From Massilia sp. R2A-15 (GTDB lineage: Bacteria; Pseudomonadota; Gammaproteobacteria; Burkholderiales; Burkholderiaceae_D): a stretch of DNA of 64,000 nt. Each line of letters begins with the position of its first letter. Position 1 is the stretch's first letter. Below are positions 1 through 64,000 of the stretch, piece by piece. The stretch covers positions 4,898,001 through 4,962,000 of the forward strand of contig NZ_CP131935.1 in NCBI RefSeq assembly GCF_030704305.1. Direction: 5' to 3'. Below the pieces are notes generated by a model. It made no database searches. It was not told the origin of the DNA and was given only the letters and a program-made list of their open reading frames with translations. The translations under genes and the position numbers were made by a program.

Positions 1-1
1 C

Positions 2-1039
2 AGCCAGGTCCTCGAATCGGCGCGCCGCGTGGTCGGCAGCGTGCTTGGCAGCGCGGCGCCGGCGATTGCGGCGCCCACCGCCGTGGCCGCGCCAGAACTG
101 CGCGTCGACCAGCACTTCGAGCCGATCCGGCGCATGGCCGGCGCTCCGGTCGATGCGCTGCTGGCGCGCCTGGGCGACTTCTACCAAGAACTGAGCGCGC
201 TCGAGAGCGGCCTGCGCGGCGGCAGTGCACCGGTGCAGGGCATCGCATCAGCTGAAAAACTCAAGGCCGACGCGGCCGGCCTGCCGCCGCCGCTGGCCGG
301 CATCATCGGCTCGCTGCTGGTCAGCTCCAGCGGGCAGGCTGCCGCGGCCGGCGGCAAGACGCTCGAAGCGGGCGCGCAGGGAGCCTCGGCGTTCTGCGAC
401 AAGGCCGTCAGCGGGCGCTACCCATTCGTCAAGTCGGCCCAGGCCGAAGTGACCACCGAGGACTTCGCCGCGGTGTTCGCGCCGGGCGGGGACCTGGACA
501 AGTACTTCCAGGCCAACCTGGCCAGCCAGGTCGACATGGCGGGCGCCAGCTGGCGCGCGCGGCCGGGCGCTCAAGGCGCCGCCACCATTTCGGCCGCCAC
601 CTTGCGCCAGTTCCAGAACGCCGACACGGTGCGCAAGGCTTTCTTCCGCGGCGGCCAGCCCGCTGCTTCGGCCGACCTGGTGCTGGTGGCGGCCGATGGC
701 GGGGGCGCGGTATTCGACTACGACGGCGAGCAGACCAAGCTCGCGCCGGGGCAGGGCGCGATCCGCCTCAAGTGGCCGGCCCAACGTCCAGCCGCGCAAG
801 CGAAACTGTCGCCGGCCGGCGGCGGCGCGCAGGTCGTCGGCGAAGGCAACTGGGCGCTGTTCCGGCTGTTCGACAAGGCGCAGCTCGAGCCGGGCGCGAC
901 GCCAGAGCGGCTGCGCCTGAACTACCAGGTCGACGGCAAGAAGCTGGTGCTGGAACTGCGCGCCAGCAGCGTACTCAATCCGTTCCGCTTGGGCGCGCTG
1001 GAGAGCTTCCAGTGCCCCGGCCGCAGGAAGGGGGCTTGA
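2..1039 (+). CDS. tssM: TssM (IcmF/VasK), C-terminal part, cut by window start
   Basis: C-terminal 345 residues of the T6SS inner-membrane protein TssM, which with TssJ and TssL forms the membrane complex anchoring the sheath and baseplate. The frame is open from base 2, so the gene starts outside the window. The visible part is the periplasmic C-terminal domain: the N-D-x-V-R-K-A-F-F-x-G-G motif (about residues 207-218) and the W-P turn followed by the G-x-W-A-L-F-R-L-F strand are typical of TssM C-termini. The stop overlaps the start of tagF (ATGA type), so the two are translationally coupled. The ATPase-like and transmembrane parts cannot be assessed here. Identity is family-level recognition, supported by the surrounding T6SS genes. 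Confidence 0.9.
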   Translation, partial: SQVLESARRVVGSVLGSAAPAIAAPTAVAAPELRVDQHFEPIRRMAGAPVDALLARLGDFYQELSALESGLRGGSAPVQGIASAEKLKADAAGLPPPLAGIIGSLLVSSSGQAAAAGGKTLEAGAQGASAFCDKAVSGRYPFVKSAQAEVTTEDFAAVFAPGGDLDKYFQANLASQVDMAGASWRARPGAQGAATISAATLRQFQNADTVRKAFFRGGQPAASADLVLVAADGGGAVFDYDGEQTKLAPGQGAIRLKWPAQRPAAQAKLSPAGGGAQVVGEGNWALFRLFDKAQLEPGATPERLRLNYQVDGKKLVLELRASSVLNPFRLGALESFQCPGRRKGA

Positions 1040-1818
1040 TGAACGGGCTTCCCGGCTTTTACGGCAAGCTGCCGGCCCACGGCGACTTCGTGCAGCGGCG
1101 CTTGCCGTCTGAATTCGTGGCGCGCTGGGACCGCTGGCTGCAGGAATCGATGCTGGCTGCGCGCGCGGCGCTCGAACCGCATTGGACCGGCCACTACATG
1201 GCGGCGCCGGCTTGGCAGTTCGCGCTGGCGCCGGGATGCATCGACCAGCAGGGCTGGATCGGCCTGGTGCTGCCCAGCCGCGACCGGGTTGGCCGCCAGT
1301 TCCCGCTCACCATCGCGCTGGCGCAGGGCGTTCGCTTCGACCCGCTCGCTGCGCTGGTTGGCGCCGGGGCCTGGTTCGGCGCGCTGGAGCAGGTGGCGCG
1401 CCACGCGATCGCGCACGGGCTGGAACTGACCGATTTCGAAGCCGCTCTCGCCCGGCTTGGCCCGGCCCCGCAGGCGGCACCGCCGGACCTGGCGATGGAA
1501 GACGCCACCAAGCCGCTGCCGCTGGGCGGCGCCGCGCGGCCGCTGGCCTGGCGCATGAACAGTCCCGGCGATTATGGCCTGGTGCCCGGCGTGCTGGCCG
1601 CGCTGCGGCGCCCGGCCTGCGTGCTGGCGGGCGGCGCGCCGCGCACCGTGCTGGCGCTCGAACTGCTGCCCGAGCCGGAACTGGCGGTGGCGCTGTTCGA
1701 CGACCAGTGGGCGGCGCACGGCTGGCGCTACGAAGACCACGACGCCACCCGAAAGCTGGCGCCGGCCGGCGCAATTGCCGCCGACCTGACCCGGCCTTTA
1801 CCTGGCGACACCGGATGA
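1039..1818 (+). CDS. tagF: TagF, T6SS-associated protein
   Basis: 259-residue TagF, a cytosolic T6SS accessory protein that in characterised systems represses assembly post-translationally, partly by binding Fha. The ATG at 1039 overlaps the tssM stop; an open frame extends upstream to 772, but that part overlaps tssM in another frame and has shadow-like composition. The N-terminus has the family signature G-F-Y-G-K-L-P-x-x-G-D-F-V-x-R-R-L-P (residues 5-22), then W-D-x-W-L-Q and a conserved G-R-x-F-P-L segment (about 85-90). The presence of pppA, fha and ppkA at the far end of the locus fits a threonine-phosphorylation-controlled system in which TagF usually acts as antagonist. No frameshift or truncation is seen. 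Confidence 0.9.
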   Translation: MNGLPGFYGKLPAHGDFVQRRLPSEFVARWDRWLQESMLAARAALEPHWTGHYMAAPAWQFALAPGCIDQQGWIGLVLPSRDRVGRQFPLTIALAQGVRFDPLAALVGAGAWFGALEQVARHAIAHGLELTDFEAALARLGPAPQAAPPDLAMEDATKPLPLGGAARPLAWRMNSPGDYGLVPGVLAALRRPACVLAGGAPRTVLALELLPEPELAVALFDDQWAAHGWRYEDHDATRKLAPAGAIAADLTRPLPGDTG

Positions 1819-1887
1819 CAAGCGGGACGAACCTTTCACTCCAAACATTTGCCTCACACGGCTACATCACCGCAGGGAGCCTGAACC

Positions 1888-2262
1888 ATGATGCCAACTG
1901 ACGAATTGCGAAATGTCTCTAAAAGTCCGCCGGCGCGCTCGTGTTTTTCTTCGAAGACGAAGATGGAAATCTCCACCCGCACGTTGATGATTGCGATCGC
2001 GGCGACCGTGATGGAACGCTGCCGCCTGCTGGACAGCATCGCCATGGTCGACGCCGAAGTCGACGCCGACGAGCATCTGTCGGAACAAGTCATGGATATA
2101 GATCGCGCGCTCGGCGAACTAGCCGGCCCGTATAGCGAGGGCGTCATGCATGACGGCCTTTATCCAAACTATGAAACTCTGTTAGCCAGCACCACGGAAT
2201 CCTGGCGTCTGCTGGAGGGCGAACGCCGCGACGCGCCCTCGAAAGGGAACGATCATGCGTGA
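1888..2262 (+). CDS. hypothetical protein between tagF and tssA
   Basis: 124-residue protein of unknown function. The ATG at 1888 is preceded by AGGGAG at good spacing; a second in-frame ATG at 1963 would give 99 residues beginning M-E-I-S-T-R-T and lacks a comparable ribosome site. The last 8 bases overlap tssA, so coupled translation is likely and argues that it is a real gene. No signal peptide or clear transmembrane segment is seen; the middle is helical and acidic (a D-A-E-V-D-A-D-E-H stretch). Codon use in the first 25 codons is less GC-rich than in its neighbours. I do not recognise a family. Placement suggests an accessory T6SS role, which is inference. Confidence 0.6.
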   Translation: MMPTDELRNVSKSPPARSCFSSKTKMEISTRTLMIAIAATVMERCRLLDSIAMVDAEVDADEHLSEQVMDIDRALGELAGPYSEGVMHDGLYPNYETLLASTTESWRLLEGERRDAPSKGNDHA

Positions 2263-3292
2263 CACCACCATCGACGTCGAAGCACTGTTGCGTGAAGTCG
2301 AGGCGGACGCGCCCTGCGGGCCGAACCTTGAATACGACCCGGCCTTCCTCGAACTCGAACAGGAAGCCCAGGGCAAGCCCGAGGTGCAGTACGGCGCCAC
2401 CGTGATGGCGCGCGTGCCGCCCGACTGGAAAGTGGTGCGGCGCCTCGCCGCCGGCCTGCTCGAACGCAGCCGCGACCTGCGGGTGATCGCACCGATGCTG
2501 CGCGCTGCGACGGCGCTCGAAGGCGTGGCCGGGCTGGCGTCCTGCATGCAGCTGCTGGCGCGCCTGCTCGAGGAGCGCTGGGACAGCGTCCATCCCCAGC
2601 TCGATCCGGACGACGGGATGGACCCGCTGTTGCGCATCAATTCGCTGGCCGCGCTGGTCGATGCGGGCACCGTGCTGCGCGAAGTGAAGGAGGCGCCGCT
2701 GCTGATGCTGCCGGGCCTCGGACCGTTCAGCCTGCGCGAACTGGAAATCGCCAACGGCGAAGTCGAACCGCCCGAAGGCCAGCAAAAGCTCAGCATGGCC
2801 TCGGTCGAAGCGGCGATACGCGACGTCGAACCAGAGCGCCTGGCCGCCGCGGGCAAGGCAATGCGGATCGCGCTCGACAGCGCGATCGAGATCGAAGCGC
2901 TGCTGGTGCGCCGGGTCGGCAGCTCGCAGGCCCTGAACCTGGAGCCGCTCACGCGCATGCTGCGGCGCGGCCGCGATTTCCTCGACGCGGCCAATCCGGC
3001 CGCGGCCCCCGCAGCCGATGCGCAGGACGGCGCCGCTCCCGCTGCGGCCAGCGCACCCGGTGCGCCGGCGCGCGCAGCCGCCATCAGCGGCGACATCGGT
3101 AGCCGCGACGACGTGCTGCGCATGCTCGACAAGATATGCAACTACTACCAGCAGCACGAGCCATCGAGCCCGGTGCCGCTGCTGCTGGCGCGCGCCAAAC
3201 GGCTGGTGCCGAAAAATTTTTTTGAAATCCTGGAAGACCTGGCGCCGGATGGAATGGCGCAGCTGACGGCAGTCAGCGGACAGCGGGAATAA
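2255..3292 (+). CDS. tssA: TssA (ImpA family), T6SS baseplate/sheath cap protein
   Basis: 345-residue TssA. In studied systems TssA binds the membrane complex and baseplate and primes or caps tube and sheath polymerisation in the cytoplasm. The N-terminal ImpA domain (residues 1 to about 200) shows the signature A-P-C-G-x-N-L-E-Y-D-P-x-F-x-E-L-E, then D-W-x-V-V-R-x-L-A-A and W-D-S-V-H-P-x-L-D-P-D-D-G-x-D-P-x-L-R. A linker rich in Ala and Pro (about 248-275) separates it from a short C-terminal helical domain with the E-P-S-S-P-V-P-L-L-L-x-R-A-K-R-L motif. That short C-terminus suggests the TssA subclass with a C-terminal ImpA_C-like segment rather than the long VasJ type; this is inference. 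Start chosen at the ATG overlapping the previous gene. Confidence 0.92.
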   Translation: MRDTTIDVEALLREVEADAPCGPNLEYDPAFLELEQEAQGKPEVQYGATVMARVPPDWKVVRRLAAGLLERSRDLRVIAPMLRAATALEGVAGLASCMQLLARLLEERWDSVHPQLDPDDGMDPLLRINSLAALVDAGTVLREVKEAPLLMLPGLGPFSLRELEIANGEVEPPEGQQKLSMASVEAAIRDVEPERLAAAGKAMRIALDSAIEIEALLVRRVGSSQALNLEPLTRMLRRGRDFLDAANPAAAPAADAQDGAAPAAASAPGAPARAAAISGDIGSRDDVLRMLDKICNYYQQHEPSSPVPLLLARAKRLVPKNFFEILEDLAPDGMAQLTAVSGQRE

Positions 3293-3346
3293 GGGGGGAG
3301 CAGTGAATGGGGCAGGCATCGTTGTTCAATCATGGAGGACACCATC

Positions 3347-3847
3347 GTGGGTAAAGAGAGCAGTCAGAAGTTCATTGCACGTAACCGGGCGCCGCGCGTG
3401 CAGATCGAATACGACGTCGAAGTCTACGGCGCCGAGAAGAAGGTCCAGCTGCCGTTCGTGATGGGCGTGCTGGCCGACCTGTCCGGCCAGCCGGCCGATC
3501 CGCTGGCGCCGGTGGCCGAGCGCAAATTCCTCGAGATCGACGTCGACAATTTCGACGAGCGGCTCAAGGCGATGAAGCCGCGCGTGGCCGTCCAGGTGCC
3601 GAACACGCTCACCGGCGAGGGCAACCTGTCGATCGACATGACGTTCGAAAGCATGGACGACTTCACGCCGGCGGCGGTGGCGCGCAAGGTCGATTCGCTC
3701 GGCAAGCTGCTCGACGCGCGCAGCCAGCTGTCGAACCTGATGACCTACATGGACGGCAAGACCGGCGCCGAGGACCTGATCGCGAAACTGCTGGCCGAAC
3801 CCGCGCTGATGCAGGCGCTGACCGCGGCGCCGAAGCCGCAAGCGTAA
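3347..3847 (+). CDS. tssB: TssB (VipA), contractile sheath small subunit
   Basis: 166-residue TssB, which pairs with TssC to build the contractile sheath recycled by ClpV. I chose the GTG at 3347 because GGAGGA lies seven bases upstream and the protein then begins V-G-K-E-S-S-Q-K-F-I-A-R-N-R-A-P-R-V, the usual TssB N-terminus. The in-frame ATG at 3332 would add five residues and has no ribosome site. The body has the conserved Q-I-E-Y-D-V-E-V-Y-G-A-E-K-K segment and L-P-F-V-M-G-V-L-A-D-L-S-G. The gene is intact, in series with tssA upstream (54-base gap) and tssC downstream (30-base gap). Confidence 0.95.
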   Translation: MGKESSQKFIARNRAPRVQIEYDVEVYGAEKKVQLPFVMGVLADLSGQPADPLAPVAERKFLEIDVDNFDERLKAMKPRVAVQVPNTLTGEGNLSIDMTFESMDDFTPAAVARKVDSLGKLLDARSQLSNLMTYMDGKTGAEDLIAKLLAEPALMQALTAAPKPQA

Positions 3848-3877
3848 GCCCGACCAACCATCACCGGAGAATCGACA

Positions 3878-5365
3878 ATGGCTCAATCAGAAGCATTAAT
3901 GCAGGAAGACGCCGGCACGCTCGAAGTGAGCGATTTCAGCAGCCTGCTCCAGAAGGAATTCAAGCCGCAGTCCGACAAGGCCAGGGAATCGGTCGAAGTG
4001 GCTGTGCGCACACTGGCCGAACAGGCGCTGGCCGGCGCCAACCTGGTGTCGGGCGACGTGCTGGCCACCATTTCCAGCCTGATCGCGCAGCTCGACAAGA
4101 AGCTCACCGAGCAGATCAACCTGATCATGCACTCGGAGCAGTTCCAGGCGGTGGAGGGCGCATGGCGCGGCCTGCACTACCTGGTCAACAACACCGAGAC
4201 CGACGAGACGCTCAAGATCCGCGTCATGAACATCTCGAAGAACGATCTGGGCAAGACGCTCAAGAAGTACAAGGGCACGGCCTGGGACCAGAGCCCGATC
4301 TTCAAGAAGATGTACGAGGAGGAGTTCGGCCAGTTCGGCGGCGAGCCTTTCGGCGCCATCGTCGCCGACTACTACTTCGACAACAGCGCGCCCGATGTCG
4401 AGCTGTTGGCGTCGATGGCCAAGGTGGCCGCTTCCGCGCACGCGCCGTTCATCGCCGCGGCGGCGCCGTCGGTGATGCTGATGGAATCGTGGCAGGAACT
4501 GTCCAACCCGCGCGACCTGACCAAGATCTTCCAGACGCCGGAGCACGCCGCGTGGCGCTCGTTCCGCGAGTCCGAGGATTCGCGCTACGTCGGCCTGGCC
4601 ATGCCGCGCTTCCTGGCGCGCCAGCCGTACGGCGCCCGCACCGATCCGGTCGAGGCGTTCGACTTCGAGGAAGACACCAGCGCGCCGGGCAGCACCGGCT
4701 ACACCTGGGCCAACGCGGCCTACGCGATGGCGGTCAACATCAACCGCTCGTTCAAGGAATACGGCTGGTGCTCGCGCATCCGCGGAATCGAGTCGGGCGG
4801 CGCGGTCGAGGGATTGCCGGTGCACTCCTTCCCGACCGACGACGGCGGCGTGGCCATGCAGTGCCCGACCGAGATCGCCATTTCGGACCGGCGCGAAGCG
4901 GAGCTGGCGGCCAACGGCTTCATGCCGCTGGTGCACAAGAAGAACACCGACTTCGCCGCCTTCATCGGCGCGCAGTCGCTGCACAAGCCGGCCGAGTACG
5001 ACGATCCGGACGCCACCGCCAACGCCAACCTGGCCGCGCGGCTGCCGTACCTGTTCGCCACCTGCCGCTTCGCGCACTACCTCAAGTGCATCGTGCGCGA
5101 CAAGCTCGGCTCGTTCAAGGAGCGCGCGGAGATGGAGCGCTGGCTGACCAAATGGATCATGCAGTACGTCGACGGCGATCCGGCCAATTCGAGCGAGATC
5201 ACCAAGGCCAAGAAACCGCTGGCGGCGGCCGAGGTGGTACTCGAGGAAGTAGAGGGCAACCCGGGGTACTACACCTCGAAGTTCTTCCTGCGGCCTCATT
5301 ACCAGCTCGAAGGCCTGACGGTGTCGCTGCGCCTGGTGTCCAAGCTGCCATCGGCGAAGACCTGA
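3878..5365 (+). CDS. tssC: TssC (VipB), contractile sheath large subunit
   Basis: 495-residue TssC, the large sheath subunit that co-assembles with TssB around the Hcp tube. GGAG precedes the ATG. Conserved blocks include A-V-E-G-A-W-R-G-L-H-Y-L-V-N-N-T-E (about 90-105), F-G-A-I-V-A-D-Y-Y-F-D (about 157-167), the F-x-E-D-T-S-x-P-G-S-x-G-Y-T-W-x-N-A-A-Y-A region and the L-P-Y-L-F-A-x-C-R-F-A-H-Y-L-K block near residue 390. The length is normal for the family. It lies between tssB and hcp in the usual order. Confidence 0.97.
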   Translation: MAQSEALMQEDAGTLEVSDFSSLLQKEFKPQSDKARESVEVAVRTLAEQALAGANLVSGDVLATISSLIAQLDKKLTEQINLIMHSEQFQAVEGAWRGLHYLVNNTETDETLKIRVMNISKNDLGKTLKKYKGTAWDQSPIFKKMYEEEFGQFGGEPFGAIVADYYFDNSAPDVELLASMAKVAASAHAPFIAAAAPSVMLMESWQELSNPRDLTKIFQTPEHAAWRSFRESEDSRYVGLAMPRFLARQPYGARTDPVEAFDFEEDTSAPGSTGYTWANAAYAMAVNINRSFKEYGWCSRIRGIESGGAVEGLPVHSFPTDDGGVAMQCPTEIAISDRREAELAANGFMPLVHKKNTDFAAFIGAQSLHKPAEYDDPDATANANLAARLPYLFATCRFAHYLKCIVRDKLGSFKERAEMERWLTKWIMQYVDGDPANSSEITKAKKPLAAAEVVLEEVEGNPGYYTSKFFLRPHYQLEGLTVSLRLVSKLPSAKT

Positions 5366-5465
5366 TCGTGTGTTGTTGTGCCGCGCGGACGGTTGCAGGT
5401 CCGCGTTCTCGAAGTACCAACCGAGGTCCGGCAAACCGGTTGCCGGCATTTACTGGAGAATAAAA

Positions 5466-5960
5466 ATGGCATTAGATATGTTCATCAACATGGGCGCCAA
5501 CATCAAAGGGGAATCGCGCGACAAGGTGCAGGGGCCGAAGGGCGACATCGACGTGCTGGCCTGGAGCTGGGGCATGAGCCAGTCCGGCAGCACCCACATG
5601 GGCGGTGGCGGCGGCGCCGGCAAGGCCAACTTCCAGGACCTGTCGTTCACCAAGTACATCGACGCCTCGTCGAGCGCGCTGATGGTGGCGCTGGCCAAGG
5701 GTTCGCACATCGACAAGGTGGAACTGCTGGTGCGCAAGGCCGGCGAAGGCCAGCAGAAGTACATCCACGTCACGCTCAAGGAAGTGATCGTGACGTCGGT
5801 GTCGACTGGCGGCAGTGGCGGCGAAGACCGCCTGACCGAGAACGTCACGCTCAACTTCGGCGAGGTCAAGTTCGACTACACGCCGCAGGACAGCAAGGGC
5901 ACGGTCGCGGGCGACAAGACCTTCGCCTGGAACATCGCCGAGAACCACGCGGCCGGCTGA
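5466..5960 (+). CDS. hcp: Hcp (TssD), T6SS inner tube protein
   Basis: 164-residue Hcp, the hexameric ring protein stacked into the expelled T6SS tube. Start at the ATG preceded by TGGAGA; an open frame reaches further upstream but has no ribosome site there. The N-terminus M-A-L-D-M-F-I-N-M-G-A-N-I-K-G-E-S and the D-V-L-A-W-S-W-G-M-S-Q-S-G motif are typical of the Burkholderiales Hcp group, as is the Gly-rich loop (about residues 44-50) before the K-Y-I-D-A-S-S motif. A strong hairpin terminator follows 17 bases after the stop, so hcp is probably expressed above the downstream baseplate genes. Confidence 0.97.
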   Translation: MALDMFINMGANIKGESRDKVQGPKGDIDVLAWSWGMSQSGSTHMGGGGGAGKANFQDLSFTKYIDASSSALMVALAKGSHIDKVELLVRKAGEGQQKYIHVTLKEVIVTSVSTGGSGGEDRLTENVTLNFGEVKFDYTPQDSKGTVAGDKTFAWNIAENHAAG

Positions 5961-5977
5961 TCGCGCCGGCCAGTACC

Positions 5978-6011
5978 AGCCGCGCCGCCGAGCCAGGCGG
6001 CGCGGCTTTTT
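5978..6011 (+). terminator. intra-operon rho-independent terminator after hcp
   Basis: A perfect 12-bp GC-rich stem (5978-5989 pairs with 5996-6007) closes a 6-base loop and runs into a T run, with a further T run at 6014-6020. It lies between the hcp stop and the tagJ start on the coding strand. Because the same-strand T6SS genes continue at once, it probably acts as a partial terminator or attenuator setting the hcp to baseplate ratio. Confidence 0.8.
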
Positions 6012-6050
6012 CCGATTTTTTCAGCCGCCGGCGACGGCGTGGAGCCCGCG

Positions 6051-6848
6051 ATGCATGCCCTACAGCTCGTACGTGATGGTAACCTCGGCGGCGCCCTCGG
6101 GGCGCTGCAGGACGCGGTACGCAAGAACGCGTCCAATCCCAAGGACAGGATCTTCCTGTTCCAGCTGCTCTCCGTGCTCGGCCAGTGGGACCGCGCCCTG
6201 ACCCAGTTGAACGTGGTGGGCGAACTCGATGCAGGCGCCCTGCCGATGGTGCAGACCTATCGCGAGGCGATCCAGTGCGAAGCGCTGCGCCTGCAGATTT
6301 TTTCCGGCCAGCGCGCGCCGCTGGTGTTCGGCGAACCCCAGCCCTGGCTGGCGCTGCTGATCGACGCGCTGCGGCTCGATCGCGACGATCCGGGCCGCGC
6401 CGCCGCCGCACGCGCCCAGGCGCTCGAGGCCGCGCCCGCGTCGTCCGGCAGCATCGACGGCGAGCGTTTCGACTGGATCGCCGACGCCGACCAGCGCCTC
6501 GGCCCCGTGCTCGAAGCCGTCGTCAACGGACGCTATTTCTGGATTCCGTTCTGCCGCATCAGCCGGATCGAGATCGAGCCGCCGTCCGACCTGCGCGACA
6601 CGGTGTGGACCGCGGCTTCGTTCACCTGGGCCAACGGCGCCCAGACCATGGGGCTGATCCCGACCCGCTACGCCGGCACGGTCGGGCAAGGCGACGACGC
6701 CCTGATGCTGGCGCGCCGCACCGAATGGCAGGACGGCGGCGCCGGCGTGGGCCAGCGCATGCTCGCGACCGACAGCGCCGACTATCCCCTGATGGATGTG
6801 CGCCTGGTGGAGATCGAACCGGCCGGCGAGGACGCGCAGCATGGCTGA
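6051..6848 (+). CDS. tagJ: TagJ (ImpE/HsiE family) T6SS accessory protein
   Basis: 265-residue TagJ. In Pseudomonas the homologue HsiE1 binds the TssB N-terminus and modulates sheath recycling by ClpV; it is present only in some T6SS subtypes. The ATG at 6051 has GGAG six bases upstream; an in-frame GTG at 6039 is possible but worse placed. The N-terminal half is TPR-like (V-R-x-N-x-x-N-P-K-D-R-x-F-L-F-Q-L-L); the second half holds the ImpE signature with D-G-E-R-F-D-W-I-A-D-A-D-x-R-L-G-P and the G-R-Y-F-W-I-P-F block. It overlaps tssE by 8 bases. Confidence 0.88.
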   Translation: MHALQLVRDGNLGGALGALQDAVRKNASNPKDRIFLFQLLSVLGQWDRALTQLNVVGELDAGALPMVQTYREAIQCEALRLQIFSGQRAPLVFGEPQPWLALLIDALRLDRDDPGRAAAARAQALEAAPASSGSIDGERFDWIADADQRLGPVLEAVVNGRYFWIPFCRISRIEIEPPSDLRDTVWTAASFTWANGAQTMGLIPTRYAGTVGQGDDALMLARRTEWQDGGAGVGQRMLATDSADYPLMDVRLVEIEPAGEDAQHG

Positions 6849-7338
6849 ATTGGCCCCGCGCGAGCGGCTGCAGCCCGCGCTACTCGACCGCCTGACCGAC
6901 GACGAAGCCGACAAGTCGGTCGAATCGCGCGATCGCCGGGTGATGTCGGTGCGTTCGCTGCGCGAGGGCGTGCTGCGCGACCTGGCGTGGCTGCTCAACA
7001 CCACCAACCTGTTTTCGGTGGTGGAGCGCCACGGCCTGCCGCACGTCGCCAACTCGGTCATCAACTACGGCATCCCGGACATCTCCGGCGTGTCGCTGGC
7101 TTCGATGAACGTGGGCGACCTGGAACGCAGCATCCGCCAGGCGATCTGGGATTTCGAGCCGCGCCTGATCCGTGCCTCGGTGTCGGTCAAGGCGGTGCCC
7201 AACGACAGCGTCAACAAGATCATGTTCGACATCGAGGCCGACCTGTGGGCCCAGCCCTATCCGGAGCGGCTGTACCTGAAGACGGAACTGGACGTCGACC
7301 TGGCCTGCATCCGGCTGGTCGACCAGGGGGCCTCGTGA
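6841..7338 (+). CDS. tssE: TssE (gp25-like) baseplate protein
   Basis: 165-residue TssE, homologue of phage T4 gp25 and the baseplate component that nucleates the sheath. It starts at an ATG overlapping the tagJ stop region. The N-terminal R-L-x-P-A-L-L-D-R-L-T-D-D segment, the L-R-x-x-V-L-R-D-L-x-W-L-L-N-T-T-N block and the S-V-I-N-Y-G-I-P-D-x-S-G motif are typical. The conserved E-P-R-L gp25 motif is present as F-E-P-R-L-I-R. The stop codon overlaps the GTG start of tssF, so translation is coupled. Confidence 0.93.
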   Translation: MAELAPRERLQPALLDRLTDDEADKSVESRDRRVMSVRSLREGVLRDLAWLLNTTNLFSVVERHGLPHVANSVINYGIPDISGVSLASMNVGDLERSIRQAIWDFEPRLIRASVSVKAVPNDSVNKIMFDIEADLWAQPYPERLYLKTELDVDLACIRLVDQGAS

Positions 7339-9215
7339 GCAGCCCGCGCTTCCTGCGCTACTACAGCGCCGAACTGCAGCATCTGCGCGAAGTGGGCGGC
7401 GAGTTCGCCACCCAGTACCCGAAGATCGCCGGCCGCCTCGGGCTGGAAGGCTTCGAATGCGCCGACCCGTACGTTGAGCGCCTGCTGGAGGGGTTTAGTT
7501 TTCTGGCCGCGCGCGTGCAGATGAAGATCGATGCGGAATTCCCACGCTTTACCCAGCACTTGTCGGAGTTGGTCTATCCGCAGTTCCTGGCGCCCACGCC
7601 GTCGATGGCCGTAGTCCAGCTGCAGCCCGACCTGGCCAACCCCGCGCTGAAGGCCGGCTTTCGCGTGCCGCGCGGCAGCGCCATGCACAGCGTGCTGGGC
7701 AAGGAAGACGTCACCGCCTGCGAATACCGCACCGCGCACGAGCTGACCTTGTGGCCGGTCGAACTGGCCGAGGCCAAGTTCTTCACCCACAGCGGCGCTC
7801 TGGCCGGGGTCGACGCGACTTTGCCGCCCGGGGTCAAGGCGGGCCTGCGGCTGCGGCTGCGCACCGCCGGCGGCATCGCCTTCAATACGCTGGCGCTGGA
7901 CCGCCTGTGCCTGAACCTGCGCGGCGGCGACGACCTGCCGGCGCGGGTCTACGAAAAGCTGCTGGGCGCGGTCGAAGGGGTGCTGGTGCTGCCCGGATCT
8001 CGCCCGGCGGCCTGGCACCGGCTGCTGCCCAAGTCGGCGCTGCAGCCGATCGGCTTCGACGAAGACCAGGCGCTGCTGCCCAGCGGCGCGCGCACCTTTC
8101 AGGGCTACCGGCTGCTGCAGGAATACTTCGCCTTCTCCGAGCGCTTCCTGTTCGTCGAGCTGGCCGGCCTGGCGCCGGCGCTGCGCTGCTGCGCCGAGTC
8201 CGAAGTCGACATCATCGTGCTGCTCAATCGCAGCGACGCCCAGCTCGAACAAGGCCTGGACGTGTCCAATTTCGCCCTCAACTGCACGCCCGCGATCAAC
8301 CTGTTCAAGCGCCGCGCGGATCGCATCAACGTCTCCGGCGACCAGCTCGAATACCACGTCCTGGTCGATCGCACCCGGCCGATGGATTTCGAGGTCTACC
8401 AGGTCGACGACGTGACCGGCTACGGCGCCGGCCCCAACTCCGAACAGCCGTTTCGCGCCTTCTACACGGCAAAGGATATCGGCAGCCTGCACCAGGAGAA
8501 AGCCTTCTTCCAGCTGCGCCGAGAGAAGCGCACCACCTCGCAGCGGCAGCGCCTGGTCGGGCCGCGCTCATCCTACATCGGCAGCGAAGCGTTCATCTCG
8601 ATCGTCGACGCGGCCGAGGCGCCGTACCGCGGCGACTTGCGCCAGCTCGGGCTGAACGTGTGGTGCACCAACCGCGACCTGCCCCTGTCGATGCCGCTCG
8701 GGATCGGCAAGACCGACTTCATCCTCGAGAACGGCGGGCCGGTACAGGCGGTGCGCGTGCTGGCCGGCCCGAGCCAGCCGTTTCCCTCGTTCGCCGAAGG
8801 CAGCGTGGCGTGGCGCCTGCTCAACCAGCTCTCGCTCAATCACCTGTCGCTGACCGATTCCGATCCCGACCAGGGCGCGCTGGCGCTACGCGAGATGCTG
8901 GCGCTGTACTGCCATCCGGCCGACGTCAACATGCAGCGCCAGGTCGAAGGCGTGCGCTCGATTTCCGCGGCGCCGGTCACGCGGCGCATGCCCACGCCCG
9001 GGCCGATCACCTTCGGGCGCGGCCTGCAGATCACGGTGACGATGGACGACGCCGCGTTCGAGGGCTCCGGCGCCTTCCTGCTAGGGGCTGTGCTGAACCG
9101 CTTTTTCGCGCAATACGTGTCCATCAACGCCTTCACCGAAACCGTGATCCGCAGCGTCGCGCGCGGCGAGATCATGCGCTGGCCGGCAAGGGGAGGCGCA
9201 TGCGAGATCCTGTAG
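7335..9215 (+). CDS. tssF: TssF (VasA/ImpG) baseplate wedge protein
   Basis: 626-residue TssF, which forms the TssE-TssF2-TssG baseplate wedge. The start is a GTG at 7335 overlapping the tssE stop (GTGA); this gives S-S-P-R-F-L-R-Y-Y-S-A-E-L-x-x-L-R-E-V-G-G-E-F-A, the usual N-terminus. Further hallmarks are the D-P-Y-V-E-R-L-L-E-G-F-S-F-L-A-A-R motif, the P-S-M-A-V-V-Q-L block and near the C-terminus F-A-x-Y-V-S-I-N-A-F-T-E-T. Length is normal. The 3' end overlaps the start of tssG by 16 bases. Confidence 0.95.
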   Translation: MSSPRFLRYYSAELQHLREVGGEFATQYPKIAGRLGLEGFECADPYVERLLEGFSFLAARVQMKIDAEFPRFTQHLSELVYPQFLAPTPSMAVVQLQPDLANPALKAGFRVPRGSAMHSVLGKEDVTACEYRTAHELTLWPVELAEAKFFTHSGALAGVDATLPPGVKAGLRLRLRTAGGIAFNTLALDRLCLNLRGGDDLPARVYEKLLGAVEGVLVLPGSRPAAWHRLLPKSALQPIGFDEDQALLPSGARTFQGYRLLQEYFAFSERFLFVELAGLAPALRCCAESEVDIIVLLNRSDAQLEQGLDVSNFALNCTPAINLFKRRADRINVSGDQLEYHVLVDRTRPMDFEVYQVDDVTGYGAGPNSEQPFRAFYTAKDIGSLHQEKAFFQLRREKRTTSQRQRLVGPRSSYIGSEAFISIVDAAEAPYRGDLRQLGLNVWCTNRDLPLSMPLGIGKTDFILENGGPVQAVRVLAGPSQPFPSFAEGSVAWRLLNQLSLNHLSLTDSDPDQGALALREMLALYCHPADVNMQRQVEGVRSISAAPVTRRMPTPGPITFGRGLQITVTMDDAAFEGSGAFLLGAVLNRFFAQYVSINAFTETVIRSVARGEIMRWPARGGACEIL

Positions 9216-10210
9216 ACGTCGAACGCCAGCTGGCCGAGCGAGCGCACAGGATGGACTTCTTCCAGGCGCTGCGCCTGCTGGAGAACGCCTATCCGCAGCA
9301 GCCTCGCATCGGCGCCTCGCTGCGTCCGCGCGACGACGCGGTGCGCTTCGGCCAGGATCCGTCGCTGTGCTTCCAGCCTGGCGAGCTGGCCCATTTCAAG
9401 CCGGCCCGCGGCGACGCGCGCGCGCGCCTGGCGGTGAATTTCTTCGGCCTGTTCGGCCCCAACGGGCCACTGCCGCTGCACCTGACCGAGTACGCGCGCG
9501 AGCGCGCCCGCAACGCCGCCGACCCGACCGTCGGCGCCTTCCTCGACATTTTCCACAACCGCATGCTGGCGCTGTTCTATCGCGCCCGCGCCGGCGCCGA
9601 GCCGGTCATCAGCCTCGATCGGCCCGACGGCGACCGCTTCTCGACCTACGTGGGCAGCCTGTTCGGCATCGGCGCGCCGGCGCTGCGCGAGCGCGACCGG
9701 ATCGGCGACTTCGCCAAGCTGCACTTCGCCGGCCTGCTGGCCAGCCGCAAGCGCCCGGCCTCGGGCCTGGCCAGCATTCTAGGCGCCTACTTCCGCCAGC
9801 CGGTCACGGTGGAACAGTTTGTCGGCCACTGGATGCGGCTCCCGGGCGACGTCCAGAGCCGGATCGGCGCGCAGGATCGCGGCGGCCGGCTCGGCGTATC
9901 GGCCGTGCTGGGACGCCAGGTGTGGGACTGCCAGCACAAGTTTCGCATCGTGATCGGCCCGCTCGATTACGCCGAGTACAGCCGCCTGCTGCCGGGCGGG
10001 GAGAGCATGCAGCGGCTCGCCGCGTGGGTGGACAACTACGCGGGCATCGCACTGGACTGGGATGTGCGCCTGATCCTGAAACGGGAGCAGGTGCCGACAG
10101 CGCGCCTGGGCGGCGGCGCGCGGCTGGGCTGGACCAGCTGGCTGGGAAGCCGTCCAGCCCTGCGCACAGAAGGACAACTGGTAATTAAACCGAAAGCCCT
10201 CGCGGGCTAA
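9200..10210 (+). CDS. tssG: TssG (VasB/ImpH) baseplate wedge protein
   Basis: 336-residue TssG, partner of TssF in the baseplate wedge and contact point with TssK. The ATG at 9200 has GGGGAGG upstream and lies inside the end of tssF. Recognisable blocks are M-D-F-F-Q-A-L-R-L-L-E (19-29), the N-F-F-G-L-F-G-P-N-G-P-L-P-L-H-L-T-E-Y segment (about 77-95), and F-L-D-I-F-H-N-R-M-L-A-L-F-Y-R-A (about 114-129). A long open frame continues upstream in this phase, but it is the shadow of tssF. Intact. Confidence 0.95.
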   Translation: MRDPVDVERQLAERAHRMDFFQALRLLENAYPQQPRIGASLRPRDDAVRFGQDPSLCFQPGELAHFKPARGDARARLAVNFFGLFGPNGPLPLHLTEYARERARNAADPTVGAFLDIFHNRMLALFYRARAGAEPVISLDRPDGDRFSTYVGSLFGIGAPALRERDRIGDFAKLHFAGLLASRKRPASGLASILGAYFRQPVTVEQFVGHWMRLPGDVQSRIGAQDRGGRLGVSAVLGRQVWDCQHKFRIVIGPLDYAEYSRLLPGGESMQRLAAWVDNYAGIALDWDVRLILKREQVPTARLGGGARLGWTSWLGSRPALRTEGQLVIKPKALAG

Positions 10211-10224
10211 AACATAAGGGGACG

Positions 10225-12948
10225 ATGATGACCGAAATCAGTCGCGTGGCGTTATTTGGGAAACTCAATTCGCTGTGCTACCGCGCCATTGAAAGCAGCA
10301 CGGTGTTCTGCAAGCTGCGCGGCAATCCCTACGTGGAGCTGGCGCACTGGGTCCATCAGATCCTGCAGCTTCAGGACTCCGACCTGCACCGCATCGTGCG
10401 CCACTTCGAGCTCGATCCGGCCGGCCTGGCGCGCGACATGACCGCCGCGCTGGACCGGCTGCCGCGCGGCGCCACGGCCGTTACTGACCTGTCGTCCCAA
10501 CTGGAAGAGACGGTGGAGCGAGCCTGGGTCTATGGCACGCTGATGTTCGGCGAGTCGCAGATCCGCAGCGGCCATATCGTGGTCGGCATGTTCAAGACCG
10601 CCAACCTGCGCAATGCGCTGTACGCGATGAGCCGCCAGTTCGAGCGCATCAAGGCCGAGCAGCTGACCGAGCAATTCGCGCGCCTGGTCAGCGCTTCGCC
10701 GGAAAGCGCGCTCACCGCCACCGACGGGTTCCAGGCCGGTGGCGGCGCGGCGCCGGGCGAGGCGAGCGGCGCGATCGCCCCGGCCGCAATGGGCAAGCAG
10801 GAGGCGCTGAAAAAATTCACGGTGGACCTGACCGAGCAGGCCAGGAGCGGCAAGATGGATCCGATTGTCGGACGCGACGACGAGATCCGCCAGATGGTCG
10901 ACATCCTGATGCGGCGGCGCCAGAACAACCCGATCATGGTGGGCGAGGCGGGCGTCGGCAAGACCGCGGTGGTCGAAGGCTTCGCCCAGCGCATCGCGCG
11001 CGGCGACGTGCCGCCTTCGCTCAAGGACGTGCAGCTGCTGGTGCTGGACGTCGGCCTTCTGCAGGCTGGCGCCAGCATGAAGGGCGAGTTCGAGCAGCGC
11101 CTGCGCTCGGTGATCGATGAAGTGCAGGCCAGCCAGAAGCCGATCATCCTGTTCATCGACGAGACCCACACGCTGGTCGGCGCCGGCGGCGCGGCCGGCA
11201 CGGGCGACGCCGCCAACCTGCTCAAGCCTGCGCTGGCGCGCGGCACCTTGCGCACCATCGGCGCGACCACCTTCGCCGAGTACAAGAAGCACATCGAAAA
11301 GGATCCGGCCCTGACGCGCCGCTTCCAGATGGTGCAGGTCGATGAGCCGAGCGAGGAGCGCGCCATCCTGATGATGCGCGGCGTCGCCTCGACCATGGAA
11401 AAGCATCACAAGGTGCAGATCCTCGACGAGGCGCTGGAGGCGGCGGTGAAGCTGAGCCACCGCTACATCCCGGCGCGCCAGCTGCCCGACAAGTCGGTCA
11501 GCCTGATCGACACGGCCTGCGCGCGCGTGGCGGTCAGCCTGCACGCGACGCCTCCGGAGGTGGACGACAGCCGCAAGCGCATCGAGGCGCTCGAGACCGA
11601 GCTTGCCATCATCGGCCGCGAAGACGCGATCGGCATCGCTACCGGCAAGCGCGGGCTGGATGCGAGCGCGCTGCTGGAAGAGGAGCGCGCGCGCCTGGCG
11701 GCGCTGGAGCTGCGCTGGAACGGCGAGCGCGAACTGGTCGACCGCCTGCTGGCGCTGCGCGCTCGCCTGCGCGACGGCGGGCGCCCGGTGGAGGGCACTG
11801 GCAGCCGGCTCGAGGCCGCCGCCGCGAAGGAGGCGCCGGCGCCGGTCAACATGGCCGAGCGCGCCGACCTGATGGAAGAGCTGAAAGCGGTGCAGGACCA
11901 GCTGTGCGCGCTGCAGGGCGAGCATCCGCTGATCCTGCCGACGGTCGATTACCAGGCGGTGGCCGCGGTGGTGGGCGACTGGACCGGCATCCCGGTCGGG
12001 CGCATGGCACGCAACGAGATGGAGACCATCCTCAAGGTGGCGTCGCTGCTGGGCAAGCGGGTGATCGGCCAGGACCACGCGATGGAAATGATCGCCAAGC
12101 GCATCCAGACCTCGCGCGCGGGGCTGGACAACCCGAGCAAGCCAATCGGCGTGTTCATGCTGGCGGGGACCTCGGGCGTCGGCAAGACCGAGACCGCGCT
12201 GGCGCTGGCCGAAGCCCTGTACGGCGGCGAGCAGAACCTCATCACCATCAACATGAGCGAATACCAGGAGGCGCATACGGTGTCGACGCTGAAGGGCGCG
12301 CCGCCGGGCTATGTGGGCTACGGCGAAGGCGGCGTGCTGACCGAGGCGGTGCGCCGCAAGCCGTATTCGGTGGTTCTGCTCGACGAGGTCGAGAAGGCGC
12401 ATCCGGACGTGCACGAGATGTTCTTCCAGGTGTTCGACAAGGGCTCGATGGAGGACGGCGAGGGCAGGTTCATCGACTTCAAGAACACCCTGATCATCTT
12501 GACTACCAACGCCGGGACCGACCTGATCGCTGGCCTGTGCAAGGATCCGGAGCTGATGCCCGACCCGGACGGCATGGCCAAGGCGCTGCGCGAACCGCTG
12601 CTGAAGGTGTTCCCGCCGGCGCTGCTGGGGCGCCTGGTGACGATCCCGTTCTATCCGCTGTCCGACGAGATGCTCGGCAAGATCGTCGTGCTGCAGCTGA
12701 ACCGGATCAAGAAGCGCGTCGAGGCGCGCTACAAGATCCCGTTCGAGTACGGCGACGACGTGGTGAAGCTGGTGGTGTCGCGCTGCACCGAGGCCGAATC
12801 GGGCGGGCGCATGATCGACGCGATCCTGACCAACACCATGCTGCCCGATATCAGCCGCGAGTTCCTGACGCGAATGATGGATGGGCGCCAGGTGTCGGCG
12901 GTGCGGGTGTCGGCAGCGAACGGCGAGTTCGAATACGGGATCGAGTAG
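10225..12948 (+). CDS. clpV: ClpV (TssH), AAA+ ATPase that recycles the sheath
   Basis: 907-residue ClpV, the Clp/Hsp100-type ATPase that disassembles contracted TssBC sheath. ATG at 10225 follows AAGGGGACG; an ATG one codon later is also possible. The N-terminal Clp-N repeat domain (1 to about 150) starts V-A-L-F-G-K-L-N-S-L-C-Y-R-A. AAA domain 1 has Walker A G-E-A-G-V-G-K-T (about 239-246) and Walker B L-F-I-D-E-T-H-T (about 308); AAA domain 2 has G-T-S-G-V-G-K-T-E-T (about 647-656) and V-L-L-D-E-V-E-K-A-H (about 717). The middle helical region is intact. The last typical core gene before the cargo block. Confidence 0.96.
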   Translation: MMTEISRVALFGKLNSLCYRAIESSTVFCKLRGNPYVELAHWVHQILQLQDSDLHRIVRHFELDPAGLARDMTAALDRLPRGATAVTDLSSQLEETVERAWVYGTLMFGESQIRSGHIVVGMFKTANLRNALYAMSRQFERIKAEQLTEQFARLVSASPESALTATDGFQAGGGAAPGEASGAIAPAAMGKQEALKKFTVDLTEQARSGKMDPIVGRDDEIRQMVDILMRRRQNNPIMVGEAGVGKTAVVEGFAQRIARGDVPPSLKDVQLLVLDVGLLQAGASMKGEFEQRLRSVIDEVQASQKPIILFIDETHTLVGAGGAAGTGDAANLLKPALARGTLRTIGATTFAEYKKHIEKDPALTRRFQMVQVDEPSEERAILMMRGVASTMEKHHKVQILDEALEAAVKLSHRYIPARQLPDKSVSLIDTACARVAVSLHATPPEVDDSRKRIEALETELAIIGREDAIGIATGKRGLDASALLEEERARLAALELRWNGERELVDRLLALRARLRDGGRPVEGTGSRLEAAAAKEAPAPVNMAERADLMEELKAVQDQLCALQGEHPLILPTVDYQAVAAVVGDWTGIPVGRMARNEMETILKVASLLGKRVIGQDHAMEMIAKRIQTSRAGLDNPSKPIGVFMLAGTSGVGKTETALALAEALYGGEQNLITINMSEYQEAHTVSTLKGAPPGYVGYGEGGVLTEAVRRKPYSVVLLDEVEKAHPDVHEMFFQVFDKGSMEDGEGRFIDFKNTLIILTTNAGTDLIAGLCKDPELMPDPDGMAKALREPLLKVFPPALLGRLVTIPFYPLSDEMLGKIVVLQLNRIKKRVEARYKIPFEYGDDVVKLVVSRCTEAESGGRMIDAILTNTMLPDISREFLTRMMDGRQVSAVRVSAANGEFEYGIE

Positions 12949-12961
12949 CAGTGACAGGGGC

Positions 12962-13420
12962 ATGAAAGGCCATTTGTCGCTTTTCGTGCTCCTGATTTCG
13001 ATTGCAGGGTGTGGGCATTCGATCAACAGCAAGCAGCAGGAGTCCGTGAGTAGCCAAGCGCCCGGCACGAGCCGCCCGGCTCCGCCCGAAGTGAAACCGA
13101 TTTTTCATAACGGGGTGCGGTATGAGCAGGACTTGGAGAGCTTCCGGTACGGAGGAACACAGCCCGGCGGCTATTTGGTCGCGGTCGATCCTGCTACAGG
13201 GAAGCGGTTGTGGATGCTGAAGGTGTACGAGGTGCCGGTGCAAGCCGGCGCGCCGTTCCAGCCCGGCCGTTACTTCCGCAGCATGCGGCTGAACCCAATC
13301 CGCGGGCAGCTGGAAGTCGAAAGTGAGATGGGAGGGATGTACTTGGTCGACTTGAAATTGCGTAGCTCGACCTGGATATCCGGTCCGGATTCGGTGCATC
13401 GCCCTCGACTCGAGAACTAG
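12962..13420 (+). CDS. putative lipoprotein, first gene of the T6SS cargo block
   Basis: 152-residue protein with a lipoprotein signal: positive start (M-K-G), hydrophobic core and lipobox I-A-G-C with Cys17 as predicted lipidation site. A Ser/Pro-rich tether follows, then a soluble beta-rich domain (Y-L-V-A-V-D-P-A-T-G-K-R-L-W and a repeated M-Y-L-V-D pattern) resembling a blade of quinoprotein-type WD/PQQ repeats. AGGGG lies just before the ATG. It follows clpV by 13 bases. A periplasm-facing lipoprotein beside T6SS effectors is often an immunity factor, here perhaps for the lipase at 16.4 kb; that link is inference and I do not recognise the family. Confidence 0.7.
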   Translation: MKGHLSLFVLLISIAGCGHSINSKQQESVSSQAPGTSRPAPPEVKPIFHNGVRYEQDLESFRYGGTQPGGYLVAVDPATGKRLWMLKVYEVPVQAGAPFQPGRYFRSMRLNPIRGQLEVESEMGGMYLVDLKLRSSTWISGPDSVHRPRLEN

Positions 13421-13494
13421 GTGGCGAGCAGTGAGGTGGGCTTGGGGGAATTGCGAGGCGACGTACTGAATCCAAGGGGGAGGCATTTTCATCC

Positions 13495-13971
13495 ATGAGT
13501 CGAATGGGAAAAGTGGTTTCACTTCCCTGTGCAGTGATTGTCTTGTACTTCTTGACGTTCGGGGTAAATGCGATGGGCCGGTTCAGCAGAGTTCTCTTTT
13601 CGCAGGTGCATGGCACTGTTCTCAAGGAGGGAAAACCGTTGAGCGGAGTGACCGTGCGGCGCGCATTCAACTGGCGCTGGGGGAAGGAGAAAGGGAAGGA
13701 CGAGACCATCACCAATAGCGATGGTCAGTTCCACTTTCCCCAGATTGAGCGGGAGTCGATCTCCGCATTCATCCCGCATGAGCCGGTGATAGGTCAGTTT
13801 ATCTACATCGACCACGAGGGGGAGGAATACGTCGCATGGGAGACGCTCAAGCACGATTACGAAGTCAACGGCGAGCTCGATGGGAAGCCAATGAATCTGG
13901 ATTGCGAACTGACGCGTGAAAACGGTTTCCATATTCGCGACAGCGTGAACGGCATCTGCAAATTACTTTGA
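13495..13971 (+). CDS. secreted DUF6795-like protein, copy 1
   Basis: 158-residue protein with an N-terminal hydrophobic signal or anchor (about residues 8-26) ending near N-A-M-G, then a beta-sandwich resembling carboxypeptidase-regulatory/transthyretin-like folds: V-L-F-S-x-V-H-G-T-V-L-K-E-G-K-P-L-S-G-V-T-V, T-N-S-D-G-Q-F-H-F-P-Q-I, and a late E-Y-V-A-W-E-T-x-K-x-x-Y-E-V-N-G-E-L-D-G-K-P block. From memory these motifs match proteins annotated DUF6795 found near T6SS effectors. A clear paralogue is at 15870-16352. The likely location is periplasmic. An immunity role is inference from position. Confidence 0.72.
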   Translation: MSRMGKVVSLPCAVIVLYFLTFGVNAMGRFSRVLFSQVHGTVLKEGKPLSGVTVRRAFNWRWGKEKGKDETITNSDGQFHFPQIERESISAFIPHEPVIGQFIYIDHEGEEYVAWETLKHDYEVNGELDGKPMNLDCELTRENGFHIRDSVNGICKLL

Positions 13972-13982
13972 CCAGGGACGCG

Positions 13983-14936
13983 ATGGCAACCTACCTGACA
14001 CCAGGAGTCGCTGCGAAGACTGCAGCCGATGTCTTCAAGTTCAATGATGGTGGCGCTATCGCCTGCGCTGTCTGCGGGGCGGCATTGCAGGCGCGTTCGC
14101 GCGAATCCTATCCGGTGTGCCGGCAGGTGGCCTGTCGCATGGTGATCGCCAGAAGGCCTGCGATGGGCGAGCTACTGTTCAAGTCTTTTCTGCAGCGTCA
14201 CGTGCGTCAGTTAGGCGAGCAGGCCGCATTCAATCGTCGCTCGCAAGAGCGCGCAAGACACGAAGCGCGCGAGAACGATGCCAGCTGGGGGGCGCTGCGC
14301 GCGAGTGCTGAGCAAGCGGCCGCGGCTGGGGTCATTAAGGAAGCGGTGCTGGGGTCTGGCCCACACCGCGAAATCAAGCTGTCGCGCCTGCGCCGCAAGC
14401 GATATCGCGAGCGCCTGCGTGCGACGATCGCCGCCGCCTTCGCAGCGGGGCCGTTGCCGCCGTCGCAGGACGAAGGCGAGGCGGCGCCATACAGATCGCG
14501 CCTCCCGGGTCACATGTGTGCGGCGTGCGGCGGCGGCTGCTGCACGAGCGGCGGCGACCACGCGTACCTCACCGTCGCCACGATCCGGCGATACATGGGA
14601 CAGCACCCGGACGCCCGGGCGCACGAAGTGCTCGCCGCCTACCAGCAGCGGCTGGCGGCGCGGACCCAGGCGGGGTCTTGCATCCATCACGGCGCAAAAG
14701 GCTGCACGCTGCCCCGCGACATGCGCTCCGATATCTGCAACAACTACGCGTGCGATCCATTGCGGGCGCTGGAGACCGCGCAGCGCAGTGACACGCCCGT
14801 GCATACCGTATTGGTGGTGCGGCGCAAGCTCGATCAATGGGCGGAGCGAAGGCCGGATCTGGACAACGGCATCGTTGCGCTGGCGGTGCTGACCGAAACC
14901 GGGATACGAACGATTTCCCCTATTGCGGAGCAATGA
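13983..14936 (+). CDS. cysteine-rich putative metal- or Fe-S-binding protein
   Basis: 317-residue protein of unknown function. The ATG at 13983 has AGGGA upstream; a TTG at 13968 overlapping the previous stop is also in frame. Two Cys clusters stand out: an N-terminal zinc-ribbon-like C-A-V-C (about 30-33) with C-R-Q-V-A-C further on, and a second cluster H-M-C-A-A-C-G-G-G-C-C-T-S-G-G-D (about 178-193) followed by G-C-T-L-P-R-D-M-R-S-D-I-C-N-N-Y-A-C. The second cluster recalls the YkgJ-type CxxCxxxCC family. A long Arg-rich helix links them. No signal peptide. It is followed after one base by the isochorismatase-like gene, so the two probably work together. Function not assigned. Confidence 0.65.
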   Translation: MATYLTPGVAAKTAADVFKFNDGGAIACAVCGAALQARSRESYPVCRQVACRMVIARRPAMGELLFKSFLQRHVRQLGEQAAFNRRSQERARHEARENDASWGALRASAEQAAAAGVIKEAVLGSGPHREIKLSRLRRKRYRERLRATIAAAFAAGPLPPSQDEGEAAPYRSRLPGHMCAACGGGCCTSGGDHAYLTVATIRRYMGQHPDARAHEVLAAYQQRLAARTQAGSCIHHGAKGCTLPRDMRSDICNNYACDPLRALETAQRSDTPVHTVLVVRRKLDQWAERRPDLDNGIVALAVLTETGIRTISPIAEQ

Positions 14937-14937
14937 G

Positions 14938-15873
14938 ATGCCACTTCCGATCACCGTGACCCGTGACCAATTTGTCAACGAGACCCGGCGCGGCGGCCCG
15001 ATGGCCTACATCGGCTGGGACAGCGCCGAGATGGACAACGTGCGCGAGGCGCTGGTGCGCTGTCACGCGGCAATCGGCGCCGTTGCCGAAGCGCGCGCGC
15101 GCCAGGAGCTGATTGGCGCGGTGTACACCTGGAAGCAGCGCCACCCGAACGAATTCGCCAAGCGCGACCGGGTCAGCGGCGGGCTGGCGACCAAGCTGTG
15201 CGTGGAGTGCGGGCTGGATGATTATCGGCCGCCGCCGTCCCAGTCGGTGCTGATTCACGGTGCGGCGCGGGTGATGCCCCAGCAGCGCCAGGCGCCGCGC
15301 GTCACGCCGCTCGATCGCGGCCTTGGCGCCGAAATGACGCGGCTTGCGAAAGCCGGCAGCCGTCCCGCACTGGTCATTATCGACCTGTATGGCGACGACT
15401 TCGAAGCTCAGGGCATGAACCTCAAGTTCGGCACAGGTTCGACCGTCGGCGAACATATCGTCCGCCTGATCGACGCCACCCGATTCGACGACCACGAAAG
15501 GCCGGCGCACATTCCGGTCTACGTGTGCAGCAAGAACACCACGCCGGTCGGCAAGGAGCTCAATGGCGTGTTCGACAGCGCGCTGTGGGCGGCGCCGACC
15601 CTGATTTCAGCAAGCCGCAACAGCGTGCTGACCGATACGCCGCTGCGCGCAAGTCTGGTGGAACGAGGGATCACCCACGTGTTCGTGACGGGCTTCGACG
15701 CCAACATGTGCGTGGCTGCGTCGATTTTCGGCACCGGCACGGTGGGGCCGGGATATGAGCCGGGATTCGTCGACTACGGATTCGATGTGGTCACCTCGCG
15801 CTTCGTGCTGGCCTCCGGCGACCGGCCGCTGCGCGCGCAGGATGGATGGCCGTATATGGGGCCGCACGTATGA
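14938..15873 (+). CDS. isochorismatase-like (cysteine hydrolase fold) protein with N-terminal extension
   Basis: 311-residue protein. GGAG sits seven bases before the ATG at 14938. The C-terminal half (about 140-311) has an isochorismatase-type fold: V-I-I-D-L-Y-G-D-D-F with candidate catalytic Asp149, and G-I-T-H-V-F-V-T-G-F-D-A-N-M-C-V-A-A-S with candidate nucleophile Cys258. The catalytic Lys usually found between them is not obvious; the matching segment reads S-A-S-R-N-S-V-L-T-D-T-P-L. The N-terminal 135 residues match nothing I recognise and contain C-V-E-C. It forms a tight pair with the upstream Cys-rich gene and overlaps the next gene (ATGA). It could be a T6SS cargo enzyme or an accessory NAD/amide hydrolase; substrate unknown. 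Confidence 0.65.
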   Translation: MPLPITVTRDQFVNETRRGGPMAYIGWDSAEMDNVREALVRCHAAIGAVAEARARQELIGAVYTWKQRHPNEFAKRDRVSGGLATKLCVECGLDDYRPPPSQSVLIHGAARVMPQQRQAPRVTPLDRGLGAEMTRLAKAGSRPALVIIDLYGDDFEAQGMNLKFGTGSTVGEHIVRLIDATRFDDHERPAHIPVYVCSKNTTPVGKELNGVFDSALWAAPTLISASRNSVLTDTPLRASLVERGITHVFVTGFDANMCVAASIFGTGTVGPGYEPGFVDYGFDVVTSRFVLASGDRPLRAQDGWPYMGPHV

Positions 15874-16352
15874 AGACGCCGCTAAACATGTTGGCTGCTT
15901 CGATCGGTGCACTAGCTTTCTCAACAATGTTATTGGCTACGGAGGTGAGTGCGATGGGATGGAACAAGATTCTATTTTCGAATGTACGCGGGGTGGTCCT
16001 AATTCGAGGGACGCCAGTGAAGGATGCGCTGGTGACGCGATGGTTCGAATTCGGTTTTACGGAGGAATCGAAGACCGACACGGCCACGACGAACAGCAAA
16101 GGGGAATTTACCTTCCCTCAGATCAGTAGACGCTCTCTGTTGGCGTCAATCGCTCCCGCGCGCCCCGATGTTCCGCAAAAAATCAGCATCACTCACGGCG
16201 GCAAAGAGTACCTGGCCTGGTTCTTCACTAAAAAAAATTATGACGCCAATGGCGAATTGCACGGAAAGCCGATAGATCTGGTTTGCGAACTTACAAACGA
16301 ACGGATTTATGACGAGAAAACCGACGTAGACGGGATCTGCCGAATTAGATAG
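15870..16352 (+). CDS. secreted DUF6795-like protein, copy 2
   Basis: 160-residue paralogue of the protein at 13495-13971. A signal or anchor segment (about 7-28) precedes M-G-W-N-K-I-L-F-S-N-V-R-G-V-V, then T-N-S-K-G-E-F-T-F-P-Q-I-S-R-R-S, the E-Y-L-A-W-F-x-x-K-K-N-Y-D-A-N-G-E-L-H-G-K-P-I-D-L block, C-E-L-T-N-E and a terminal D-G-I-C-R-I. The ATG overlaps the stop of the upstream gene. It lies directly before the lipase gene, the usual position of a lipase immunity protein, and its predicted periplasmic location fits protection from a phospholipase acting there. This role is inference; the paralogy is visible in the sequence. Confidence 0.72.
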   Translation: MKTPLNMLAASIGALAFSTMLLATEVSAMGWNKILFSNVRGVVLIRGTPVKDALVTRWFEFGFTEESKTDTATTNSKGEFTFPQISRRSLLASIAPARPDVPQKISITHGGKEYLAWFFTKKNYDANGELHGKPIDLVCELTNERIYDEKTDVDGICRIR

Positions 16353-16383
16353 TCCAATCGCTTTTAAGACTAAGGAGTTTCGT

Positions 16384-17571
16384 ATGAATACGACGATTGC
16401 TTTAGGCGCGGAGCAGGCTGCTCGCATCGCTGACGGTGTTTATTTGCTGCGGCAAGCGAATCGCTGGGATGTCATCAAATCGCGAGGGCAAAAAGGGATC
16501 AATGACAGCTTGAAAATCAGCGGACAGTTTTCGATGGAGTCGAGCAATCGATTCGGCGGGAGCAGCGGCGGGAATCTTTCTCGAAGTGAATCAGGATTTG
16601 GATATATCGCTGAGGGGGTGGAAGACAGGAAGCATGAGTTGCTCATCGGCATAAGGGGCACCATCACTGGTGCGGACTGGGTGACCGATTTTCAACAAAC
16701 TTTGCATCGGGGCCCGTCGGGTTTTGCGGTTCATCGCGGATTCCTGCGGACATTCGATTCTTTCGAGCCGGCGCTGCGCGACTACCTTCGGAAGGCGCAC
16801 AAGAATCCGACCATCGTTCACATCGTTGGGCATAGCCTTGGCGGCGCCTTAGCCACGATCACGGCGGATTATCTGAGAGTCCGCGGCCTGGCTGTGAAGC
16901 TGTACACATTTGGTTCGCCGCGGGTTGGCGTTGATAGCTTCAGCGAGCAGCTAAGCAACCAGGTCGGGGCCGAGAACATGTTCAGGGTCAGCAATCAGTC
17001 CGATCCAGTAACGATGTTGCCAATCTTCCCGTTCATTCATGTCCCGAATAATTCAGCTCAGTACATGATTCCCAGCTGGGGCGGTGTCAATTTTTGCAAT
17101 CATTTCCTCGAGCGCTACATTGAAAGTTGTAGTCGGAAAGACTGGAAGAATTTGGAGGCGCGGGTGAACGGTTCTTGGTCAGAACAGGCGATGGCGTGGC
17201 TCGAATCGGCGAGCGCGAGCGGAGGCGCGGTTCAAATTTATTCGGCCAAGGCGCTGTGGATGATCATGAAATGCCTGAATCACATCTTGCGAAGTGCGGC
17301 TGGGGATACCTATGTTGCGGCAGGCGAGACGATCATGGGTTTCGCCACAGTCGTCGATCACCTGACGATGATTCTCCATCGGGGAATATTGGAATCGCAA
17401 AAAATAAAGAATAGCGCCACAAAGTTGATTTCAGTGATCATGAAGTTCCTTGGGCGAAATTTTGTGGCCGGCACTAACTTGACTGTAAGTTTTATCCGCT
17501 GGGTCCTCGACCTGCTATTTAGAGCGCTCTCAACAATGGCGTACCAGGCACTACGCCTCGCTAACATGTAA
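16384..17571 (+). CDS. class 3 lipase-like putative T6SS phospholipase effector
   Basis: 395-residue alpha/beta hydrolase of the class 3 lipase type. The nucleophile elbow G-H-S-L-G-G is at 149-154 (Ser151), the likely acid is Asp207 in N-Q-S-D-P-V, and the likely base His240 in F-C-N-H-F. The N-terminal strand L-L-I-G-I-R-G-T-I-T-G-A-D-W-V-T-D is typical of Lipase_3. After about residue 265 there is a tail of some 130 residues with several hydrophobic stretches (such as L-W-M-I-M near 298 and V-L-D-L-L-F near 374), which may help membrane contact. No N-terminal signal peptide, as expected for T6SS cargo. It precedes a PAAR-like gene and vgrG; delivery on that spike is inference. Confidence 0.8.
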   Translation: MNTTIALGAEQAARIADGVYLLRQANRWDVIKSRGQKGINDSLKISGQFSMESSNRFGGSSGGNLSRSESGFGYIAEGVEDRKHELLIGIRGTITGADWVTDFQQTLHRGPSGFAVHRGFLRTFDSFEPALRDYLRKAHKNPTIVHIVGHSLGGALATITADYLRVRGLAVKLYTFGSPRVGVDSFSEQLSNQVGAENMFRVSNQSDPVTMLPIFPFIHVPNNSAQYMIPSWGGVNFCNHFLERYIESCSRKDWKNLEARVNGSWSEQAMAWLESASASGGAVQIYSAKALWMIMKCLNHILRSAAGDTYVAAGETIMGFATVVDHLTMILHRGILESQKIKNSATKLISVIMKFLGRNFVAGTNLTVSFIRWVLDLLFRALSTMAYQALRLANM

Positions 17572-17586
17572 GCGAGGGGATGAGCC

Positions 17587-17976
17587 ATGCCAAGCCAAGT
17601 ATCCATGGGTGCGACGACCAACTGCACGTTCGGCGCCGCGCCCTCCAAGCTGATCGTCCTGCCGAAGAACCTGGTGCTATGCGAAGGACCGCCAGCCGCC
17701 AACATCATGGACCACATCCCGATCGTCAATATCGCGCCATTCGGCATGTGCAGCTCGCTGGCCAATCCGGCGGTCGCCGGCGCCACTGCCGCCGCGATGG
17801 GCGTGCTGACCCCAATGCCCTGCCTTCCAGTCACGCCCGCGCCATGGGCGCCGGGAGCGCCGACCGTCCTGATCGCGAACGCGCCCGCGCTCGACAACGT
17901 TTCCAAATGCATGTGCAACTGGGGCGGAGTAATCGGTATTACCGAGCCGGCGACGACGAAGTCGATGATCCCCTGA
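17587..17976 (+). CDS. PAAR-like protein (DUF4280 type), T6SS spike tip/adaptor
   Basis: 129-residue protein with the DUF4280 pattern: F-G-M-C-S-S-L-A-N-P-A-V-A-G-A-T-A-A-A (about 56-74), G-V-L-T-P-M-P-C-x-P-V-T, P-W-x-P-G-A-P and the end motif S-K-C-M-C-N-W-G-G-V-I. DUF4280 proteins are PAAR-like tips that sharpen VgrG and carry effectors. The conserved cysteines may bind metal at the tip. AGCGAGGGG lies a few bases before the ATG. The downstream Rhs protein has no PAAR domain of its own, so this protein is the natural tip or adaptor for the lipase, the Rhs toxin or both. Confidence 0.85.
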   Translation: MPSQVSMGATTNCTFGAAPSKLIVLPKNLVLCEGPPAANIMDHIPIVNIAPFGMCSSLANPAVAGATAAAMGVLTPMPCLPVTPAPWAPGAPTVLIANAPALDNVSKCMCNWGGVIGITEPATTKSMIP

Positions 17977-18027
17977 TGTCCGCAACACGACACGCCCAAA
18001 GCCAGCTTAGAAAGAAGGAAAGCGACA

Positions 18028-19929
18028 ATGCCAATCACCCAAACAAACCGGCAGATTTCAGTGAAGGGGCCGCTGGCGCCGGACGTCCTGCTGTTTCGCA
18101 GCATGCGCGGTCACGACCGCCTGTCCGACCTGTCGGAGTATCGCGTCGAACTGCTAAGCGAAAAAAAGGACATCAAGTTTGGCGACGTGCTCGGCAAACC
18201 CATGACAATCGAGCTGAAATTGCAGGACGGCGGCGCGCGCGAATTTAACGGCATTGTGGCCGGCTTTTCGAGCACCGGTGGCTTCGGCAAATTCACCAGC
18301 TACCACGCGGTGCTCCGGCCATGGCTTTGGTTGTTAAGCCGCTCGTCGGACTGCCGCATCTTTCAGGAAAAGAGTGTTCTCGACATCGTCAAGGATGTCT
18401 TCGAAAAGCCGGTGTACGCCGGCCTGCCTGATTTCAATGTGGGCTATTTGGAAAAGACCTACCCGACGCTCGAGTATTGCGTCCAGTACCGCGAGACCGA
18501 CCTGAATTTCGTGACGCGCCTGCTCGAACACGCCGGCATCTACTTCTATTTCAAGCACGCGAACGGCAAACACACGATGGTGCTGGCCGATTCGTACGGC
18601 GCCCATACGCCGGCTGCCGGATACGAATCGATTAAATTTGCCACCGACGGCCGCCGCGACGAATTCGGCGATGAGAGGATCTCCTCATGGGTGACTGCTG
18701 GCGAGATCCAGTCCGGCAGCTTCGAAATGAACGACTTCGATTTCGACAAGGCGTCCGCCAGCAGCAGCGGTGCGCTGACCGTCAAATCGAGCATCCCGGC
18801 CGCCTTCGACCAGCCCGAATACCAGCAGTACGATTACCCCGGTGGCTACCTGCTGGCCGCCAGCGGCCGTGATATCGCGGGCGCCCGCATGGAATCTTTG
18901 CACGGCCAGTGCGAGCAGAATACCGCCAGCAGTAATGCGCGCGGCCTGGTGGCGGGTGCGCTGTTCGGACTGACCGAGCATCCGGTCGAGTCGCTCAATC
19001 GCGACTACCTGCTGATCGATGTCGACTATCGCCTCGCTTCCGACGACTACGAGTCCACAGGCGGCTACGGCGCCGACAAGCTGTTCGAATGCTCGTTCCG
19101 GGCGATCGGCAAGGAGCATCGTTTCCATCCAATGCGCCGGGTGGCGAAGCCGCACGTGCAGGGCCCGCAGACGGCCATGGTGGTCGGCAAGGCGGGAGAG
19201 GAGATCTGGACCGATAAGTACGGGCGGGTGAAGGTGCAGTTCCATTGGGACCGCGTCGGAAAGAGCGACGAAAAGAGCTCGTGCTGGGTGCGCGTGTCGC
19301 AAAGCTGGGCCGGCAAAGCCTGGGGCGGCATGTTCGTGCCGCGCATCGGGATGGAGGTGATTGTCGAATTCCTCGAAGGTGATCCCGACCGGCCCCTGAT
19401 CACCGGCTGCGTCTACAACTCCGATTCGATGCCGCCATACGAGCTGCCCGCGCACCAGACCAGGTCGACGATGAAATCGAATTCGTCGAAGGGCGGCGTT
19501 GGCTTCAACGAGATTCGCTTCGAGGACAAGAAAGATGCGGAGGAAATCTTCATCCAGGCGCAGAAGGACTACAACCGCGTCGTCAAGCACGACGACACGC
19601 TGAAAGTCGGCTTCCTGGCCGACGAACCTGGCAGCCAGACCATCGAAATCAAGAAAGACCAGAAGCTCGAAGTAGGAAACGACCAGACGGTTCACATCAT
19701 CAAAAACCAAAAGGAGGATATCGACGGCACCCACGCCATGAAGATCGGGAAGACCAGCGTGATCGAAGCCGCCACGTCGATCGAACTGAAAGTGGGCGGC
19801 AGCTCGATCCTGATCGAGCCGGCCAAGATCACGTTGAAATCGACGCAGATCGCCATCGAAGGCAGCGCCACGGTCGAGGTCAAGGGCGCGATGGTGGAGA
19901 TCAAGGGCACGCCGGTGAAGATCAATTGA
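18028..19929 (+). CDS. vgrG: VgrG (TssI) spike protein
   Basis: 633-residue VgrG, the trimeric puncturing spike. The N-terminal gp27-like part (to about 380) contains L-S-x-Y-R-V-E-L-L-S and the Y-C-V-Q-Y-R-E-T-D-L-N-F-V-T-R-L-L-E-x-A-G-I-Y-F-Y-F block typical of VgrG/TssI. The gp5 OB-fold follows with W-T-D-K-Y-G-R-V-K-V-Q-F-H-W-D and W-V-R-V-S-Q-x-W-A-G-x-x-W-G-x-x-F-x-P-R-I-G-M-E-V. The C-terminal beta-helix needle is formed by short repeats (I-E-I-K-K-D, K-L-E-V-G-N-D, V-E-V-K-G-A, V-E-I-K-G-T). No enzymatic extension is seen, so toxin activity must come from the PAAR/Rhs/lipase partners. AAAGAAGGAAA lies before the ATG. Confidence 0.96.
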   Translation: MPITQTNRQISVKGPLAPDVLLFRSMRGHDRLSDLSEYRVELLSEKKDIKFGDVLGKPMTIELKLQDGGAREFNGIVAGFSSTGGFGKFTSYHAVLRPWLWLLSRSSDCRIFQEKSVLDIVKDVFEKPVYAGLPDFNVGYLEKTYPTLEYCVQYRETDLNFVTRLLEHAGIYFYFKHANGKHTMVLADSYGAHTPAAGYESIKFATDGRRDEFGDERISSWVTAGEIQSGSFEMNDFDFDKASASSSGALTVKSSIPAAFDQPEYQQYDYPGGYLLAASGRDIAGARMESLHGQCEQNTASSNARGLVAGALFGLTEHPVESLNRDYLLIDVDYRLASDDYESTGGYGADKLFECSFRAIGKEHRFHPMRRVAKPHVQGPQTAMVVGKAGEEIWTDKYGRVKVQFHWDRVGKSDEKSSCWVRVSQSWAGKAWGGMFVPRIGMEVIVEFLEGDPDRPLITGCVYNSDSMPPYELPAHQTRSTMKSNSSKGGVGFNEIRFEDKKDAEEIFIQAQKDYNRVVKHDDTLKVGFLADEPGSQTIEIKKDQKLEVGNDQTVHIIKNQKEDIDGTHAMKIGKTSVIEAATSIELKVGGSSILIEPAKITLKSTQIAIEGSATVEVKGAMVEIKGTPVKIN

Positions 19930-19948
19930 ACGGCGCGAGACGTCAGCC

Positions 19949-22900
19949 ATGAGCAACGACATCTTGGGCAGCAAGGCCAACCCGGGCTTGAGCGATGGGG
20001 GAACACATGCGCCCACGCTGCATCGGCCCGCGGGCGGCTTGTGCACGACCAGTCCTACCGAGACTGAATTGCATCACCATGCGCAGGAAGTGGCGAAGCG
20101 GCTGCATCATGCGCTCGATCGGGTGCAGATGGCGGCCAGTTGGGCCGATACCAATGGCGCGGTGGTCGCGCTGCTGGGCGAAAAATCGTTTACCGCCGGA
20201 GCCTTGGTCGGAATAGGCGAAAACATCGCCGGCAGTGTCTACGATCTCGGGCGACTCGCGATGGTGCTGGCTATGGCCGACGTGTATGAGAGCAGGCACG
20301 CCGAACATTTCTGGCAGCGCTTTATCAAAACCGCTGTCATTACCTTCGCAACACGCGGAATAAACGTGCTCGCGAGTGTGGCGTTTCCGGTTGAATTCGA
20401 ACGCAGGACCCGCACAGCGTTTGAGCAGCGCGAGATGTTGTCCTCCACTGTGAAATATGCATTCGAGCATCCTGGCGAAGTGTTTTCCAATCTCGGCGAC
20501 GAAGCCAAGAAATCCTACCAGCAGTTCAAGGACTACAGGGCCAGGCATACACTGGCCGGCGAGTTCCACGCCGGTGTGCTGTTCGGTGCACTTCTGCTCG
20601 ATGTGCTCATGGTCCTTGATGGCGCCGCGGCGGTCGCCAAGCTTGCCGGGAAAATCCCCGGCCTGCTGGAAGTGTTGAAAGGACTGCGGCGCACGGTGCG
20701 TCCGGTGGCGGAAGCGGGCGGGAAGGCTGGTGCCGAAGCAGCCGGCAGGGCCGCCGCCGAGGCGTCGGAAGCGCGGCGCCCAGGGTCCGCGCGCGGCGGC
20801 GGTGGCAAGGGGCGCGAGCCGGGGCCGAATGGCGAGCCGGAGAAAGCGCCCGAGGGAAAAGCGCGCAAGGACTGCGCCTGCGCCCTCGCCGGAAAACCGG
20901 TGGACGCCATCAACGGCTGCAAGCTCCTGATCGGCGAGATTGACCGCGACTTCAGCTTGCCGGCGCCGCTGGCTCTGGTGTGGCAGCGCAGCTACAGCTC
21001 CGACAATCCCGTGGTCGGCTTGCTGGGCCAGGGCTGGAGCCTGCCGATTTCGCTCGCGCTTGAATTTTCCGCCGGCGCGATCACGCTGCTCGACGCCCAG
21101 CACCGCGGCATCTCGTTTCCCTTGCTGCGCGTGGGCGAGTCGTTCTACTCGCGCCATGAACAGATCACGCTGTCCCGCATTGACGTGTTCACGTTCGAAC
21201 TGATCGACAAAGACTCAGACATCAACCGGTTCCTGCTCCCCGATCCGTCATCGACGCGCGCGCGGCTGGTCAGCAAGACTGACCGCAATGGCAACCGCAT
21301 CGGCATCGATTACGACGCGCGGCAGCTGCCGAGCCGGGTCATCGACAGCGCCGGGCGCACGCTGGTGCTCAGCGTGGACGCGCGGGGCAGGCTCACGGCC
21401 GTCATCGACTTGCGCGAGGAGGGCGGGCAACCGGTCGTACTGGTGCATTACGAGTACAACGCCGCGGGCGACTTGGTACAGGTGCGCAACCGCGCCGGCG
21501 AAGTCACGCGCGAGTTCGCGTACAAGAACCACATCATGGTCATGCACGCGCAGCCGGGCGGGCTGATATCGGAATACGAATACAACGAATATTTTCCGCA
21601 TGGCCGGGTGATGCGCAACTTTACCAACACCGGCCAGTCGTGGCGGTTTGTGTACGCCGCGCGCCAGACGCTCGTGACCGACAATCTCGGGCGCAAGGTG
21701 TACTACCGTTTCGACGCCGAGCGGCGCTACCTCGGGATGACCAACGCGATGGGCGGCAAGGAGGTGCGCGAGCTGGACGCTTTCGGCAACCTGACCGCAC
21801 TGACCGACGCCAGCGGAAGAACCGAGCGCTTTCAGTACGATCATCGCAGCCGTGTGACCCGCATCGAGGCGGCCGACGGAGCGGTCACGCGCATCATCTA
21901 CGATCTGCGCTTCGACAAGCCGGTGAGCGTTACCGATGCGATGGGCGGCGTCACGACGCTGCGCTATGACGGCAATGCCAACCTGACCGACGTGATCGAC
22001 GCGCTCGGCCAGCGTACGCAATATCGCTACGATGGACGCGGTTTGCCGGTGGAGGTGGTCGATGCGCGCGGGGGAAGCAAGCGGCTCGCATACAACCCGG
22101 GCGGCCAGCTGACGGAGCACACCGACTGCTCTGGCCAGAGTACGAAGTTCGAGCACGACGCCGACGGCAACCTGGCGCGCGTGCGCGATGCGCTGGGCAA
22201 CGTCACGGCCTACGAGTACGACCTCGCTGGCAGGCTGACTGAGGCCCGCTATCCCGATGGCGGCAGTGAAGCGTTCGAATACGATGCGCTCGGACGCCTC
22301 ACCGCCCACATCGACGCCGCCGGCCACCGGACCCGCTATGCGTTCGATGCGGAAGGGCGCCTGCTCGAACGCACCAATGCGCTGGGCGGCCAGCTCGCCT
22401 ATCACTACGACGGCGCCAAGCGGCTGGCCGAACTGGTGAACGAGAACGGCGCGGTGTACGCGTTTGCATATGATGCGCTCGACCGGCTGACCCAGGAAAC
22501 CGGGTTCGACACGCGCACCACCCGATATCGCTATGACCCAGCGGGCTTGCCGCTCGCGAAGACGGAACTCGGAGAGATTGGCCGGCCAGGCAACCCGATC
22601 GACACGGTCTACCGTCGTGATGCTGCAGGCCGCCTGAAAGAAAAAGTCGTCACCGCCGGGACCGAGGTGCTGTCCACGCGCTTCCGTTACGACCTGCTGG
22701 GACGGCTGACCGAAGGCGCCAACGCCACCGCCACGGTGGAATTGGAGTATGACGCCATTGGCCAGTTGATCGCTGAAACTAGCAGGGCGCCGGCCTGCAT
22801 GACCCGGCTACGCCATCAGTACGACGTGCTGGGCAACCGGACCCAAACGATCCTGCCGGACGGGCGCGCGCTCAACCATCTGTTCTACGGGTCCGGCCAC

Positions 22901-24424
22901 CTTCATCAGATCAACCTGGACGGAGAGATTGTCAGCGACATCGAACGCGACGCCGCGCACCGGGAGATCCTGCGCACGCAAGGCGCGCTGACCAGCCGGT
23001 TCGATTACGACCCGGTGGGGCGCTTGACCGGGCAGGTAACGCGGCTGGATCGGATGCGTGCTGACGCGGGCCTTGCGGGCCAGCGCGACGCGTGGCAGGC
23101 GAGTGACGCTGCGCCATTCGAGCAGGCGGACGGACCGGAGCTGATCTCGCGGCGCTACCAGTACGACCGAAGCGGAAACCTGGTCGGGCTGGACGACCAG
23201 CGCTTCGGCCGTACCAACTACCGTTATGACGCCATTGGCCGAATCCTGGCGGCGAGCCAGCCCAACCTGGAAGAGACCTTCAGCTTCGACCCGGCCCACA
23301 ACCTGCTCGACCCGGCGGGCGCGAATGCTGGCGGCCGCGTAGTGGATAACCGCGTCACGGTATACGAGGACAAGCGCTACGCCTACGATACGCACGGCGA
23401 CCTGGTCGAAAAGAAGATCGGGCGCCATACGCGGATCGCGCTCGAATGGAACGCAGAGCATCAGCTCACGCGCTCCCACGTGACGCGCAACGCGCATGAG
23501 GACGTCCAGCTAGTGCAGCATACCGAGTACGGTTACGACCCCTTCGGCCGCCGCATTCTCAAGCACGATGCATTTGGCGAGACGCACTTTGCATGGGATG
23601 GCAACCGGTTGCTTTCAGAAACGCGTGGCAGCCATGAGCGCACATACCTATACGCGGGCAGGTCATTCGTGCCGCTAGCACAAGTGGATTCATCCAGAGA
23701 TGTGCCCCCGTTAGCGCTTGAAGCAGAGATTTTTCACTTCCATGTCGACCACATTGGTACTCCTCGCGAGTTGACCGACGCAGCGGGAAATCTTATATGG
23801 ACCTCATGCTTCAAAGCGTGGGGAAATGTGCTGATCGCCGATTCGCGCCACTGCAGTTCCAACCCACTCGCGCAATCGCATGCACAGCAGCTGAGGTATC
23901 AAGGACAGTACTTCGACCCCGAAACCGGACTGCATTACAATCGATTCCGATATTACGATCCCGACGTCGGTAGATTTGTTGCACAAGACCCTATTGGATT
24001 GTGGGGAGGTACAAATATTTATCAGTACGGGCCGAATCCATCCGGCTGGATCGATCCGCTCGGACTAGCGGGTGATCCTGCGACTGCTACGCATATCACC
24101 TACGTGGGAATAGACTCTGCCACAGGAAAACCATACGTTGGCTATGCCAGTATGCAAGGCGATCAGCTTGGACTCGAGGTATTGGAGCGTCGTTACTCTA
24201 ATGATTTCTCACGATTCGCATCACCGCCCGACGTTATTTATCGCGGCTATGGCCAGGACGGCAAAGACATTGCGCGGGGGCTCGAACAACGGACATTTGA
24301 GCGATTCGGCGGTCAGGCCGGGACCGCTAATCTTCAAAACCCTGTTGGCGCAGGGAACGCGCGACACGATATATATCTTGATGCAGCCGATGAGCATCTG
24401 GCGGCGCAAGCATGTGTTTGTTAG
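19949..24424 (+). CDS. Rhs-family polymorphic toxin with C-terminal GIY-YIG-like domain
   Basis: 1491-residue Rhs protein. Residues 1 to about 310 form an N-terminal region with two long hydrophobic helices (about 70-110 and 205-245) but no PAAR motif. A DUF6531-type entry (G-K-P-V-D-A-I-N-G) follows, then many Y-D repeats building the Rhs cage (about 420-1260). The core ends at the cleavage signature R-Y-Y-D-P-D-V-G-R-F-V-A-Q-D-P-I-G-L and D-P-L-G-L (1369-1373). The remaining 118 residues are the variable toxin: T-Y-V-G-I-D...K-P-Y-V-G-Y-A-S recalls a GIY-YIG nuclease hairpin, followed by an R-G-L-E-Q-R-T-F-E-R-F-G-G helix with a candidate catalytic Glu. Base composition drops in the last 0.8 kb, as expected for an exchanged toxin tip. 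Probably T6SS-delivered with the upstream VgrG. Confidence 0.92.
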   Translation: MSNDILGSKANPGLSDGGTHAPTLHRPAGGLCTTSPTETELHHHAQEVAKRLHHALDRVQMAASWADTNGAVVALLGEKSFTAGALVGIGENIAGSVYDLGRLAMVLAMADVYESRHAEHFWQRFIKTAVITFATRGINVLASVAFPVEFERRTRTAFEQREMLSSTVKYAFEHPGEVFSNLGDEAKKSYQQFKDYRARHTLAGEFHAGVLFGALLLDVLMVLDGAAAVAKLAGKIPGLLEVLKGLRRTVRPVAEAGGKAGAEAAGRAAAEASEARRPGSARGGGGKGREPGPNGEPEKAPEGKARKDCACALAGKPVDAINGCKLLIGEIDRDFSLPAPLALVWQRSYSSDNPVVGLLGQGWSLPISLALEFSAGAITLLDAQHRGISFPLLRVGESFYSRHEQITLSRIDVFTFELIDKDSDINRFLLPDPSSTRARLVSKTDRNGNRIGIDYDARQLPSRVIDSAGRTLVLSVDARGRLTAVIDLREEGGQPVVLVHYEYNAAGDLVQVRNRAGEVTREFAYKNHIMVMHAQPGGLISEYEYNEYFPHGRVMRNFTNTGQSWRFVYAARQTLVTDNLGRKVYYRFDAERRYLGMTNAMGGKEVRELDAFGNLTALTDASGRTERFQYDHRSRVTRIEAADGAVTRIIYDLRFDKPVSVTDAMGGVTTLRYDGNANLTDVIDALGQRTQYRYDGRGLPVEVVDARGGSKRLAYNPGGQLTEHTDCSGQSTKFEHDADGNLARVRDALGNVTAYEYDLAGRLTEARYPDGGSEAFEYDALGRLTAHIDAAGHRTRYAFDAEGRLLERTNALGGQLAYHYDGAKRLAELVNENGAVYAFAYDALDRLTQETGFDTRTTRYRYDPAGLPLAKTELGEIGRPGNPIDTVYRRDAAGRLKEKVVTAGTEVLSTRFRYDLLGRLTEGANATATVELEYDAIGQLIAETSRAPACMTRLRHQYDVLGNRTQTILPDGRALNHLFYGSGHLHQINLDGEIVSDIERDAAHREILRTQGALTSRFDYDPVGRLTGQVTRLDRMRADAGLAGQRDAWQASDAAPFEQADGPELISRRYQYDRSGNLVGLDDQRFGRTNYRYDAIGRILAASQPNLEETFSFDPAHNLLDPAGANAGGRVVDNRVTVYEDKRYAYDTHGDLVEKKIGRHTRIALEWNAEHQLTRSHVTRNAHEDVQLVQHTEYGYDPFGRRILKHDAFGETHFAWDGNRLLSETRGSHERTYLYAGRSFVPLAQVDSSRDVPPLALEAEIFHFHVDHIGTPRELTDAAGNLIWTSCFKAWGNVLIADSRHCSSNPLAQSHAQQLRYQGQYFDPETGLHYNRFRYYDPDVGRFVAQDPIGLWGGTNIYQYGPNPSGWIDPLGLAGDPATATHITYVGIDSATGKPYVGYASMQGDQLGLEVLERRYSNDFSRFASPPDVIYRGYGQDGKDIARGLEQRTFERFGGQAGTANLQNPVGAGNARHDIYLDAADEHLAAQACVC

Positions 24425-24439
24425 TAAGGAGGCCGGGAA

Positions 24440-25027
24440 ATGGAAGATATTCAGCGAAAAACGGGCGATGTGGTCGTGATTAAGTTGGGCGCCCATCTTT
24501 TCACTTTGGCGCAGTTTTTAGCTAGCCCATCCATGCGGTTTTATGATATTTCCAACGCGACAGGTACATGGAAAAACATAGACCTAAATAAGTTCAATCC
24601 TCTGTTTAGCGTATTCGTGTCGAGAGAGGTTCTCCAAAATCTGGTTGTTGGAAGAGTTGATCAATCTTCGGTGATGGCGAGTATTGAGTTGGGCGAATCA
24701 CTTTGGATTAAGCCTCACCTCAATTTTGATGGGGGATTTGCTTTCCGCGGCGGAAATTTGATAGACATCGGACCGGATGGACGAATCGAGACGACCGAGG
24801 CGCCTGTAATCAAGGCAGATTTAAGCCTGCCGGAAGATCGTAAACTAATCGAAAAATACGAATTAACTAATATGTGGGGGGCTGAACCATTACGTGAACG
24901 CCTCGCCCGATATTTCGAAACGGGCATCAATCGGGACGATCTGAAGTTTGAAGTCTTCCCGGGGTTGTGGAGTGATCGTAAGAAATTGCGACCTCTCACA
25001 AGTCGGCTTCCGGTTCCGCTTCGCTAG
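24440..25027 (+). CDS. putative immunity protein (Imm26-like), copy 1
   Basis: 195-residue protein starting 15 bases after the Rhs stop, the canonical immunity position. AGGAGGCCGGGAA precedes the ATG. The N-terminus G-D-V-V-V-I-K-L-G-x-x-L-F-T-L-A-Q-F and M-R-F-Y-D-I-S recalls the Imm26 family of polymorphic-toxin immunity proteins. No signal peptide, so it would act in the cytoplasm, which fits a nuclease toxin. Its AT-rich composition contrasts with the T6SS core, suggesting it travelled with the toxin tip. A second, divergent protein of almost the same length follows. Confidence 0.72.
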   Translation: MEDIQRKTGDVVVIKLGAHLFTLAQFLASPSMRFYDISNATGTWKNIDLNKFNPLFSVFVSREVLQNLVVGRVDQSSVMASIELGESLWIKPHLNFDGGFAFRGGNLIDIGPDGRIETTEAPVIKADLSLPEDRKLIEKYELTNMWGAEPLRERLARYFETGINRDDLKFEVFPGLWSDRKKLRPLTSRLPVPLR

Positions 25028-25137
25028 CAAACGCTGTTTTTTTAAATGGTAGTGGTAGCCATGCCGAGTTTCGGAAATTCCTCTCCATGACGTGGGATGG
25101 GGCGTTCTCGAAATTAAATGCAAAAGTCAGGAAAATA

Positions 25138-25728
25138 ATGAGATTGTTATCCAAAAGCGTTAAGCCTGGTAACCTATTCTATATTCCGGCGATGAAAAAT
25201 AACATTGCGGGTTTCGTCATTTCGCGTTATATCGATCTCGTTCAGCCCAATGTGGGTTACCTTATTGAGGTTTTCGCCAAATTTTACACAGATCCGCCGA
25301 AAGCTATCGATGAGATTGACGCAAAACAACGCCTCTTTCGCCCAGTTATGTTCAGCATGTATTTTAGTGAAATACCAAAATGGAAAATATTGTTTAGCGA
25401 TCCTGAGTACGGCAAAAGCCAGTCAGACTATGCGAATATTACGTTTGCCTTCCACGATGATCTTTGGATCGGCGGTCAGGGCGGAATTCGTCCCGATTCG
25501 CCTGAGCAGCTGCGGGACTTCGAAGAGTCAATTTGCTGGCGTACACATCATCTCATATTTAGAGTCAATGCGCATTTGGCGGGCTTGCTGGGTCCGAACG
25601 AGCGCTACGATTATCATCGCGTTCCGGCTAAATATCGAATAGATGATCCAGCCGGGATTCAAGAGGTGAGGGCGTTGGCAGCAGAAATCGACGAACGCTC
25701 AAAATCGTGGAAATTCAAGGAAACCTAA
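25138..25728 (+). CDS. putative immunity protein (Imm26-like), copy 2
   Basis: 196-residue protein resembling the previous one in length and N-terminal pattern: V-K-P-G-N-L-F-Y-I-P, then A-G-F-V-I-S-R-Y and later M-Y-F-S-E-I-P-K-W-K-I. I chose the ATG at 25138 because AGGA lies a few bases upstream and the length then matches copy 1; an ATG at 25087 is in frame but poorly supported. No signal peptide. It may be an orphan immunity gene left from an earlier toxin tip, or a duplicated and diverged partner of the current toxin. AT-rich like its neighbour. Confidence 0.65.
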   Translation: MRLLSKSVKPGNLFYIPAMKNNIAGFVISRYIDLVQPNVGYLIEVFAKFYTDPPKAIDEIDAKQRLFRPVMFSMYFSEIPKWKILFSDPEYGKSQSDYANITFAFHDDLWIGGQGGIRPDSPEQLRDFEESICWRTHHLIFRVNAHLAGLLGPNERYDYHRVPAKYRIDDPAGIQEVRALAAEIDERSKSWKFKET

Positions 25729-26010
25729 CAACGGACGTTCGACGATTCAAGCGCAAGGAGGGAGTGCGAGCGCACGAATTTTATTTTCAATGGCCAACGC
25801 CGGCGGGAAATTTACCTGGAATCAGCGGATGATCGCATCGCGACTCAATCCGGTCGGAGTGACACAAGTGAATGTGGCGTTTCACACGCGCGAAATTCTG
25901 AGAATGTCTTTGCATCAGTCCCTGCTGTTCGAAGAAAGAGGAATTTGGGAACGATGAGACCTCAAGTGACATACAAGGGATAATATGTTCTTATTGAAAA
26001 ATAAATATAT
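25729..26010. other. non-annotated AT-rich stretch, possible gene remnant
   Basis: No gene can be supported. A + strand frame running to a TGA near 25957 is open over about 70 codons and reads like protein (F-T-W-N-Q-R-M-I-A-S-R-L-N-P-V-G-V), but it lacks a start and ribosome site. A second frame on the same strand is also open, to a TAA near 25983. It could be the tail of a deleted toxin or immunity gene. An AT-rich run (25981-26010) precedes the next gene and may hold its promoter. Confidence 0.35.
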
Positions 26011-26402
26011 ATGCGATTTGATATGTTTTTAAATGTTACTTCCTCAGCTGATGCGATTAGGTTTTATGTAGAAGAGTTGGGGCTTTTTCGGGTTGCCATT
26101 GATTACGGCATGAAGTCATTTCTATTGTGTGCGACAGAATCGCCTTATGTGTGCTTGAACGTTGGTGAACGACCAATATCAATTAGCGAATATCCGCGTT
26201 TCGGGATCCAGGTGGACGATTGTGGCAAGGAATTTCGCCGTCTGAGAGATATTCAGTTTAGCAAGAGCGCGGGCATTGTACCTAGTCGCGAGGCGTATTT
26301 GAGGTTAGCGACTTTCCCATTGGGAAAAATTTCTCAATGAAAGATCCGTCTGGTAATCGATTCATACTATTTGAGGATTATATGTCTCGCCTTGACGTCT
26401 AG
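26011..26402 (+). pseudogene. VOC (glyoxalase/bleomycin resistance fold) gene, frameshifted
   Basis: The first 109 codons (M-R-F-D-M-F-L-N-V-T-S-S-A-D-A-I-R-F-Y-V-E-E-L-G-L-F) have the start of a vicinal oxygen chelate (VOC) domain. They stop early at 26340. In the next frame, from the A run at 26325-26329, the protein continues N-F-S-M-K-D-P-S-G-N-R-F-I-L-F-E-D-Y to a stop at 26402, the usual VOC C-terminal motif. Adding one A to the run restores one reading frame. Either a true decay mutation or a homopolymer sequencing error. VOC enzymes are diverse metalloenzymes; no substrate can be named. Confidence 0.65.
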
Positions 26403-26611
26403 CGCAATCCTCGCAGCGTCCGCGCAATCGAAATGTCGCCGATCCGTTCATGCCATGATCAGTCGAGGTTGTACCGGCACCCTCGCCCGCTGCCGTTGGT
26501 CGAGAAGTGAAGATCATTGCGATGTTGGTCAAAGGGAAACAAATATAAATAAGCCGCGCGACAAAATACGCCGGTGAGCGATCGTCCTTCATCAAAAACA
26601 AGGTGCGGCCC

Positions 26612-27029
26612 ATGCTTAATTCTATAATTTTGATTCCGGTAAATGATTGGGGCGAAGGTGAGCGATTTTACAAAGACGTAATGCGATTTTCGAAAATTGA
26701 TGGCCACGATTTTTTTACACCCGGAGGATGTAGCTGTGTCTGCATCAATCTAATAATAGTCAGAGACTTCGACCGAGACGGCTACGGGCTAGTCAGCGGG
26801 AGGCCAAGATTCCCCATCTTCAGATACTCTATCCTGAAAGATTTTTTGTCGTATTGCAAGGGGATATCCGAGAGGCGCCACTTTTGATTTTGCCTGCGAA
26901 AACCCAGGCGGTTATTTTGCCCGAGTTATCGATCCGTTTGGGAACACGTTTGAAATAATGTGCGATAGTTTTGATGATGCCGACAATACTATAGATCCAT
27001 TCCAATGGTCGTTTTATCGAAGGTATTAG
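26612..27029 (+). pseudogene. second VOC-domain gene, frameshifted
   Basis: Begins M-L-N-S-I-I-L-I-P-V-N-D-W-G-E-G-E-R-F-Y-K-D-V, the usual VOC N-terminal strand and helix, and runs to an early stop at 26887. One frame over, around 26872-26880, it continues G-A-T-F-D-F-A-C-E-N-P-G-G-Y-F-A-R-V-I-D-P-F-G-N-T-F-E-I to a stop at 27029. One missing G near 26874 explains the shift. An in-frame GTG at 26603 is an alternative start. It is a different VOC lineage from the upstream copy, so this is not a simple tandem duplicate. The 209 bases between the two show only short unsupported frames. Confidence 0.62.
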
Positions 27030-27078
27030 CGGTCAAGCGAGGGTGTTTCCGGCATGACGGCCGGTTGATCGTTGCATT

Positions 27079-27150
27079 GCATCCAAACATGTGTCAAATG
27101 CGATCGAATTTTATGTGGGGTCAATCTTCACGTCATGGAGCTGGGATTGA
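27079..27150 (+). pseudogene. short VOC-like remnant
   Basis: Twenty-three codons read A-S-K-H-V-S-N-A-I-E-F-Y-V-G-S-I-F then a stop, matching the S-A-D-A-I-R-F-Y-V-E-E-L element of the VOC gene at 26011. No start codon or remaining domain is seen. It looks like a leftover fragment; the match is short, so confidence is low. Confidence 0.3.
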
Positions 27151-27223
27151 CTAGGTTGATATAGAGCGCTTGTTTTCGCCGGCCTATCGGTTTTTGGTTC
27201 TGAAAAATACGTTCTGAGGTTGA

Positions 27224-27463
27224 GTGGAAAATTTCGATCATTATGCGGCCGCGAAGCTGTTATCCGCAAAATTGAGCGGCGAGGGTTATTCCGAATGGTC
27301 TCAGAAAATCGATGACAGCATGGTGGAAGGGGCCACGGGCACGGAGATTTTCATGATACTTAGAATGAGAACATCGGAATTTTTGTTGTCCGAACAGGGA
27401 TCGCCTGCGGTCATCGCATTAGCAGGCGAATTGTTGCGACAACTGAACGATTCGTTGAGTTAG
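27224..27463 (+). CDS. small helical protein, possible orphan immunity protein
   Basis: 79-residue protein starting at a GTG with GAGG a few bases upstream. Sequence features: helical throughout, S-E-W-S-Q-K-I-D-D-S-M-V-E-G-A-T-G-T-E-I-F-M-I-L-R, acidic overall, no signal peptide. The G-A-T-G-T-E-I-x-M-x-L-R motif is one I associate with small proteins found downstream of contact-dependent toxins, but I cannot name a family. It sits in the low-GC strip between the Rhs immunity genes and tssK, where orphan immunity genes commonly accumulate. Confidence 0.55.
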   Translation: MENFDHYAAAKLLSAKLSGEGYSEWSQKIDDSMVEGATGTEIFMILRMRTSEFLLSEQGSPAVIALAGELLRQLNDSLS

Positions 27464-27505
27464 ACATCCGTTCGCGACTTGCCTCAGGAAGGGACGAATT
27501 CAACG

Positions 27506-27994
27506 ATGGGCTTGAGGCTGGCGACAGAAATTTCGATCCGTGCCCAGTGGTCCGCGCAAGAGCCTTTGGCGGAGGTCGTGGTCGACAGCGTTCCCACGCA
27601 CTTGCGGGTGTCGGGAAGCGTTCTCGAGGCGGCAGTTCACTGCGACGGCATGACACTATTGTTGCTGACGGACGATGTGCCCTACGAAGACATGCTGTCG
27701 ATTTACTTGCTCGGCCCTCAGTTGCAGTTGCTTGACAGCGCCCGCATTGGCGCGGCCTATGCGACCGGGAATTTTTCGGGTTTAACCCTGGTTGAACCGA
27801 ATCGACTGCGCTTTCGATTTATCGACGACGCCGAATGGTGGGTCGAGATTTTGCCCGCGCCGTCGTTTCGGCTGCCGTTGGTCAGTGAAGTGAAGGGCGT
27901 CACCCGCAGTCATATGTTTTCACGCCATTTTCTGGTCGGCGCCGATCGGATTGGCGGGCGGACCAGAAACAACGGACCTCATCTAACAGAATGA
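27506..27994 (+). CDS. hypothetical protein, possible orphan immunity protein
   Basis: 162-residue soluble protein. I chose the ATG at 27506, downstream of AGGAAGGGA; an upstream in-frame TTG at 27479 would add nine residues. The C-terminal half is distinctive: L-D-S-A-R-I-G, L-R-F-R-F-I-D-D-A-E-W-W-V-E-I-L-P-A-P-S-F-R-L-P and S-H-M-F-S-R-H-F-L-V-G. I recognise no formal family. Its end lies only 9 bases before the decayed tssK fragment, suggesting that it was once the gene directly upstream of tssK. Role as immunity gene is inferred from context. Confidence 0.6.
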   Translation: MGLRLATEISIRAQWSAQEPLAEVVVDSVPTHLRVSGSVLEAAVHCDGMTLLLLTDDVPYEDMLSIYLLGPQLQLLDSARIGAAYATGNFSGLTLVEPNRLRFRFIDDAEWWVEILPAPSFRLPLVSEVKGVTRSHMFSRHFLVGADRIGGRTRNNGPHLTE

Positions 27995-28002
27995 CAAGAG
28001 AA

Positions 28003-28110
28003 AAGTGAGGGACTATGCCGCGGAATCGTAAAGCCGGTTGATCCGTCGTTTGCCCCGGGCCGACGACTGTCTGCAAACCCGGTCCCGAACCGCGCGCCGC
28101 GCGATTCTCA
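28003..28110 (+). pseudogene. decayed duplicate of the tssK 5' end
   Basis: From the ribosome site through the start codon (28015) this stretch matches the beginning of tssK at 28435-28560. Both share the GAGG-x-x-CTATG start region, the string GGAATCGTAAAG just inside the gene, and later CTGCAAACCC, with about 35 bases deleted between. The duplicate hits a stop after eight codons. It is a scar of recombination or partial duplication at the tssK start; the 55-residue gene at 28148 lies between the scar and the intact copy. Confidence 0.75.
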
Positions 28111-28147
28111 GATTTATATTTAATGATTGCGTCGCGAAAGGGAAAAA

Positions 28148-28315
28148 ATGAGTGACAATTTATACGAGTCGGATGACTTTGCGATGTGGGTTGAGAATGA
28201 ATCATCGGTGCAAATGAAAGCGGTGACCCAGCAAGGCGATCCAGTCGAGTTTTCATTTGATGAAATCGAAAATATTATTGCGATACTTACCAAGTGGGTG
28301 CAGAGATATAAGTAG
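28148..28315 (+). CDS. small hypothetical protein between tssK scar and tssK
   Basis: 55-residue acidic protein (S-D-N-L-Y-E-S-D-D-F-A-M-W-V-E-N-E then a helix ending T-K-W-V-Q-R-Y-K). GAAAGGGAAAA precedes the ATG at a suitable distance. AT-rich relative to the core. No signal peptide or membrane segment. It is flanked by the decayed and intact tssK starts, so it probably arrived with the event that duplicated that site. Function unknown; an orphan immunity gene or antidote is plausible but unproven. Confidence 0.5.
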   Translation: MSDNLYESDDFAMWVENESSVQMKAVTQQGDPVEFSFDEIENIIAILTKWVQRYK

Positions 28316-28447
28316 GAATCGCGAAATGTCTGGAACGTAGTTCAGTGCCATGGAGCGTGAGAAGGTGAAAAGCTGCCCAGCATCGGGACGAGCTGGGAAA
28401 TTCGTAGGAAGTATGAACCTGAAGCCGTACTAACAAAGCGAGGCGCT

Positions 28448-29779
28448 ATGTCGTGGAATCGTAAAGTCGTTTGGTCCGAGGGCATGCTGCTGCAGCCGCA
28501 GCACCTGCAACAGCACGACCGCTATCTGCAAACCCAGCTTGAGGCGCGGGTGCGCCCCTTGCGCCCATTCTCATGGGGCTTCTCATCCCTGAAAATCGAC
28601 GATGCGCAGCTCGGCCTCGGCAAGCTGTCGCTGCAGGCATGCAGCGGCGTGCTGCCGGACGGGACGCCGTTCTCGCTGCCCGCCGACGACGCGCTGCCCC
28701 TGCCGATCGATGTGCCGGAGGACGCGCGCGGCGTGATGGTGGTGCTGGCGCTGCCGCTGCGCCGGCCCGGCATCGCCGAAGTCGGCGACAGCCATGCGCA
28801 CGATAACTTCGCGCGCCACACGCCGGTGGACCACGAAGCCTGGGACAGCAATGGCCTCGACAGCAGCGCGCTGATGCAGGTCGGGCAGCTGCGCCTGCGC
28901 CTCGCGCTCGAATCGGAAGTGGCCAACGCCTACGCCTGCATCGGCGTGGCGCGCGTGATCGAACGGCGCCCCGACAACAAGCTGGTGCTCGATCCCGACT
29001 ACTGCCCGCCGTGCCTGGACTATCGCGTCGCGCCGCGCCTCGGCGCCTTCGCCGATGAACTCCTCGGCCTTCTGCACCAGCGCGGCGACGCCCTCGGCAA
29101 CCGCCTGTCGCAGCCGGGCGCCGCCGGCGCCGCGGAGATTTCCGACTTCCTGCTGCTCCAGATGATCAATCGCGCCGAGCCGGTGTTCGCGCACTTGTGC
29201 AGCCTGTCCGGCCTGCATCCCGAGGAGCTGTATCGCGCCCTGGTGGCGCTGGCCGGCGAACTGGCCACCTTCAACTCGGGCACCAAGCGGGCGGTGCAGT
29301 ATCCGGCCTACCGCCACGACGCGCTGCGCGAGTCGTTCCAGCCGGTGGTCGATCACGTGCGCGAAGCGCTGTCGATGGTGATCGACTCGCGCGCGGTGCC
29401 GATCCCGCTCGAGGAGCGCCAGTTCGGCCTGCGCGTGGCGGTGATCCGCGACCCCGAACTGGTAAAAACCGCGACCTTCGTCCTCGCGGTGAACGCGCAG
29501 ATGCCGGCCGAGCACCTGCGCGGGACCTTCCCGCGCCAGGTCAAGATCGGGTCGGTGGAGACGATCCGCGAACTGGTCAACCTGCAGCTGCCCGGCGTGC
29601 TGCTTCGGCCGCTGCCGGTGGCGCCGCGCCAGCTGCCGTTCCACGCCGGCTTCACCTACTTCGAACTCGATCGCACCGGCGACTACTGGAACCAGCTGGC
29701 CACGTCGGCCGGTTTCGCGATGCACGTGGCGGGCGAATTCCCGGGCCTGCAGATGGAGTTCTGGGCGGTGCGGCGATAA
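28448..29779 (+). CDS. tssK: TssK baseplate-membrane complex connector
   Basis: 443-residue TssK, the trimeric protein linking baseplate to the TssJLM membrane complex. Starts M-S-W-N-R-K-V-V-W-S-E-G-M-L-L-Q-P-Q-H-L-Q-Q-H-D-R-Y, the family signature. Further blocks: A-R-V-I-E-R-R-P-D-N-K-L-V-L-D-P-D-Y-C-P-P (about 160-180), D-F-L-L-L-Q-M-I-N-R (about 234-243), and the C-terminal L-P-G-V-L-L-R-P-L-P-V-A-P-R-Q-L-P-F-H-A-G-F-T-Y-F-E. Intact and of normal length. Separated from the T6SS core genes by about 15 kb of cargo. No tssJ or tssL follows, unlike the common tssJKL order. Confidence 0.95.
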   Translation: MSWNRKVVWSEGMLLQPQHLQQHDRYLQTQLEARVRPLRPFSWGFSSLKIDDAQLGLGKLSLQACSGVLPDGTPFSLPADDALPLPIDVPEDARGVMVVLALPLRRPGIAEVGDSHAHDNFARHTPVDHEAWDSNGLDSSALMQVGQLRLRLALESEVANAYACIGVARVIERRPDNKLVLDPDYCPPCLDYRVAPRLGAFADELLGLLHQRGDALGNRLSQPGAAGAAEISDFLLLQMINRAEPVFAHLCSLSGLHPEELYRALVALAGELATFNSGTKRAVQYPAYRHDALRESFQPVVDHVREALSMVIDSRAVPIPLEERQFGLRVAVIRDPELVKTATFVLAVNAQMPAEHLRGTFPRQVKIGSVETIRELVNLQLPGVLLRPLPVAPRQLPFHAGFTYFELDRTGDYWNQLATSAGFAMHVAGEFPGLQMEFWAVRR

Positions 29780-29896
29780 GCGCAACGGTGCGGAATTTTA
29801 TCCTGATTGCATAGCTTTATTGCAATTTCCCATGGTAAGCTTTCAGGCATGCGCAGCGTCGATCGACGCTGCCATTTTGCCTCGGACCGCAGATCG

Positions 29897-30700
29897 ATGA
29901 CACTTTCTCGCCCATCGCTTGAACTCACCAGCCTGACCCACTCGGGCATGGTGCGCTCGCATAACGAAGACCATCACATGGTCGACGCTGCGCGCGGTCT
30001 GGCGATCCTGGCCGATGGCATGGGCGGCTACAACGCCGGCGAAGTGGCCAGCGAGATGGCGGTCAGCCAGCTGGCCGCGGGCCTGGGCGACGCCGCTGCG
30101 GACGCGGCGCCGGCCGCGCTGGTCAGGCGCCAGGTCGAGCGCATCAACGCGGCCATCTACGATGCGGCCCAGTCGCAGCCGCAGTGCGCCGGCATGGGCA
30201 CCACGCTGGTGTCGGCGCTGTTCCGGCCCGGCCGCATGACGGTTGCCCACGTCGGCGATTCGCGCCTGTACCGCTGGCGTGGCGGCGCCTTCCAGGCCAT
30301 CACGCGCGACCATTCGCTGCTGCAGGAGCAGATCGACAGCGGCTTGATCAGCGTGGAGGAAGCGCGCCGCTCGCACAACAAGAACCTGGTCACGCGCGCG
30401 CTTGGCGTCGAGCCGACGGTGGAGGTCGAGGTGCACGAGCACGACACCCAGCCCGGCGACCTGTACCTGCTTTGCTCCGATGGCCTGAACGACATGGTGG
30501 CCGACGACGACATCGAGCGGGTGCTGCACGCGTACGGCACCCAGCTGTCCGCGGCGGCGCAGCAGCTGGTCCAGCTGGCCAACCATAACGGAGGGCGCGA
30601 CAACGTGACGGTGATCCTGGCGCGCGTGCTGGAGAAGCCGGTGGAGCGCGGCATGCTGGCGCGGCTGGCGGCATGGGTCAGGCCGGGAGCGGCATCGTGA
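29897..30700 (+). CDS. pppA: PppA, PP2C-type protein phosphatase of the T6SS switch
   Basis: 267-residue PP2C Ser/Thr phosphatase that in comparable systems removes the PpkA-dependent phosphate from Fha and resets the T6SS. Metal and substrate motifs are complete: R-S-H-N-E-D-H (about 18-24), A-D-G-M-G-G-Y-N-A-G-E, G-M-G-T-T-L-V, A-H-V-G-D-S-R-L-Y-R, C-S-D-G-L-N-D-M-V and G-G-R-D-N-V-T-V-I-L. I chose the ATG at 29897, just before the catalytic domain; an open frame reaches back to 29807. A gap of 117 bases after tssK suggests a separate promoter. The stop overlaps the GTG of the fha gene. Confidence 0.92.
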   Translation: MTLSRPSLELTSLTHSGMVRSHNEDHHMVDAARGLAILADGMGGYNAGEVASEMAVSQLAAGLGDAAADAAPAALVRRQVERINAAIYDAAQSQPQCAGMGTTLVSALFRPGRMTVAHVGDSRLYRWRGGAFQAITRDHSLLQEQIDSGLISVEEARRSHNKNLVTRALGVEPTVEVEVHEHDTQPGDLYLLCSDGLNDMVADDDIERVLHAYGTQLSAAAQQLVQLANHNGGRDNVTVILARVLEKPVERGMLARLAAWVRPGAAS

Positions 30701-32148
30701 CGATCAGCGTGACCGTGCGCGACCTGAGCATCGGCGGTGCGCCGTGGCAGGCGGCCCTGCCCGATCCCGTGGCCACGATTGGACGCAGCGCAACCAGCGA
30801 CCTTGTGCTGCAGGATCCCGACAAGCACGTCTCGCGCCTGCACGCCACCATCGAGCGGCGCGGCGATAATTACTGGTTGATCGTCAATTCGAAGATCAAT
30901 CCCATCCTCGTGGACGGCGAGCCGCGCCAACCGGGGACGACGGTCATGCTGCGTAACGGCGCCAACGTCGGCATGCATCCGTTCGAACTGGTGGTCAGCA
31001 TCGAGGCGGGGGCGCCGATGCCGGCGTTCGCGCCAGCGCCGCCGATGCCGGCATCGATACCGGCGTTCCCGCCGGCGCCGCCGATGCAGGCGCCAATGCC
31101 GGCGTTTCCCACCGCGGCGCCGGCTCGCCTGCCGGATAACTACAACTGGCTCGACGACGCACCGATCCCGGGCGCGCAGAATCCGTTTGCGCCGGGAGCG
31201 GCGTCACAGGCGGCCGCCCAATCCAATCCGTTCTTGCCGAGCGCTGCGCCATCCATCGCGCCGTCCAATCCTTTCGGTCGCGAAGCGCCTTCCACTGGCC
31301 TGGTGATGGGCATGCCCGGCCCGCTGGACGGCCACCTCGGCTCGGCGCAAGTGCTCGATCCGCTCGCGCTGCTGGGCGGCACCGCGCCTGCGCCGTCGTT
31401 CGGCGCCATGCTCGGGCCGGCCGGTGCGCCGCTGATCGATTTCGGCGGCCCGGCGCGCGGTCCCGCCACATCCGGCATCGATCACGTCCACGATTTCAAC
31501 CTGCCGTTCGGCGCGGCGCCGGCCTCGCCGCCGTCGGCGGCCGCACCGACCGGAACCGTCGCGCTGGACGCCTTCCTGCACGGACTGGGTAACTCCGGCA
31601 TTCGGATTCCGCCCGGCGAGGAGACCGCTTTTTTCGACAAGGCGGGCGGCGTGGTGCAGGCGGCGGTGGAGGGGCTGGTGACGCTGCTGCTGGCGCGCGG
31701 CGAAATCAAGAAGGAACTGCGCGCCGAGGAACGCACCATGCTCGCTTCGCGCGCCAACAACCCGCTGAAGTTCATGGGTTCGGCGGAGGAGGCGGTGCGC
31801 TTCCTGTTCGACCCGGCCGCCGCCAATGCCGGCGCCTTCCTCTCGCCGCAAAAGGCCATCGAGGACGCCTGCACGGAGCTGGTCGCTCACGAACTGGGAC
31901 TGGTCGCGGGCATGCGCGCGGCGGTGATCGGCGCGATCCGGCGCTTCGAGCCGCAAGCGCTCGAACGCAACGCCGGCAAGGTCGGCGCGTCGCTGATTCC
32001 GATGGGCCGCAAGGCCAAATTGTGGGACTCCTACGTCGAGCAGTACGAGAAGATCGAACTTGAAATGGCGGATAACCTCGACCGCCTGTTCGAGCGCGAC
32101 TTCCTGACCGCGTACACCGACCAGGTTCGACGGATGAGCAAAAAATGA
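30697..32148 (+). CDS. tagH: TagH/Fha, FHA-domain protein of the T6SS switch
   Basis: 483-residue FHA protein, target of PpkA and PppA and activator of T6SS assembly. The GTG at 30697 overlaps the pppA stop and has GGGAG upstream. The N-terminal FHA domain (about 1-100) shows [19 protein letters not shown] and the N-G-A turn. A Pro/Ala/Met-rich linker with repeated P-P-M-P-A / P-A-F units (about 105-145) follows, then a C-terminal T6SS-specific domain (about 285-483) with A-R-A-N-N-P-L-K-F and the [11 protein letters not shown] block. It overlaps ppkA by 4 bases. Confidence 0.92.
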
Positions 32149-35100
32149 GCGAGGGACAAGGCACATACCTGGGGCGCTACCGGCTGGGCGAAGTGCTCGG
32201 GCGCGGCGCCATGGGCGTCGTCTATGAAGGCTACGACCCCAAGCTGAAAGGGCGCAAGGTCGCCATCAAGACCATCCTGAAAAGCCAGCTGCTCGACCCG
32301 CAGATGGCGGCCGAATACTCGGCGCGGTTCGACACCGAGGCCGGCAACGTCGCCAGCCTGAATCACCCGAACATCGTCACCGTGTACGACTTCGGCAACG
32401 AAGCCGACGTGGCCTACCTGGTGATGGAGTTCATCGACGGCAAGGAGCTCAAGCACTACCTCGATGCGAAACACCTTTTCGGCATCGACGAGACCGTGGG
32501 CATCGTCTGCAACCTGCTCGACGCGCTGGACTACGCGCACGAGAAATTCATTTATCACCGCGACATCAAGCCGGCCAACGTGATGATCGACGTGCGCGGG
32601 CGCGTCAAGCTGACCGATTTCGGCGTGGCGCGCCAGTCGGACGGCTCCGGCAACGATGGCACGCGCGCCGGCACCATGGTCGGCACGCCGAGCTATATGT
32701 CGCCCGAGCAGATCAAGGGGCTGCCCGCGCAGGCCGCGGCCGACCTGTTCGCCACCGGCGTGGTGTTGTACCAGTGCCTGACGCTGCACAAGCCGTTCAG
32801 CGGCGGCAGCGAGTGGGAGATCTGGCAGAAGATCGTCAACGAGCCGCCGCCGCCGCTGTCGCAGTACCGCGCCGGCGTGCCGCCCGCGCTCGAGCGCGCG
32901 ATGCTGCGCGCGCTGGCCAAGGATCCGAAGGAGCGGCCGCCATCTGCCGCGGCCATGATCGCCGACCTGAAGGCTTCGATCGCCGGCGCCAGCTTCGATC
33001 CCGATGCGACCCGCATCGTCAGCAGGCCCGCGCCTGGTCCCGCGCGCGACGATTCGAGCATGCGCCCGGTCACCCAGGTGGGTGTCGGCACCGGTTCGCA
33101 GGGCGGAGGCTCCGCGGCCGCCGCGCCGGCATTCACCCAGCAAAGCAGCGAAATCGAGCTGGAATTCTGGCGCAGCATCAAGGACAGCGGCGACCGCGAG
33201 GAATTCCAGCTGTTCCTGGAGCGCTTCCCGGCAGGGACCTATTCCGACCTGGCGCGCAGGAAGATGTCAAAACTGGGCGGCGCAGTAGTGGCCGACGACA
33301 CCGACGCCAGCATGGCGCGCCAGATCGAGGAGCAGGAGGCGAAGGTACGGCAGATGCGGGCCGACCAGGAGCGCCGCCTGGCCGAAGCGGAGCGCGAGCG
33401 CGAACTGGCGCGCCAGCGCGCCGAGGAGGCGCGGCTCGAGCAGATCCGCGCCGAGGAAGCGCGGCGGCGCGAAGAGGAAGAGGCGCGCCTGCGCGCGGAA
33501 GCCGCCGCGCGCGCCAGGGCCGAGGAAGAGGCGCGGCTGGCCGAGCAGGCGCGCCTGCAGGCGCTGGAGGCGGAGCGGATCGCGGCTGCGCAAAGGGAAG
33601 CGGCGCGCGTCAAGGCGGAAGAGGAGGCGCGCGCGAAGGCGGCGGAAGAGGCCGCGGCGCGCGCACGGGCCGCCGAGGAGGAGGCGAAGCGGATCGCAGC
33701 CTCCGAAGCGGAGGCCCGGCGAGTCGAGGCGGCGCGTATCAAGGCCGCGGAAGAGGAAGCCGCCCGCGTGAAGGCCGCTGAAGAAGCGGCTGCCCGGATC
33801 AAGGCGGAGGAAGAAGCGGCGCGCATCAAGGCTGCGGAAGAGCAAGCTGCACGCGTGGCGGCCGCCCAAGAGGAAGCTGCCCGCATCAAGGCCGCTGAAG
33901 AGAAGGCGGCCCGCGTCAAGGCGGAGGAAGAAGCGGCTCGCATCAAGGCGGAGGAAGAAGCGCGCATCAAGGCCGCGAAAGAGGAAGCGGCCCGCGTCAA
34001 GGCCGCGCAAGAGGAAGCGGCCCGCGCGAAGGCGGAGCAAGAGGAAGCGGTCCGCGTCAAGGCCGCCGAAGAGGAAGCCGCGTCGCGCGCGAAGGCCGCC
34101 GAAGAGACTGCGCGCCAGCTGAAGCTGAAGCAGAAGGCGGATGCGGAGCGGCGGGAGCGCGAAGCCGCAGATCAGGAAGACGCGACCAGGCTGCACAAGC
34201 CGGGCGACGCTCGCCTCGCCGGGGAGCAATGGGCGGCGGCCGAAAAGCGCGCGGCAGAGCAAAAGGCGCAAGAGGAGGCGCAGCAGCGCCGTGAGACGCA
34301 AGTTGCCGAGACGGCGCCCAGCGCGGACGAGACGACGCGGATTATCCGGCCGTCGGACCGCGCCGGTCTGATCGCGATTGCGCCGGAGTCGGACAAGGAA
34401 AAGACCGCAACGCCAGCCGCTGAAGCGCAAGCCGAAGCCGTCGAGCGGGAGCAGCCTTCCATCGCTTCGGCGATCGGCCACGAGGTGAAGGAAGCTGCGG
34501 CCGCGCGCGCGATGCCGGCACCGCAGCGCGCCCCCGCGCCTAACAAGACGCCGCTGTTCTTGGGGATCGGCGCGGCAGTGCTGGTGCTGGCCGGCGGCGC
34601 CTACATGCTTACTTCAAAAAAGGAAGCGCCGGTCGAAGCGAAGAGCGTCCCCGCCCAGCCCGAGCGCGCGGTCGTCGCCGAACCCAAGTCTGCGGAACCA
34701 GCCGGGCCGGCGCGGGTCGTGACGTCGCCGCAGCCCGCGCCTGAAGTCAGCAACGCAACGCCACCGCCGGCGCCTGACCTGCGTGCGGAAAAAGAGGCGG
34801 CGAAGCGCGCGGAGGCGCAGCGACTGGCCGATCTCAAGGCGAAGGAACAGAAGGATCAGAAAGCGCTGAAAGAGCAGAAGGACAAGGAGCAGAAGGACAA
34901 GGAGCAGAAAGAGCTCGCGGCGCGCAAGGCCGCGGACGACGCCAAACTGGCGGAGGAGAACAAGGCGAAGGAGGCTGCGGCGCAGAAGGCGCGGGACGAA
35001 GCGGCCAAGGTCGCGGCCGCGCGCGACGAGGCGGCGAAAAAGGATCTCGCCGCCAAGGCCAAGGCAAAAGAGCTGGCCGACCAGAAGGCCAGGGATGATG

Positions 35101-35450
35101 CGGCCGCGGCGCAGCGGGCGAAAGAACTGGCAGAGCAGAAGGCGCGCGATGAAGAAAAGGCCAAGGCAACGGCGGCTGCGGCCGCGGCCAAGGCAAAGGC
35201 CAATTCCGATCCGGATGCATTGTTTGCGCAGGCCCAGAGCGCCGAGAAAGAGGGCCGCTCGCGTGAGGCGGTCGACCTGTACAAGCGGGCCTACGGCGCC
35301 GGAAGCGGCCGCGCCGCGCGCATGTTGGGCGACATTTATGGAAAGGGAAGCGGCGACGTCGGCCGGGACTATGGCGAGCAGCTGCAGTGGTACGAGAAGG
35401 CCAAGGCGGCCGGTGTCGATGTGCCGACGCCAGGCAAGCGGAAGTACTGA
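32145..35450 (+). CDS. ppkA: PpkA, membrane Ser/Thr kinase with long coiled coil and Sel1-like end
   Basis: 1101-residue kinase that starts the phosphorylation switch acting on Fha. Kinase domain (about 10-280): [16 protein letters not shown] lysine, H-R-D-I-K-P-A-N-V and D-F-G are all present, so it should be active. From about 395 to 690 is a very repetitive Ala/Glu/Arg/Lys coiled coil built on [14 protein letters not shown] units. A single transmembrane helix lies near 801-823, followed by a second Lys/Ala/Glu-rich stretch in the periplasm and a short Sel1-like repeat (about 1025-1095: [26 protein letters not shown]). ATG overlaps the fha stop. The repeats may vary between strains. Confidence 0.9.
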
Positions 35451-35556
35451 TTACATCGCGTCAGGTCGTACTGCAATTAAGTCAGGGAATACATCGACAC
35501 TACGCAAAGGCGCGTCAGCCCAACAACCGTCGTACTCGCGCAGGCGGGTACCTATG

Positions 35557-35704
35557 CTGAGCATGCCGATGAGGGGAAGCACGCTCAGTATGGGTACCTG
35601 CCTTCGCAGGTACGACGGGTAATGACAACACTGAGCATGCCGATGAGGGGAAGCACGCTCAGTATGGGTACCTGCCTTCGCAGGTACGACAGGTAATGAC
35701 AACA
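35557..35704. repeat. 74-bp tandem repeat (two copies) with extragenic palindrome
   Basis: Two direct copies, 35557-35630 and 35631-35704, differ at about one position. Each contains the palindrome TACCTGCCTTCGCAGGTA. The same core, GTACCTGCGAAGGCAGG, recurs near 41737. A related but diverged element lies at 35530-35555. It fills the space between convergent ppkA and hemB and is a dispersed extragenic palindrome, possibly acting as a terminator. Confidence 0.85.
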
Positions 35705-35734
35705 GGATCCGGTGGACCTGACCCCATTTTCGAA

Positions 35735-36760
<1,026 letters not shown>

Positions 36761-37477
36761 TTAGTCATCGCTGTCGACAGGGTCGATCAGCACCGCGTTC
36801 GGATCGCGCTCCACGTCGGTCAGGCCGAGCAGGTCGATGATCTTGTCGTTCGCCTCGTCGATGCCGATGCGCTTGAGCGCCGAGAACAGCTGCACCGTGA
36901 ACGGGAAGCCTTCGCCGTCCTCGTCCACATAACTGTCGAGCATCTGGCGCGCCTGGCGCAGCGCATTGGTCGATTCGTTGCGGTTGAGCTTGTCGGCCTT
37001 GGTCAGGATGCAGTGGATCGGCTTGCCGGTCGGGGCGAACCACTCGAGCATCTGGATGTCCAGCTCGGTGAACGGGCGGCGCGAATCCATGATCAGCACC
37101 AGCGCGGCGAGCTGCTCGCGGCGCTGCACGTAGTCGCCCAGCAGCTTTTGCCAGTGCAGCTTGGCCGAGCCGGACACTTCCGCGTAGCCGTAACCCGGCA
37201 GGTCGACCAGCAGCGCTTCGATCTCGTCGACCCGGGTCGGATCCTTGCGGTGCTGCCCGACGTGGGCGCCGCCGATCGAGAAGTAGTTGATGTGCTGGGT
37301 TCGGCCGGGGGTCTTGGACGCGAACGCCAGGCCCTTCTGGTTGGTCAGGATGTTGATGGCGGTCGATTTGCCGGCGTTCGAACGGCCCGCAAAGGCGATT
37401 TCAGGCGCCGTGGTGGTCGGCAGATCGCGCAGTTGGTTGACGGTCGTAAAGAATCGGGCTTGCCAGAGTTTGGACAT
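36761..37477 (-). CDS. engB: EngB/YihA, ribosome-biogenesis GTPase
   Basis: 238-residue TRAFAC GTPase needed for 50S subunit assembly and cell division. G motifs: G-R-S-N-A-G-K-S (G1), a T-P-G-R-T-Q region (G2), D-L-P-G-Y-G (G3), T-K-A-D (G4) and S-A-L-K (G5). The frame is open another 46 codons upstream, but the protein normally begins M-S-K-L-W-Q-A-R-F at 37477. Divergent from the cytochrome c4 gene. In many betaproteobacteria engB is likewise divergent from a cytochrome c4 gene, supporting the assignment. Confidence 0.96.
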
Positions 37478-37640
37478 GAATTGGAAAATTGCAACAAAAG
37501 GGGGCGATGACGCCAGAAAGCTATTGTACAATAAGGGGTTACGATTGTTGCGAAGCGACGCTTTTATCGGTTCGCAAGCACGTTGCATGCATTGGCAGTC
37601 CCTAAATAAAACCAATTATTGACTCGTCTAAGGTGTTTGA

Positions 37641-38324
37641 ATGAATCGTGTGTTTTTTCCGTCCGCGTCCGCAGCAATTGTGAAATCCATGCTGGTCGCC
37701 GCGCTCGCGGTGTCCGGCCTCGCCAGCGCCGCCGAGCACGCCGCCGCGCCGGCCCCGGCCAAGGCTGACGCCGCCAAGGGCGCCACCTTGTTCGACAGCG
37801 GCGACGCCGCGCGCAGCCTGCCTGCCTGCGTGTCCTGCCACGGCGCCGCCGGCAATTCCACCATCGCCGCCAATCCGAAGCTGGCCGGCCAGGTCGAAAA
37901 CTACGTCTACAAGCAACTCGTCGATTTCACCGGCGCGGACCGCAATCAAGCCGTGATGACCACCTACGCCAAGATGCTGACCGACGAAGAGAAGCGCAAC
38001 GTCGCCGCCTACGTCGGCGCACAGAAGCAGAAGCCGGGCGCCGCCAAAAACAAGGACACGGTCGAGCTGGGCAAGAAGATCTATCGCGGCGGCATCGCCG
38101 ACAAAGGCGTCGCCGCCTGCGCCAGCTGCCATGGCGCCACCGGCGCAGGCTTGCCGATCCAGTATCCGCGTATCGGCGGCCAGCACCAGGATTACACCGT
38201 CGCCCAGCTGACCGCGTTCCGCAGCGGCGCGCGCAAGAACAGCGCCCCGATGGCGGCGCTGGCCAAGCGCATGTCCGACGACGAGATGAAAGCGGTTGCC
38301 GATTACATCGCCGGCCTGAAATAA
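37641..38324 (+). CDS. cytochrome c4-like di-heme protein
   Basis: 227-residue periplasmic di-heme cytochrome c. Signal peptide residues 1 to about 31 (S-G-L-A-S-A-A). Heme sites are C-V-S-C-H (63-67) and C-A-S-C-H (160-164), each at the start of a c-type domain of similar layout (K-L-A-G-Q...Y-V-Y-K-Q-L and R-I-G-G-Q...Y-T-V-A-Q-L). Distal Met ligands are likely in M-T-T-Y-A-K-M and S-A-P-M. It probably passes electrons to a terminal oxidase. The resB-ccsB genes downstream encode the machinery that attaches its hemes. A terminator follows it. Confidence 0.93.
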   Translation: MNRVFFPSASAAIVKSMLVAALAVSGLASAAEHAAAPAPAKADAAKGATLFDSGDAARSLPACVSCHGAAGNSTIAANPKLAGQVENYVYKQLVDFTGADRNQAVMTTYAKMLTDEEKRNVAAYVGAQKQKPGAAKNKDTVELGKKIYRGGIADKGVAACASCHGATGAGLPIQYPRIGGQHQDYTVAQLTAFRSGARKNSAPMAALAKRMSDDEMKAVADYIAGLK

Positions 38325-38339
38325 TCACCCGGCCGCGCG

Positions 38340-38386
38340 CGGAACCGGGGTCTGGTCCCGCGGCGCGACGGGGACGCCGAGTCCCC
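38340..38386 (+). repeat. GGGGTCTGGTCC-type extragenic element
   Basis: Contains CCGGGGTCTGGTCCCGCGG, nearly the same as the right arm of the palindrome at 61688-61716. Part of a dispersed extragenic repeat family; a short related piece (GGACCTGACCCCAT) also lies near 35715. Confidence 0.5.
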
Positions 38387-38391
38387 ATCTC

Positions 38392-38427
38392 AAAAGGGCA
38401 GCAGCGCAAGCGGGCTGCCCTTTTTTG
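38392..38427 (+). terminator. rho-independent terminator after cytochrome c4
   Basis: AAAAGGGCAGC...GGGCTGCCCTTTTTT forms a GC stem with flanking A/T pairs and a six-T tail between the cytochrome gene and resB. It probably ends the cytochrome transcript, so resB-ccsB would need read-through or their own promoter. Confidence 0.8.
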
Positions 38428-38453
38428 TTGTAGAGCACAGGAATTTGCATAGC

Positions 38454-40547
38454 ATGAGTAACACCGGAATCGAACTGAAAACCAGGCGCCGCGGGCTCGC
38501 CGACGCCGTCGAGCTGTTGTCGTCGATGCGCTTCGCCATCAGCCTGTTGACCATCATTGCCATCGCCGCGATGATCGGCACGGTGATGAAGCAGAACGAG
38601 CCGATGCCGAACTACGTCAATCAATTCGGTCCCTTCTGGTTCGAAATCTTCAACAAGCTCGGTCTTTATGCCGTCTATTCTGCCTGGTGGTTCCTGCTGA
38701 TCCTGACCTTCCTGATCGCCTCGACCGCGCTGTGCATCGTGCGCAACGGCCCGAAGATGATCAAGGATATGCGCAGTTGGCGCGAGAACGTGCGCGAAGA
38801 ATCGCTGCGCAACTTCCATCACAAGGCCGAGTGGACGGGCGCCCTGACCCGGCAGGCACTGGCGCAGCAGAGCGCGGCGCGCCTGGCCGACGCCGGCTAC
38901 CGCACCAGGATCGTCGAGAAGGAAACCGGCACCCTGGTGGCGGCCAAGAAGGGCGCGGCCAACAAGCTCGGCTACATCTTCGCGCACGGCGCCATCATCG
39001 TCATCCTGCTCGGCGGCATGCTCGATTCGGACCTGCCGATCCGCTTCCAGCAGTGGTTCATGGGCAAGACGCCGTTTGCCGGCAACGGCGTGATCGCCGA
39101 CATTCCCGCGAAGCACCGCCTGGGCCTCGGCAATCCCACCTTCCGCGGCAACACCATGATCCCGGAAGGGCAGGGCAGCGACACCGCCATCATCCCGCAG
39201 GCCACCGGCGTGCTGGTGCAGGACCTGCCGTTCACCATCCTGCTCAAAAAGTTCACCATCGACTTCTATTCGACCGGCATGCCCAAGCTGTTCGCCAGCG
39301 ACGTCGAGATCCGCGACCATGAGACCGGCAAGACATTCCCCGCCACTATCGAAGTAAACAAGCCGCTGATCTACAAGGGCGTGGCGGTGTACCAGTCCAG
39401 CTTCGAAGACGGCGGCAGCAAGCTGAAGCTGACCGGTTTCCCGATGACGGGCGCCGACAGCAAGCCGTTCGCGCTGACCGGCGAAGTCAATTCGTCCACC
39501 GACCTCAAGCGCGGCGACGACCAGTATTCGGTCGAGTGGTCGGGCTTCCGTCCGTTCAACGTGGAGAACACGGGCAGCCAGGATGCGCGCGCCGTGACCA
39601 AGGGGCAGAGCCTGAACGAGCAGTTCTCCGCCAGCCTCGACAAGCACTCCGGCTCGGCAGCGAAGAACGCCAACAACAAGGACCTGAAAAACGTCGGCCC
39701 AAGCGTGCAGTACAAGCTGCGCGATAAGACCGGCCAAGCGCGCGAATTCCAGAACTACATGCAGCCGGTGACGATCGACGGCGCCCAGATGTTCCTCGCG
39801 GGCATGCGCATCTCGCCCGCGGACCCGTTCCAGTTCCTGCGCATTCCGGCCGACGACGAGCACAGCATGCGCGAGTGGATGCGCCTGCGCGCCGCGCTGG
39901 CCGACCCGGCCCTGCGCGCGCAGGCAGCCCGGCGCTACGCCGAGCGTGCGATGGCGTCGAGCGCCGGCGGCCGCGCGCTGCAGGAACAGTTGCGCGAGTC
40001 GAGCGAAAAGACGCTCGCCATTTTCGCCGGCGACGGCAAAAACGGCGGCTTCACCGCGGTGGCCGACTTCATCGGCGCGCTGAAAGTGCCGGAGGCCGAG
40101 CAGCGCAACGCCGCCAACCTGTTCATGAAAATGCTCAACGGCACGCTGTGGGAGCTGTGGCACGCGGCGCGCGAGCGCGACGGCCTGGCGCCGGTGTCCG
40201 CCGACGACAACCATGCGCGCTTCCTGCAACTGGCCACCAATGCGCTGTCCGACAGCTTCTTCTACGGCGCGCCGGTGCTGCTGCAGCTCGACGACTTCAC
40301 CGAGGTCAAGGCCACGGTGCTGCAGGTGTCGCGCTCGCCGGGCAAGAGCGTGGTCTACCTGGGCTGCCTGCTGCTGGTGATCGGCGTATTCTCGATGTTC
40401 TACATTCGCGAGCGCCGCCTGTGGGTATGGATCCGCGAAGCGCCGGGCGGCAGCCACGCCCTGATGGCCATGAGCACGCAACGCAAGACGCTCGACTTCG
40501 AGCATGAATTCAACGACATGAAAGCCAAGCTGCCGCAATCGGCGTAA
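38454..40547 (+). CDS. resB: ResB (Ccs1), System II cytochrome c biogenesis protein
   Basis: 697-residue ResB/Ccs1, which with CcsA/ResC transports and attaches heme to apocytochromes c. Begins at ATG 38454 with AGGA upstream; a TTG three codons earlier is also in frame. Transmembrane helices appear near residues 25-42, 70-92 (W-W-F-L-L-I-L-T-F-L), 165-185 and close to the C-terminus (V-V-Y-L-G-C-L-L-L-V-I-G-V-F-S-M-F). The N-terminal S-M-R-F-A-I-S-L-L motif is typical. A large periplasmic domain (about 190-620) lies between helices. Pairs with ccsB 23 bases downstream. Confidence 0.94.
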   Translation: MSNTGIELKTRRRGLADAVELLSSMRFAISLLTIIAIAAMIGTVMKQNEPMPNYVNQFGPFWFEIFNKLGLYAVYSAWWFLLILTFLIASTALCIVRNGPKMIKDMRSWRENVREESLRNFHHKAEWTGALTRQALAQQSAARLADAGYRTRIVEKETGTLVAAKKGAANKLGYIFAHGAIIVILLGGMLDSDLPIRFQQWFMGKTPFAGNGVIADIPAKHRLGLGNPTFRGNTMIPEGQGSDTAIIPQATGVLVQDLPFTILLKKFTIDFYSTGMPKLFASDVEIRDHETGKTFPATIEVNKPLIYKGVAVYQSSFEDGGSKLKLTGFPMTGADSKPFALTGEVNSSTDLKRGDDQYSVEWSGFRPFNVENTGSQDARAVTKGQSLNEQFSASLDKHSGSAAKNANNKDLKNVGPSVQYKLRDKTGQAREFQNYMQPVTIDGAQMFLAGMRISPADPFQFLRIPADDEHSMREWMRLRAALADPALRAQAARRYAERAMASSAGGRALQEQLRESSEKTLAIFAGDGKNGGFTAVADFIGALKVPEAEQRNAANLFMKMLNGTLWELWHAARERDGLAPVSADDNHARFLQLATNALSDSFFYGAPVLLQLDDFTEVKATVLQVSRSPGKSVVYLGCLLLVIGVFSMFYIRERRLWVWIREAPGGSHALMAMSTQRKTLDFEHEFNDMKAKLPQSA

Positions 40548-40570
40548 GCTGGCGGCACCAGGAGGATCTG

Positions 40571-41722
40571 ATGGAACTCTCGCAAGCACAAACCTATTCG
40601 CAGGCGCCCGGCTATTTCCGCCGCCTCGGGCCGCTCGACTGGCTGTTCGGCGCCATGCTGCTGGGCGGCGCCGTGTTCGCGCTGAACCGCTACGGCGCGT
40701 TCATGGACTATTACGAAAAGGCGATCCTGCTGCTGGCCGCGCCGACCTTTGCCGCGCTGGGCTGGCACTGGAAACCGGTACGCTGGCTGATGCCGGTCGT
40801 CGCGCTGCTGGCGCTGTGGGCCGTGTCGCTGTACGGCGGCGACCTCGACATGGCGAACAAGAAATTCTTCCTCAAATACATGCTGTCGTCGCAGTCGGCG
40901 ATCCTGTGGATGAGCACAATGTTCGTGTTCTCGACCGTGTTTTACTGGATCGGCCTGGCGGGGCGCTCGAATTTCGGCTCCGCGGTCGGCTCCAAGCTGT
41001 GCTGGGCGGCAGTGGTGCTCGGCTTCACCGGCATGATGGTGCGCTGGTACGAGTCCTACCTGATCGGCGCCGACGTCGGCCACATCCCGGTGTCGAACCT
41101 GTACGAAGTGTTCATCCTGTTCTCGATGATCACCGCGATGTTCTACCTGTACTACGAGCAGCGCTACGCGACGCGCCAGTTGGGCCCGTTCGTCATGCTG
41201 GTCATCACCGCCGCGGTCGGCTTCCTGATGTGGTACACGATGTCGCGCGACGCCGCCGACATCCAGCCGCTGCTGCCGGCGCTGCAAAGCTGGTGGATGA
41301 AGATCCACGTGCCGGCCAATTTCATCGGCTACGGCACGTTTTCGCTGGCCGCGATGGTCGGCTCGGCCTACCTGCTCAAGTCGCACGGCTACCTTCAAAA
41401 TCGCCTGCCGTCGCTGGAAGTGCTGGACGACGTGATGTACAAGGCGATCTCGGTCGGCTTCGCGTTCTTCACCGTCGCCACCATCCTCGGCGCGCTGTGG
41501 GCGGCCGAAGCGTGGGGCGGGTACTGGTCGTGGGACCCGAAGGAAACCTGGGCGCTGATCGTCTGGCTGAACTACGCGGCCTGGCTGCACATGCGCCTGA
41601 TGAGCGGCCTGCGCGGGCGCGTGGCGGCCTGGTGGGCGCTGATCGGGCTGGTGGTGACCAGCTTCGCCTTCCTCGGCGTGAACATGTTCTTGTCGGGTCT
41701 CCACTCCTACGGCAAGCTGTAA
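40571..41722 (+). CDS. ccsB: CcsB/CcsA (ResC) heme-handling membrane protein
   Basis: 383-residue polytopic protein of the heme-handling family (System II). The tryptophan-rich motif is W-G-G-Y-W-S-W-D-P-K-E-T-W-A-L (about 316-330), and conserved His residues lie in I-G-A-D-V-G-H-I-P-V-S-N-L-Y-E, K-I-H-V-P-A-N-F-I-G-Y and G-L-H-S-Y-G near the end. At least eight hydrophobic helices. AGGAGGATCTG precedes the ATG. Forms the cytochrome c synthase with ResB. Confidence 0.95.
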   Translation: MELSQAQTYSQAPGYFRRLGPLDWLFGAMLLGGAVFALNRYGAFMDYYEKAILLLAAPTFAALGWHWKPVRWLMPVVALLALWAVSLYGGDLDMANKKFFLKYMLSSQSAILWMSTMFVFSTVFYWIGLAGRSNFGSAVGSKLCWAAVVLGFTGMMVRWYESYLIGADVGHIPVSNLYEVFILFSMITAMFYLYYEQRYATRQLGPFVMLVITAAVGFLMWYTMSRDAADIQPLLPALQSWWMKIHVPANFIGYGTFSLAAMVGSAYLLKSHGYLQNRLPSLEVLDDVMYKAISVGFAFFTVATILGALWAAEAWGGYWSWDPKETWALIVWLNYAAWLHMRLMSGLRGRVAAWWALIGLVVTSFAFLGVNMFLSGLHSYGKL

Positions 41723-41730
41723 ATACGCCA

Positions 41731-41824
41731 GTGTGTCGTACCTGCGAAGGCAGGCACCCGTACCGAGCGGGAAATTCGGTGAAAGCGTTTTCAGCATAGG
41801 CACCTGCCTCCGCAGGTGCGACGG
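41731..41824. repeat. dispersed palindromic repeat, related to the 35.6 kb tandem repeat
   Basis: GTCGTACCTGCGAAGGCAGGCACCC on the left and GGCACCTGCCTCCGCAGGTGCGAC on the right form an imperfect inverted pair separated by about 45 bases. The core matches the palindromes at 35557-35704. The element spans the ccsB to msrP gap. On one strand it could encode the V-P-A-K-A-G-T-H string typical of such repeats when mistranslated. Confidence 0.7.
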
Positions 41825-41857
41825 CCGAGTCATAAGCGGCGCAGCGTACGCAAATAA

Positions 41858-41881
41858 TTGACAATTTGGTGTAAGGTTGTC
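41858..41881 (+). promoter_or_regulatory. possible -35 element and inverted repeat upstream of msrP
   Basis: TTGACA at 41858-41863 is a consensus -35 box, but no good -10 is found at the right distance. It overlaps the inverted repeat GACAA-N12-TTGTC (41860-41864 and 41877-41881), which could be an operator. Placed 50 bases before msrP. Confidence 0.3.
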
Positions 41882-41933
41882 GCGATGTCATTCGACAAAG
41901 CTGCATCCCAACACCGAATTGCCGAGGAAAGCC

Positions 41934-42911
41934 ATGCTGATCAAACGTAGCCCGAACGGCCTCGACCTGCCGTTTTCGTCCGAAATCACGCCGCAGGAAG
42001 TCTACGAGCAGCGGCGCAAGTTCATCAAGGCGATGGCCGTCGGCGCCGCCGTCGGCAGCTCGCTGTGGGAAATGGCGAACCGCGAAGCCTTCGCCCAGGC
42101 GCCGGCCGCCAAGCTGGCCGCCAAGCTCAATCCCGCCTACTCCGTGATGGAAAAGCAGACGCCGTTCAAGGACGCGTCGAGCTACAACAACTTCTACGAA
42201 TTCGGCACCGACAAGTCCGAGCCGGCTGTCAACGCGCACACCCTCAAGACGCATCCGTGGACGGTGTCGATCGAGGGCGAGGTGAAGAAGCCGATGACGC
42301 TCGATATCGACAGCCTGACCAAGCTGGCACCGCTGGAAGAGCGCGTGTATCGCCTGCGCTGCGTCGAAGGCTGGTCGATGGTGATTCCTTGGGTTGGATA
42401 TTCGCTGTCCGAATTGATCAAAAAGGTCGAGCCGACCGGGAATGCCAAGTTCGTCGAGTTCACCACGCTGGCCGACCGCAAGCAGATGCCCGGCGTCGGC
42501 AGCCGCGTGCTCGATTGGCCGTATGTCGAAGGCCTGCGCATGGACGAGGCCATGCATCCGCTGACACTGCTCACGGTGGGCATGTACGGTCAGGTGCTGC
42601 CGAACCAGAACGGCGCGCCGGTGCGCGTGATCGTGCCGTGGAAGTACGGCTTCAAGTCGGCCAAGTCGATCGTGAAGATCCGCTTCGTGAAGGACCAGCC
42701 GAAAACCGCGTGGAACGTGTCGGCGCCGAACGAGTACGGCTTCTACTCGAACGTCAATCCCGAGGTCGACCACCCGCGCTGGTCGCAGGCCAGCGAACGC
42801 CGCATTGGCGAGGACGGCTTTTTCACCAAGAAGCGCAAGACGCTGATGTTCAACGGGTACCCGCAGGTCGCCTCGCTGTACACCGGCATGGACCTGAAGA
42901 AGAACTACTGA
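41934..42911 (+). CDS. msrP: MsrP, molybdopterin methionine sulfoxide reductase catalytic subunit
   Basis: 325-residue periplasmic molybdoenzyme (formerly YedY) that repairs oxidised methionine in envelope proteins. ATG at 41934 follows GAGGAAAG; the frame opens 19 codons earlier without a ribosome site. A Tat signal is present: R-R-K-F-I-K at about 27-32 followed by A-M-A-V-G-A-A-V-G. The molybdenum-ligand Cys is in [14 protein letters not shown] (near 142). Other conserved parts: [11 protein letters not shown] and V-P-W-K-Y-G-F-K. Two bases separate it from msrQ. Confidence 0.96.
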
Positions 42912-42913
42912 TC

Positions 42914-43570
42914 ATGGCACTGAACCCGACCCCGCGCCAGGTCTTCGCGATCAAGGCCGGCATCTTCGCCCTGGGCTTGATTCCGGTGGCGAAGATGGCT
43001 TACCTGACCCTCACGCAGCAACTGGTCGAGCCGCTGGAACACATCACGCGCGGCACAGGCGACTGGGTGCTGTACTTCCTGTGCATCACGCTGGCGGTGA
43101 CGCCGCTGCGCCGCTTCACCGGCTGGAACTGGCTCATTAAACTGCGCCGCGAGCTGGGGCTGTTCGCGTTCTTCTACGCCTGCCTGCACTTCATGACGTT
43201 CATCTGGTTCGATCACTTCTTCGACCTGGCCGAGATGTGGAAGGATGTGCTCAAGCGGCCCTTCATCACGGTCGGCTTCACTGCGTTCGTGCTGCTGGTT
43301 CCACTGGCGGTGACGAGCACCAACGGCATGATCAAGCGCTTGGGCGGCAAGCGCTGGCAGTGGCTGCACCGGCTGATCTACGTGATCGCGCCGCTGGGGA
43401 TCCTGCATTTCTGGTGGATGAAGGCGGGCAAGCATGACTTCCAGCAGCCGATCATTTTCGGCGTTATCGTCGCGGTGCTGCTGGGAGTGAGACTGTACTG
43501 GAAGCTGGTGAAGCCGGCGCCGCGCGCGCCCGTGCAGGCAAACGCGCGGCGCGGCGGATCGCTTACTTGA
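42914..43570 (+). CDS. msrQ: MsrQ, heme membrane subunit of MsrPQ
   Basis: 218-residue integral membrane b-type heme protein (formerly YedZ) that supplies quinone-derived electrons to MsrP. About six helices. Likely heme His ligands in Y-A-C-L-H-F-M-T-F (about 96), W-L-H-R-L-I-Y (about 156) and L-H-F-W-W (about 169). The N-terminal T-G-x-W-x-L-Y-F-L-C-I-T-L-A-V-T-P-L-R motif is typical. The last 8 bases overlap the end of lysA on the opposite strand. Confidence 0.95.
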   Translation: MALNPTPRQVFAIKAGIFALGLIPVAKMAYLTLTQQLVEPLEHITRGTGDWVLYFLCITLAVTPLRRFTGWNWLIKLRRELGLFAFFYACLHFMTFIWFDHFFDLAEMWKDVLKRPFITVGFTAFVLLVPLAVTSTNGMIKRLGGKRWQWLHRLIYVIAPLGILHFWWMKAGKHDFQQPIIFGVIVAVLLGVRLYWKLVKPAPRAPVQANARRGGSLT

Positions 43571-44840
43571 TCAGCGATTCGAGCGCGAACAGGTCGGCCG
43601 GATTTTCACGCTGGCGGATCAGGTGGGCCTGGCCGCCGTCGATCATCACTTCGGCGGCGCGGCCGCGCGTGTTGTAGTTCGAGGACATCGTCAGGCCATA
43701 GGCGCCGGCGCTCATGATGGCCAGCACGTCGCCCTGCTGCGCCGACAGGATGCGGTCGCGCGCCAGCCAGTCGCCCGACTCGCACACCGGGCCGACCACG
43801 TCGTACAGGTTGGCCGAGCCGTCGCGCTGCACCACCGGCTGCACGCCCATCCAGGCCTGGTACAGGGCAGGGCGCATCAGGTCGTTCATGGCCGCGTCGA
43901 CCACGCAGAAATTCTTCTCTTCGCCCTGCTTGAGGAACTCCACCGTGGTGAGCAGCACGCCGGTGTTGCCGACGATCGAGCGGCCCGGCTCGAAGATCAC
44001 CTTGATCGGGGCGCCGTCGTAACGCTCGGCGCGCCAGGCGTCGATGCGCTTGAACAGGCGGCCCAGGTAGTCGCCCACCGCCACTGGCGCCGCTTCGCCC
44101 GCTTCGCCGTAGTCGATGCCAAGGCCGCCGCCGATGTCGAGGTGGTGCAGCACGATGCCTTCGGAGCCCAGCGTGTCGATCAGTTCGATCAGCTTGTCGA
44201 GCGCTTCGAGCAGCGGCGCGTCGTCCAGCAGCTGCGAGCCGATGTGGCAGTCGATGCCGGCCACTTCCAGGTGCGGCAGCGCGGCCGCGGCGCGGTAGGT
44301 GTCGAGCGCATCGACGAAGGCGACGCCGAACTTGTTGGCCTTCAGGCCCGTGGCGATGTAAGGGTGGGTCTTGGCGTCCACGTTAGGGTTCACGCGCAGC
44401 GACACGCGCGCGGTCTGGCCCATGCTGCCCGCCACTTCGTTCAGGCGGTGCAGCTCCGGGATCGACTCGACGTTGAAGCACAGGATGTCGTGCGACAGCG
44501 CCAGGCGCATTTCATCGACGGTCTTGCCGACGCCGGAGAAGATCACCTTCGACGGGTCGCCGCCGCCGGCCAGCACGCGCAGCAGTTCGCCGCCCGAGAC
44601 GATATCGAAGCCGGCGCCGCGGCGGGCCAGGATGTCGAGGATCGCCAGGTTCGAGTTCGCCTTCATCGCATAGCACACCAGCGCGTCGCGGCCGGTGCAG
44701 GCGTTGGCGTAGGAATCGAAGTTTTCCACCAGCGCCGCCTTCGAATAGACATAGGTCGGCGTGCCGAATTGCGCGGCGATATCGGACAGGGATGTGCTTT
44801 CGGCGTGCAGGACGCCGTCTTGGTAATTAAAGTGCGACAT
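43563..44840 (-). CDS. lysA: diaminopimelate decarboxylase
   Basis: 425-residue PLP enzyme making L-lysine from meso-diaminopimelate. The PLP lysine is in C-Y-A-M-K-A-N-S-N (about 59), with H-I-G-S-Q (about 198), the phosphate-binding G-G-G-L-G-I-D-Y (about 244), E-P-G-R-S-I (about 294) and the partner-subunit C-E-S-G-D motif (about 360). Length is normal. It lies just downstream of the lipoprotein gene lptM on the same strand, a common arrangement. Confidence 0.97.
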   Translation of the reverse strand: MSHFNYQDGVLHAESTSLSDIAAQFGTPTYVYSKAALVENFDSYANACTGRDALVCYAMKANSNLAILDILARRGAGFDIVSGGELLRVLAGGGDPSKVIFSGVGKTVDEMRLALSHDILCFNVESIPELHRLNEVAGSMGQTARVSLRVNPNVDAKTHPYIATGLKANKFGVAFVDALDTYRAAAALPHLEVAGIDCHIGSQLLDDAPLLEALDKLIELIDTLGSEGIVLHHLDIGGGLGIDYGEAGEAAPVAVGDYLGRLFKRIDAWRAERYDGAPIKVIFEPGRSIVGNTGVLLTTVEFLKQGEEKNFCVVDAAMNDLMRPALYQAWMGVQPVVQRDGSANLYDVVGPVCESGDWLARDRILSAQQGDVLAIMSAGAYGLTMSSNYNTRGRAAEVMIDGGQAHLIRQRENPADLFALESLIK

Positions 44841-44842
44841 GT

Positions 44843-45034
44843 TTATTGTTGGGCAGCGGGAGTAGGGATGGTGACGGGGGCAACCGGAATCGCGGGCGGC
44901 TGCACTGGCGTGGCGGCCGGCGCCGGCCTGGCGGGCGGCTTCGGCATGTACAGCGGGCCGGTCTGGCCGCAGCCGGCCAGCAGCGCGGCGGCGCCGATAA
45001 CGAGCGCAAGGGTGGACTTCACGATTAGAATCAC
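44843..45034 (-). CDS. lptM: LptM-like small lipoprotein
   Basis: 63-residue lipoprotein of the LptM (YifL) type, which in E. coli assists LptD maturation. Signal with lipobox L-L-A-G-C (Cys22), followed at once by the family mark G-Q-T-G-P-L-Y-M-P, then a Pro/Ala tail. Starts with GTG; a second in-frame GTG at 45022 is possible. Located between lysA and divergent cyaY, the usual place for this gene. Confidence 0.88.
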   Translation of the reverse strand: MILIVKSTLALVIGAAALLAGCGQTGPLYMPKPPARPAPAATPVQPPAIPVAPVTIPTPAAQQ

Positions 45035-45063
45035 GGTTTGATTAGCAGACCTTGGAGTGTAGC

Positions 45064-45390
45064 ATGAGCGAAACAGAATTTTTGGACCTGGCCCAATCCA
45101 CGCTGGACCAGATCGAATCGAAGATGGACCAGCTCAACGACGAGGACCTGCTCGATGTCGAGTGCAAGCGCAGCGGCAATGTACTCGAGATCGAATTCAT
45201 CGACAACGGCAGCAAGATCATCATCAACAGCCAGGCGCCGATGCAGGAGATGTGGGTGGCGGCCAAGTCGGGCGGCTTCCACTACAAGCGCGTCGATGGC
45301 CAGTGGATCAACACGCGCGACGGCAGCGAGCTGTTCGCGGCGCTGTCGGCGCTGGCCAGCGCCCAGGGTGGCGTCGCGGTCACGCTGTAG
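45064..45390 (+). CDS. cyaY: CyaY, frataxin homologue
   Basis: 108-residue frataxin-type iron-binding regulator of Fe-S cluster assembly. The acidic first helix (S-E-T-E-F-L-D-L-A...D-Q-I-E-S-K-M-D-Q-L-N-D-E-D-L-L-D-V-E) and the sheet segment with Q-E-M-W-V-A-A-K-S-G-G-F-H-Y are typical. The ATG at 45064 gives the usual N-terminus; a TTG four codons earlier is also in frame. Divergent from lptM with a 29-base gap. Confidence 0.95.
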   Translation: MSETEFLDLAQSTLDQIESKMDQLNDEDLLDVECKRSGNVLEIEFIDNGSKIIINSQAPMQEMWVAAKSGGFHYKRVDGQWINTRDGSELFAALSALASAQGGVAVTL

Positions 45391-45490
45391 ACGCGGAGAG
45401 TTGTTGACAAGGGCGTCAATAAGTTGATTGATTCAACTACCACTCGTCCCTTGCCTTGTCCATTCAGTTGGCTTCTGCTTGGGACGAACT

Positions 45491-45514
45491 AGCCGCTCAG
45501 TTGGGCGGCTTTTT
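45491..45514 (+). terminator. rho-independent terminator downstream of cyaY
   Basis: AGCCGC and GCGGCT pair around an 8-12 base loop and are followed by a short T run, 100 bases after the cyaY stop. Plausible end of the cyaY transcript. It also sits at the border of the palindrome-separated gene array. Confidence 0.6.
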
Positions 45515-45653
45515 CACATCCGAAACGCAACTTCGCTCGGTGCCAAGAGCTCGTGCAATAAAGTACTTGCAAGTCATTCGGCAACGTCGGACGACGGGCC
45601 GCTTTCGACCCATTGCGGACCTTCAGCTACCATGCAACCGGCCTGCGCAGACC

Positions 45654-46046
45654 TCAAGACTCTGGCGAAGCGTTTGCGCAAATGTCTTCCAAGATAAAGA
45701 ATTGCTCGCTTTCAGTCCCGGTAACGACGAAGCTAATCCATACGCTTCTGCCGCCTTGGGTAGGCACCTCACAATCAATCGCAGCGCGAAGGCACGAGGC
45801 ATTCCCTTGATAATAGGCTACGGGCACGTCGCTCGACCTCACTGGTAGAAGTTCACTTCCTGATGCATCCGATAGTGCTTGGACCAAGTCGCCCCTTACT
45901 GCCTCGACTGGATCACGTCCGAGCGCCGTTGCGTAGCCATAACGTTCTACTAGCAATTCAAACTGATTCGTCGATAGCATGTCGAGTCCGGCGCAAGCCA
46001 GGTCGCGTAATGCATCCACGTTTTGTTGATGGGGTAGTAGCCGCAT
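45654..46046 (-). CDS. hypothetical protein, array gene 1
   Basis: 130-residue soluble protein of unknown family. The ATG is preceded by GAGG on the minus strand. An N-terminal helical part (L-R-D-L-A-C-A-G-L-D-M-L-S) is followed by a mixed region with S-S-D-V-P-V-A-Y-Y and V-W-I-S-F-V-V. No signal peptide or membrane helix. It is bounded by palindromic elements at 45597 (downstream) and 46075 (upstream). Reads as a real gene from its protein-like composition, not from homology. Confidence 0.6.
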   Translation of the reverse strand: MRLLPHQQNVDALRDLACAGLDMLSTNQFELLVERYGYATALGRDPVEAVRGDLVQALSDASGSELLPVRSSDVPVAYYQGNASCLRAAIDCEVPTQGGRSVWISFVVTGTESEQFFILEDICANASPES

Positions 46047-46074
46047 TAGTCTCTTAATCCTCAGGCATCGGTAT

Positions 46075-46133
46075 GGCTGCTACTGGCCGTTAGCGGACCT
46101 AGTGTGGCCGTCCGCTTGCGACCCGAAGCGGAC
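46075..46133. repeat. 59-bp palindromic element, copy A
   Basis: Nearly identical to 48274-48332; they differ only in the third base pair of the GGCTGCT(A/T)(C/T)TGGCC part. Contains the stem GTCCGCTT-GCGACCCG-AAGCGGAC. It lies between array genes 1 and 2. Confidence 0.85.
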
Positions 46134-46161
46134 TGATTTATCTCGGCATTGAAGCGTCAAT

Positions 46162-46317
46162 TTAGTTGTGTAAATTGAATACCGTGCCTTTGCCGAACTT
46201 CTCTTCGAGCTTGAGTCGCGCGTCGTCAAGGCATTCGGCTACGACATTAACTCGCTTCCCAACACTCGATGGGGTTTCCCAAATTATTGCTTTGTATGTT
46301 TTTTGGTTAGGTTGCAT
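46162..46317 (-). CDS. small hypothetical protein, array gene 2
   Basis: 51-residue protein beginning M-Q-P-N-Q-K-T-Y-K-A-I-I-W and ending G-T-V-F-N-L-H-N, with an A-E-C-L-D-D-A-R-L-K-L-E-E-K-F helix: a simple beta-strand-helix-strand layout. Codon choice and amino-acid pattern look genuine, and it fills exactly one interval of the array. No signal or membrane segment. Function unknown. Confidence 0.55.
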   Translation of the reverse strand: MQPNQKTYKAIIWETPSSVGKRVNVVAECLDDARLKLEEKFGKGTVFNLHN

Positions 46318-46344
46318 TATCACGTCCTCGAGCGCAGCATCAAT

Positions 46345-46405
46345 CGACCGCTATTGGCCGGTTTCAGCCTTCCATAATCGGCAGCTCCCACAACCAAAGC
46401 AGTCG
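46345..46405. repeat. palindromic element between array genes 2 and 3
   Basis: Starts CGACCGCTATTGGCCGGTTT on the plus strand and ends CAAAGCAGTCG. It shares CCGCTATTGGCCG with the elements at 47342 and 47781, but the GTCCGC stem is diverged. Confidence 0.6.
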
Positions 46406-46449
46406 TTTGATACCGCATAACCTACCTCAACGGCGGTGCAAGGCAGAAT

Positions 46450-46818
46450 TTAAATTGAATTCGGATTTGACCAGACTCTGTCACCATTTACTGTTAAGCC
46501 CAGCACCGTGCGAAAAGGGAAAAAATACTTGCCGTCGCGCTGAGCAGTGATGCCGAGTTCGTTGCACGGTAATCCGACAGGTAGCGGCGCGTCGACAGAG
46601 ACCATTATTCCCGACATCCTCACTTCCTCTATCGTTGCCGAAAACAACCGCGTCCGGCACTCGACCCACACCCATTTCCCGGGCACGACGACCACGACGG
46701 TATGCTCCAGCAACCGAAGACGAATGTAATATTGGAAAACGAACGCGCAAGCCGCGACTGACACCACAATCGCGATAGCGCGAGATGCGTTTCGGGCGAA
46801 TTTTTTGACTTGTGCCAT
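46450..46818 (-). CDS. membrane-anchored hypothetical protein, array gene 3
   Basis: 122-residue protein with a basic N-terminus and one transmembrane helix (about 13-32: A-I-A-I-V-V-S-V-A-A-C-A-F-V-F), then a beta-rich domain (V-V-V-V-V-P-G-K-W-V-W-V-E-C and M-S-G-I-M-V-S-V-D-A-P-L). C-terminal domain likely periplasmic. No convincing ribosome site before the ATG. No family recognised. Confidence 0.55.
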   Translation of the reverse strand: MAQVKKFARNASRAIAIVVSVAACAFVFQYYIRLRLLEHTVVVVVPGKWVWVECRTRLFSATIEEVRMSGIMVSVDAPLPVGLPCNELGITAQRDGKYFFPFRTVLGLTVNGDRVWSNPNSI

Positions 46819-46854
46819 ATCACAAGACTAACATGTGAAATACCATATCCGAAG

Positions 46855-46920
46855 ATCCGCTATTAGCCGGGTGCTGCCTGCAGGTGGTAGATCACAACCG
46901 ACCCATTGCAGACGTCCGCG
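46855..46920. repeat. palindromic element between array genes 3 and 4
   Basis: ATCCGCTATTAGCCGGGTGC at one side and GACCCATTGCAGACGTCCGC at the other; diverged member of the same family. The GACCCATTGC string also appears in the element at 45597-45620. Confidence 0.6.
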
Positions 46921-46932
46921 AATAACCTTAAA

Positions 46933-47286
46933 TCATCCCGCCTCTTGCTCAGCGAATCGCGCTATCAACGATCTGCAAGCCTCGCTGCCTACCTTAGCTG
47001 CCCACGCCTCGGCGCTTTGAATTTCAGGCTCTAGTTTGGCTAACGCCTCCGCACTCCAGTGCCGTCGTACCTCGCCAAGCGGAAGCGCATCGGTATCAGA
47101 ATCGATGCCGACAAAGATTAGAAAGTCAGCGTCACTATTCGCTATATCAACCTCATGACGAAGAGCAGAAAGCCGTCGTGAGCCGATCAAGTAACATAAC
47201 TGCCCATCCAGCATCGCCTGTGCTGTCTCGACTACCTGCCGTCGTTTGGAATTGACATAATCGCTGTGGCTTAAGTATTCAGGCAT
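46933..47286 (-). CDS. hypothetical protein, array gene 4
   Basis: 117-residue soluble, largely helical protein. I chose Met at 47286 (M-P-E-Y-L-S-H-S-D-Y); a GTG at 47331 would add 15 residues that run toward the palindromic element. Conserved-looking core: G-S-R-R-L-S-A-L-R-H-E, D-A-D-F-L-I-F-V-G-I-D-S-D-T-D-A-L-P-L-G-E-V-R-R-H-W and a terminal C-R-S-L-I-A-R-F. It reads as part of a conserved family of small unknown proteins, but I cannot name it with confidence. Confidence 0.6.
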   Translation of the reverse strand: MPEYLSHSDYVNSKRRQVVETAQAMLDGQLCYLIGSRRLSALRHEVDIANSDADFLIFVGIDSDTDALPLGEVRRHWSAEALAKLEPEIQSAEAWAAKVGSEACRSLIARFAEQEAG

Positions 47287-47341
47287 ACGGAGCTCACTGT
47301 GATAAGGGGGAACACTAGGTACACGCTGCACGCCTCGTTAT

Positions 47342-47402
47342 GACCGCTATTGGCCGATTGAAGCCGTTGCTGGGCGACCGCTTCCGCCCCGAAGCAGACA
47401 TC
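47342..47402. repeat. palindromic element between array genes 4 and 5
   Basis: GACCGCTATTGGCCGATTGA on the left and CGACCGCTTCCGCCCCGAAG then CAGACATC on the right. Same layout as the 59-bp copies, with several substitutions. Confidence 0.65.
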
Positions 47403-47446
47403 GGTCGATGGCTCACATGTTCGACCACTCAAGTGCAATGACCCGA

Positions 47447-47740
47447 TCATTCATCCTTTTGATTGATCGGATTGCGCCGACGACTCAACAGAAAACCTAA
47501 TAACATTAAACAACCGGGAATGACATACAAAGGCTGCGCGTCATACATCCGATGCGCCGTGTCTATCGCAATTGCACTTACTTCATCAACGGGGATACAT
47601 GGGCGGCCATATTTTTCTATCTTCGCAAACTCGATCGTGAGAACTGGTCTTACTCCGCCGCCGCTAATGGAGTACGAAGCTTGCCAGAATAAAAGCAATC
47701 CGAACCCCATGATTACAAGAAAATCACCAAGTTTTTTCAT
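47447..47740 (-). CDS. small membrane protein, array gene 5
   Basis: 97-residue protein with two transmembrane helices (about 7-27 and 73-91) around a periplasmic loop of some 45 residues containing one Cys (G-R-P-C-I-P-V-D-E-V). Starts M-K-K-L-G-D-F-L-V-I-M-G. A longer frame extends 46 codons upstream through the palindromic element and was rejected. Tail R-R-R-N-P-I-N-Q-K-D-E is cytosolic by the positive-inside rule. Function unknown. Confidence 0.6.
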   Translation of the reverse strand: MKKLGDFLVIMGFGLLLFWQASYSISGGGVRPVLTIEFAKIEKYGRPCIPVDEVSAIAIDTAHRMYDAQPLYVIPGCLMLLGFLLSRRRNPINQKDE

Positions 47741-47780
47741 ACGACGGCTTTCTTTCAATACACTGAAGGGATTCCTCACT

Positions 47781-47853
47781 GACCGGCCGCTATTGGCCGC
47801 TTGATGACGATTGTGCGCAACACTAGGGCGGCTGTGTCCGCTTCCGCCCGGTA
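47781..47853. repeat. palindromic element between array genes 5 and 6
   Basis: GACCGGCCGCTATTGGCCGC at the left, an inner CAACACTAGGGCGGC, then GTGTCCGCTTCCGCCCGG. The CTAG-centred middle recalls CCTAGTGTGGCC in the 59-bp copies. Confidence 0.65.
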
Positions 47854-48234
47854 TTACTGGCGATTGTGAGGTGGGCACGTCGGCTGCCCGCGCACGGCAG
47901 GTAGTCTGCTATTGGGACATACTATTCCAATTTGCAATAAAGTAGCCGAGAGGCCAAGTCCAGCGACCACGAAACCAAGGACAACCACCGGTATGTAGTT
48001 TCCGTAGCTGTGTCCCGGCTCTTTGAATTGTCCCTGACGTATCAAGCTGATTTTCCTTGCCACTCCAATCACACCGACTAAGAAAACAACAACTTGTGTA
48101 AAGGCTGCACCTGCGATCGTCCACCACCCAATGCTATCCGCCGCTTCCTGACTATAAGAAATAATGAGAAAGCTATCGAGTGGAACGATCGCCGTAGCAA
48201 AGATCACAGAAAGAGTCTTTGTACCTAGCTTCAT
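47854..48234 (-). CDS. small polytopic membrane protein, array gene 6
   Basis: 126-residue protein with three transmembrane helices (about 8-27, 36-60, 77-102) and a Pro/Arg-rich tail. The Met at 48234 has GGAG about nine bases upstream; a second Met five codons earlier is possible. Stop codon lies right at the palindromic element border, so gene and element are tightly packed. No family recognised. Confidence 0.58.
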   Translation of the reverse strand: MKLGTKTLSVIFATAIVPLDSFLIISYSQEAADSIGWWTIAGAAFTQVVVFLVGVIGVARKISLIRQGQFKEPGHSYGNYIPVVVLGFVVAGLGLSATLLQIGIVCPNSRLPAVRGQPTCPPHNRQ

Positions 48235-48273
48235 AACGCATAGCTCCATGTAGGCGTGCGAAGTAACGGGAAC

Positions 48274-48332
48274 GGCTGCTTTTGGCCGTTAGCGGACCTA
48301 GTGTGGCCGTCCGCTTGCGACCCGAAGCGGAC
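48274..48332. repeat. 59-bp palindromic element, copy B
   Basis: Nearly identical to 46075-46133, 2.2 kb away, in the same orientation. High identity beside diverged siblings suggests recent copying of this unit. Confidence 0.85.
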
Positions 48333-48345
48333 ATCTGCTTTCATC

Positions 48346-48573
48346 CTATTGTCGCGGCGTGGTATTCCTCAAACGCATTGCGTAAAGACTCAAGACGATG
48401 CTCCCGACAAGACTAAATACTGTGATCGATCCCCAGAAGCGAAGGTTCTGGAGCGCGCGCTCGCCATCATAGATGCTGCCAGCTTGGAGGACGCCCATTG
48501 CGGAGTACAACGCGATTATCAACAGTGCAGCAGCAGCCGACCAGCAGCAGATTCGTTTCGCGTTAGCAGTCAT
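48346..48573 (-). CDS. small membrane protein, array gene 7
   Basis: 75-residue protein with two transmembrane helices (about 9-29 and 47-67) and a short loop (S-I-Y-D-G-E-R-A-L-Q-N-L-R). AGGCG lies upstream of the ATG on the minus strand. It is the first gene of the array in its transcription direction. Function unknown; four of the seven array proteins are membrane proteins. Confidence 0.55.
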   Translation of the reverse strand: MTANAKRICCWSAAAALLIIALYSAMGVLQAGSIYDGERALQNLRFWGSITVFSLVGSIVLSLYAMRLRNTTPRQ

Positions 48574-48752
48574 AGGTAGCGCCTAAGTGGATCGAAGATG
48601 GGTCGCCGATGTGAAAATTATGTCCGCTTCTGGCCGGTAGCGGACGAAGATACGTTTTAACTGATGCGACCGATGTGGTCAGGTCGAGTCTGAGCTACTA
48701 CAACTCATGAGGGGGCCGTTCCGCAGGGCCAGCCCCCTAACCCCATCTTCGA
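48574..48752. other. array border and hairpin downstream of mrcA
   Basis: Contains the shortest palindromic element (48621-48645: TGTCCGCTTC then GGTAGCGGAC) and, at 48710-48738, a hairpin with GAGGGGGC/GCCCCCT arms just beyond the mrcA stop. The hairpin lacks a T run, so its role as terminator is uncertain. Confidence 0.5.
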
Positions 48753-51104
48753 TCAGAACAGCTCGTTCTTGACCGCGTCCTTGGTCTTTTCTTCCGCCGG
48801 CGTGCCGCGCGTGCCGACATCGAGGCTCTGCACCCCCGTCCCCGGCGGATTCTCTGCGTAGTAGTACTCGCCGTCGCTCGCCTGCACCAGCCCGGCTGGC
48901 ACTACGCGCTCCGTCACCGGCTCGTTCTTCAGCGCCTTCTGCATGTAGCCGATCCAGATTGGCAGCGCCAGTCCGCCGCCGGTTTCCTTGTTGCCCAGGT
49001 TCTTAGGCTGGTCGTAGCCGATCCACGCAATGCCCACCAGGTGCGACGCATATCCGGCGAACCAGGCGTCGATCGAGTCGTTGGTGGTGCCCGTCTTGCC
49101 CGAGATGTCGGGCCGCTTGAGCACCAGCGCCTTGGTCGCCGTGCCGTACTTGACGACGTCCTTGAGCATGGAGTCGACCAGGAAGGCGTTGCGCTCGTCG
49201 ATGACGCGGTTGGCGTCCACGCCGGCCTTGTCGGGAATCGCCTGCGACAGCACCTTGCCGTCGGCGTCGGTCACCTTCGAGATCAGGTACGGGCTGACGC
49301 GGTAGCCGCCATTGGCAAATACCGAATAAGCACCGGCCATCTGCAGCGGCGTGGTCGCGCCGGCGCCCAGCGCGAGCGTCAGGTAAGGCGGGTTCTTGTC
49401 CGGATCGAAGCCGAAGCGCGTCGTGTATTCCTGGCCGTACTTGGCGCCGATCTTGTGCAGGATGCGGATCGAGACCATGTTCTTCGACTTGGTCAGACCT
49501 TTGCGCATCGTCATCGGGCCGTCGTACTTGCCGTCGTAGTTCTTCGGCTCCCACGCCTGGCCGCCGGTCTGACCGGCATCGAAACTGATCGGCGCGTCGT
49601 TGATGACGGTCGCCGGCGACAGGCCGCGTTCGAGCGAAGCCGAATAGATGAACGGCTTGAACGAGGATCCCGGCTGGCGCCACGCCTGCGTGACGTGGTT
49701 GAACTTGTTGCGGTTGTAGTCGAAGCCGCCGACCAGCGCGCGGATTGCGCCGTCGGTCGTGTCGGCGGCGACGAACGCCGATTCGACTTCCGGCATCTGG
49801 ATGATGCTCCAGGCCGGGCCGCCTTCTTTGGTCACGCGGATCACCGCGCCGCGCCTGATGCGCCGGTTCGGCGCCGCCTTTTCGGTGAGCCACTCGCGCG
49901 CGAACGCCAGGCCGGCGCCGCTGATCTTGATCTCCTCGCCGGACGCCGTCACCGCGGTAATGCCGGCCGGGCTGGCCGCCAGCACCATCGCGGCGACGAT
50001 GTCGTCGCTGTCCGGATGCTCGGCCAGCTCGGTCTCGATCGCTTCGTCGGCTTCTTCCTTGGACGACGGGATGTCGATGTAGGCTTCCGGCCCGCGGTAC
50101 GGGTGGCGCCGCTCGTATTCGAGCACGCCGCGGCGCAGCGCCAGGTAGGCCGCATCCTGATCGGCCTTGGTCACGGTGGTGAATACGTTCAGACCGCGCG
50201 TGTAGGTCTCTTCCTTGAACTGCTCGTACACCAGCTGGCGCGCCATCTCGGCCACGTACTCGGCGTGCACGCCGAATTCGGCGCTGTCGGTCTTGATCTT
50301 CAGCGGCTCGGCCTTGGCCTGCTCGAACTGGGCGTCGGTGATGTAGCCCAGCTGGTGCATGCGGAACAGGATGTACTGCTGGCGCGTGCGCGCGCGCTTC
50401 GGGTTGACCACCGGGTTGTAGGCGGACGGCGCCTTCGGCAGGCCGGCCAGCATCGCCGCTTCGGCCACGGTCAGGTCCTTGATGTTCTTGCCGAAGTAGA
50501 TCTGGGCCGCCGACGAGAAGCCGAACGCGCGCTGGCCCAGGTAGATCTGATTCATGTAGACCTCGAGGATCTGGTCCTTGGTGAGGTTCTGCTCGATCTT
50601 CCAGGCCAGCAGCACTTCATAGGCCTTGCGTTTGAGGGTCTGCTCGGACGACAGGAAGAAGTTGCGCGCCACCTGCTGGGTGATGGTGGAGGCGCCCTGG
50701 CGCGCGCCGCCGGCGGCGTTGTGCACGGCCGCGCGCAGGATGCCGGTGTAGTCGACCCCGCCGTGCTGGTAGAAGCGGTCGTCCTCGATCGCCAGCACGG
50801 CCTTCTTCATCACGTCCGGGATGTCCTTGAAGCGCGTCAGGGTGCGGCGCTCCTCGCCGAATTCGCCGATCAGCACGCCGTCGGCGGAGAACACCCGCAG
50901 CGGCATCTTGGGACGGTAGTCGGTCAGGGTGTCGAGCGCCGGCAGGTTGGGGTAGGCCATCGCCAGCGCGAACACCACCACCAGCAGCGCGGCCAGCGCG
51001 GTGCCGGCCAGTACGCCCAGGACGATGAAGGCGATGCGCCGCGGCGTCATCGGGCCCTTGCGGCCAGGCGCCGGTTTTTTGCCGTCGGTTGTCGAAACAC
51101 TCAT
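48753..51104 (-). CDS. mrcA: penicillin-binding protein 1A
   Basis: 783-residue bifunctional class A PBP. N-terminal cytosolic tail and one transmembrane helix (about 27-48). Glycosyltransferase domain: E-D-D-R-F-Y-Q-H-G-G-V-D (catalytic Glu) and G-A-S-T-I-T-Q-Q-V-A-R-N. An OB-like insert follows. Transpeptidase: S-S-F-K-P-F near residue 480 (nucleophile Ser), K-S-K-N-M in the S-x-N position, and K-T-G-T-T near 668. Divergent from pilM, as is usual in beta- and gammaproteobacteria. Intact. Confidence 0.96.
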   Translation of the reverse strand: MSVSTTDGKKPAPGRKGPMTPRRIAFIVLGVLAGTALAALLVVVFALAMAYPNLPALDTLTDYRPKMPLRVFSADGVLIGEFGEERRTLTRFKDIPDVMKKAVLAIEDDRFYQHGGVDYTGILRAAVHNAAGGARQGASTITQQVARNFFLSSEQTLKRKAYEVLLAWKIEQNLTKDQILEVYMNQIYLGQRAFGFSSAAQIYFGKNIKDLTVAEAAMLAGLPKAPSAYNPVVNPKRARTRQQYILFRMHQLGYITDAQFEQAKAEPLKIKTDSAEFGVHAEYVAEMARQLVYEQFKEETYTRGLNVFTTVTKADQDAAYLALRRGVLEYERRHPYRGPEAYIDIPSSKEEADEAIETELAEHPDSDDIVAAMVLAASPAGITAVTASGEEIKISGAGLAFAREWLTEKAAPNRRIRRGAVIRVTKEGGPAWSIIQMPEVESAFVAADTTDGAIRALVGGFDYNRNKFNHVTQAWRQPGSSFKPFIYSASLERGLSPATVINDAPISFDAGQTGGQAWEPKNYDGKYDGPMTMRKGLTKSKNMVSIRILHKIGAKYGQEYTTRFGFDPDKNPPYLTLALGAGATTPLQMAGAYSVFANGGYRVSPYLISKVTDADGKVLSQAIPDKAGVDANRVIDERNAFLVDSMLKDVVKYGTATKALVLKRPDISGKTGTTNDSIDAWFAGYASHLVGIAWIGYDQPKNLGNKETGGGLALPIWIGYMQKALKNEPVTERVVPAGLVQASDGEYYYAENPPGTGVQSLDVGTRGTPAEEKTKDAVKNELF

Positions 51105-51138
51105 GCGGGTCGATTCTCTCTATATATTGATGCGGCTC

Positions 51139-51144
51139 ATTATA
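51139..51144 (-). promoter_or_regulatory. -10 element for mrcA
   Basis: TATAAT on the minus strand, 35 bases before the mrcA start codon. The -35 region is weak and is occupied by a 13-bp palindrome, suggesting regulation by a bound factor. Confidence 0.5.
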
Positions 51145-51150
51145 AGGTAG

Positions 51151-51163
51151 GTGCATTATGCAC
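51151..51163. promoter_or_regulatory. perfect palindrome GTGCATTATGCAC upstream of mrcA
   Basis: 6-bp arms around one base, directly upstream of the mrcA -10 box and overlapping its spacer and -35 position. Could be an operator. The regulator is unknown. Confidence 0.35.
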
Positions 51164-51287
51164 GCGCCGCGGTGTGCCGACACCCCCGCTCAAGATGGCT
51201 GTGAACCGGCCGACAACTAAGATGTCGCCCGGTTCATAGAGTGTCGTTTATCCGCCCGTACCCAGAATGTTCCAGTGCAGAAATACC

Positions 51288-51317
51288 TTTACACTCCCGT
51301 CTTAATGTTGCTACGAT
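51288..51317 (+). promoter_or_regulatory. candidate pilM operon promoter
   Basis: TTTACA (51288-51293) and TACGAT (51312-51317) with 18-base spacing on the plus strand, about 140 bases before pilM. The remaining mrcA-pilM gap (51164-51454) shows no gene. Confidence 0.35.
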
Positions 51318-51454
51318 TTAATGTAATGCCTCACCTTGGGTGACCTAAGTGGCGGTTTTATAAACAAATTACCCGGTTTCGGGCAGTTTCATTATTCGTT
51401 CTGCAAGGAAACTTTTGCAGCGGTTGCAGTGGGCAGGTGAGGAGCACGCGCGTC

Positions 51455-52528
51455 ATGGTCAATCTGAGTTCCTTGTTCGGACAATCCAGTCCCCCCTTGG
51501 TGGGATTGGATATCAGCACGTCGGGCGTGCGCCTGGTCGAGCTGGCCGACGCCGGCAAAGGCGTGCTGCGCCTCGAGCGCTACGCCTCCGAAGCGCTGCC
51601 GCGCGGCGCCCTGGTTGACGGCAATATCGAAAACATGGAGCAGGTCACCGAAGCGGTGCGCCGCGTCTGGAAAAAAAGCGGCACCCGCGTCAAGCTGGTC
51701 GCGCTGGGCATGCCGCCCGCCTCCGTCATCACCAAGAAAATCATCCTGCCGGCCGGGCTGTCGGAAGACCAGCTCGAGGTGCAGGTCGAGTCGGAAGCCT
51801 CCCAGTACATCCCGTTCGCGCTCGACGAAGTGAGCCTGGACTTCGACGTGCTGGGCCTGGCCGCCAACTCGCCCGACGACATCGACGTCATGCTGGCCGC
51901 GGCGCGCAAGGAAAAGGTCGAGGACCGCGTGGCGATCGCCGAAGCGGCCGGCCTCACCGCCACCGTGATGGACATCGAATCGTACGCCGCGCGCGCCGCG
52001 CTGGAGCGGGTCACCGCGGCCATGCCCGGCGCGGCCGACCAGATCGTCGCGCTGTTCCAGATCGGCGCCGGCGTGACGCACATCTCGGTGATGGCCGGCG
52101 GCGAAACAATCTACGAGCGCGAGCAGCCGTTCGGCGGCAACCAGCTGACCCAGGATATCGTGCGCGCCTACGGCCTGTCGTTCGAGGAGGCCGACGCCAA
52201 GAAGAAAACCGGCGACCTGCCGGAGGGCTACCAGGCCGAACTGCTCGGCCCCTTCCTCGAGAACGCCGCGCTGGAAGTGACGCGCGCGATCCAGTTTTTC
52301 TACACCTCGACCCCGTACACCCGCGTCGACCAGCTGTACCTGGCCGGCGGCTGCGCGATGATCCCCGGCCTGCTCGACATCGTCGCCAGCCGCACCAAGA
52401 TCTCGACCGCGGTGGTGTCGCCGTTCAAGGGCATGCAGCTCGGCGCCGACGTGCGCGAGTCGCAACTGCGCACCGAAGCGCCGGCTTACCTGGTCGCCTG
52501 CGGCCTCGCGCTGAGGAGATTTGGCTGA
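51455..52528 (+). CDS. pilM: PilM, type IV pilus inner-membrane actin-like protein
   Basis: 357-residue PilM, a cytoplasmic actin-fold protein that binds the PilN N-terminus. The ATG at 51455 follows GAGGAG; the protein begins M-V-N-L-S-S-L-F-G. Motifs: V-G-L-D-I-S-T-S-G-V-R-L-V-E (phosphate 1), Q-I-G-A-G-V-T-H-I-S-V (phosphate 2), and L-A-G-G-C-A-M-I-P-G-L (adenosine). Overlaps the pilN start by one base (TGATG). First gene of the pilMNOPQ operon. Confidence 0.97.
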   Translation: MVNLSSLFGQSSPPLVGLDISTSGVRLVELADAGKGVLRLERYASEALPRGALVDGNIENMEQVTEAVRRVWKKSGTRVKLVALGMPPASVITKKIILPAGLSEDQLEVQVESEASQYIPFALDEVSLDFDVLGLAANSPDDIDVMLAAARKEKVEDRVAIAEAAGLTATVMDIESYAARAALERVTAAMPGAADQIVALFQIGAGVTHISVMAGGETIYEREQPFGGNQLTQDIVRAYGLSFEEADAKKKTGDLPEGYQAELLGPFLENAALEVTRAIQFFYTSTPYTRVDQLYLAGGCAMIPGLLDIVASRTKISTAVVSPFKGMQLGADVRESQLRTEAPAYLVACGLALRRFG

Positions 52529-53151
52529 TGATCAGAATTAACCTGCTTCCACACCGGGAAGCGAAGCGCAAGCTCAAGAAAACCGCCTTCGTGGCGCTGA
52601 TGGCCTTAGGCGGCATCCTCGGCGTGGCGGTGGTGCTGGTGGTCGGCGGCTACAACGCCTCGCGCATCTCGATCCAGAACGAACGCAACCTGGTGCTGAC
52701 CCAGTCCAACGCCGAACTCGACAAGAAAATCGCGGCGATCGCCACCCTCAAGCAGGAAATCGAAGCGCTCAAGGCCCGCCAGCAGGCGGTCGAGGACCTG
52801 CAAGGCGACCGCAACCAGCCGGTGTACCTGCTCGACGAACTGGTGCGCCAGACACCGTCCGGCGTGTACCTGAAGAACTTCCGCCAGGAGGGCCAGCGCG
52901 TGGTCCTGTCCGGCTACGCCCAGTCGCAGGAGCGCGTGGCCGAACTGCTGCGCAACCTGACCGGCGCCTCGCCGTGGCTGGAGCGTCCCGAGCTGACCGA
53001 AGTGAAGGCTTCGACGATGGCACAGGGCAAGGCCGGCAAGAAGGTGGTCGAGTTCACGCTGGCGGTGGGCATCAAGCGCCCGCGCGACCAGGACGCCGCC
53101 AAGGCCGTCGCCGCCGGCGCCGCCGTGCCGGCCGCAGCCCCGATCAAGTAG
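52528..53151 (+). CDS. pilN: PilN, type IV pilus alignment protein
   Basis: 207-residue bitopic inner-membrane protein. The N-terminal I-R-I-N-L-L-P-H-R-E motif binds PilM. One transmembrane helix (about 21-45), then a periplasmic coiled coil (N-A-E-L-D-K-K-I-A-A-I) and a ferredoxin-like domain that pairs with PilO. Tail is Ala/Pro-rich. Intact and in normal order. Confidence 0.96.
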   Translation: MIRINLLPHREAKRKLKKTAFVALMALGGILGVAVVLVVGGYNASRISIQNERNLVLTQSNAELDKKIAAIATLKQEIEALKARQQAVEDLQGDRNQPVYLLDELVRQTPSGVYLKNFRQEGQRVVLSGYAQSQERVAELLRNLTGASPWLERPELTEVKASTMAQGKAGKKVVEFTLAVGIKRPRDQDAAKAVAAGAAVPAAAPIK

Positions 53152-53168
53152 CGCGCAACGGACCGTTT

Positions 53169-53837
53169 ATGGATATCAATCTCAAAGACATCGGCGCATC
53201 GCTGGCTGGCCAGTTCCAGGGCCTGGCGGGGCGCCATCCCGGCATGTGGCCGCTGGCGCCGCGCGTGCTGTGCGCCGCCGGCGTGATGGCCGCCGTCGTC
53301 GCGCTCGGCTACTTCGGCTACTGGAGCGGCCAGTTCGAGGAAGAGGACACGCTGGCCCAGACCGAAGTGAAGCTGCGCGAGGAATACAAGCTGAAAATCG
53401 CGCAGGCGATCAACCTCGACGCCCTGCAGGCGCAAAAGCTGCAGGTCGACCAGTACGTCGACCGCCTGCAGAAGCAGCTGCCGAACAAGGCCGAGATGGC
53501 GGCGCTGCTGTCGGACATCAACCAGGCGGGCCTTGGCCGCGGCCTGCAGTTCGACCTGTTCCGCCCGGGCCAGGTGGTGGTACGCGACTACTACGCCGAG
53601 CAGCCGATCGACATCAAGGTGTCGGGCAGCTACCACGACATCGGCGCTTTCGCCGCCGACATGGCGAACCTGCCGCGCATCGTCACGCTCAACAACATGA
53701 CCCTGACCGCGGGCAAGGACGGCGTGCTGATGCTCGACGCGGTGGCCAAGACCTTCCGCTACCTCGATCCCGAGGAAGCGAGCGCGCAGCGCAAGGCGCG
53801 CGCTGCGGCCAAGAAACAGCAGGGGGCACCGAAATGA
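53169..53837 (+). CDS. pilO: PilO, type IV pilus alignment protein
   Basis: 222-residue inner-membrane protein, partner of PilN. Start at ATG 53169 (M-D-I-N-L-K-D-I-G); an earlier open frame overlaps pilN. One transmembrane helix (about 33-52), a coiled coil (about 58-95) and a periplasmic ferredoxin-like domain (F-D-L-F-R-P-G...I-K-V-S-G-S-Y-H-D-I-G). Overlaps pilP by 4 bases. Confidence 0.95.
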   Translation: MDINLKDIGASLAGQFQGLAGRHPGMWPLAPRVLCAAGVMAAVVALGYFGYWSGQFEEEDTLAQTEVKLREEYKLKIAQAINLDALQAQKLQVDQYVDRLQKQLPNKAEMAALLSDINQAGLGRGLQFDLFRPGQVVVRDYYAEQPIDIKVSGSYHDIGAFAADMANLPRIVTLNNMTLTAGKDGVLMLDAVAKTFRYLDPEEASAQRKARAAAKKQQGAPK

Positions 53838-54376
53838 CGATCAAGCGCATAGCTGCGATAGCGCTGGCGGCATTGCTGGCCGGCTGCGGCGCCAGCGACG
53901 TCCGCGAAGTGAAGGACTGGATGGCCCAGGTCAAGAAGGACACCAAGGTCACAGTGGTGCCGATCGCCGAGCCGAAAACTTTTATCCCGTTTGCCTACAC
54001 GGCGCGCGAGCAGGTCGATCCGTTCAGCCCGAACAAGCTGCTGGCCGAACTGGCGCGCGCGGCCGAAAAGTCGGACGACAACAAGTACAAGCCGGACATG
54101 AATCGCCGCAAGGAGCTGCTGGAGAACTTCCCGCTGGACGCCTTCACCATGGTCGGCGTGCTGCAGAAGGGCGGCGTCAACTACGCGCTGCTGCAGGTGG
54201 ACCGGTCGGTGTACCAGGTCAAGGCCGGCCAGCGCATCGGCCAGAACTACGGGCTGGTCACCGGGGTGAGCGAGAACGTGGTGCAAATCAAGGAAGTGGT
54301 TCAGGACGCCGCCGGCGAGTGGGTCGAGCGCCTGTCGAAGCTGGAATTGCAGGAAAGTAAGGAGAGCAGGAAATGA
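53834..54376 (+). CDS. pilP: PilP, type IV pilus lipoprotein
   Basis: 180-residue inner-membrane lipoprotein linking PilNO to the PilQ secretin. Lipobox L-L-A-G-C with Cys18. An unstructured N-terminal part is followed by the HR domain with V-G-V-L-Q-K-G-G-V-N-Y-A-L-L-Q-V and Y-x-V-K-A-G-Q-x-I-G-Q-N-Y-G. Overlaps pilQ by 4 bases. Confidence 0.96.
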   Translation: MTIKRIAAIALAALLAGCGASDVREVKDWMAQVKKDTKVTVVPIAEPKTFIPFAYTAREQVDPFSPNKLLAELARAAEKSDDNKYKPDMNRRKELLENFPLDAFTMVGVLQKGGVNYALLQVDRSVYQVKAGQRIGQNYGLVTGVSENVVQIKEVVQDAAGEWVERLSKLELQESKESRK

Positions 54377-56523
54377 TCGCATTCAAAATGAACGGCGCCG
54401 CCGCCCTGACGGGTTCGCTGGCGCGCGCGGGCGCACTGCTGGTCCTGGCTTTCTCGGCGGCGACGGCGTGGGCGCAGGATAACGCGATCGAATCGATCAC
54501 CGCCAACCAGCAGGGCTCGAACGTGGTGGTCAACATCGCCATGAAGAACGCGCCGGCCAAGCTGCCGATCGGCTTTTCGATCACCAACCCGGCGCGCATC
54601 GCGCTCGACTTCGGCGCCACCAGCAACGCCACCGGCAAGAGCACCCAGGACATCAACCTGGGCGACGTGCGCGCGGTGAACGTGGTGCAGGCCGGCGAGC
54701 GAACCCGCCTGGTGCTCAACCTCAAGCGGGCGCTGAACTACGCCACCGCGATCGACGGCAAGTCGGTGATCGTCACCGTCGAAGGTTCCGGCGGCGTGGC
54801 CCAGGCCGTCAACAGCGCCGGCCTGCCGGTCGCCGCGCAGGCCCGCCCGGCCGCCGCCCGCCAGGTCTTGCGCGACCTCGACTTCCGGCGCGGCGCCAAC
54901 GGCGAAGGCCGCATCGTGGTGGATCTGCCGAACAGCCAGGTCGCCGTCGACGTGCGCCAGGTCGGCAACACCGTGCTGGTCGACTTCATGAACACCGGCC
55001 TGCCGCCTAGCCTGCGCCGGCGCCTCGACGTGACCGACTTCGGCACCCCGGTGTCGCAGATCACCACCGTGCCGCAGGGCGACAACGTGCGCATGAAGAT
55101 CGAAGCGAAGGGCCTGTGGGAGCAGACCGTCTACCAGAGCGACACCCAGCTGGTGATCGACGTCAAGCCGATCAAGGAAGACCCGAACCGCCTGACCCAG
55201 GGCACCCAGGGCTACCGCGGCGAGAAGCTGTCGTTCAACTTCCAGAACGTCGAAGTGCGCGCCGCGCTGCAGGCGATCGCCGATATCTCGGGCCTGAACA
55301 TCATCACCAGCGATTCGGTGACGGGCAACCTGACCTTGCGCCTGAAGGAAGTGCCGTGGGACCAGGCGCTCGACGTGGTGCTGCAGGCCAAGGGCCTCGA
55401 CATGCGCAAGAACGGCACCGTGCTGTGGATCGCGCCGAAGGAAGAACTGCTGACCAAGGAGAAGCTCGAACTCGAGCAGCGCGCCCAGATCGCCGACCTC
55501 GAGCCGCTGCGCTCGGAAGTGTTCCAGCTGAACTACCAGAAGGCCGAGGCCTTCCGCACCGTGATCGGCCTGGACGGCGGCGCCAACCGCGTGCTGTCCA
55601 AGCGCGGCAGCGCCATCATCGACGCGCGCACCAACCAGCTGTTCATCACCGACATCGCCTCCAAGCTCGACGACATCCGCAAGCTGATCCTCAAGACCGA
55701 CGTCGCTTCCAAGCAGGTGCTGATCGAAGCGCGCCTGGTCGAGGCCAACGACAGCTTCAGCCGCACGCTCGGCTCCAAGCTGGGCTTCTCCGACCTGCGC
55801 ACCCAGCGCGGCGGCGACTCCGGCTACCAGGTCAATGGCAACAACCGGGTCGCCATCGGCGGCAACCTGAACGGTGTCGGCCAGACCACCGGCCAGGTCG
55901 GCGGCGCCGACGCGTTCGCCAACTCGCAGTTCCTCAACCTGCCGGCCGCGGCGATCGGCTCGGTGCCGCCGGCCACGGTGGCGTTCAGCCTGTTCTCGGC
56001 CGCCGCCAACCGCTTCCTGAACCTCGAACTGTCGGCGCTCGAAGCGGACGGCAAGGGCAAGATCCTGTCGAACCCGCGCGTGCTGACCGAAGACAAGATG
56101 GTCGCGGTCATCGAGCAGGGCATCGAGCTGCCGTACCAGGTCGCCACCGCCAGCGGCGCCACGTCGATCAGCTTCAAGAAGGCCAACCTGCGGCTGGAAG
56201 TGACGCCGCAGATCACCCCGGACGGCAACGTCGTGCTGGAAGTGGAAGTGAACAAGGACTCCAAGGGTGACGTCACGCCGGCCGGCTTCGCGATCAATTC
56301 GCAGCACGTCAAGACCAAGGTGCGGGTGGAAAACGGCGGCACCGTGGTGCTCGGCGGCATTTACCAGCAGGCCGACCGCAACAACGAAAGCAAGGTCCCG
56401 CTGCTGGGCGACCTGCCCGTCGTCGGCCACCTGTTCAAGACCACCGGGCGCGAGTCGACCAAGACCGAGCTGCTGGTGTTCCTGACGCCGAAGATTGTGG
56501 CCGACACCGCGCCGACGCGCTGA
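54373..56523 (+). CDS. pilQ: PilQ, type IV pilus secretin
   Basis: 716-residue outer-membrane secretin. Signal peptide (about 1-34, ending A-W-A-Q). Two AMIN domains (about 35-130 and 160-255) bind peptidoglycan, then the secretin N0/STN region (Y-R-G-E-K-L-S-F-N-F-Q-N-V-E-V-R) and N1. The secretin core includes V-L-I-E-A-R-L-V-E, S-N-P-R-V-L-T-E-D and the end block G-G-I-Y-Q...K-V-P-L-L-G-D-L-P-V-V-G-H-L-F. Complete. Confidence 0.97.
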   Translation: MIAFKMNGAAALTGSLARAGALLVLAFSAATAWAQDNAIESITANQQGSNVVVNIAMKNAPAKLPIGFSITNPARIALDFGATSNATGKSTQDINLGDVRAVNVVQAGERTRLVLNLKRALNYATAIDGKSVIVTVEGSGGVAQAVNSAGLPVAAQARPAAARQVLRDLDFRRGANGEGRIVVDLPNSQVAVDVRQVGNTVLVDFMNTGLPPSLRRRLDVTDFGTPVSQITTVPQGDNVRMKIEAKGLWEQTVYQSDTQLVIDVKPIKEDPNRLTQGTQGYRGEKLSFNFQNVEVRAALQAIADISGLNIITSDSVTGNLTLRLKEVPWDQALDVVLQAKGLDMRKNGTVLWIAPKEELLTKEKLELEQRAQIADLEPLRSEVFQLNYQKAEAFRTVIGLDGGANRVLSKRGSAIIDARTNQLFITDIASKLDDIRKLILKTDVASKQVLIEARLVEANDSFSRTLGSKLGFSDLRTQRGGDSGYQVNGNNRVAIGGNLNGVGQTTGQVGGADAFANSQFLNLPAAAIGSVPPATVAFSLFSAAANRFLNLELSALEADGKGKILSNPRVLTEDKMVAVIEQGIELPYQVATASGATSISFKKANLRLEVTPQITPDGNVVLEVEVNKDSKGDVTPAGFAINSQHVKTKVRVENGGTVVLGGIYQQADRNNESKVPLLGDLPVVGHLFKTTGRESTKTELLVFLTPKIVADTAPTR

Positions 56524-56564
56524 CACGCAACCGCACTCACCAATTCAATTACTGGAACAAACAA

Positions 56565-58829
56565 ATGTTTGCATACCTGAACAATCTTTCATGGCATAAA
56601 GTCCGAGCCCTGGCGGCCGGCAGCCTGGCCGCGACCGTTCTCGCGGCATGCGGCGGCGGCGGCGGCAGCCCGGGCACGGTGCCCGGCCAGACCGGCGGCG
56701 GCAGCAGCACCGGCACCGCGCCGGCGTCGATCACCCTGATCGCCAGCGCGGCGACGATTTCCGCCTCCGGCGCCGACGGCACCGAAGTGACGCTGACGGC
56801 GATCGTCAAGGATGCCAACAACAATGCGCTGCCGGGCGCGACGGTGTCGTTCAAGGCCGATTCCGGCACCATCAGCAACACCAACCGCGTCAGCGACGCC
56901 ACCGGCTCGGTGACCGAAAAGCTCAGCGTCAAGGGCGACCCGAGCCCGCGCGATATCACCATTACCGCGTCGGCCGGCAGCATCACTTCGGCTGCCAGGG
57001 TCGTGAAGGTCGTCAGCGCCGCGGCGACCGCGCCGAAGCTGGTGCTGACCGCCGCCAGCGGCAGCCTGCCGTCGTCCGGCGCGGCCGGCACCGCGGTCGA
57101 AATCCGCGCGCTGGTGCTCGATTCGAACAACGTCGTCATGCCCGGCACCACCGTCTCGTTCGCCACCGATTCGGGCTCGCTGTCGGCCTCGCAGAAGAAA
57201 ACCGACACGTCCGGCGTGGCCATCGTCAGCCTCGACACCGGCGCCGATCCGACCACCCGCACCATCACCGTGACCGGCACCGCGGCCGGCGCTGCTGCAA
57301 CCACCGTGACCGTCAATGTGGTCGGCACCAAGCTTGCGATCAATGCGCCCGGCACCGCCAACGTTGGCGCCGTCAGCGATGTCACCGTGTTGCTGGTCGA
57401 TTCGGCCGGTACTCCGCTGTCGAACCGCATGGTCACGTTCTCGGCCGCGCTGAACACGGTTGTCAGCAAGTCGGGCGCGACCAGCCAGGCCGCGACCGAC
57501 GGCGCGGGCAAGCTGACCCTGACCTACACGGCGGCCAAAGCCGGTAGCGACACCATCACCGTGCGCGCCCTCGGCGAAACCGCGACGGCGGCGGTCATGG
57601 TGGTCGCATCCAACTTCACGGTCAGCGCGGTCGACGCCAATGGCGCGGCCCTGTCGACGGCCAGCACGAACGTTTGCGTGCCGGTTGCGGTCACTAATTT
57701 CGTGGCCGGCGTACCGCAAGGCGGCACGGTTTCCGTGAGTTCTTCCCGCGGCACCGTGTACAGCGACGCCGCCTGCGCATCGCCGCTGAACACGGCGGTG
57801 CCGCTGACATCGGGATCGGCTCGTGTATACCTTTCGGCCAACAGCCCAGGCGTGGCCACGCTGACCGCCAATTCCAGCGCCACCGGCTCGAGCGTGCAGC
57901 GCGCCCTCGAATTCGTGGCGCCGCTGACCGCAACGTCCGTAATCAGCCTCCAGGCCACTCCCGCGGTAATCGGCGCGAACGCCGCCGGCAGCTCGACCGA
58001 GCAGTCAACCCTGCGCGCCGTCGTTCTCGACAGCGCAAACCAGGGCAACCCGGTCAAGAACGCCAAGGTGGTTTTCTCCATCGTCAGCGATGCCAGCGGC
58101 GGCACGCTAACCCAGCCTTCCGAAGTAATGACGGGCAGCGACGGTTCAGCGACCGTCAGCTACACTGCCGGCACCACCGCCACCGCCGCCGATGGCGTCC
58201 TGATCCGCGCAACGATCCAGAGTCCGGTGACCGCCGCCAGCGCCACCGCGACGCTGACGGTGGCGAAGAAGTCGCTGTTCATCAGCGCCGGCACCGGCAA
58301 CACGGTGATCACGCCGACATCGTCGACCTACCAGGTCGACTACGTGGTGTTCGTCACGGACGCGGCCGGCAATGCCGTTCCCAACGTGACGATCACCGCC
58401 TCGGTGTCGCCACGGACCTATGGCAAGGGGATCATGGTGTTGTCTGGCCCGAGCGGCCCATGGGTGCCGCAGCCATCGACGCCGGCCCCCTGCAACAACG
58501 AAGACGTCAACCGCGACGGCGTGCTTGCAGCGAGTGAGGACGCCAACCACAACGGCCGGCTCGACCCAGTGATTCCAATGAACATCACTTCGAGCGGCAA
58601 GACCGACGCCAGCGGAACCGCGACAGTTTCCTTGCTCTACCCGCGCGATCGCGCCTACTGGATGGACGTCGATTTCATCATCCGCGGCCAGGTGGCCGGC
58701 TCGGAAGGAAGCTACCTAGGCTATACTGTGCTTCGCGGATCTGCCGCCGACTTCGGCAACCCGAACACGGCCCCGCCAGGTGCGGTCAGCCCTTATGGAC
58801 GGTCGTCGACTTGCGGAGACGCCAACTAA
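56565..58829 (+). CDS. Big-1 (bacterial Ig-like) domain lipoprotein
   Basis: 754-residue predicted lipoprotein (lipobox V-L-A-A-C, Cys29) with a Gly-rich tether (C-G-G-G-G-G-S-P-G). At least five Ig-like group 1 repeats follow, seen as recurring A-x-G-A-x-G-T-x-V-x-I-x-A-x-V-x-D and G-x-x-V-x-F...D-x-x-G-x-A-x-V. Near residue 645-670 two adjacent Ca-binding-like loops occur ([12 protein letters not shown] and D-A-N-H-N-G-R-L-D). Likely surface or periplasmic. Located between pilQ and aroK on the same strand; function unknown, perhaps pilus- or adhesion-related. Confidence 0.85.
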
Positions 58830-58846
58830 CCAAGCAAGCGGTGCCG

Positions 58847-60496
58847 ATGGAGAATGTGTTTTTAGTAGGACTGATGGGGGCGGGCAAGACGACAATTGGC
58901 CGCATCCTCGCCAGGAAACTGGGCATGCGCTTCGTCGATTCGGACCATGAGATCGAGGCGCGCACCGGCGCCTCGATTCCGTGGATCTTCGAAATAGAAG
59001 GCGAGGAAAGCTTCCGGCGCCGCGAATCGGAAGTGATCCGCGAGTTGTGTGCCGAAGGCGGCATCGTCCTGGCCACCGGCGGCGGCGCCGTGCTCAGCGC
59101 CGAGAACCGCGCCCTGCTCAAATCGTGCGGCACCGTGGTCTACCTGCGCGCCAACGTCAACAGCATCATGGTGCGCACCGCGCACGACAAGAACCGGCCC
59201 TTGCTGCAGACGGCCGATCCGCGCCGCAAGCTCGAGGAACTGACGGCGCAGCGCGAGCCGCTGTACCGCGAAATCGCCGAGCTGGTCATCGATACCGGCC
59301 GGCCTAACGTACAATCGATGGTCCAGACCATACTCGACCAGCTCGAGGCGCTCGAGGCCACGCGCCGCGCGCGCTGCACGCCGGCCACTTCATCGATGAC
59401 CCAGCACTCCACCATTTCCCTCACTGTCGACCTTGGCGAGCGCAGCTACCCGATTGCGATCGGCCCCGGCCTGCTGTCCGACCCGGCGCCGCTGGCGCAG
59501 CACATCAAGGGCCGCCAGGTTGCCATCGTCACTAACACCACCGTCGGGCCGCTGTACCTGGAACGGGTCGCGGCGCCGTTGCGCGCTGCCGGACGCGAAG
59601 TGATCGAGATCGTGCTGCCGGACGGCGAGCAGTACAAGACGATGGAAACGCTGATGCAGGTGTTCGACGCGCTGCTGGCCAACAAATGCGACCGCAAGAC
59701 CACGCTGGTGGCGCTGGGCGGCGGCGTGATCGGCGACCTGACCGGATTCGCCGCCGCCAGCTACATGCGCGGCGTGCCGTTCGTGCAGGTGCCGACCACC
59801 TTGCTGGCGCAGGTCGACTCGTCGGTGGGCGGCAAGACCGGCATCAACCACCCGCTTGGCAAGAACATGATCGGCGCCTTCTATCAGCCGCGCGCGGTGC
59901 TGGCCGACACCGCCACGCTGGCCACCTTGCCGGCGCGCGAGCTGGCCGCCGGCCTGGCCGAAGTGATCAAGCACGGCGCGATCATCGATGCCGCCTTCTT
60001 CGACTGGATCGAGCAGAACATCGGCAAGCTGGTGGCGCGCGACCAGGCCGCGCTGGCGCACGCGATCGCGCGCTCCTGCGAGATCAAGGCCGACGTGGTG
60101 CGCCAGGACGAGCGCGAGGGCGGCCTGCGCGCCATCCTCAACTTCGGCCACACCTTCGGCCACGCGATCGAAAATGGCCTCGGCTACGGCGTCTGGCTGC
60201 ACGGCGAAGCGGTCGGCTGCGGCATGGTGATGGCGGCCGACCTGTCGCGCCGCATGGGCTACATCGACGACGCCGCGGTGCGGCGCGTGCGCGCGCTGGT
60301 GGCCGCGGCGGGGCTGCCGACCGTCGCGCCCGACCTGGGCGCCGAGCGCTGGCTCGAACTGATGGAAGTGGACAAGAAAAACGAAGGCGGCGACATCAAG
60401 TTCATCCTGCTCAAGCCGTTGGGCAGCCCGAGCATCGGCGGCGCCCCGCGCGCGCTGCTGCTCGAGACGCTCGCCGCCTGCGTGGTGGCGCCATGA
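58847..60496 (+). CDS. aroKB: fused shikimate kinase / 3-dehydroquinate synthase
   Basis: 549-residue protein joining two enzymes of the shikimate pathway in one frame. Residues 1-175 are AroK: Walker [10 protein letters not shown], the D-S-D-H-E-I-E motif and T-G-G-G-A-V. Residues about 184-549 are Aro[24 protein letters not shown], and the metal His sites in N-F-G-H-T-F-G-H and H-G-E-A-V. No stop codon separates them. An internal ATG at 59396 (M-T-Q-H-S-T) could start AroB separately; it has no strong ribosome site. The first Met at 58847 gives the usual M-E-N-V-F-L-V-G; a TTG at 58811 overlaps the previous gene. Confidence 0.9.
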
Positions 60497-61629
60497 ACTT
60501 CGACGACCGCCTCGCGCCCTACGCGGCCCATTCCGCGCAAGGGCGCGGGCGCGCCTTCCCGGAAGCGCCGCCCGGCTCGCGTAGCGAATTCCAGCGCGAC
60601 CGCGACCGCATCATCCACTCGACCGCTTTCCGCCGGCTCGAATACAAGACCCAGGTATTCCTGAACCACGAAGGCGACCTGTTTCGCACGCGGCTGACGC
60701 ACTCGATCGAAGTGGCGCAGATCGGCCGCACGCTGGCGCGCAGCCTGCGCTTGAACGAAGACCTGGTCGAAGCGGTGTCGCTGGCGCACGACCTCGGGCA
60801 CACGCCGTTCGGCCACGTCGGCCAGGATGTGCTCAACGAATGCATGCGCGACTACGGCGGCTTCGAGCACAACCTGCAAAGCCTGCGCGTGGTCGACAAG
60901 CTCGAAGAGCACTACGGCGACTTCGACGGCCTGAACCTGATGTTCGAAACGCGCGAGGGCATCCTCAAGCACTGCTCGGCGGCCAATGCGCGCACGCTGG
61001 GCGAACTCGGGCTGCGCTTCCTGGAAAAGACCCAGCCCAGCCTGGAAGCGCAATTGACCAACCTGGCCGACGAAATCGCCTACAACAACCACGACATCGA
61101 CGACGGCCTGCGTTCGGGCCTGATCACGATGGCGCAAATGGAAGAGGTCGACCTGTTTGCGCGCCACCGCCGCGCGGTGGAAGCGCAGTATCCGGGCCTG
61201 CCGGGCCGGCGCGCGCTGTACGAAACATCGCGCCGCATGATCACGGTGATGACGGCCGATGTGGTGGCGACATCGGCCGAGCGGATCGCCGACGCCGCGC
61301 CGCGCAGCATCGACGACGTGCGCGCGGGGCCTCCGCTGATCCGGTTCTCCGACCAGATGAAGGCCGACACGACGGCGCTCAAGCGCTTCCTGCACGCGAA
61401 CCTGTACCGGCATTTCCAGGTCAACCGGATGCGCGTGAAGGCGAGTCGCATCGTCACCGAGCTGTTCGACGCGTTCATGAAGGATCCGGTGCTGCTGCCG
61501 CCCGATTACCAGGATGCGAGTGGGGAAGTGGGGCGCCAGGCGCGCAAAATATCGGATTACATTGCCGGCATGACCGACCGCTACGCGATCCGCGAGCACC
61601 GCCGCATTTTCTCGATCGACGAGCTGTGA
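60493..61629 (+). CDS. dgt: dGTPase-like HD-domain triphosphohydrolase
   Basis: 378-residue Dgt family dNTP triphosphohydrolase. HD motif residues: R-L-T-H-S-I-E-V-A (His), [12 protein letters not shown] (HD) and the later [14 protein letters not shown]. Other family marks: [19 protein letters not shown]. The ATG overlaps the aroKB stop (ATGA), so it is translated with it. Convergent with mutY across a palindrome. Confidence 0.94.
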
Positions 61630-61635
61630 ATCAAA

Positions 61636-61716
61636 ATGGGGTCAGGTCCGCAGGACCAGACCCCAGCCTGCGAACGCCAACGAAGCCGGGGTCTGGTCCT
61701 GCGGACCTGACCCCAT
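61636..61716. repeat. 29-bp perfect inverted repeat between dgt and mutY
   Basis: Left arm 61636-61664 (starting ATGGGGTCAGGTCC) pairs perfectly with 61688-61716 (ending CCTGACCCCAT) around a 23-base loop. It separates two convergent genes and probably works as a two-way terminator. It belongs to the GGGGTCTGGTCC repeat family also seen near 38345. Confidence 0.9.
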
Positions 61717-61719
61717 CTT

Positions 61720-62811
61720 TCAGGCGAAGAGGCTGGGGCGCGAAAGCTCGATCAGCAGCTTCTTGACCGGCGCGGGCAGGGGAGCGTCAGCGATCGCATC
61801 CAGATTCCACCACATGCAGCCATCGACCTGCGCGCGCTGCGCCAGCGCGATCCGGTGCGGATAAATATGCAGCTTGTAATGCGTGAACACGTGCACCAGC
61901 GGCAGCAGCGCCTGCACCTCTTCCACTTCGCCGAACCTGCCCGCGGCCGTCAGCACGTCCGGCGCCGCTTCATCCACGGACAGATGACCATCCGCTTCCG
62001 GCAGCGACAGCAGGCCGCCCCAGATGCCGCTGTCGGCGCGCTGCTCTAGCAGTACCTGGCTGCCGTGGACAATCACCAGCATCGCCGCGCGCTTCTCCGG
62101 ATTGGTCTTTTTCGGTTTGCGCACCGGCAGTTCCGCCGTGCGGCCGCTCGCAAAGGCGACGCAGCGTTCGCGCAGCGGACAACGCTCGCACGAAGGACTT
62201 GAGCGCGTGCACAGCGTTGCCCCCAGGTCCATCAAGCCTTGCGTGTAGCGCTCGATGCCGCTTTCGGGCAGCAGCGCGTCGGCGCGCCGCCACAGCGCGT
62301 CTTCCACTGGCTTGATGCCCGGGTACTGGTCGATGCCGAACACGCGCGCGAACACACGCTTGACGTTGCCGTCGAGGATAGCCGCGCGCGTGCCGTTCGC
62401 GAACGCGGTGATCGCCGCGGCGGTGGAGCGGCCGATGCCGGGCAGCTCGGCCAGCAGCGCCGGATCGGCCGGGAACTGTCCGCCATACTCGGCCACCACG
62501 CGCTTGGCGCAGGCGTGCAGGTTGCGCGCCCGGGTGTAGTAGCCAAGTCCGCTCCACAGCGCCATCACGTCTTCCGATGGCGCCTCGGCCAGCGATTCCA
62601 CCGTCGGAAAGCGTTCGAGGAAGCGCGCGTAGTAGCCGAGGACCGCGGCGACCTGGGTCTGCTGCAGCATGATTTCGGACAGCCAGATGCGGTAGGCGTC
62701 CGTGGTGTTCTGCCACGGCAGCGCGTGGCGGCCGTGCTGGCGCTGCCAGTCGATGACGGCGGCGGAAAAAGTCGGATCGGCCAGCTCGTCGAATTCGGTC
62801 AGGCGCTTCAC
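61720..62811 (-). CDS. mutY: A/G-specific adenine glycosylase
   Basis: 363-residue MutY, removing adenine mispaired with 8-oxoguanine. The GTG start at 62811 overlaps the stop of the upstream gene; the long open frame before it is the shadow of that gene. Catalytic Glu in W-L-S-E-I-M-L-Q-Q-T-Q-V, helix-hairpin-helix L-P-G-I-G-R-S-T-A, catalytic Asp in A-I-L-D-G-N-V-K-R-V, and the 4Fe-4S ligands C-x6-C-x2-C-x5-C (about 197-213). A C-terminal NUDIX-like 8-oxoG recognition domain follows. Confidence 0.95.
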   Translation of the reverse strand: MKRLTEFDELADPTFSAAVIDWQRQHGRHALPWQNTTDAYRIWLSEIMLQQTQVAAVLGYYARFLERFPTVESLAEAPSEDVMALWSGLGYYTRARNLHACAKRVVAEYGGQFPADPALLAELPGIGRSTAAAITAFANGTRAAILDGNVKRVFARVFGIDQYPGIKPVEDALWRRADALLPESGIERYTQGLMDLGATLCTRSSPSCERCPLRERCVAFASGRTAELPVRKPKKTNPEKRAAMLVIVHGSQVLLEQRADSGIWGGLLSLPEADGHLSVDEAAPDVLTAAGRFGEVEEVQALLPLVHVFTHYKLHIYPHRIALAQRAQVDGCMWWNLDAIADAPLPAPVKKLLIELSRPSLFA

Positions 62812-64000
62812 GCCGCCGCTTCCAGCGCTACGCGTTCCGATTGCAGCGCCTGCGTCACGCCGCCGGCCAGCTGCTGCAGCTGCGCCTTGACCCGTTCCAG
62901 GTCGCCCTGGGTGGCCTCGAGCGCCTCGATCTTCTGTTCCAGGCTGTCGGTCGCTTCGTGGATGCGCTGGATCGAGGTGACGCGGTGCTTGAGCTGCTCC
63001 TTGTGCTTGCGGATCTCCGCTTCGAGCGGAGCCATGATCACCTTCAGCCACGCTTCGACATCGGCGTTCGCCGCCCTGAAGTTGCGCCGCACGCGCGAGG
63101 CGATCGAATCGAAGAAGCGTTCCATCAGCGCGCCGCGGCTGGTCATCAGCAGCGTCGTGGTGCCGAACTGCTTCTGGTAGACCGCCTCGATCGTGTCGAT
63201 CTCGAGCAGGTATTTTTCGAGCGAGAACAGCATCGGCAGCGACAGCGACAGCCCGTGCTCGGTGGTGAACTTGCGGTACATCGATTCCATCATCGCGCCG
63301 ATCTCGGCGATCTTGACGTCGGACTCGGCGAGATGGCCGCGCACCTGGTCGAAGAACACCTTGACCGGGCCGCGCATGCGCGTGGCGAAGCGGCTCGCCT
63401 GCATCCCTTCGCGCACGGTCTCGATCTCCGCCTGCACGGTGTCCATGCCCAGCGACGAATACAGCTCGGTGGACAGGCGCGCGAATACCGAACGGGTGCC
63501 GGCCAGCGTCATCAGGCTGGCGTCGAATTCCTTCTTCTCGACGTCGATGCGGCGCATCATGTGCGCCACCACGCTCTGGTTCTTGCCGCGCAGGCTTTTC
63601 AGTTCATGCAGCTGCTCGACGATGTCGCGGATGCGCGCGTTGAGCATCGCGTGCTGCGCGCCCACCAGCTGCGCCATGTCGTCCGACAGCTGCTTGCGGA
63701 TGATGTCCTTCTTGGCCGGAATGAGCTCGTTGAACAGCGCCGCCTCCAACTGCCCGAGACGGCTCTTCTCCAGCAGCGCCATGTCTTCGTTGATCTTGCC
63801 GACCAGCGCCTTCTGCGCCGACACCGGATACACCTGGCGCGGCTCGAGCGCGAGCAGCTGCGCCACGCTGGCCTGCTGGCGCTCGATCTCGGCGTCATTC
63901 TCCGCCTCGGTCTTGAGCTCGTCCCACATCGCGTCGATCTTGTTCAGCACTACGATGCGCCCGGCGCCTGGGCCGATGTGGTTGCGCCACACTTCGATGT
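62808..64000 (-). CDS. dynamin-like GTPase family protein, C-terminal part, cut by window end
   Basis: At least 397 residues of a dynamin-type protein; the N-terminus with the P-loop lies beyond the window. The G4 motif V-V-L-N-K-I-D is present at the start of the visible part (I-E-V-W-R-N-H precedes it), then P-V-S-A-Q-K-A-L (G5-like). The rest is helical, with a short hydrophobic patch near F-G-T-T-T-L-L and a C-terminal coiled coil (T-D-S-L-E-Q-K-I-E-A-L-E). Overlaps mutY by 4 bases. Likely membrane-associated; specific role unknown. Confidence 0.85.
   Translation of the reverse strand, partial: IEVWRNHIGPGAGRIVVLNKIDAMWDELKTEAENDAEIERQQASVAQLLALEPRQVYPVSAQKALVGKINEDMALLEKSRLGQLEAALFNELIPAKKDIIRKQLSDDMAQLVGAQHAMLNARIRDIVEQLHELKSLRGKNQSVVAHMMRRIDVEKKEFDASLMTLAGTRSVFARLSTELYSSLGMDTVQAEIETVREGMQASRFATRMRGPVKVFFDQVRGHLAESDVKIAEIGAMMESMYRKFTTEHGLSLSLPMLFSLEKYLLEIDTIEAVYQKQFGTTTLLMTSRGALMERFFDSIASRVRRNFRAANADVEAWLKVIMAPLEAEIRKHKEQLKHRVTSIQRIHEATDSLEQKIEALEATQGDLERVKAQLQQLAGGVTQALQSERVALEAAA

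Follow-up and report, generated by a model that had tools for sequence, protein, structure and literature searches.

The seven small genes between cyaY and mrcA in the window, by which we mean the whole stretch of 64,000 nucleotides of Massilia sp. R2A-15 DNA that was analysed, are best read as cassettes exchanged by site-specific recombination via a predicted catalytic-domain-only tyrosine recombinase, and not via an integron integrase, a reading to which we give a probability of roughly 0.77. A cassette-mobilising system of a different kind was one of the possibilities raised in a preliminary description of this DNA, and it is the one we favour: single units are common to otherwise different arrays of relatives, and their borders lie mostly at the element. 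We propose a separate cassette system that is integron-like without being an integron. Integrons are regarded as the main bacterial platform for collecting single genes as cassettes. If our proposal is correct, a system of the same logic, with different sites and a smaller recombinase, exists that is invisible to tools based on IntI and attC. It would open a further path by which soil and water bacteria gain and lose genes, would account for the runs of small, uncharacterised genes in these arrays, and would supply a minimal enzyme with which to ask how much protein this kind of recombination requires.

Organization of the array

The array consists of seven minus-strand open reading frames (51-130 aa) that alternate with eight related elements between cyaY and mrcA, a layout that had been described previously and that we confirmed, coordinates included. 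The elements had also been called related; this stood, in that they form a family with left (L) and right (R) sites, but they are not uniform, and only E2, E4 and E7 are complete. The features are as follows.

E1, 48622..48645, minus strand: right site only (GTCCGCTAC-CGGCCAGAAGCGGAC); upstream array border, adjoining mrcA
g1, 48346..48573, minus strand: 75 aa; hydrophobic stretches by eye, putative small membrane protein
E2, 48274..48332, minus strand: complete; left site 48318-48332, spacer 29, right site 48274-48288
g2, 47854..48234, minus strand: 126 aa if counted from this ATG, 131 aa from one further upstream; hydrophobic stretches by eye
E3, 47785..47855, minus strand: right site CGGCCAATAGCGGCC (47785-47799), left part degenerate
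g3, 47447..47740, minus strand: 97 aa; hydrophobic stretches by eye
E4, 47342..47399, minus strand: complete, 58 nt (15+28+15)
g4, 46933..47286, minus strand: 117 aa; DUF2489 match below threshold (18.5 bits, cut-off 27)
E5, 46855..46913, minus strand: left site GTCTGCAATGGGTCG; right site CGGCTAATAGCGG, one change
g5, 46450..46818, minus strand: 122 aa; N-terminal hydrophobic stretch by eye
E6, 46346..46404, minus strand: right site CGGCCAATAGCGGTC; left site degenerate
g6, 46162..46317, minus strand: 51 aa
E7, 46075..46133, minus strand: complete; 94% identical to E2 over 64 nt
g7, 45654..46046, minus strand: 130 aa
E8, 45597..45620, minus strand: left site only (GTCCGCAATGGGTCGAAAGCGGCC); downstream array border

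Another element of this genome, at 85.7 kb, matches E3 (82% over 62 bp). None of the seven products of g1-g7 scored above a Pfam cut-off or had a PADLOC match at E 0.01; some array products resemble small membrane proteins, as judged by eye only.

Anatomy and occurrence of the elements

Members of the element family comprise a left site L (GTCCGCTTNGGGTCG), a spacer, most commonly of ~20, 28 or 73 nt, and a right site R (CGGCCANNAGCGGNC). With a caret at the point where blocks shared between arrays switch, L is GTCCGCTTN^GGGTCG and R is CGGCCA^NNAGCGGAC, and two kinds of unit alternate, namely the gene unit (NNAGCGGAC - gene - GTCCGCTTN) and the element unit (GGGTCG - spacer - CGGCCA). L can pair with R along 15 positions, the single conserved mismatch, G.A, lying next to the switch point. 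Covariation between the two sites in the 58-nt class was 0.171 versus 0.120 in shuffled pairings (0 of 500 shuffles as high) and was weak in the 103-nt class, where 36 of 500 shuffles were as high. By DNA energies, E2 and E7 favour local hairpins over the L-R stem, and one 103-nt element folded no better than its shuffles. Complementarity of the outer arms within a gene unit did not exceed that of shuffles (305 of 2000 as high); perfect outer-arm matches numbered 8 versus 2 of 49, yet the overall result was not significant. A promoter-like motif occurs in 19 of 25 103-nt strings, and these elements are predicted to carry an extended -10 promoter reading into the next gene.

Using the R-site pattern CGGCCANTAGCGG with at most 2 mismatches, we located seven R sites on the minus strand within the array, and 27 matches in the whole window on both strands against 11.85 expected. 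The 5.03-Mb genome holds three exact matches, every one of them inside this array, while the 91 genome-wide matches with one mismatch are not above the reversed-pattern control (347). Four copies of the hairpin GTCCGCTTCGGGTCGNAAGCGGAC (at most 3 mismatches) are present in the window, all inside the array, against 0.00 expected. Two further patterns were set aside: the gapped pattern GTCCGCTTNNGGNCGN{15,45}CGGCCANNAGCGG proved too strict, matching 1 of 100 genomes and nothing in the window, and the 15-mer CGGCCANNAGCGGAC, found in 85 of 369 genomes of the class, is not diagnostic alone because the reversed-pattern control was equally high in many genomes. An Rfam scan at gathering thresholds and a comparison of the array DNA with plasmids returned no match.

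Sharing of single units between arrays

The arrays of relatives differ by the gain, loss or reordering of single units, with borders at the site. In an all-against-all block comparison of 44 hand-chosen loci, with some units contributing to more than one pair, 41 of 52 shared-block ends lay within 12 bp of the R cut (after CGGCCA), versus 5.9% at random. Single units of the array in genome G043 recur in the arrays of other species at 79-99% identity, and two units that are adjacent in G360 have a third between them in G043. One genome carries a 411-bp gene unit (99.5%) once between 58-nt elements and elsewhere between 103-nt elements; the two contexts switch at R and L, and the two kinds of element are alike mainly in their ~15-bp sites. 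Since both L and R are switch points, gene units and element units appear to exchange separately, and since the shared DNA mostly starts and stops at the repeat, one gene at a time, the genes are likely to be swappable cassettes. Units have a median size of 510 bp and mostly share one gene orientation: 143 of the 152 with an ORF covering at least half of the unit are sense to the element, as are 166 of the 184 with any ORF of at least 50 aa, the other 18 being antisense. Of six pairs compared at the upstream border, only three agree in the dinucleotide that follows CGGCCA.

None of the 26 shared blocks from the 44-locus comparison involves the window. When its array DNA was compared with 245 genomes of the family, there was, besides the array's own genome, one high-identity, gene-length match: G003, of the same genus, carries unit g7 alone at 91%, in a match that begins inside the right site of E7 and whose downstream border is not an element. 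Weaker DNA relatives of g4 were found in G058 and G040 (67-68%, over 186 and 129 bp). For the window's own units, direct evidence of unit-wise movement thus consists of g7 in one relative, at its upstream border. The preliminary description had set against the cassette reading the prospect of all seven genes standing in fixed order in relatives, with no gain or loss bounded by elements; this was not seen, g7 in G003 being the only gene-length match of high identity among the genomes compared.

In our judgement it is rather unlikely that a small mobile element bearing the recombinase gave rise to the elements as MITE-like derivatives, which landed between genes, and that units move by homologous recombination between the repeats. 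The MITE trait of a short element that shares its ends with an autonomous one is present here, as the recombinase units described below have L and R ends in the manner of a small transposon, and the 103-nt elements resemble, by eye, the R-proximal end of the recombinase element. However, the cyaY-mrcA interval is just 25-838 bp in 15 of the 16 relatives in which it could be measured, so that the array genes arrived too. Further points against this reading are the 411-bp unit, whose alternative flanking elements are alike mainly in their sites, the position of most block ends at switch points, and the mostly uniform orientation of the genes.

A tyrosine recombinase associated with the sites

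Located between L and R sites we found a ~205-aa tyrosine recombinase that consists of a catalytic domain only. Across 39 of these proteins R59, K87, H156, R159 and Y191, which we assign as the putative catalytic set, are invariant, and H182 is at least 90% conserved. Among 78 recombinase loci of the top-80 set, L lies upstream in 31 and R downstream in 41, against 2.3% and 2.8% of control windows, and 25 loci have none of the four site arrangements. Relative to L and R the gene can point either way: both sites are forward at 23 loci and reverse at 3. Of 55 rows of recombinase blocks shared between loci, 39 have their upstream end and 46 their downstream end no more than 12 bp from an L or R cut, and 32 have both; random points gave 15% and 21%. 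In a separate draw a site was present at 15 of the 18 closest recombinase loci and at only one of the 12 most distant, and the link to L and R was seen in the closer relatives (beta- and gammaproteobacterial). Inverted repeats (at least 13 of 15 bases) flank 8 of 30 recombinase genes, versus 1% with shuffled flanks.

Of 19 loci of the G043 genus that have the N-terminal part, 12 show an opposing R site at -140 to -210 (our own tally, at most 2 mismatches; control 5%), and at several loci of this genus the array continues beyond the R site upstream of the recombinase, on the opposite strand. Within the top-80 set the recombinase gene mostly points the opposite way to this divergent array-head arrangement.

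Of 398 sampled Pseudomonadota genomes, 56 contain relatives of the recombinase, as do only 3 of 50,697 phage records. They are also present on 401 of 72,556 plasmid records (E 1e-30, identity down to <60%), 170 of them typed conjugative, which makes interspecies transfer plausible. Co-occurrence with the elements is near chance: among 148 relatives, 26 have elements, 20 have the recombinase and 5 have both, where by our arithmetic ~3.5 would be expected. Arrays are often present where the recombinase is not: none was found at E<=1e-20 in the array-bearing genomes G043, G360, G343 and G336 or in that of the window. A six-frame search of the window for a tyrosine-recombinase motif was negative, in accord with the earlier remark that no integrase is visible. 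The window's array is likely to be an orphan, because no close copy of the recombinase was found in its genome.

We infer that this recombinase moves the cassettes. It would bind the arms GTCCGCTT/AAGCGGAC and may cut where these meet the GGGTCG/CGGCCA core; its substrate, like that of attC recombination, would probably be a folded single strand, and it would thereby excise, insert or reorder units. In autonomous copies the recombinase gene is part of the element unit, lying between its L and R. With gene units and element units separately interchangeable, such a system would shuffle genes together with the sites and promoters that drive them. We lean, with less assurance, towards the wider view that Proteobacteria hold a second cassette system, in which a minimal recombinase acts on asymmetric, foldable L and R sites and in which the interchangeable parts are of two separate kinds, gene units and element units that bear the recombinase or a promoter. 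In the part of the open-licence PMC literature that was consulted, nothing was recognised as these sites or as a link between such a recombinase and arrays.

The integron question

The resemblance to an integron array or CALIN that was pointed out at the start is genuine as far as layout goes, and extends to the median unit size, the mostly uniform gene orientation, the imperfect inverted-repeat sites and, possibly, a divergent recombinase at the head of some arrays. That the array is a degenerate integron array (CALIN), with decayed attC sites and IntI elsewhere, is nevertheless very unlikely, since neither the attC core nor the integrase bears this reading out. The earlier failure to find attC cores was borne out, none of the eight window elements having a GTTRRRY/RYYYAAC pair, and a simple pattern test found no core pair in 48 complete-element strings (46 distinct); the switch point, moreover, follows CGGCCA and not G^TT. 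Against the IntI model TIGR02249 (cut-off 265) two array- or site-associated recombinases scored 21.1 and 29.9 bits, whereas the IntI in L051, our positive control, scored 387.2. The IntI-specific insertion and the N-terminal core-binding domain were absent in all five recombinases that we aligned with the L051 IntI.

Least credible of all is a role as transcription terminators or REP-type repeats that take no part in gene movement: the elements are indeed short, GC-rich inverted repeats between same-strand genes, but they are asymmetric and oriented, 103-nt strings often carry the promoter-like motif, exact copies are few and clustered and not evenly spread as ordinary REP sequences, and a terminator role was dropped in view of how most unit borders, across genomes, fall at the elements.

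Comparison with known systems

The nearest solved folds to the recombinase are XerH and XerA, and its best sub-threshold NCBIfam matches are XerA and XerC. It differs from Xer proteins in having no core-binding domain and in scoring far below their cut-offs (53-66 bits for XerC, cut-off 335; 37-49 bits for XerD, cut-off 330). The pdif modules of Acinetobacter plasmids also bracket single genes. With NF007371 and NF007370, the NCBIfam models of FimB/FimE-type tyrosine DNA invertases, scores were 24-33 bits (cut-offs 221-222). The recombinase shares with FimB/FimE a length of ~200 aa, sites in inverted orientation and a gene found both ways between L and R; unlike them, it is tied to gene arrays and not to one switch. 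According to the section on simple recombinases in Smyshlyaev et al. 2021 (PMC8138268), these usually combine a core-binding and a catalytic domain; no catalytic-only family associated with gene arrays is mentioned there. As far as that section describes them, subgroups of simple tyrosine recombinases resemble the present enzyme in being Xer relatives linked to mobile elements (PMC8138268).

The closest parallels are with integrons. Like them, the arrays described here are directional, contain small and mostly unknown genes with one inverted-repeat site per gene, and show unit-wise sharing and changes of order; the sites likewise pair imperfectly with a fixed asymmetry, and the opposite-strand R site that closely precedes the recombinase at the 12 G043-genus loci may be a further likeness. 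The site core, by contrast, is CGGCCA^NNAGCGGAC and not the G^TTRRRY of attC, and the enzyme is a ~205-aa catalytic-domain-only recombinase in place of IntI. Unlike in integrons, the recombinase unit itself sits between L and R, and blocks switch at both of these sites.

Insertion of the array between cyaY and mrcA

The alternation of genes and elements claimed in the preliminary description was borne out: seven ORFs (g1-g7) and eight elements (E1-E8) lie on the minus strand between cyaY and mrcA, with a GC content of 0.52 versus 0.636 for the whole window. Among the 16 relatives with both neighbours on one stretch and a measurable gap (four more loci were not measurable), the cyaY-mrcA gap was 25-838 bp long and free of elements in 15. 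The array has therefore been inserted where the gap is normally short. The exception, locus L098 of genome G031 from another genus, has a gap of 5.5 kb with matches to the elements at two mismatches only. As this insertion, free of elements of the array type, occupies the same gap, the cyaY-mrcA interval may be prone to insertions in general.

None of the seven products exceeded the Pfam cut-off or matched PADLOC. Comparison of the array DNA with 245 family genomes gave matches in 19 (own genome counted), mostly short element matches. The sole gene-length match of high identity was 402 bp of g7 (91%) in genome G003, which begins within the right site of E7; G058 and G040 carry weak matches to g4 (67-68%; 186 and 129 bp, respectively). 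The two g7 copies differ in 16 codons synonymously and in 20 non-synonymously, with a third-position bias (18 versus 6 and 9), so that g7 appears to be a genuine, mildly constrained gene. No element follows the G003 copy downstream (L111), where a gene resembles by eye that of a HigA-type antitoxin. The window's own genome has further element groups:

L054:182-8851 (1830181-1838850), element group
L148:7712-8728 (85.7-86.7 kb), element group

Structure of the elements

Read on the minus strand, a complete element consists of a left site (L), GTCCGCTTNGGGTCG, a spacer and a right site (R), CGGCCANNAGCGGNC. Loose patterns identified 111 such strings over the fetched loci, some of them chance occurrences, with spacers most commonly of 19-21, 28-29 and 72-74 nt. 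Spacers of exactly 28 nt define a 58-nt class (23 strings, 22 distinct elements) and those of exactly 73 nt a 103-nt class (25 strings, 24 distinct elements). Pairing between L and R spans 15 positions, of which position 10 (G opposite A) is seldom paired (0.09 and 0.08 in the 28- and 73-nt-spacer sets). In the 58-nt class (22 sequences) pairing is seen in 78.3% of cells, with a covariation score of 0.171 versus 0.120 for shuffles (0/500) and 0.099 for the best slid register; covariation was weak in the 103-nt class (23 sequences; 0.108 versus 0.096, with 36 of 500 shuffles as high). Single-strand DNA folding of ten elements gave mixed results (z-scores -0.45 to -4.49), E2 and E7 preferring local hairpins. 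An extended -10 motif, TGNTATNNT, points into the next gene in 19 of the 25 103-nt strings and is a predicted promoter for that gene.

Sharing of single units

We queried 74 genomes of the genus of G043 with the DNA of a G043 array that has ten R sites in register, and obtained matches, some of them short, in 32 (G043 itself counted). Single units of this array recur in other places at 79-99% identity, and two units that are neighbours in G360 have a third between them in G043. At the base level, shared blocks start at (CGGCCA)NNAGC and stop directly after CGGCCA. By our reading of the six clearest pairs, the NN dinucleotide is identical at the upstream border in three and different at all five downstream borders ending at R, which places the switch point at the CGGCCA boundary; NN may be part of the gene that follows. 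An all-against-all comparison of 44 hand-chosen loci, among which the window yielded no block, left 26 shared blocks after filtering. Some units are counted in more than one pair, and the blocks include a few that hold the recombinase or are non-array. Of the 52 block ends, 41 are no more than 12 bp away from an R cut (allowing two mismatches), compared with 5.9% of random points. Most borders of singly shared units fall at the element. G197 carries one gene unit in two copies (99.5% identity), flanked by 58-nt elements in one case and 103-nt elements in the other; the switch between copies falls at R at one end and at L at the other. L is therefore a second switch point, and a gene unit is a part distinct from an element unit.

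The median unit length was 510 bp (198 units, 58 loci). Where an ORF covers at least half of the unit, it is in the sense orientation in 143 of 152 cases and starts a median of 42 bp past the cut; for units with any ORF of at least 50 aa, the orientation is sense in 166 of 184 and antisense in 18. Two of ten ORFs from the G043 array encode GNAT acetyltransferases, the other eight having no Pfam family at E 0.001.

A small predicted tyrosine recombinase and the sites near it

A motif scan revealed tyrosine-recombinase-like frames in nine array loci, and three of six translated frames (L044, L048, L193) form one small family of ∼205 aa, with Phage_integrase as the sole Pfam match at E 0.1. The predicted structure (mean pLDDT 83.8; residues 1-11 and 13-20 below 50) comprises a catalytic domain and lacks a core-binding domain. 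Among solved folds it is closest to XerH, XerA and Cre, and IntI4 ranks 19th. Across 39 aligned proteins R59, K87, H156, R159 and Y191 do not vary, and conservation of H182 is at least 90%; we assign these as putative catalytic residues.

We took the best 80 of at least 553 relatives in the genome_contigs collection, 78 of which had enough flank. Of these 78 loci, 31 have L upstream, at -67 to -149, and 41 have R downstream, mostly at +36 to +55 (35 of 42 positions), against 2.3% and 2.8% for control windows of the same loci; 25 loci had none of the four site arrangements. For recombinase blocks common to loci (55 rows, 45 loci, loose patterns), an L or R cut lies no more than 12 bp from the upstream end in 39 of the 55, from the downstream end in 46 and from both ends in 32, versus 15% and 21% for random points. 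In the G043 genus the gene is often flipped: by our count, an opposite-strand R stands 140-210 bp ahead of the match in 12 of the 19 loci that include the N-terminal part (control 5% per window). In several the array runs on from this opposing R, a topology that resembles an integron head; in the set of 80 the gene usually faces in the opposite direction.

Relatives were present in 56 of 398 drawn Pseudomonadota genomes (E 1e-40). Among 30 loci of this draw, a site is present in 15 of the 18 closest (65-81% identity) and one of the remaining 12, so the link between site and recombinase holds for the closer clade, and more distant members may have a diverged site. Eight of the 30 are flanked by inverted repeats of at least 13/15 bases (1% with shuffled flanks). 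The distant relatives (L378-L389, 57-65% identity), 11 of 12 without L or R of the present sequence, may use other sites.

The recombinase was found in 17 of the 74 G043-genus genomes and 20 of 148 relatives, and co-occurrence over the latter was near chance (5 with both elements and recombinase, about 3.5 expected). Because many array-bearing genomes lack it, the window's among them, we infer its role as mover of the units from the shared sites and not from its presence. The eight Phage_integrase matches of the window's genome have open frames of 392-520 aa, all longer than the small family, and the best two resemble XerD and XerC by eye. A Phage_integrase match of this genome at G000:C1:90285-90743 (L328), whose 440-aa frame is longer than the family, lies ∼4 kb away from the element group at 85.7 kb. 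Many copies of the small recombinase elsewhere are decayed or cut short, with internal stop codons, which suggests frequent loss after arrival:

L195:1155-1942 (G178), decayed or shortened recombinase
G018, G027, G057, G100, G306, G318, G325 and G328, further such copies

Recombinase-less arrays are also common among integrons.

Relationship to integrons

Genome G094 has a true integron integrase (387 bits with TIGR02249) at L051:9305-10243 (minus strand). As an R-type site of the element family lies only ∼120 bp away, the two systems may share this locus. The suggestion that the array itself is an integron or CALIN did not hold: it has no attC core in its eight elements by a simple pattern test and no IntI by score, and the small recombinase, compared with IntI, has neither the core-binding domain nor the IntI insertion, so an integron by definition was rejected. 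Since the array system is like integrons in its function-like features and unlike them in the defining ones, we describe it, within the open-licence PMC papers searched, as an integron-like, separate system.
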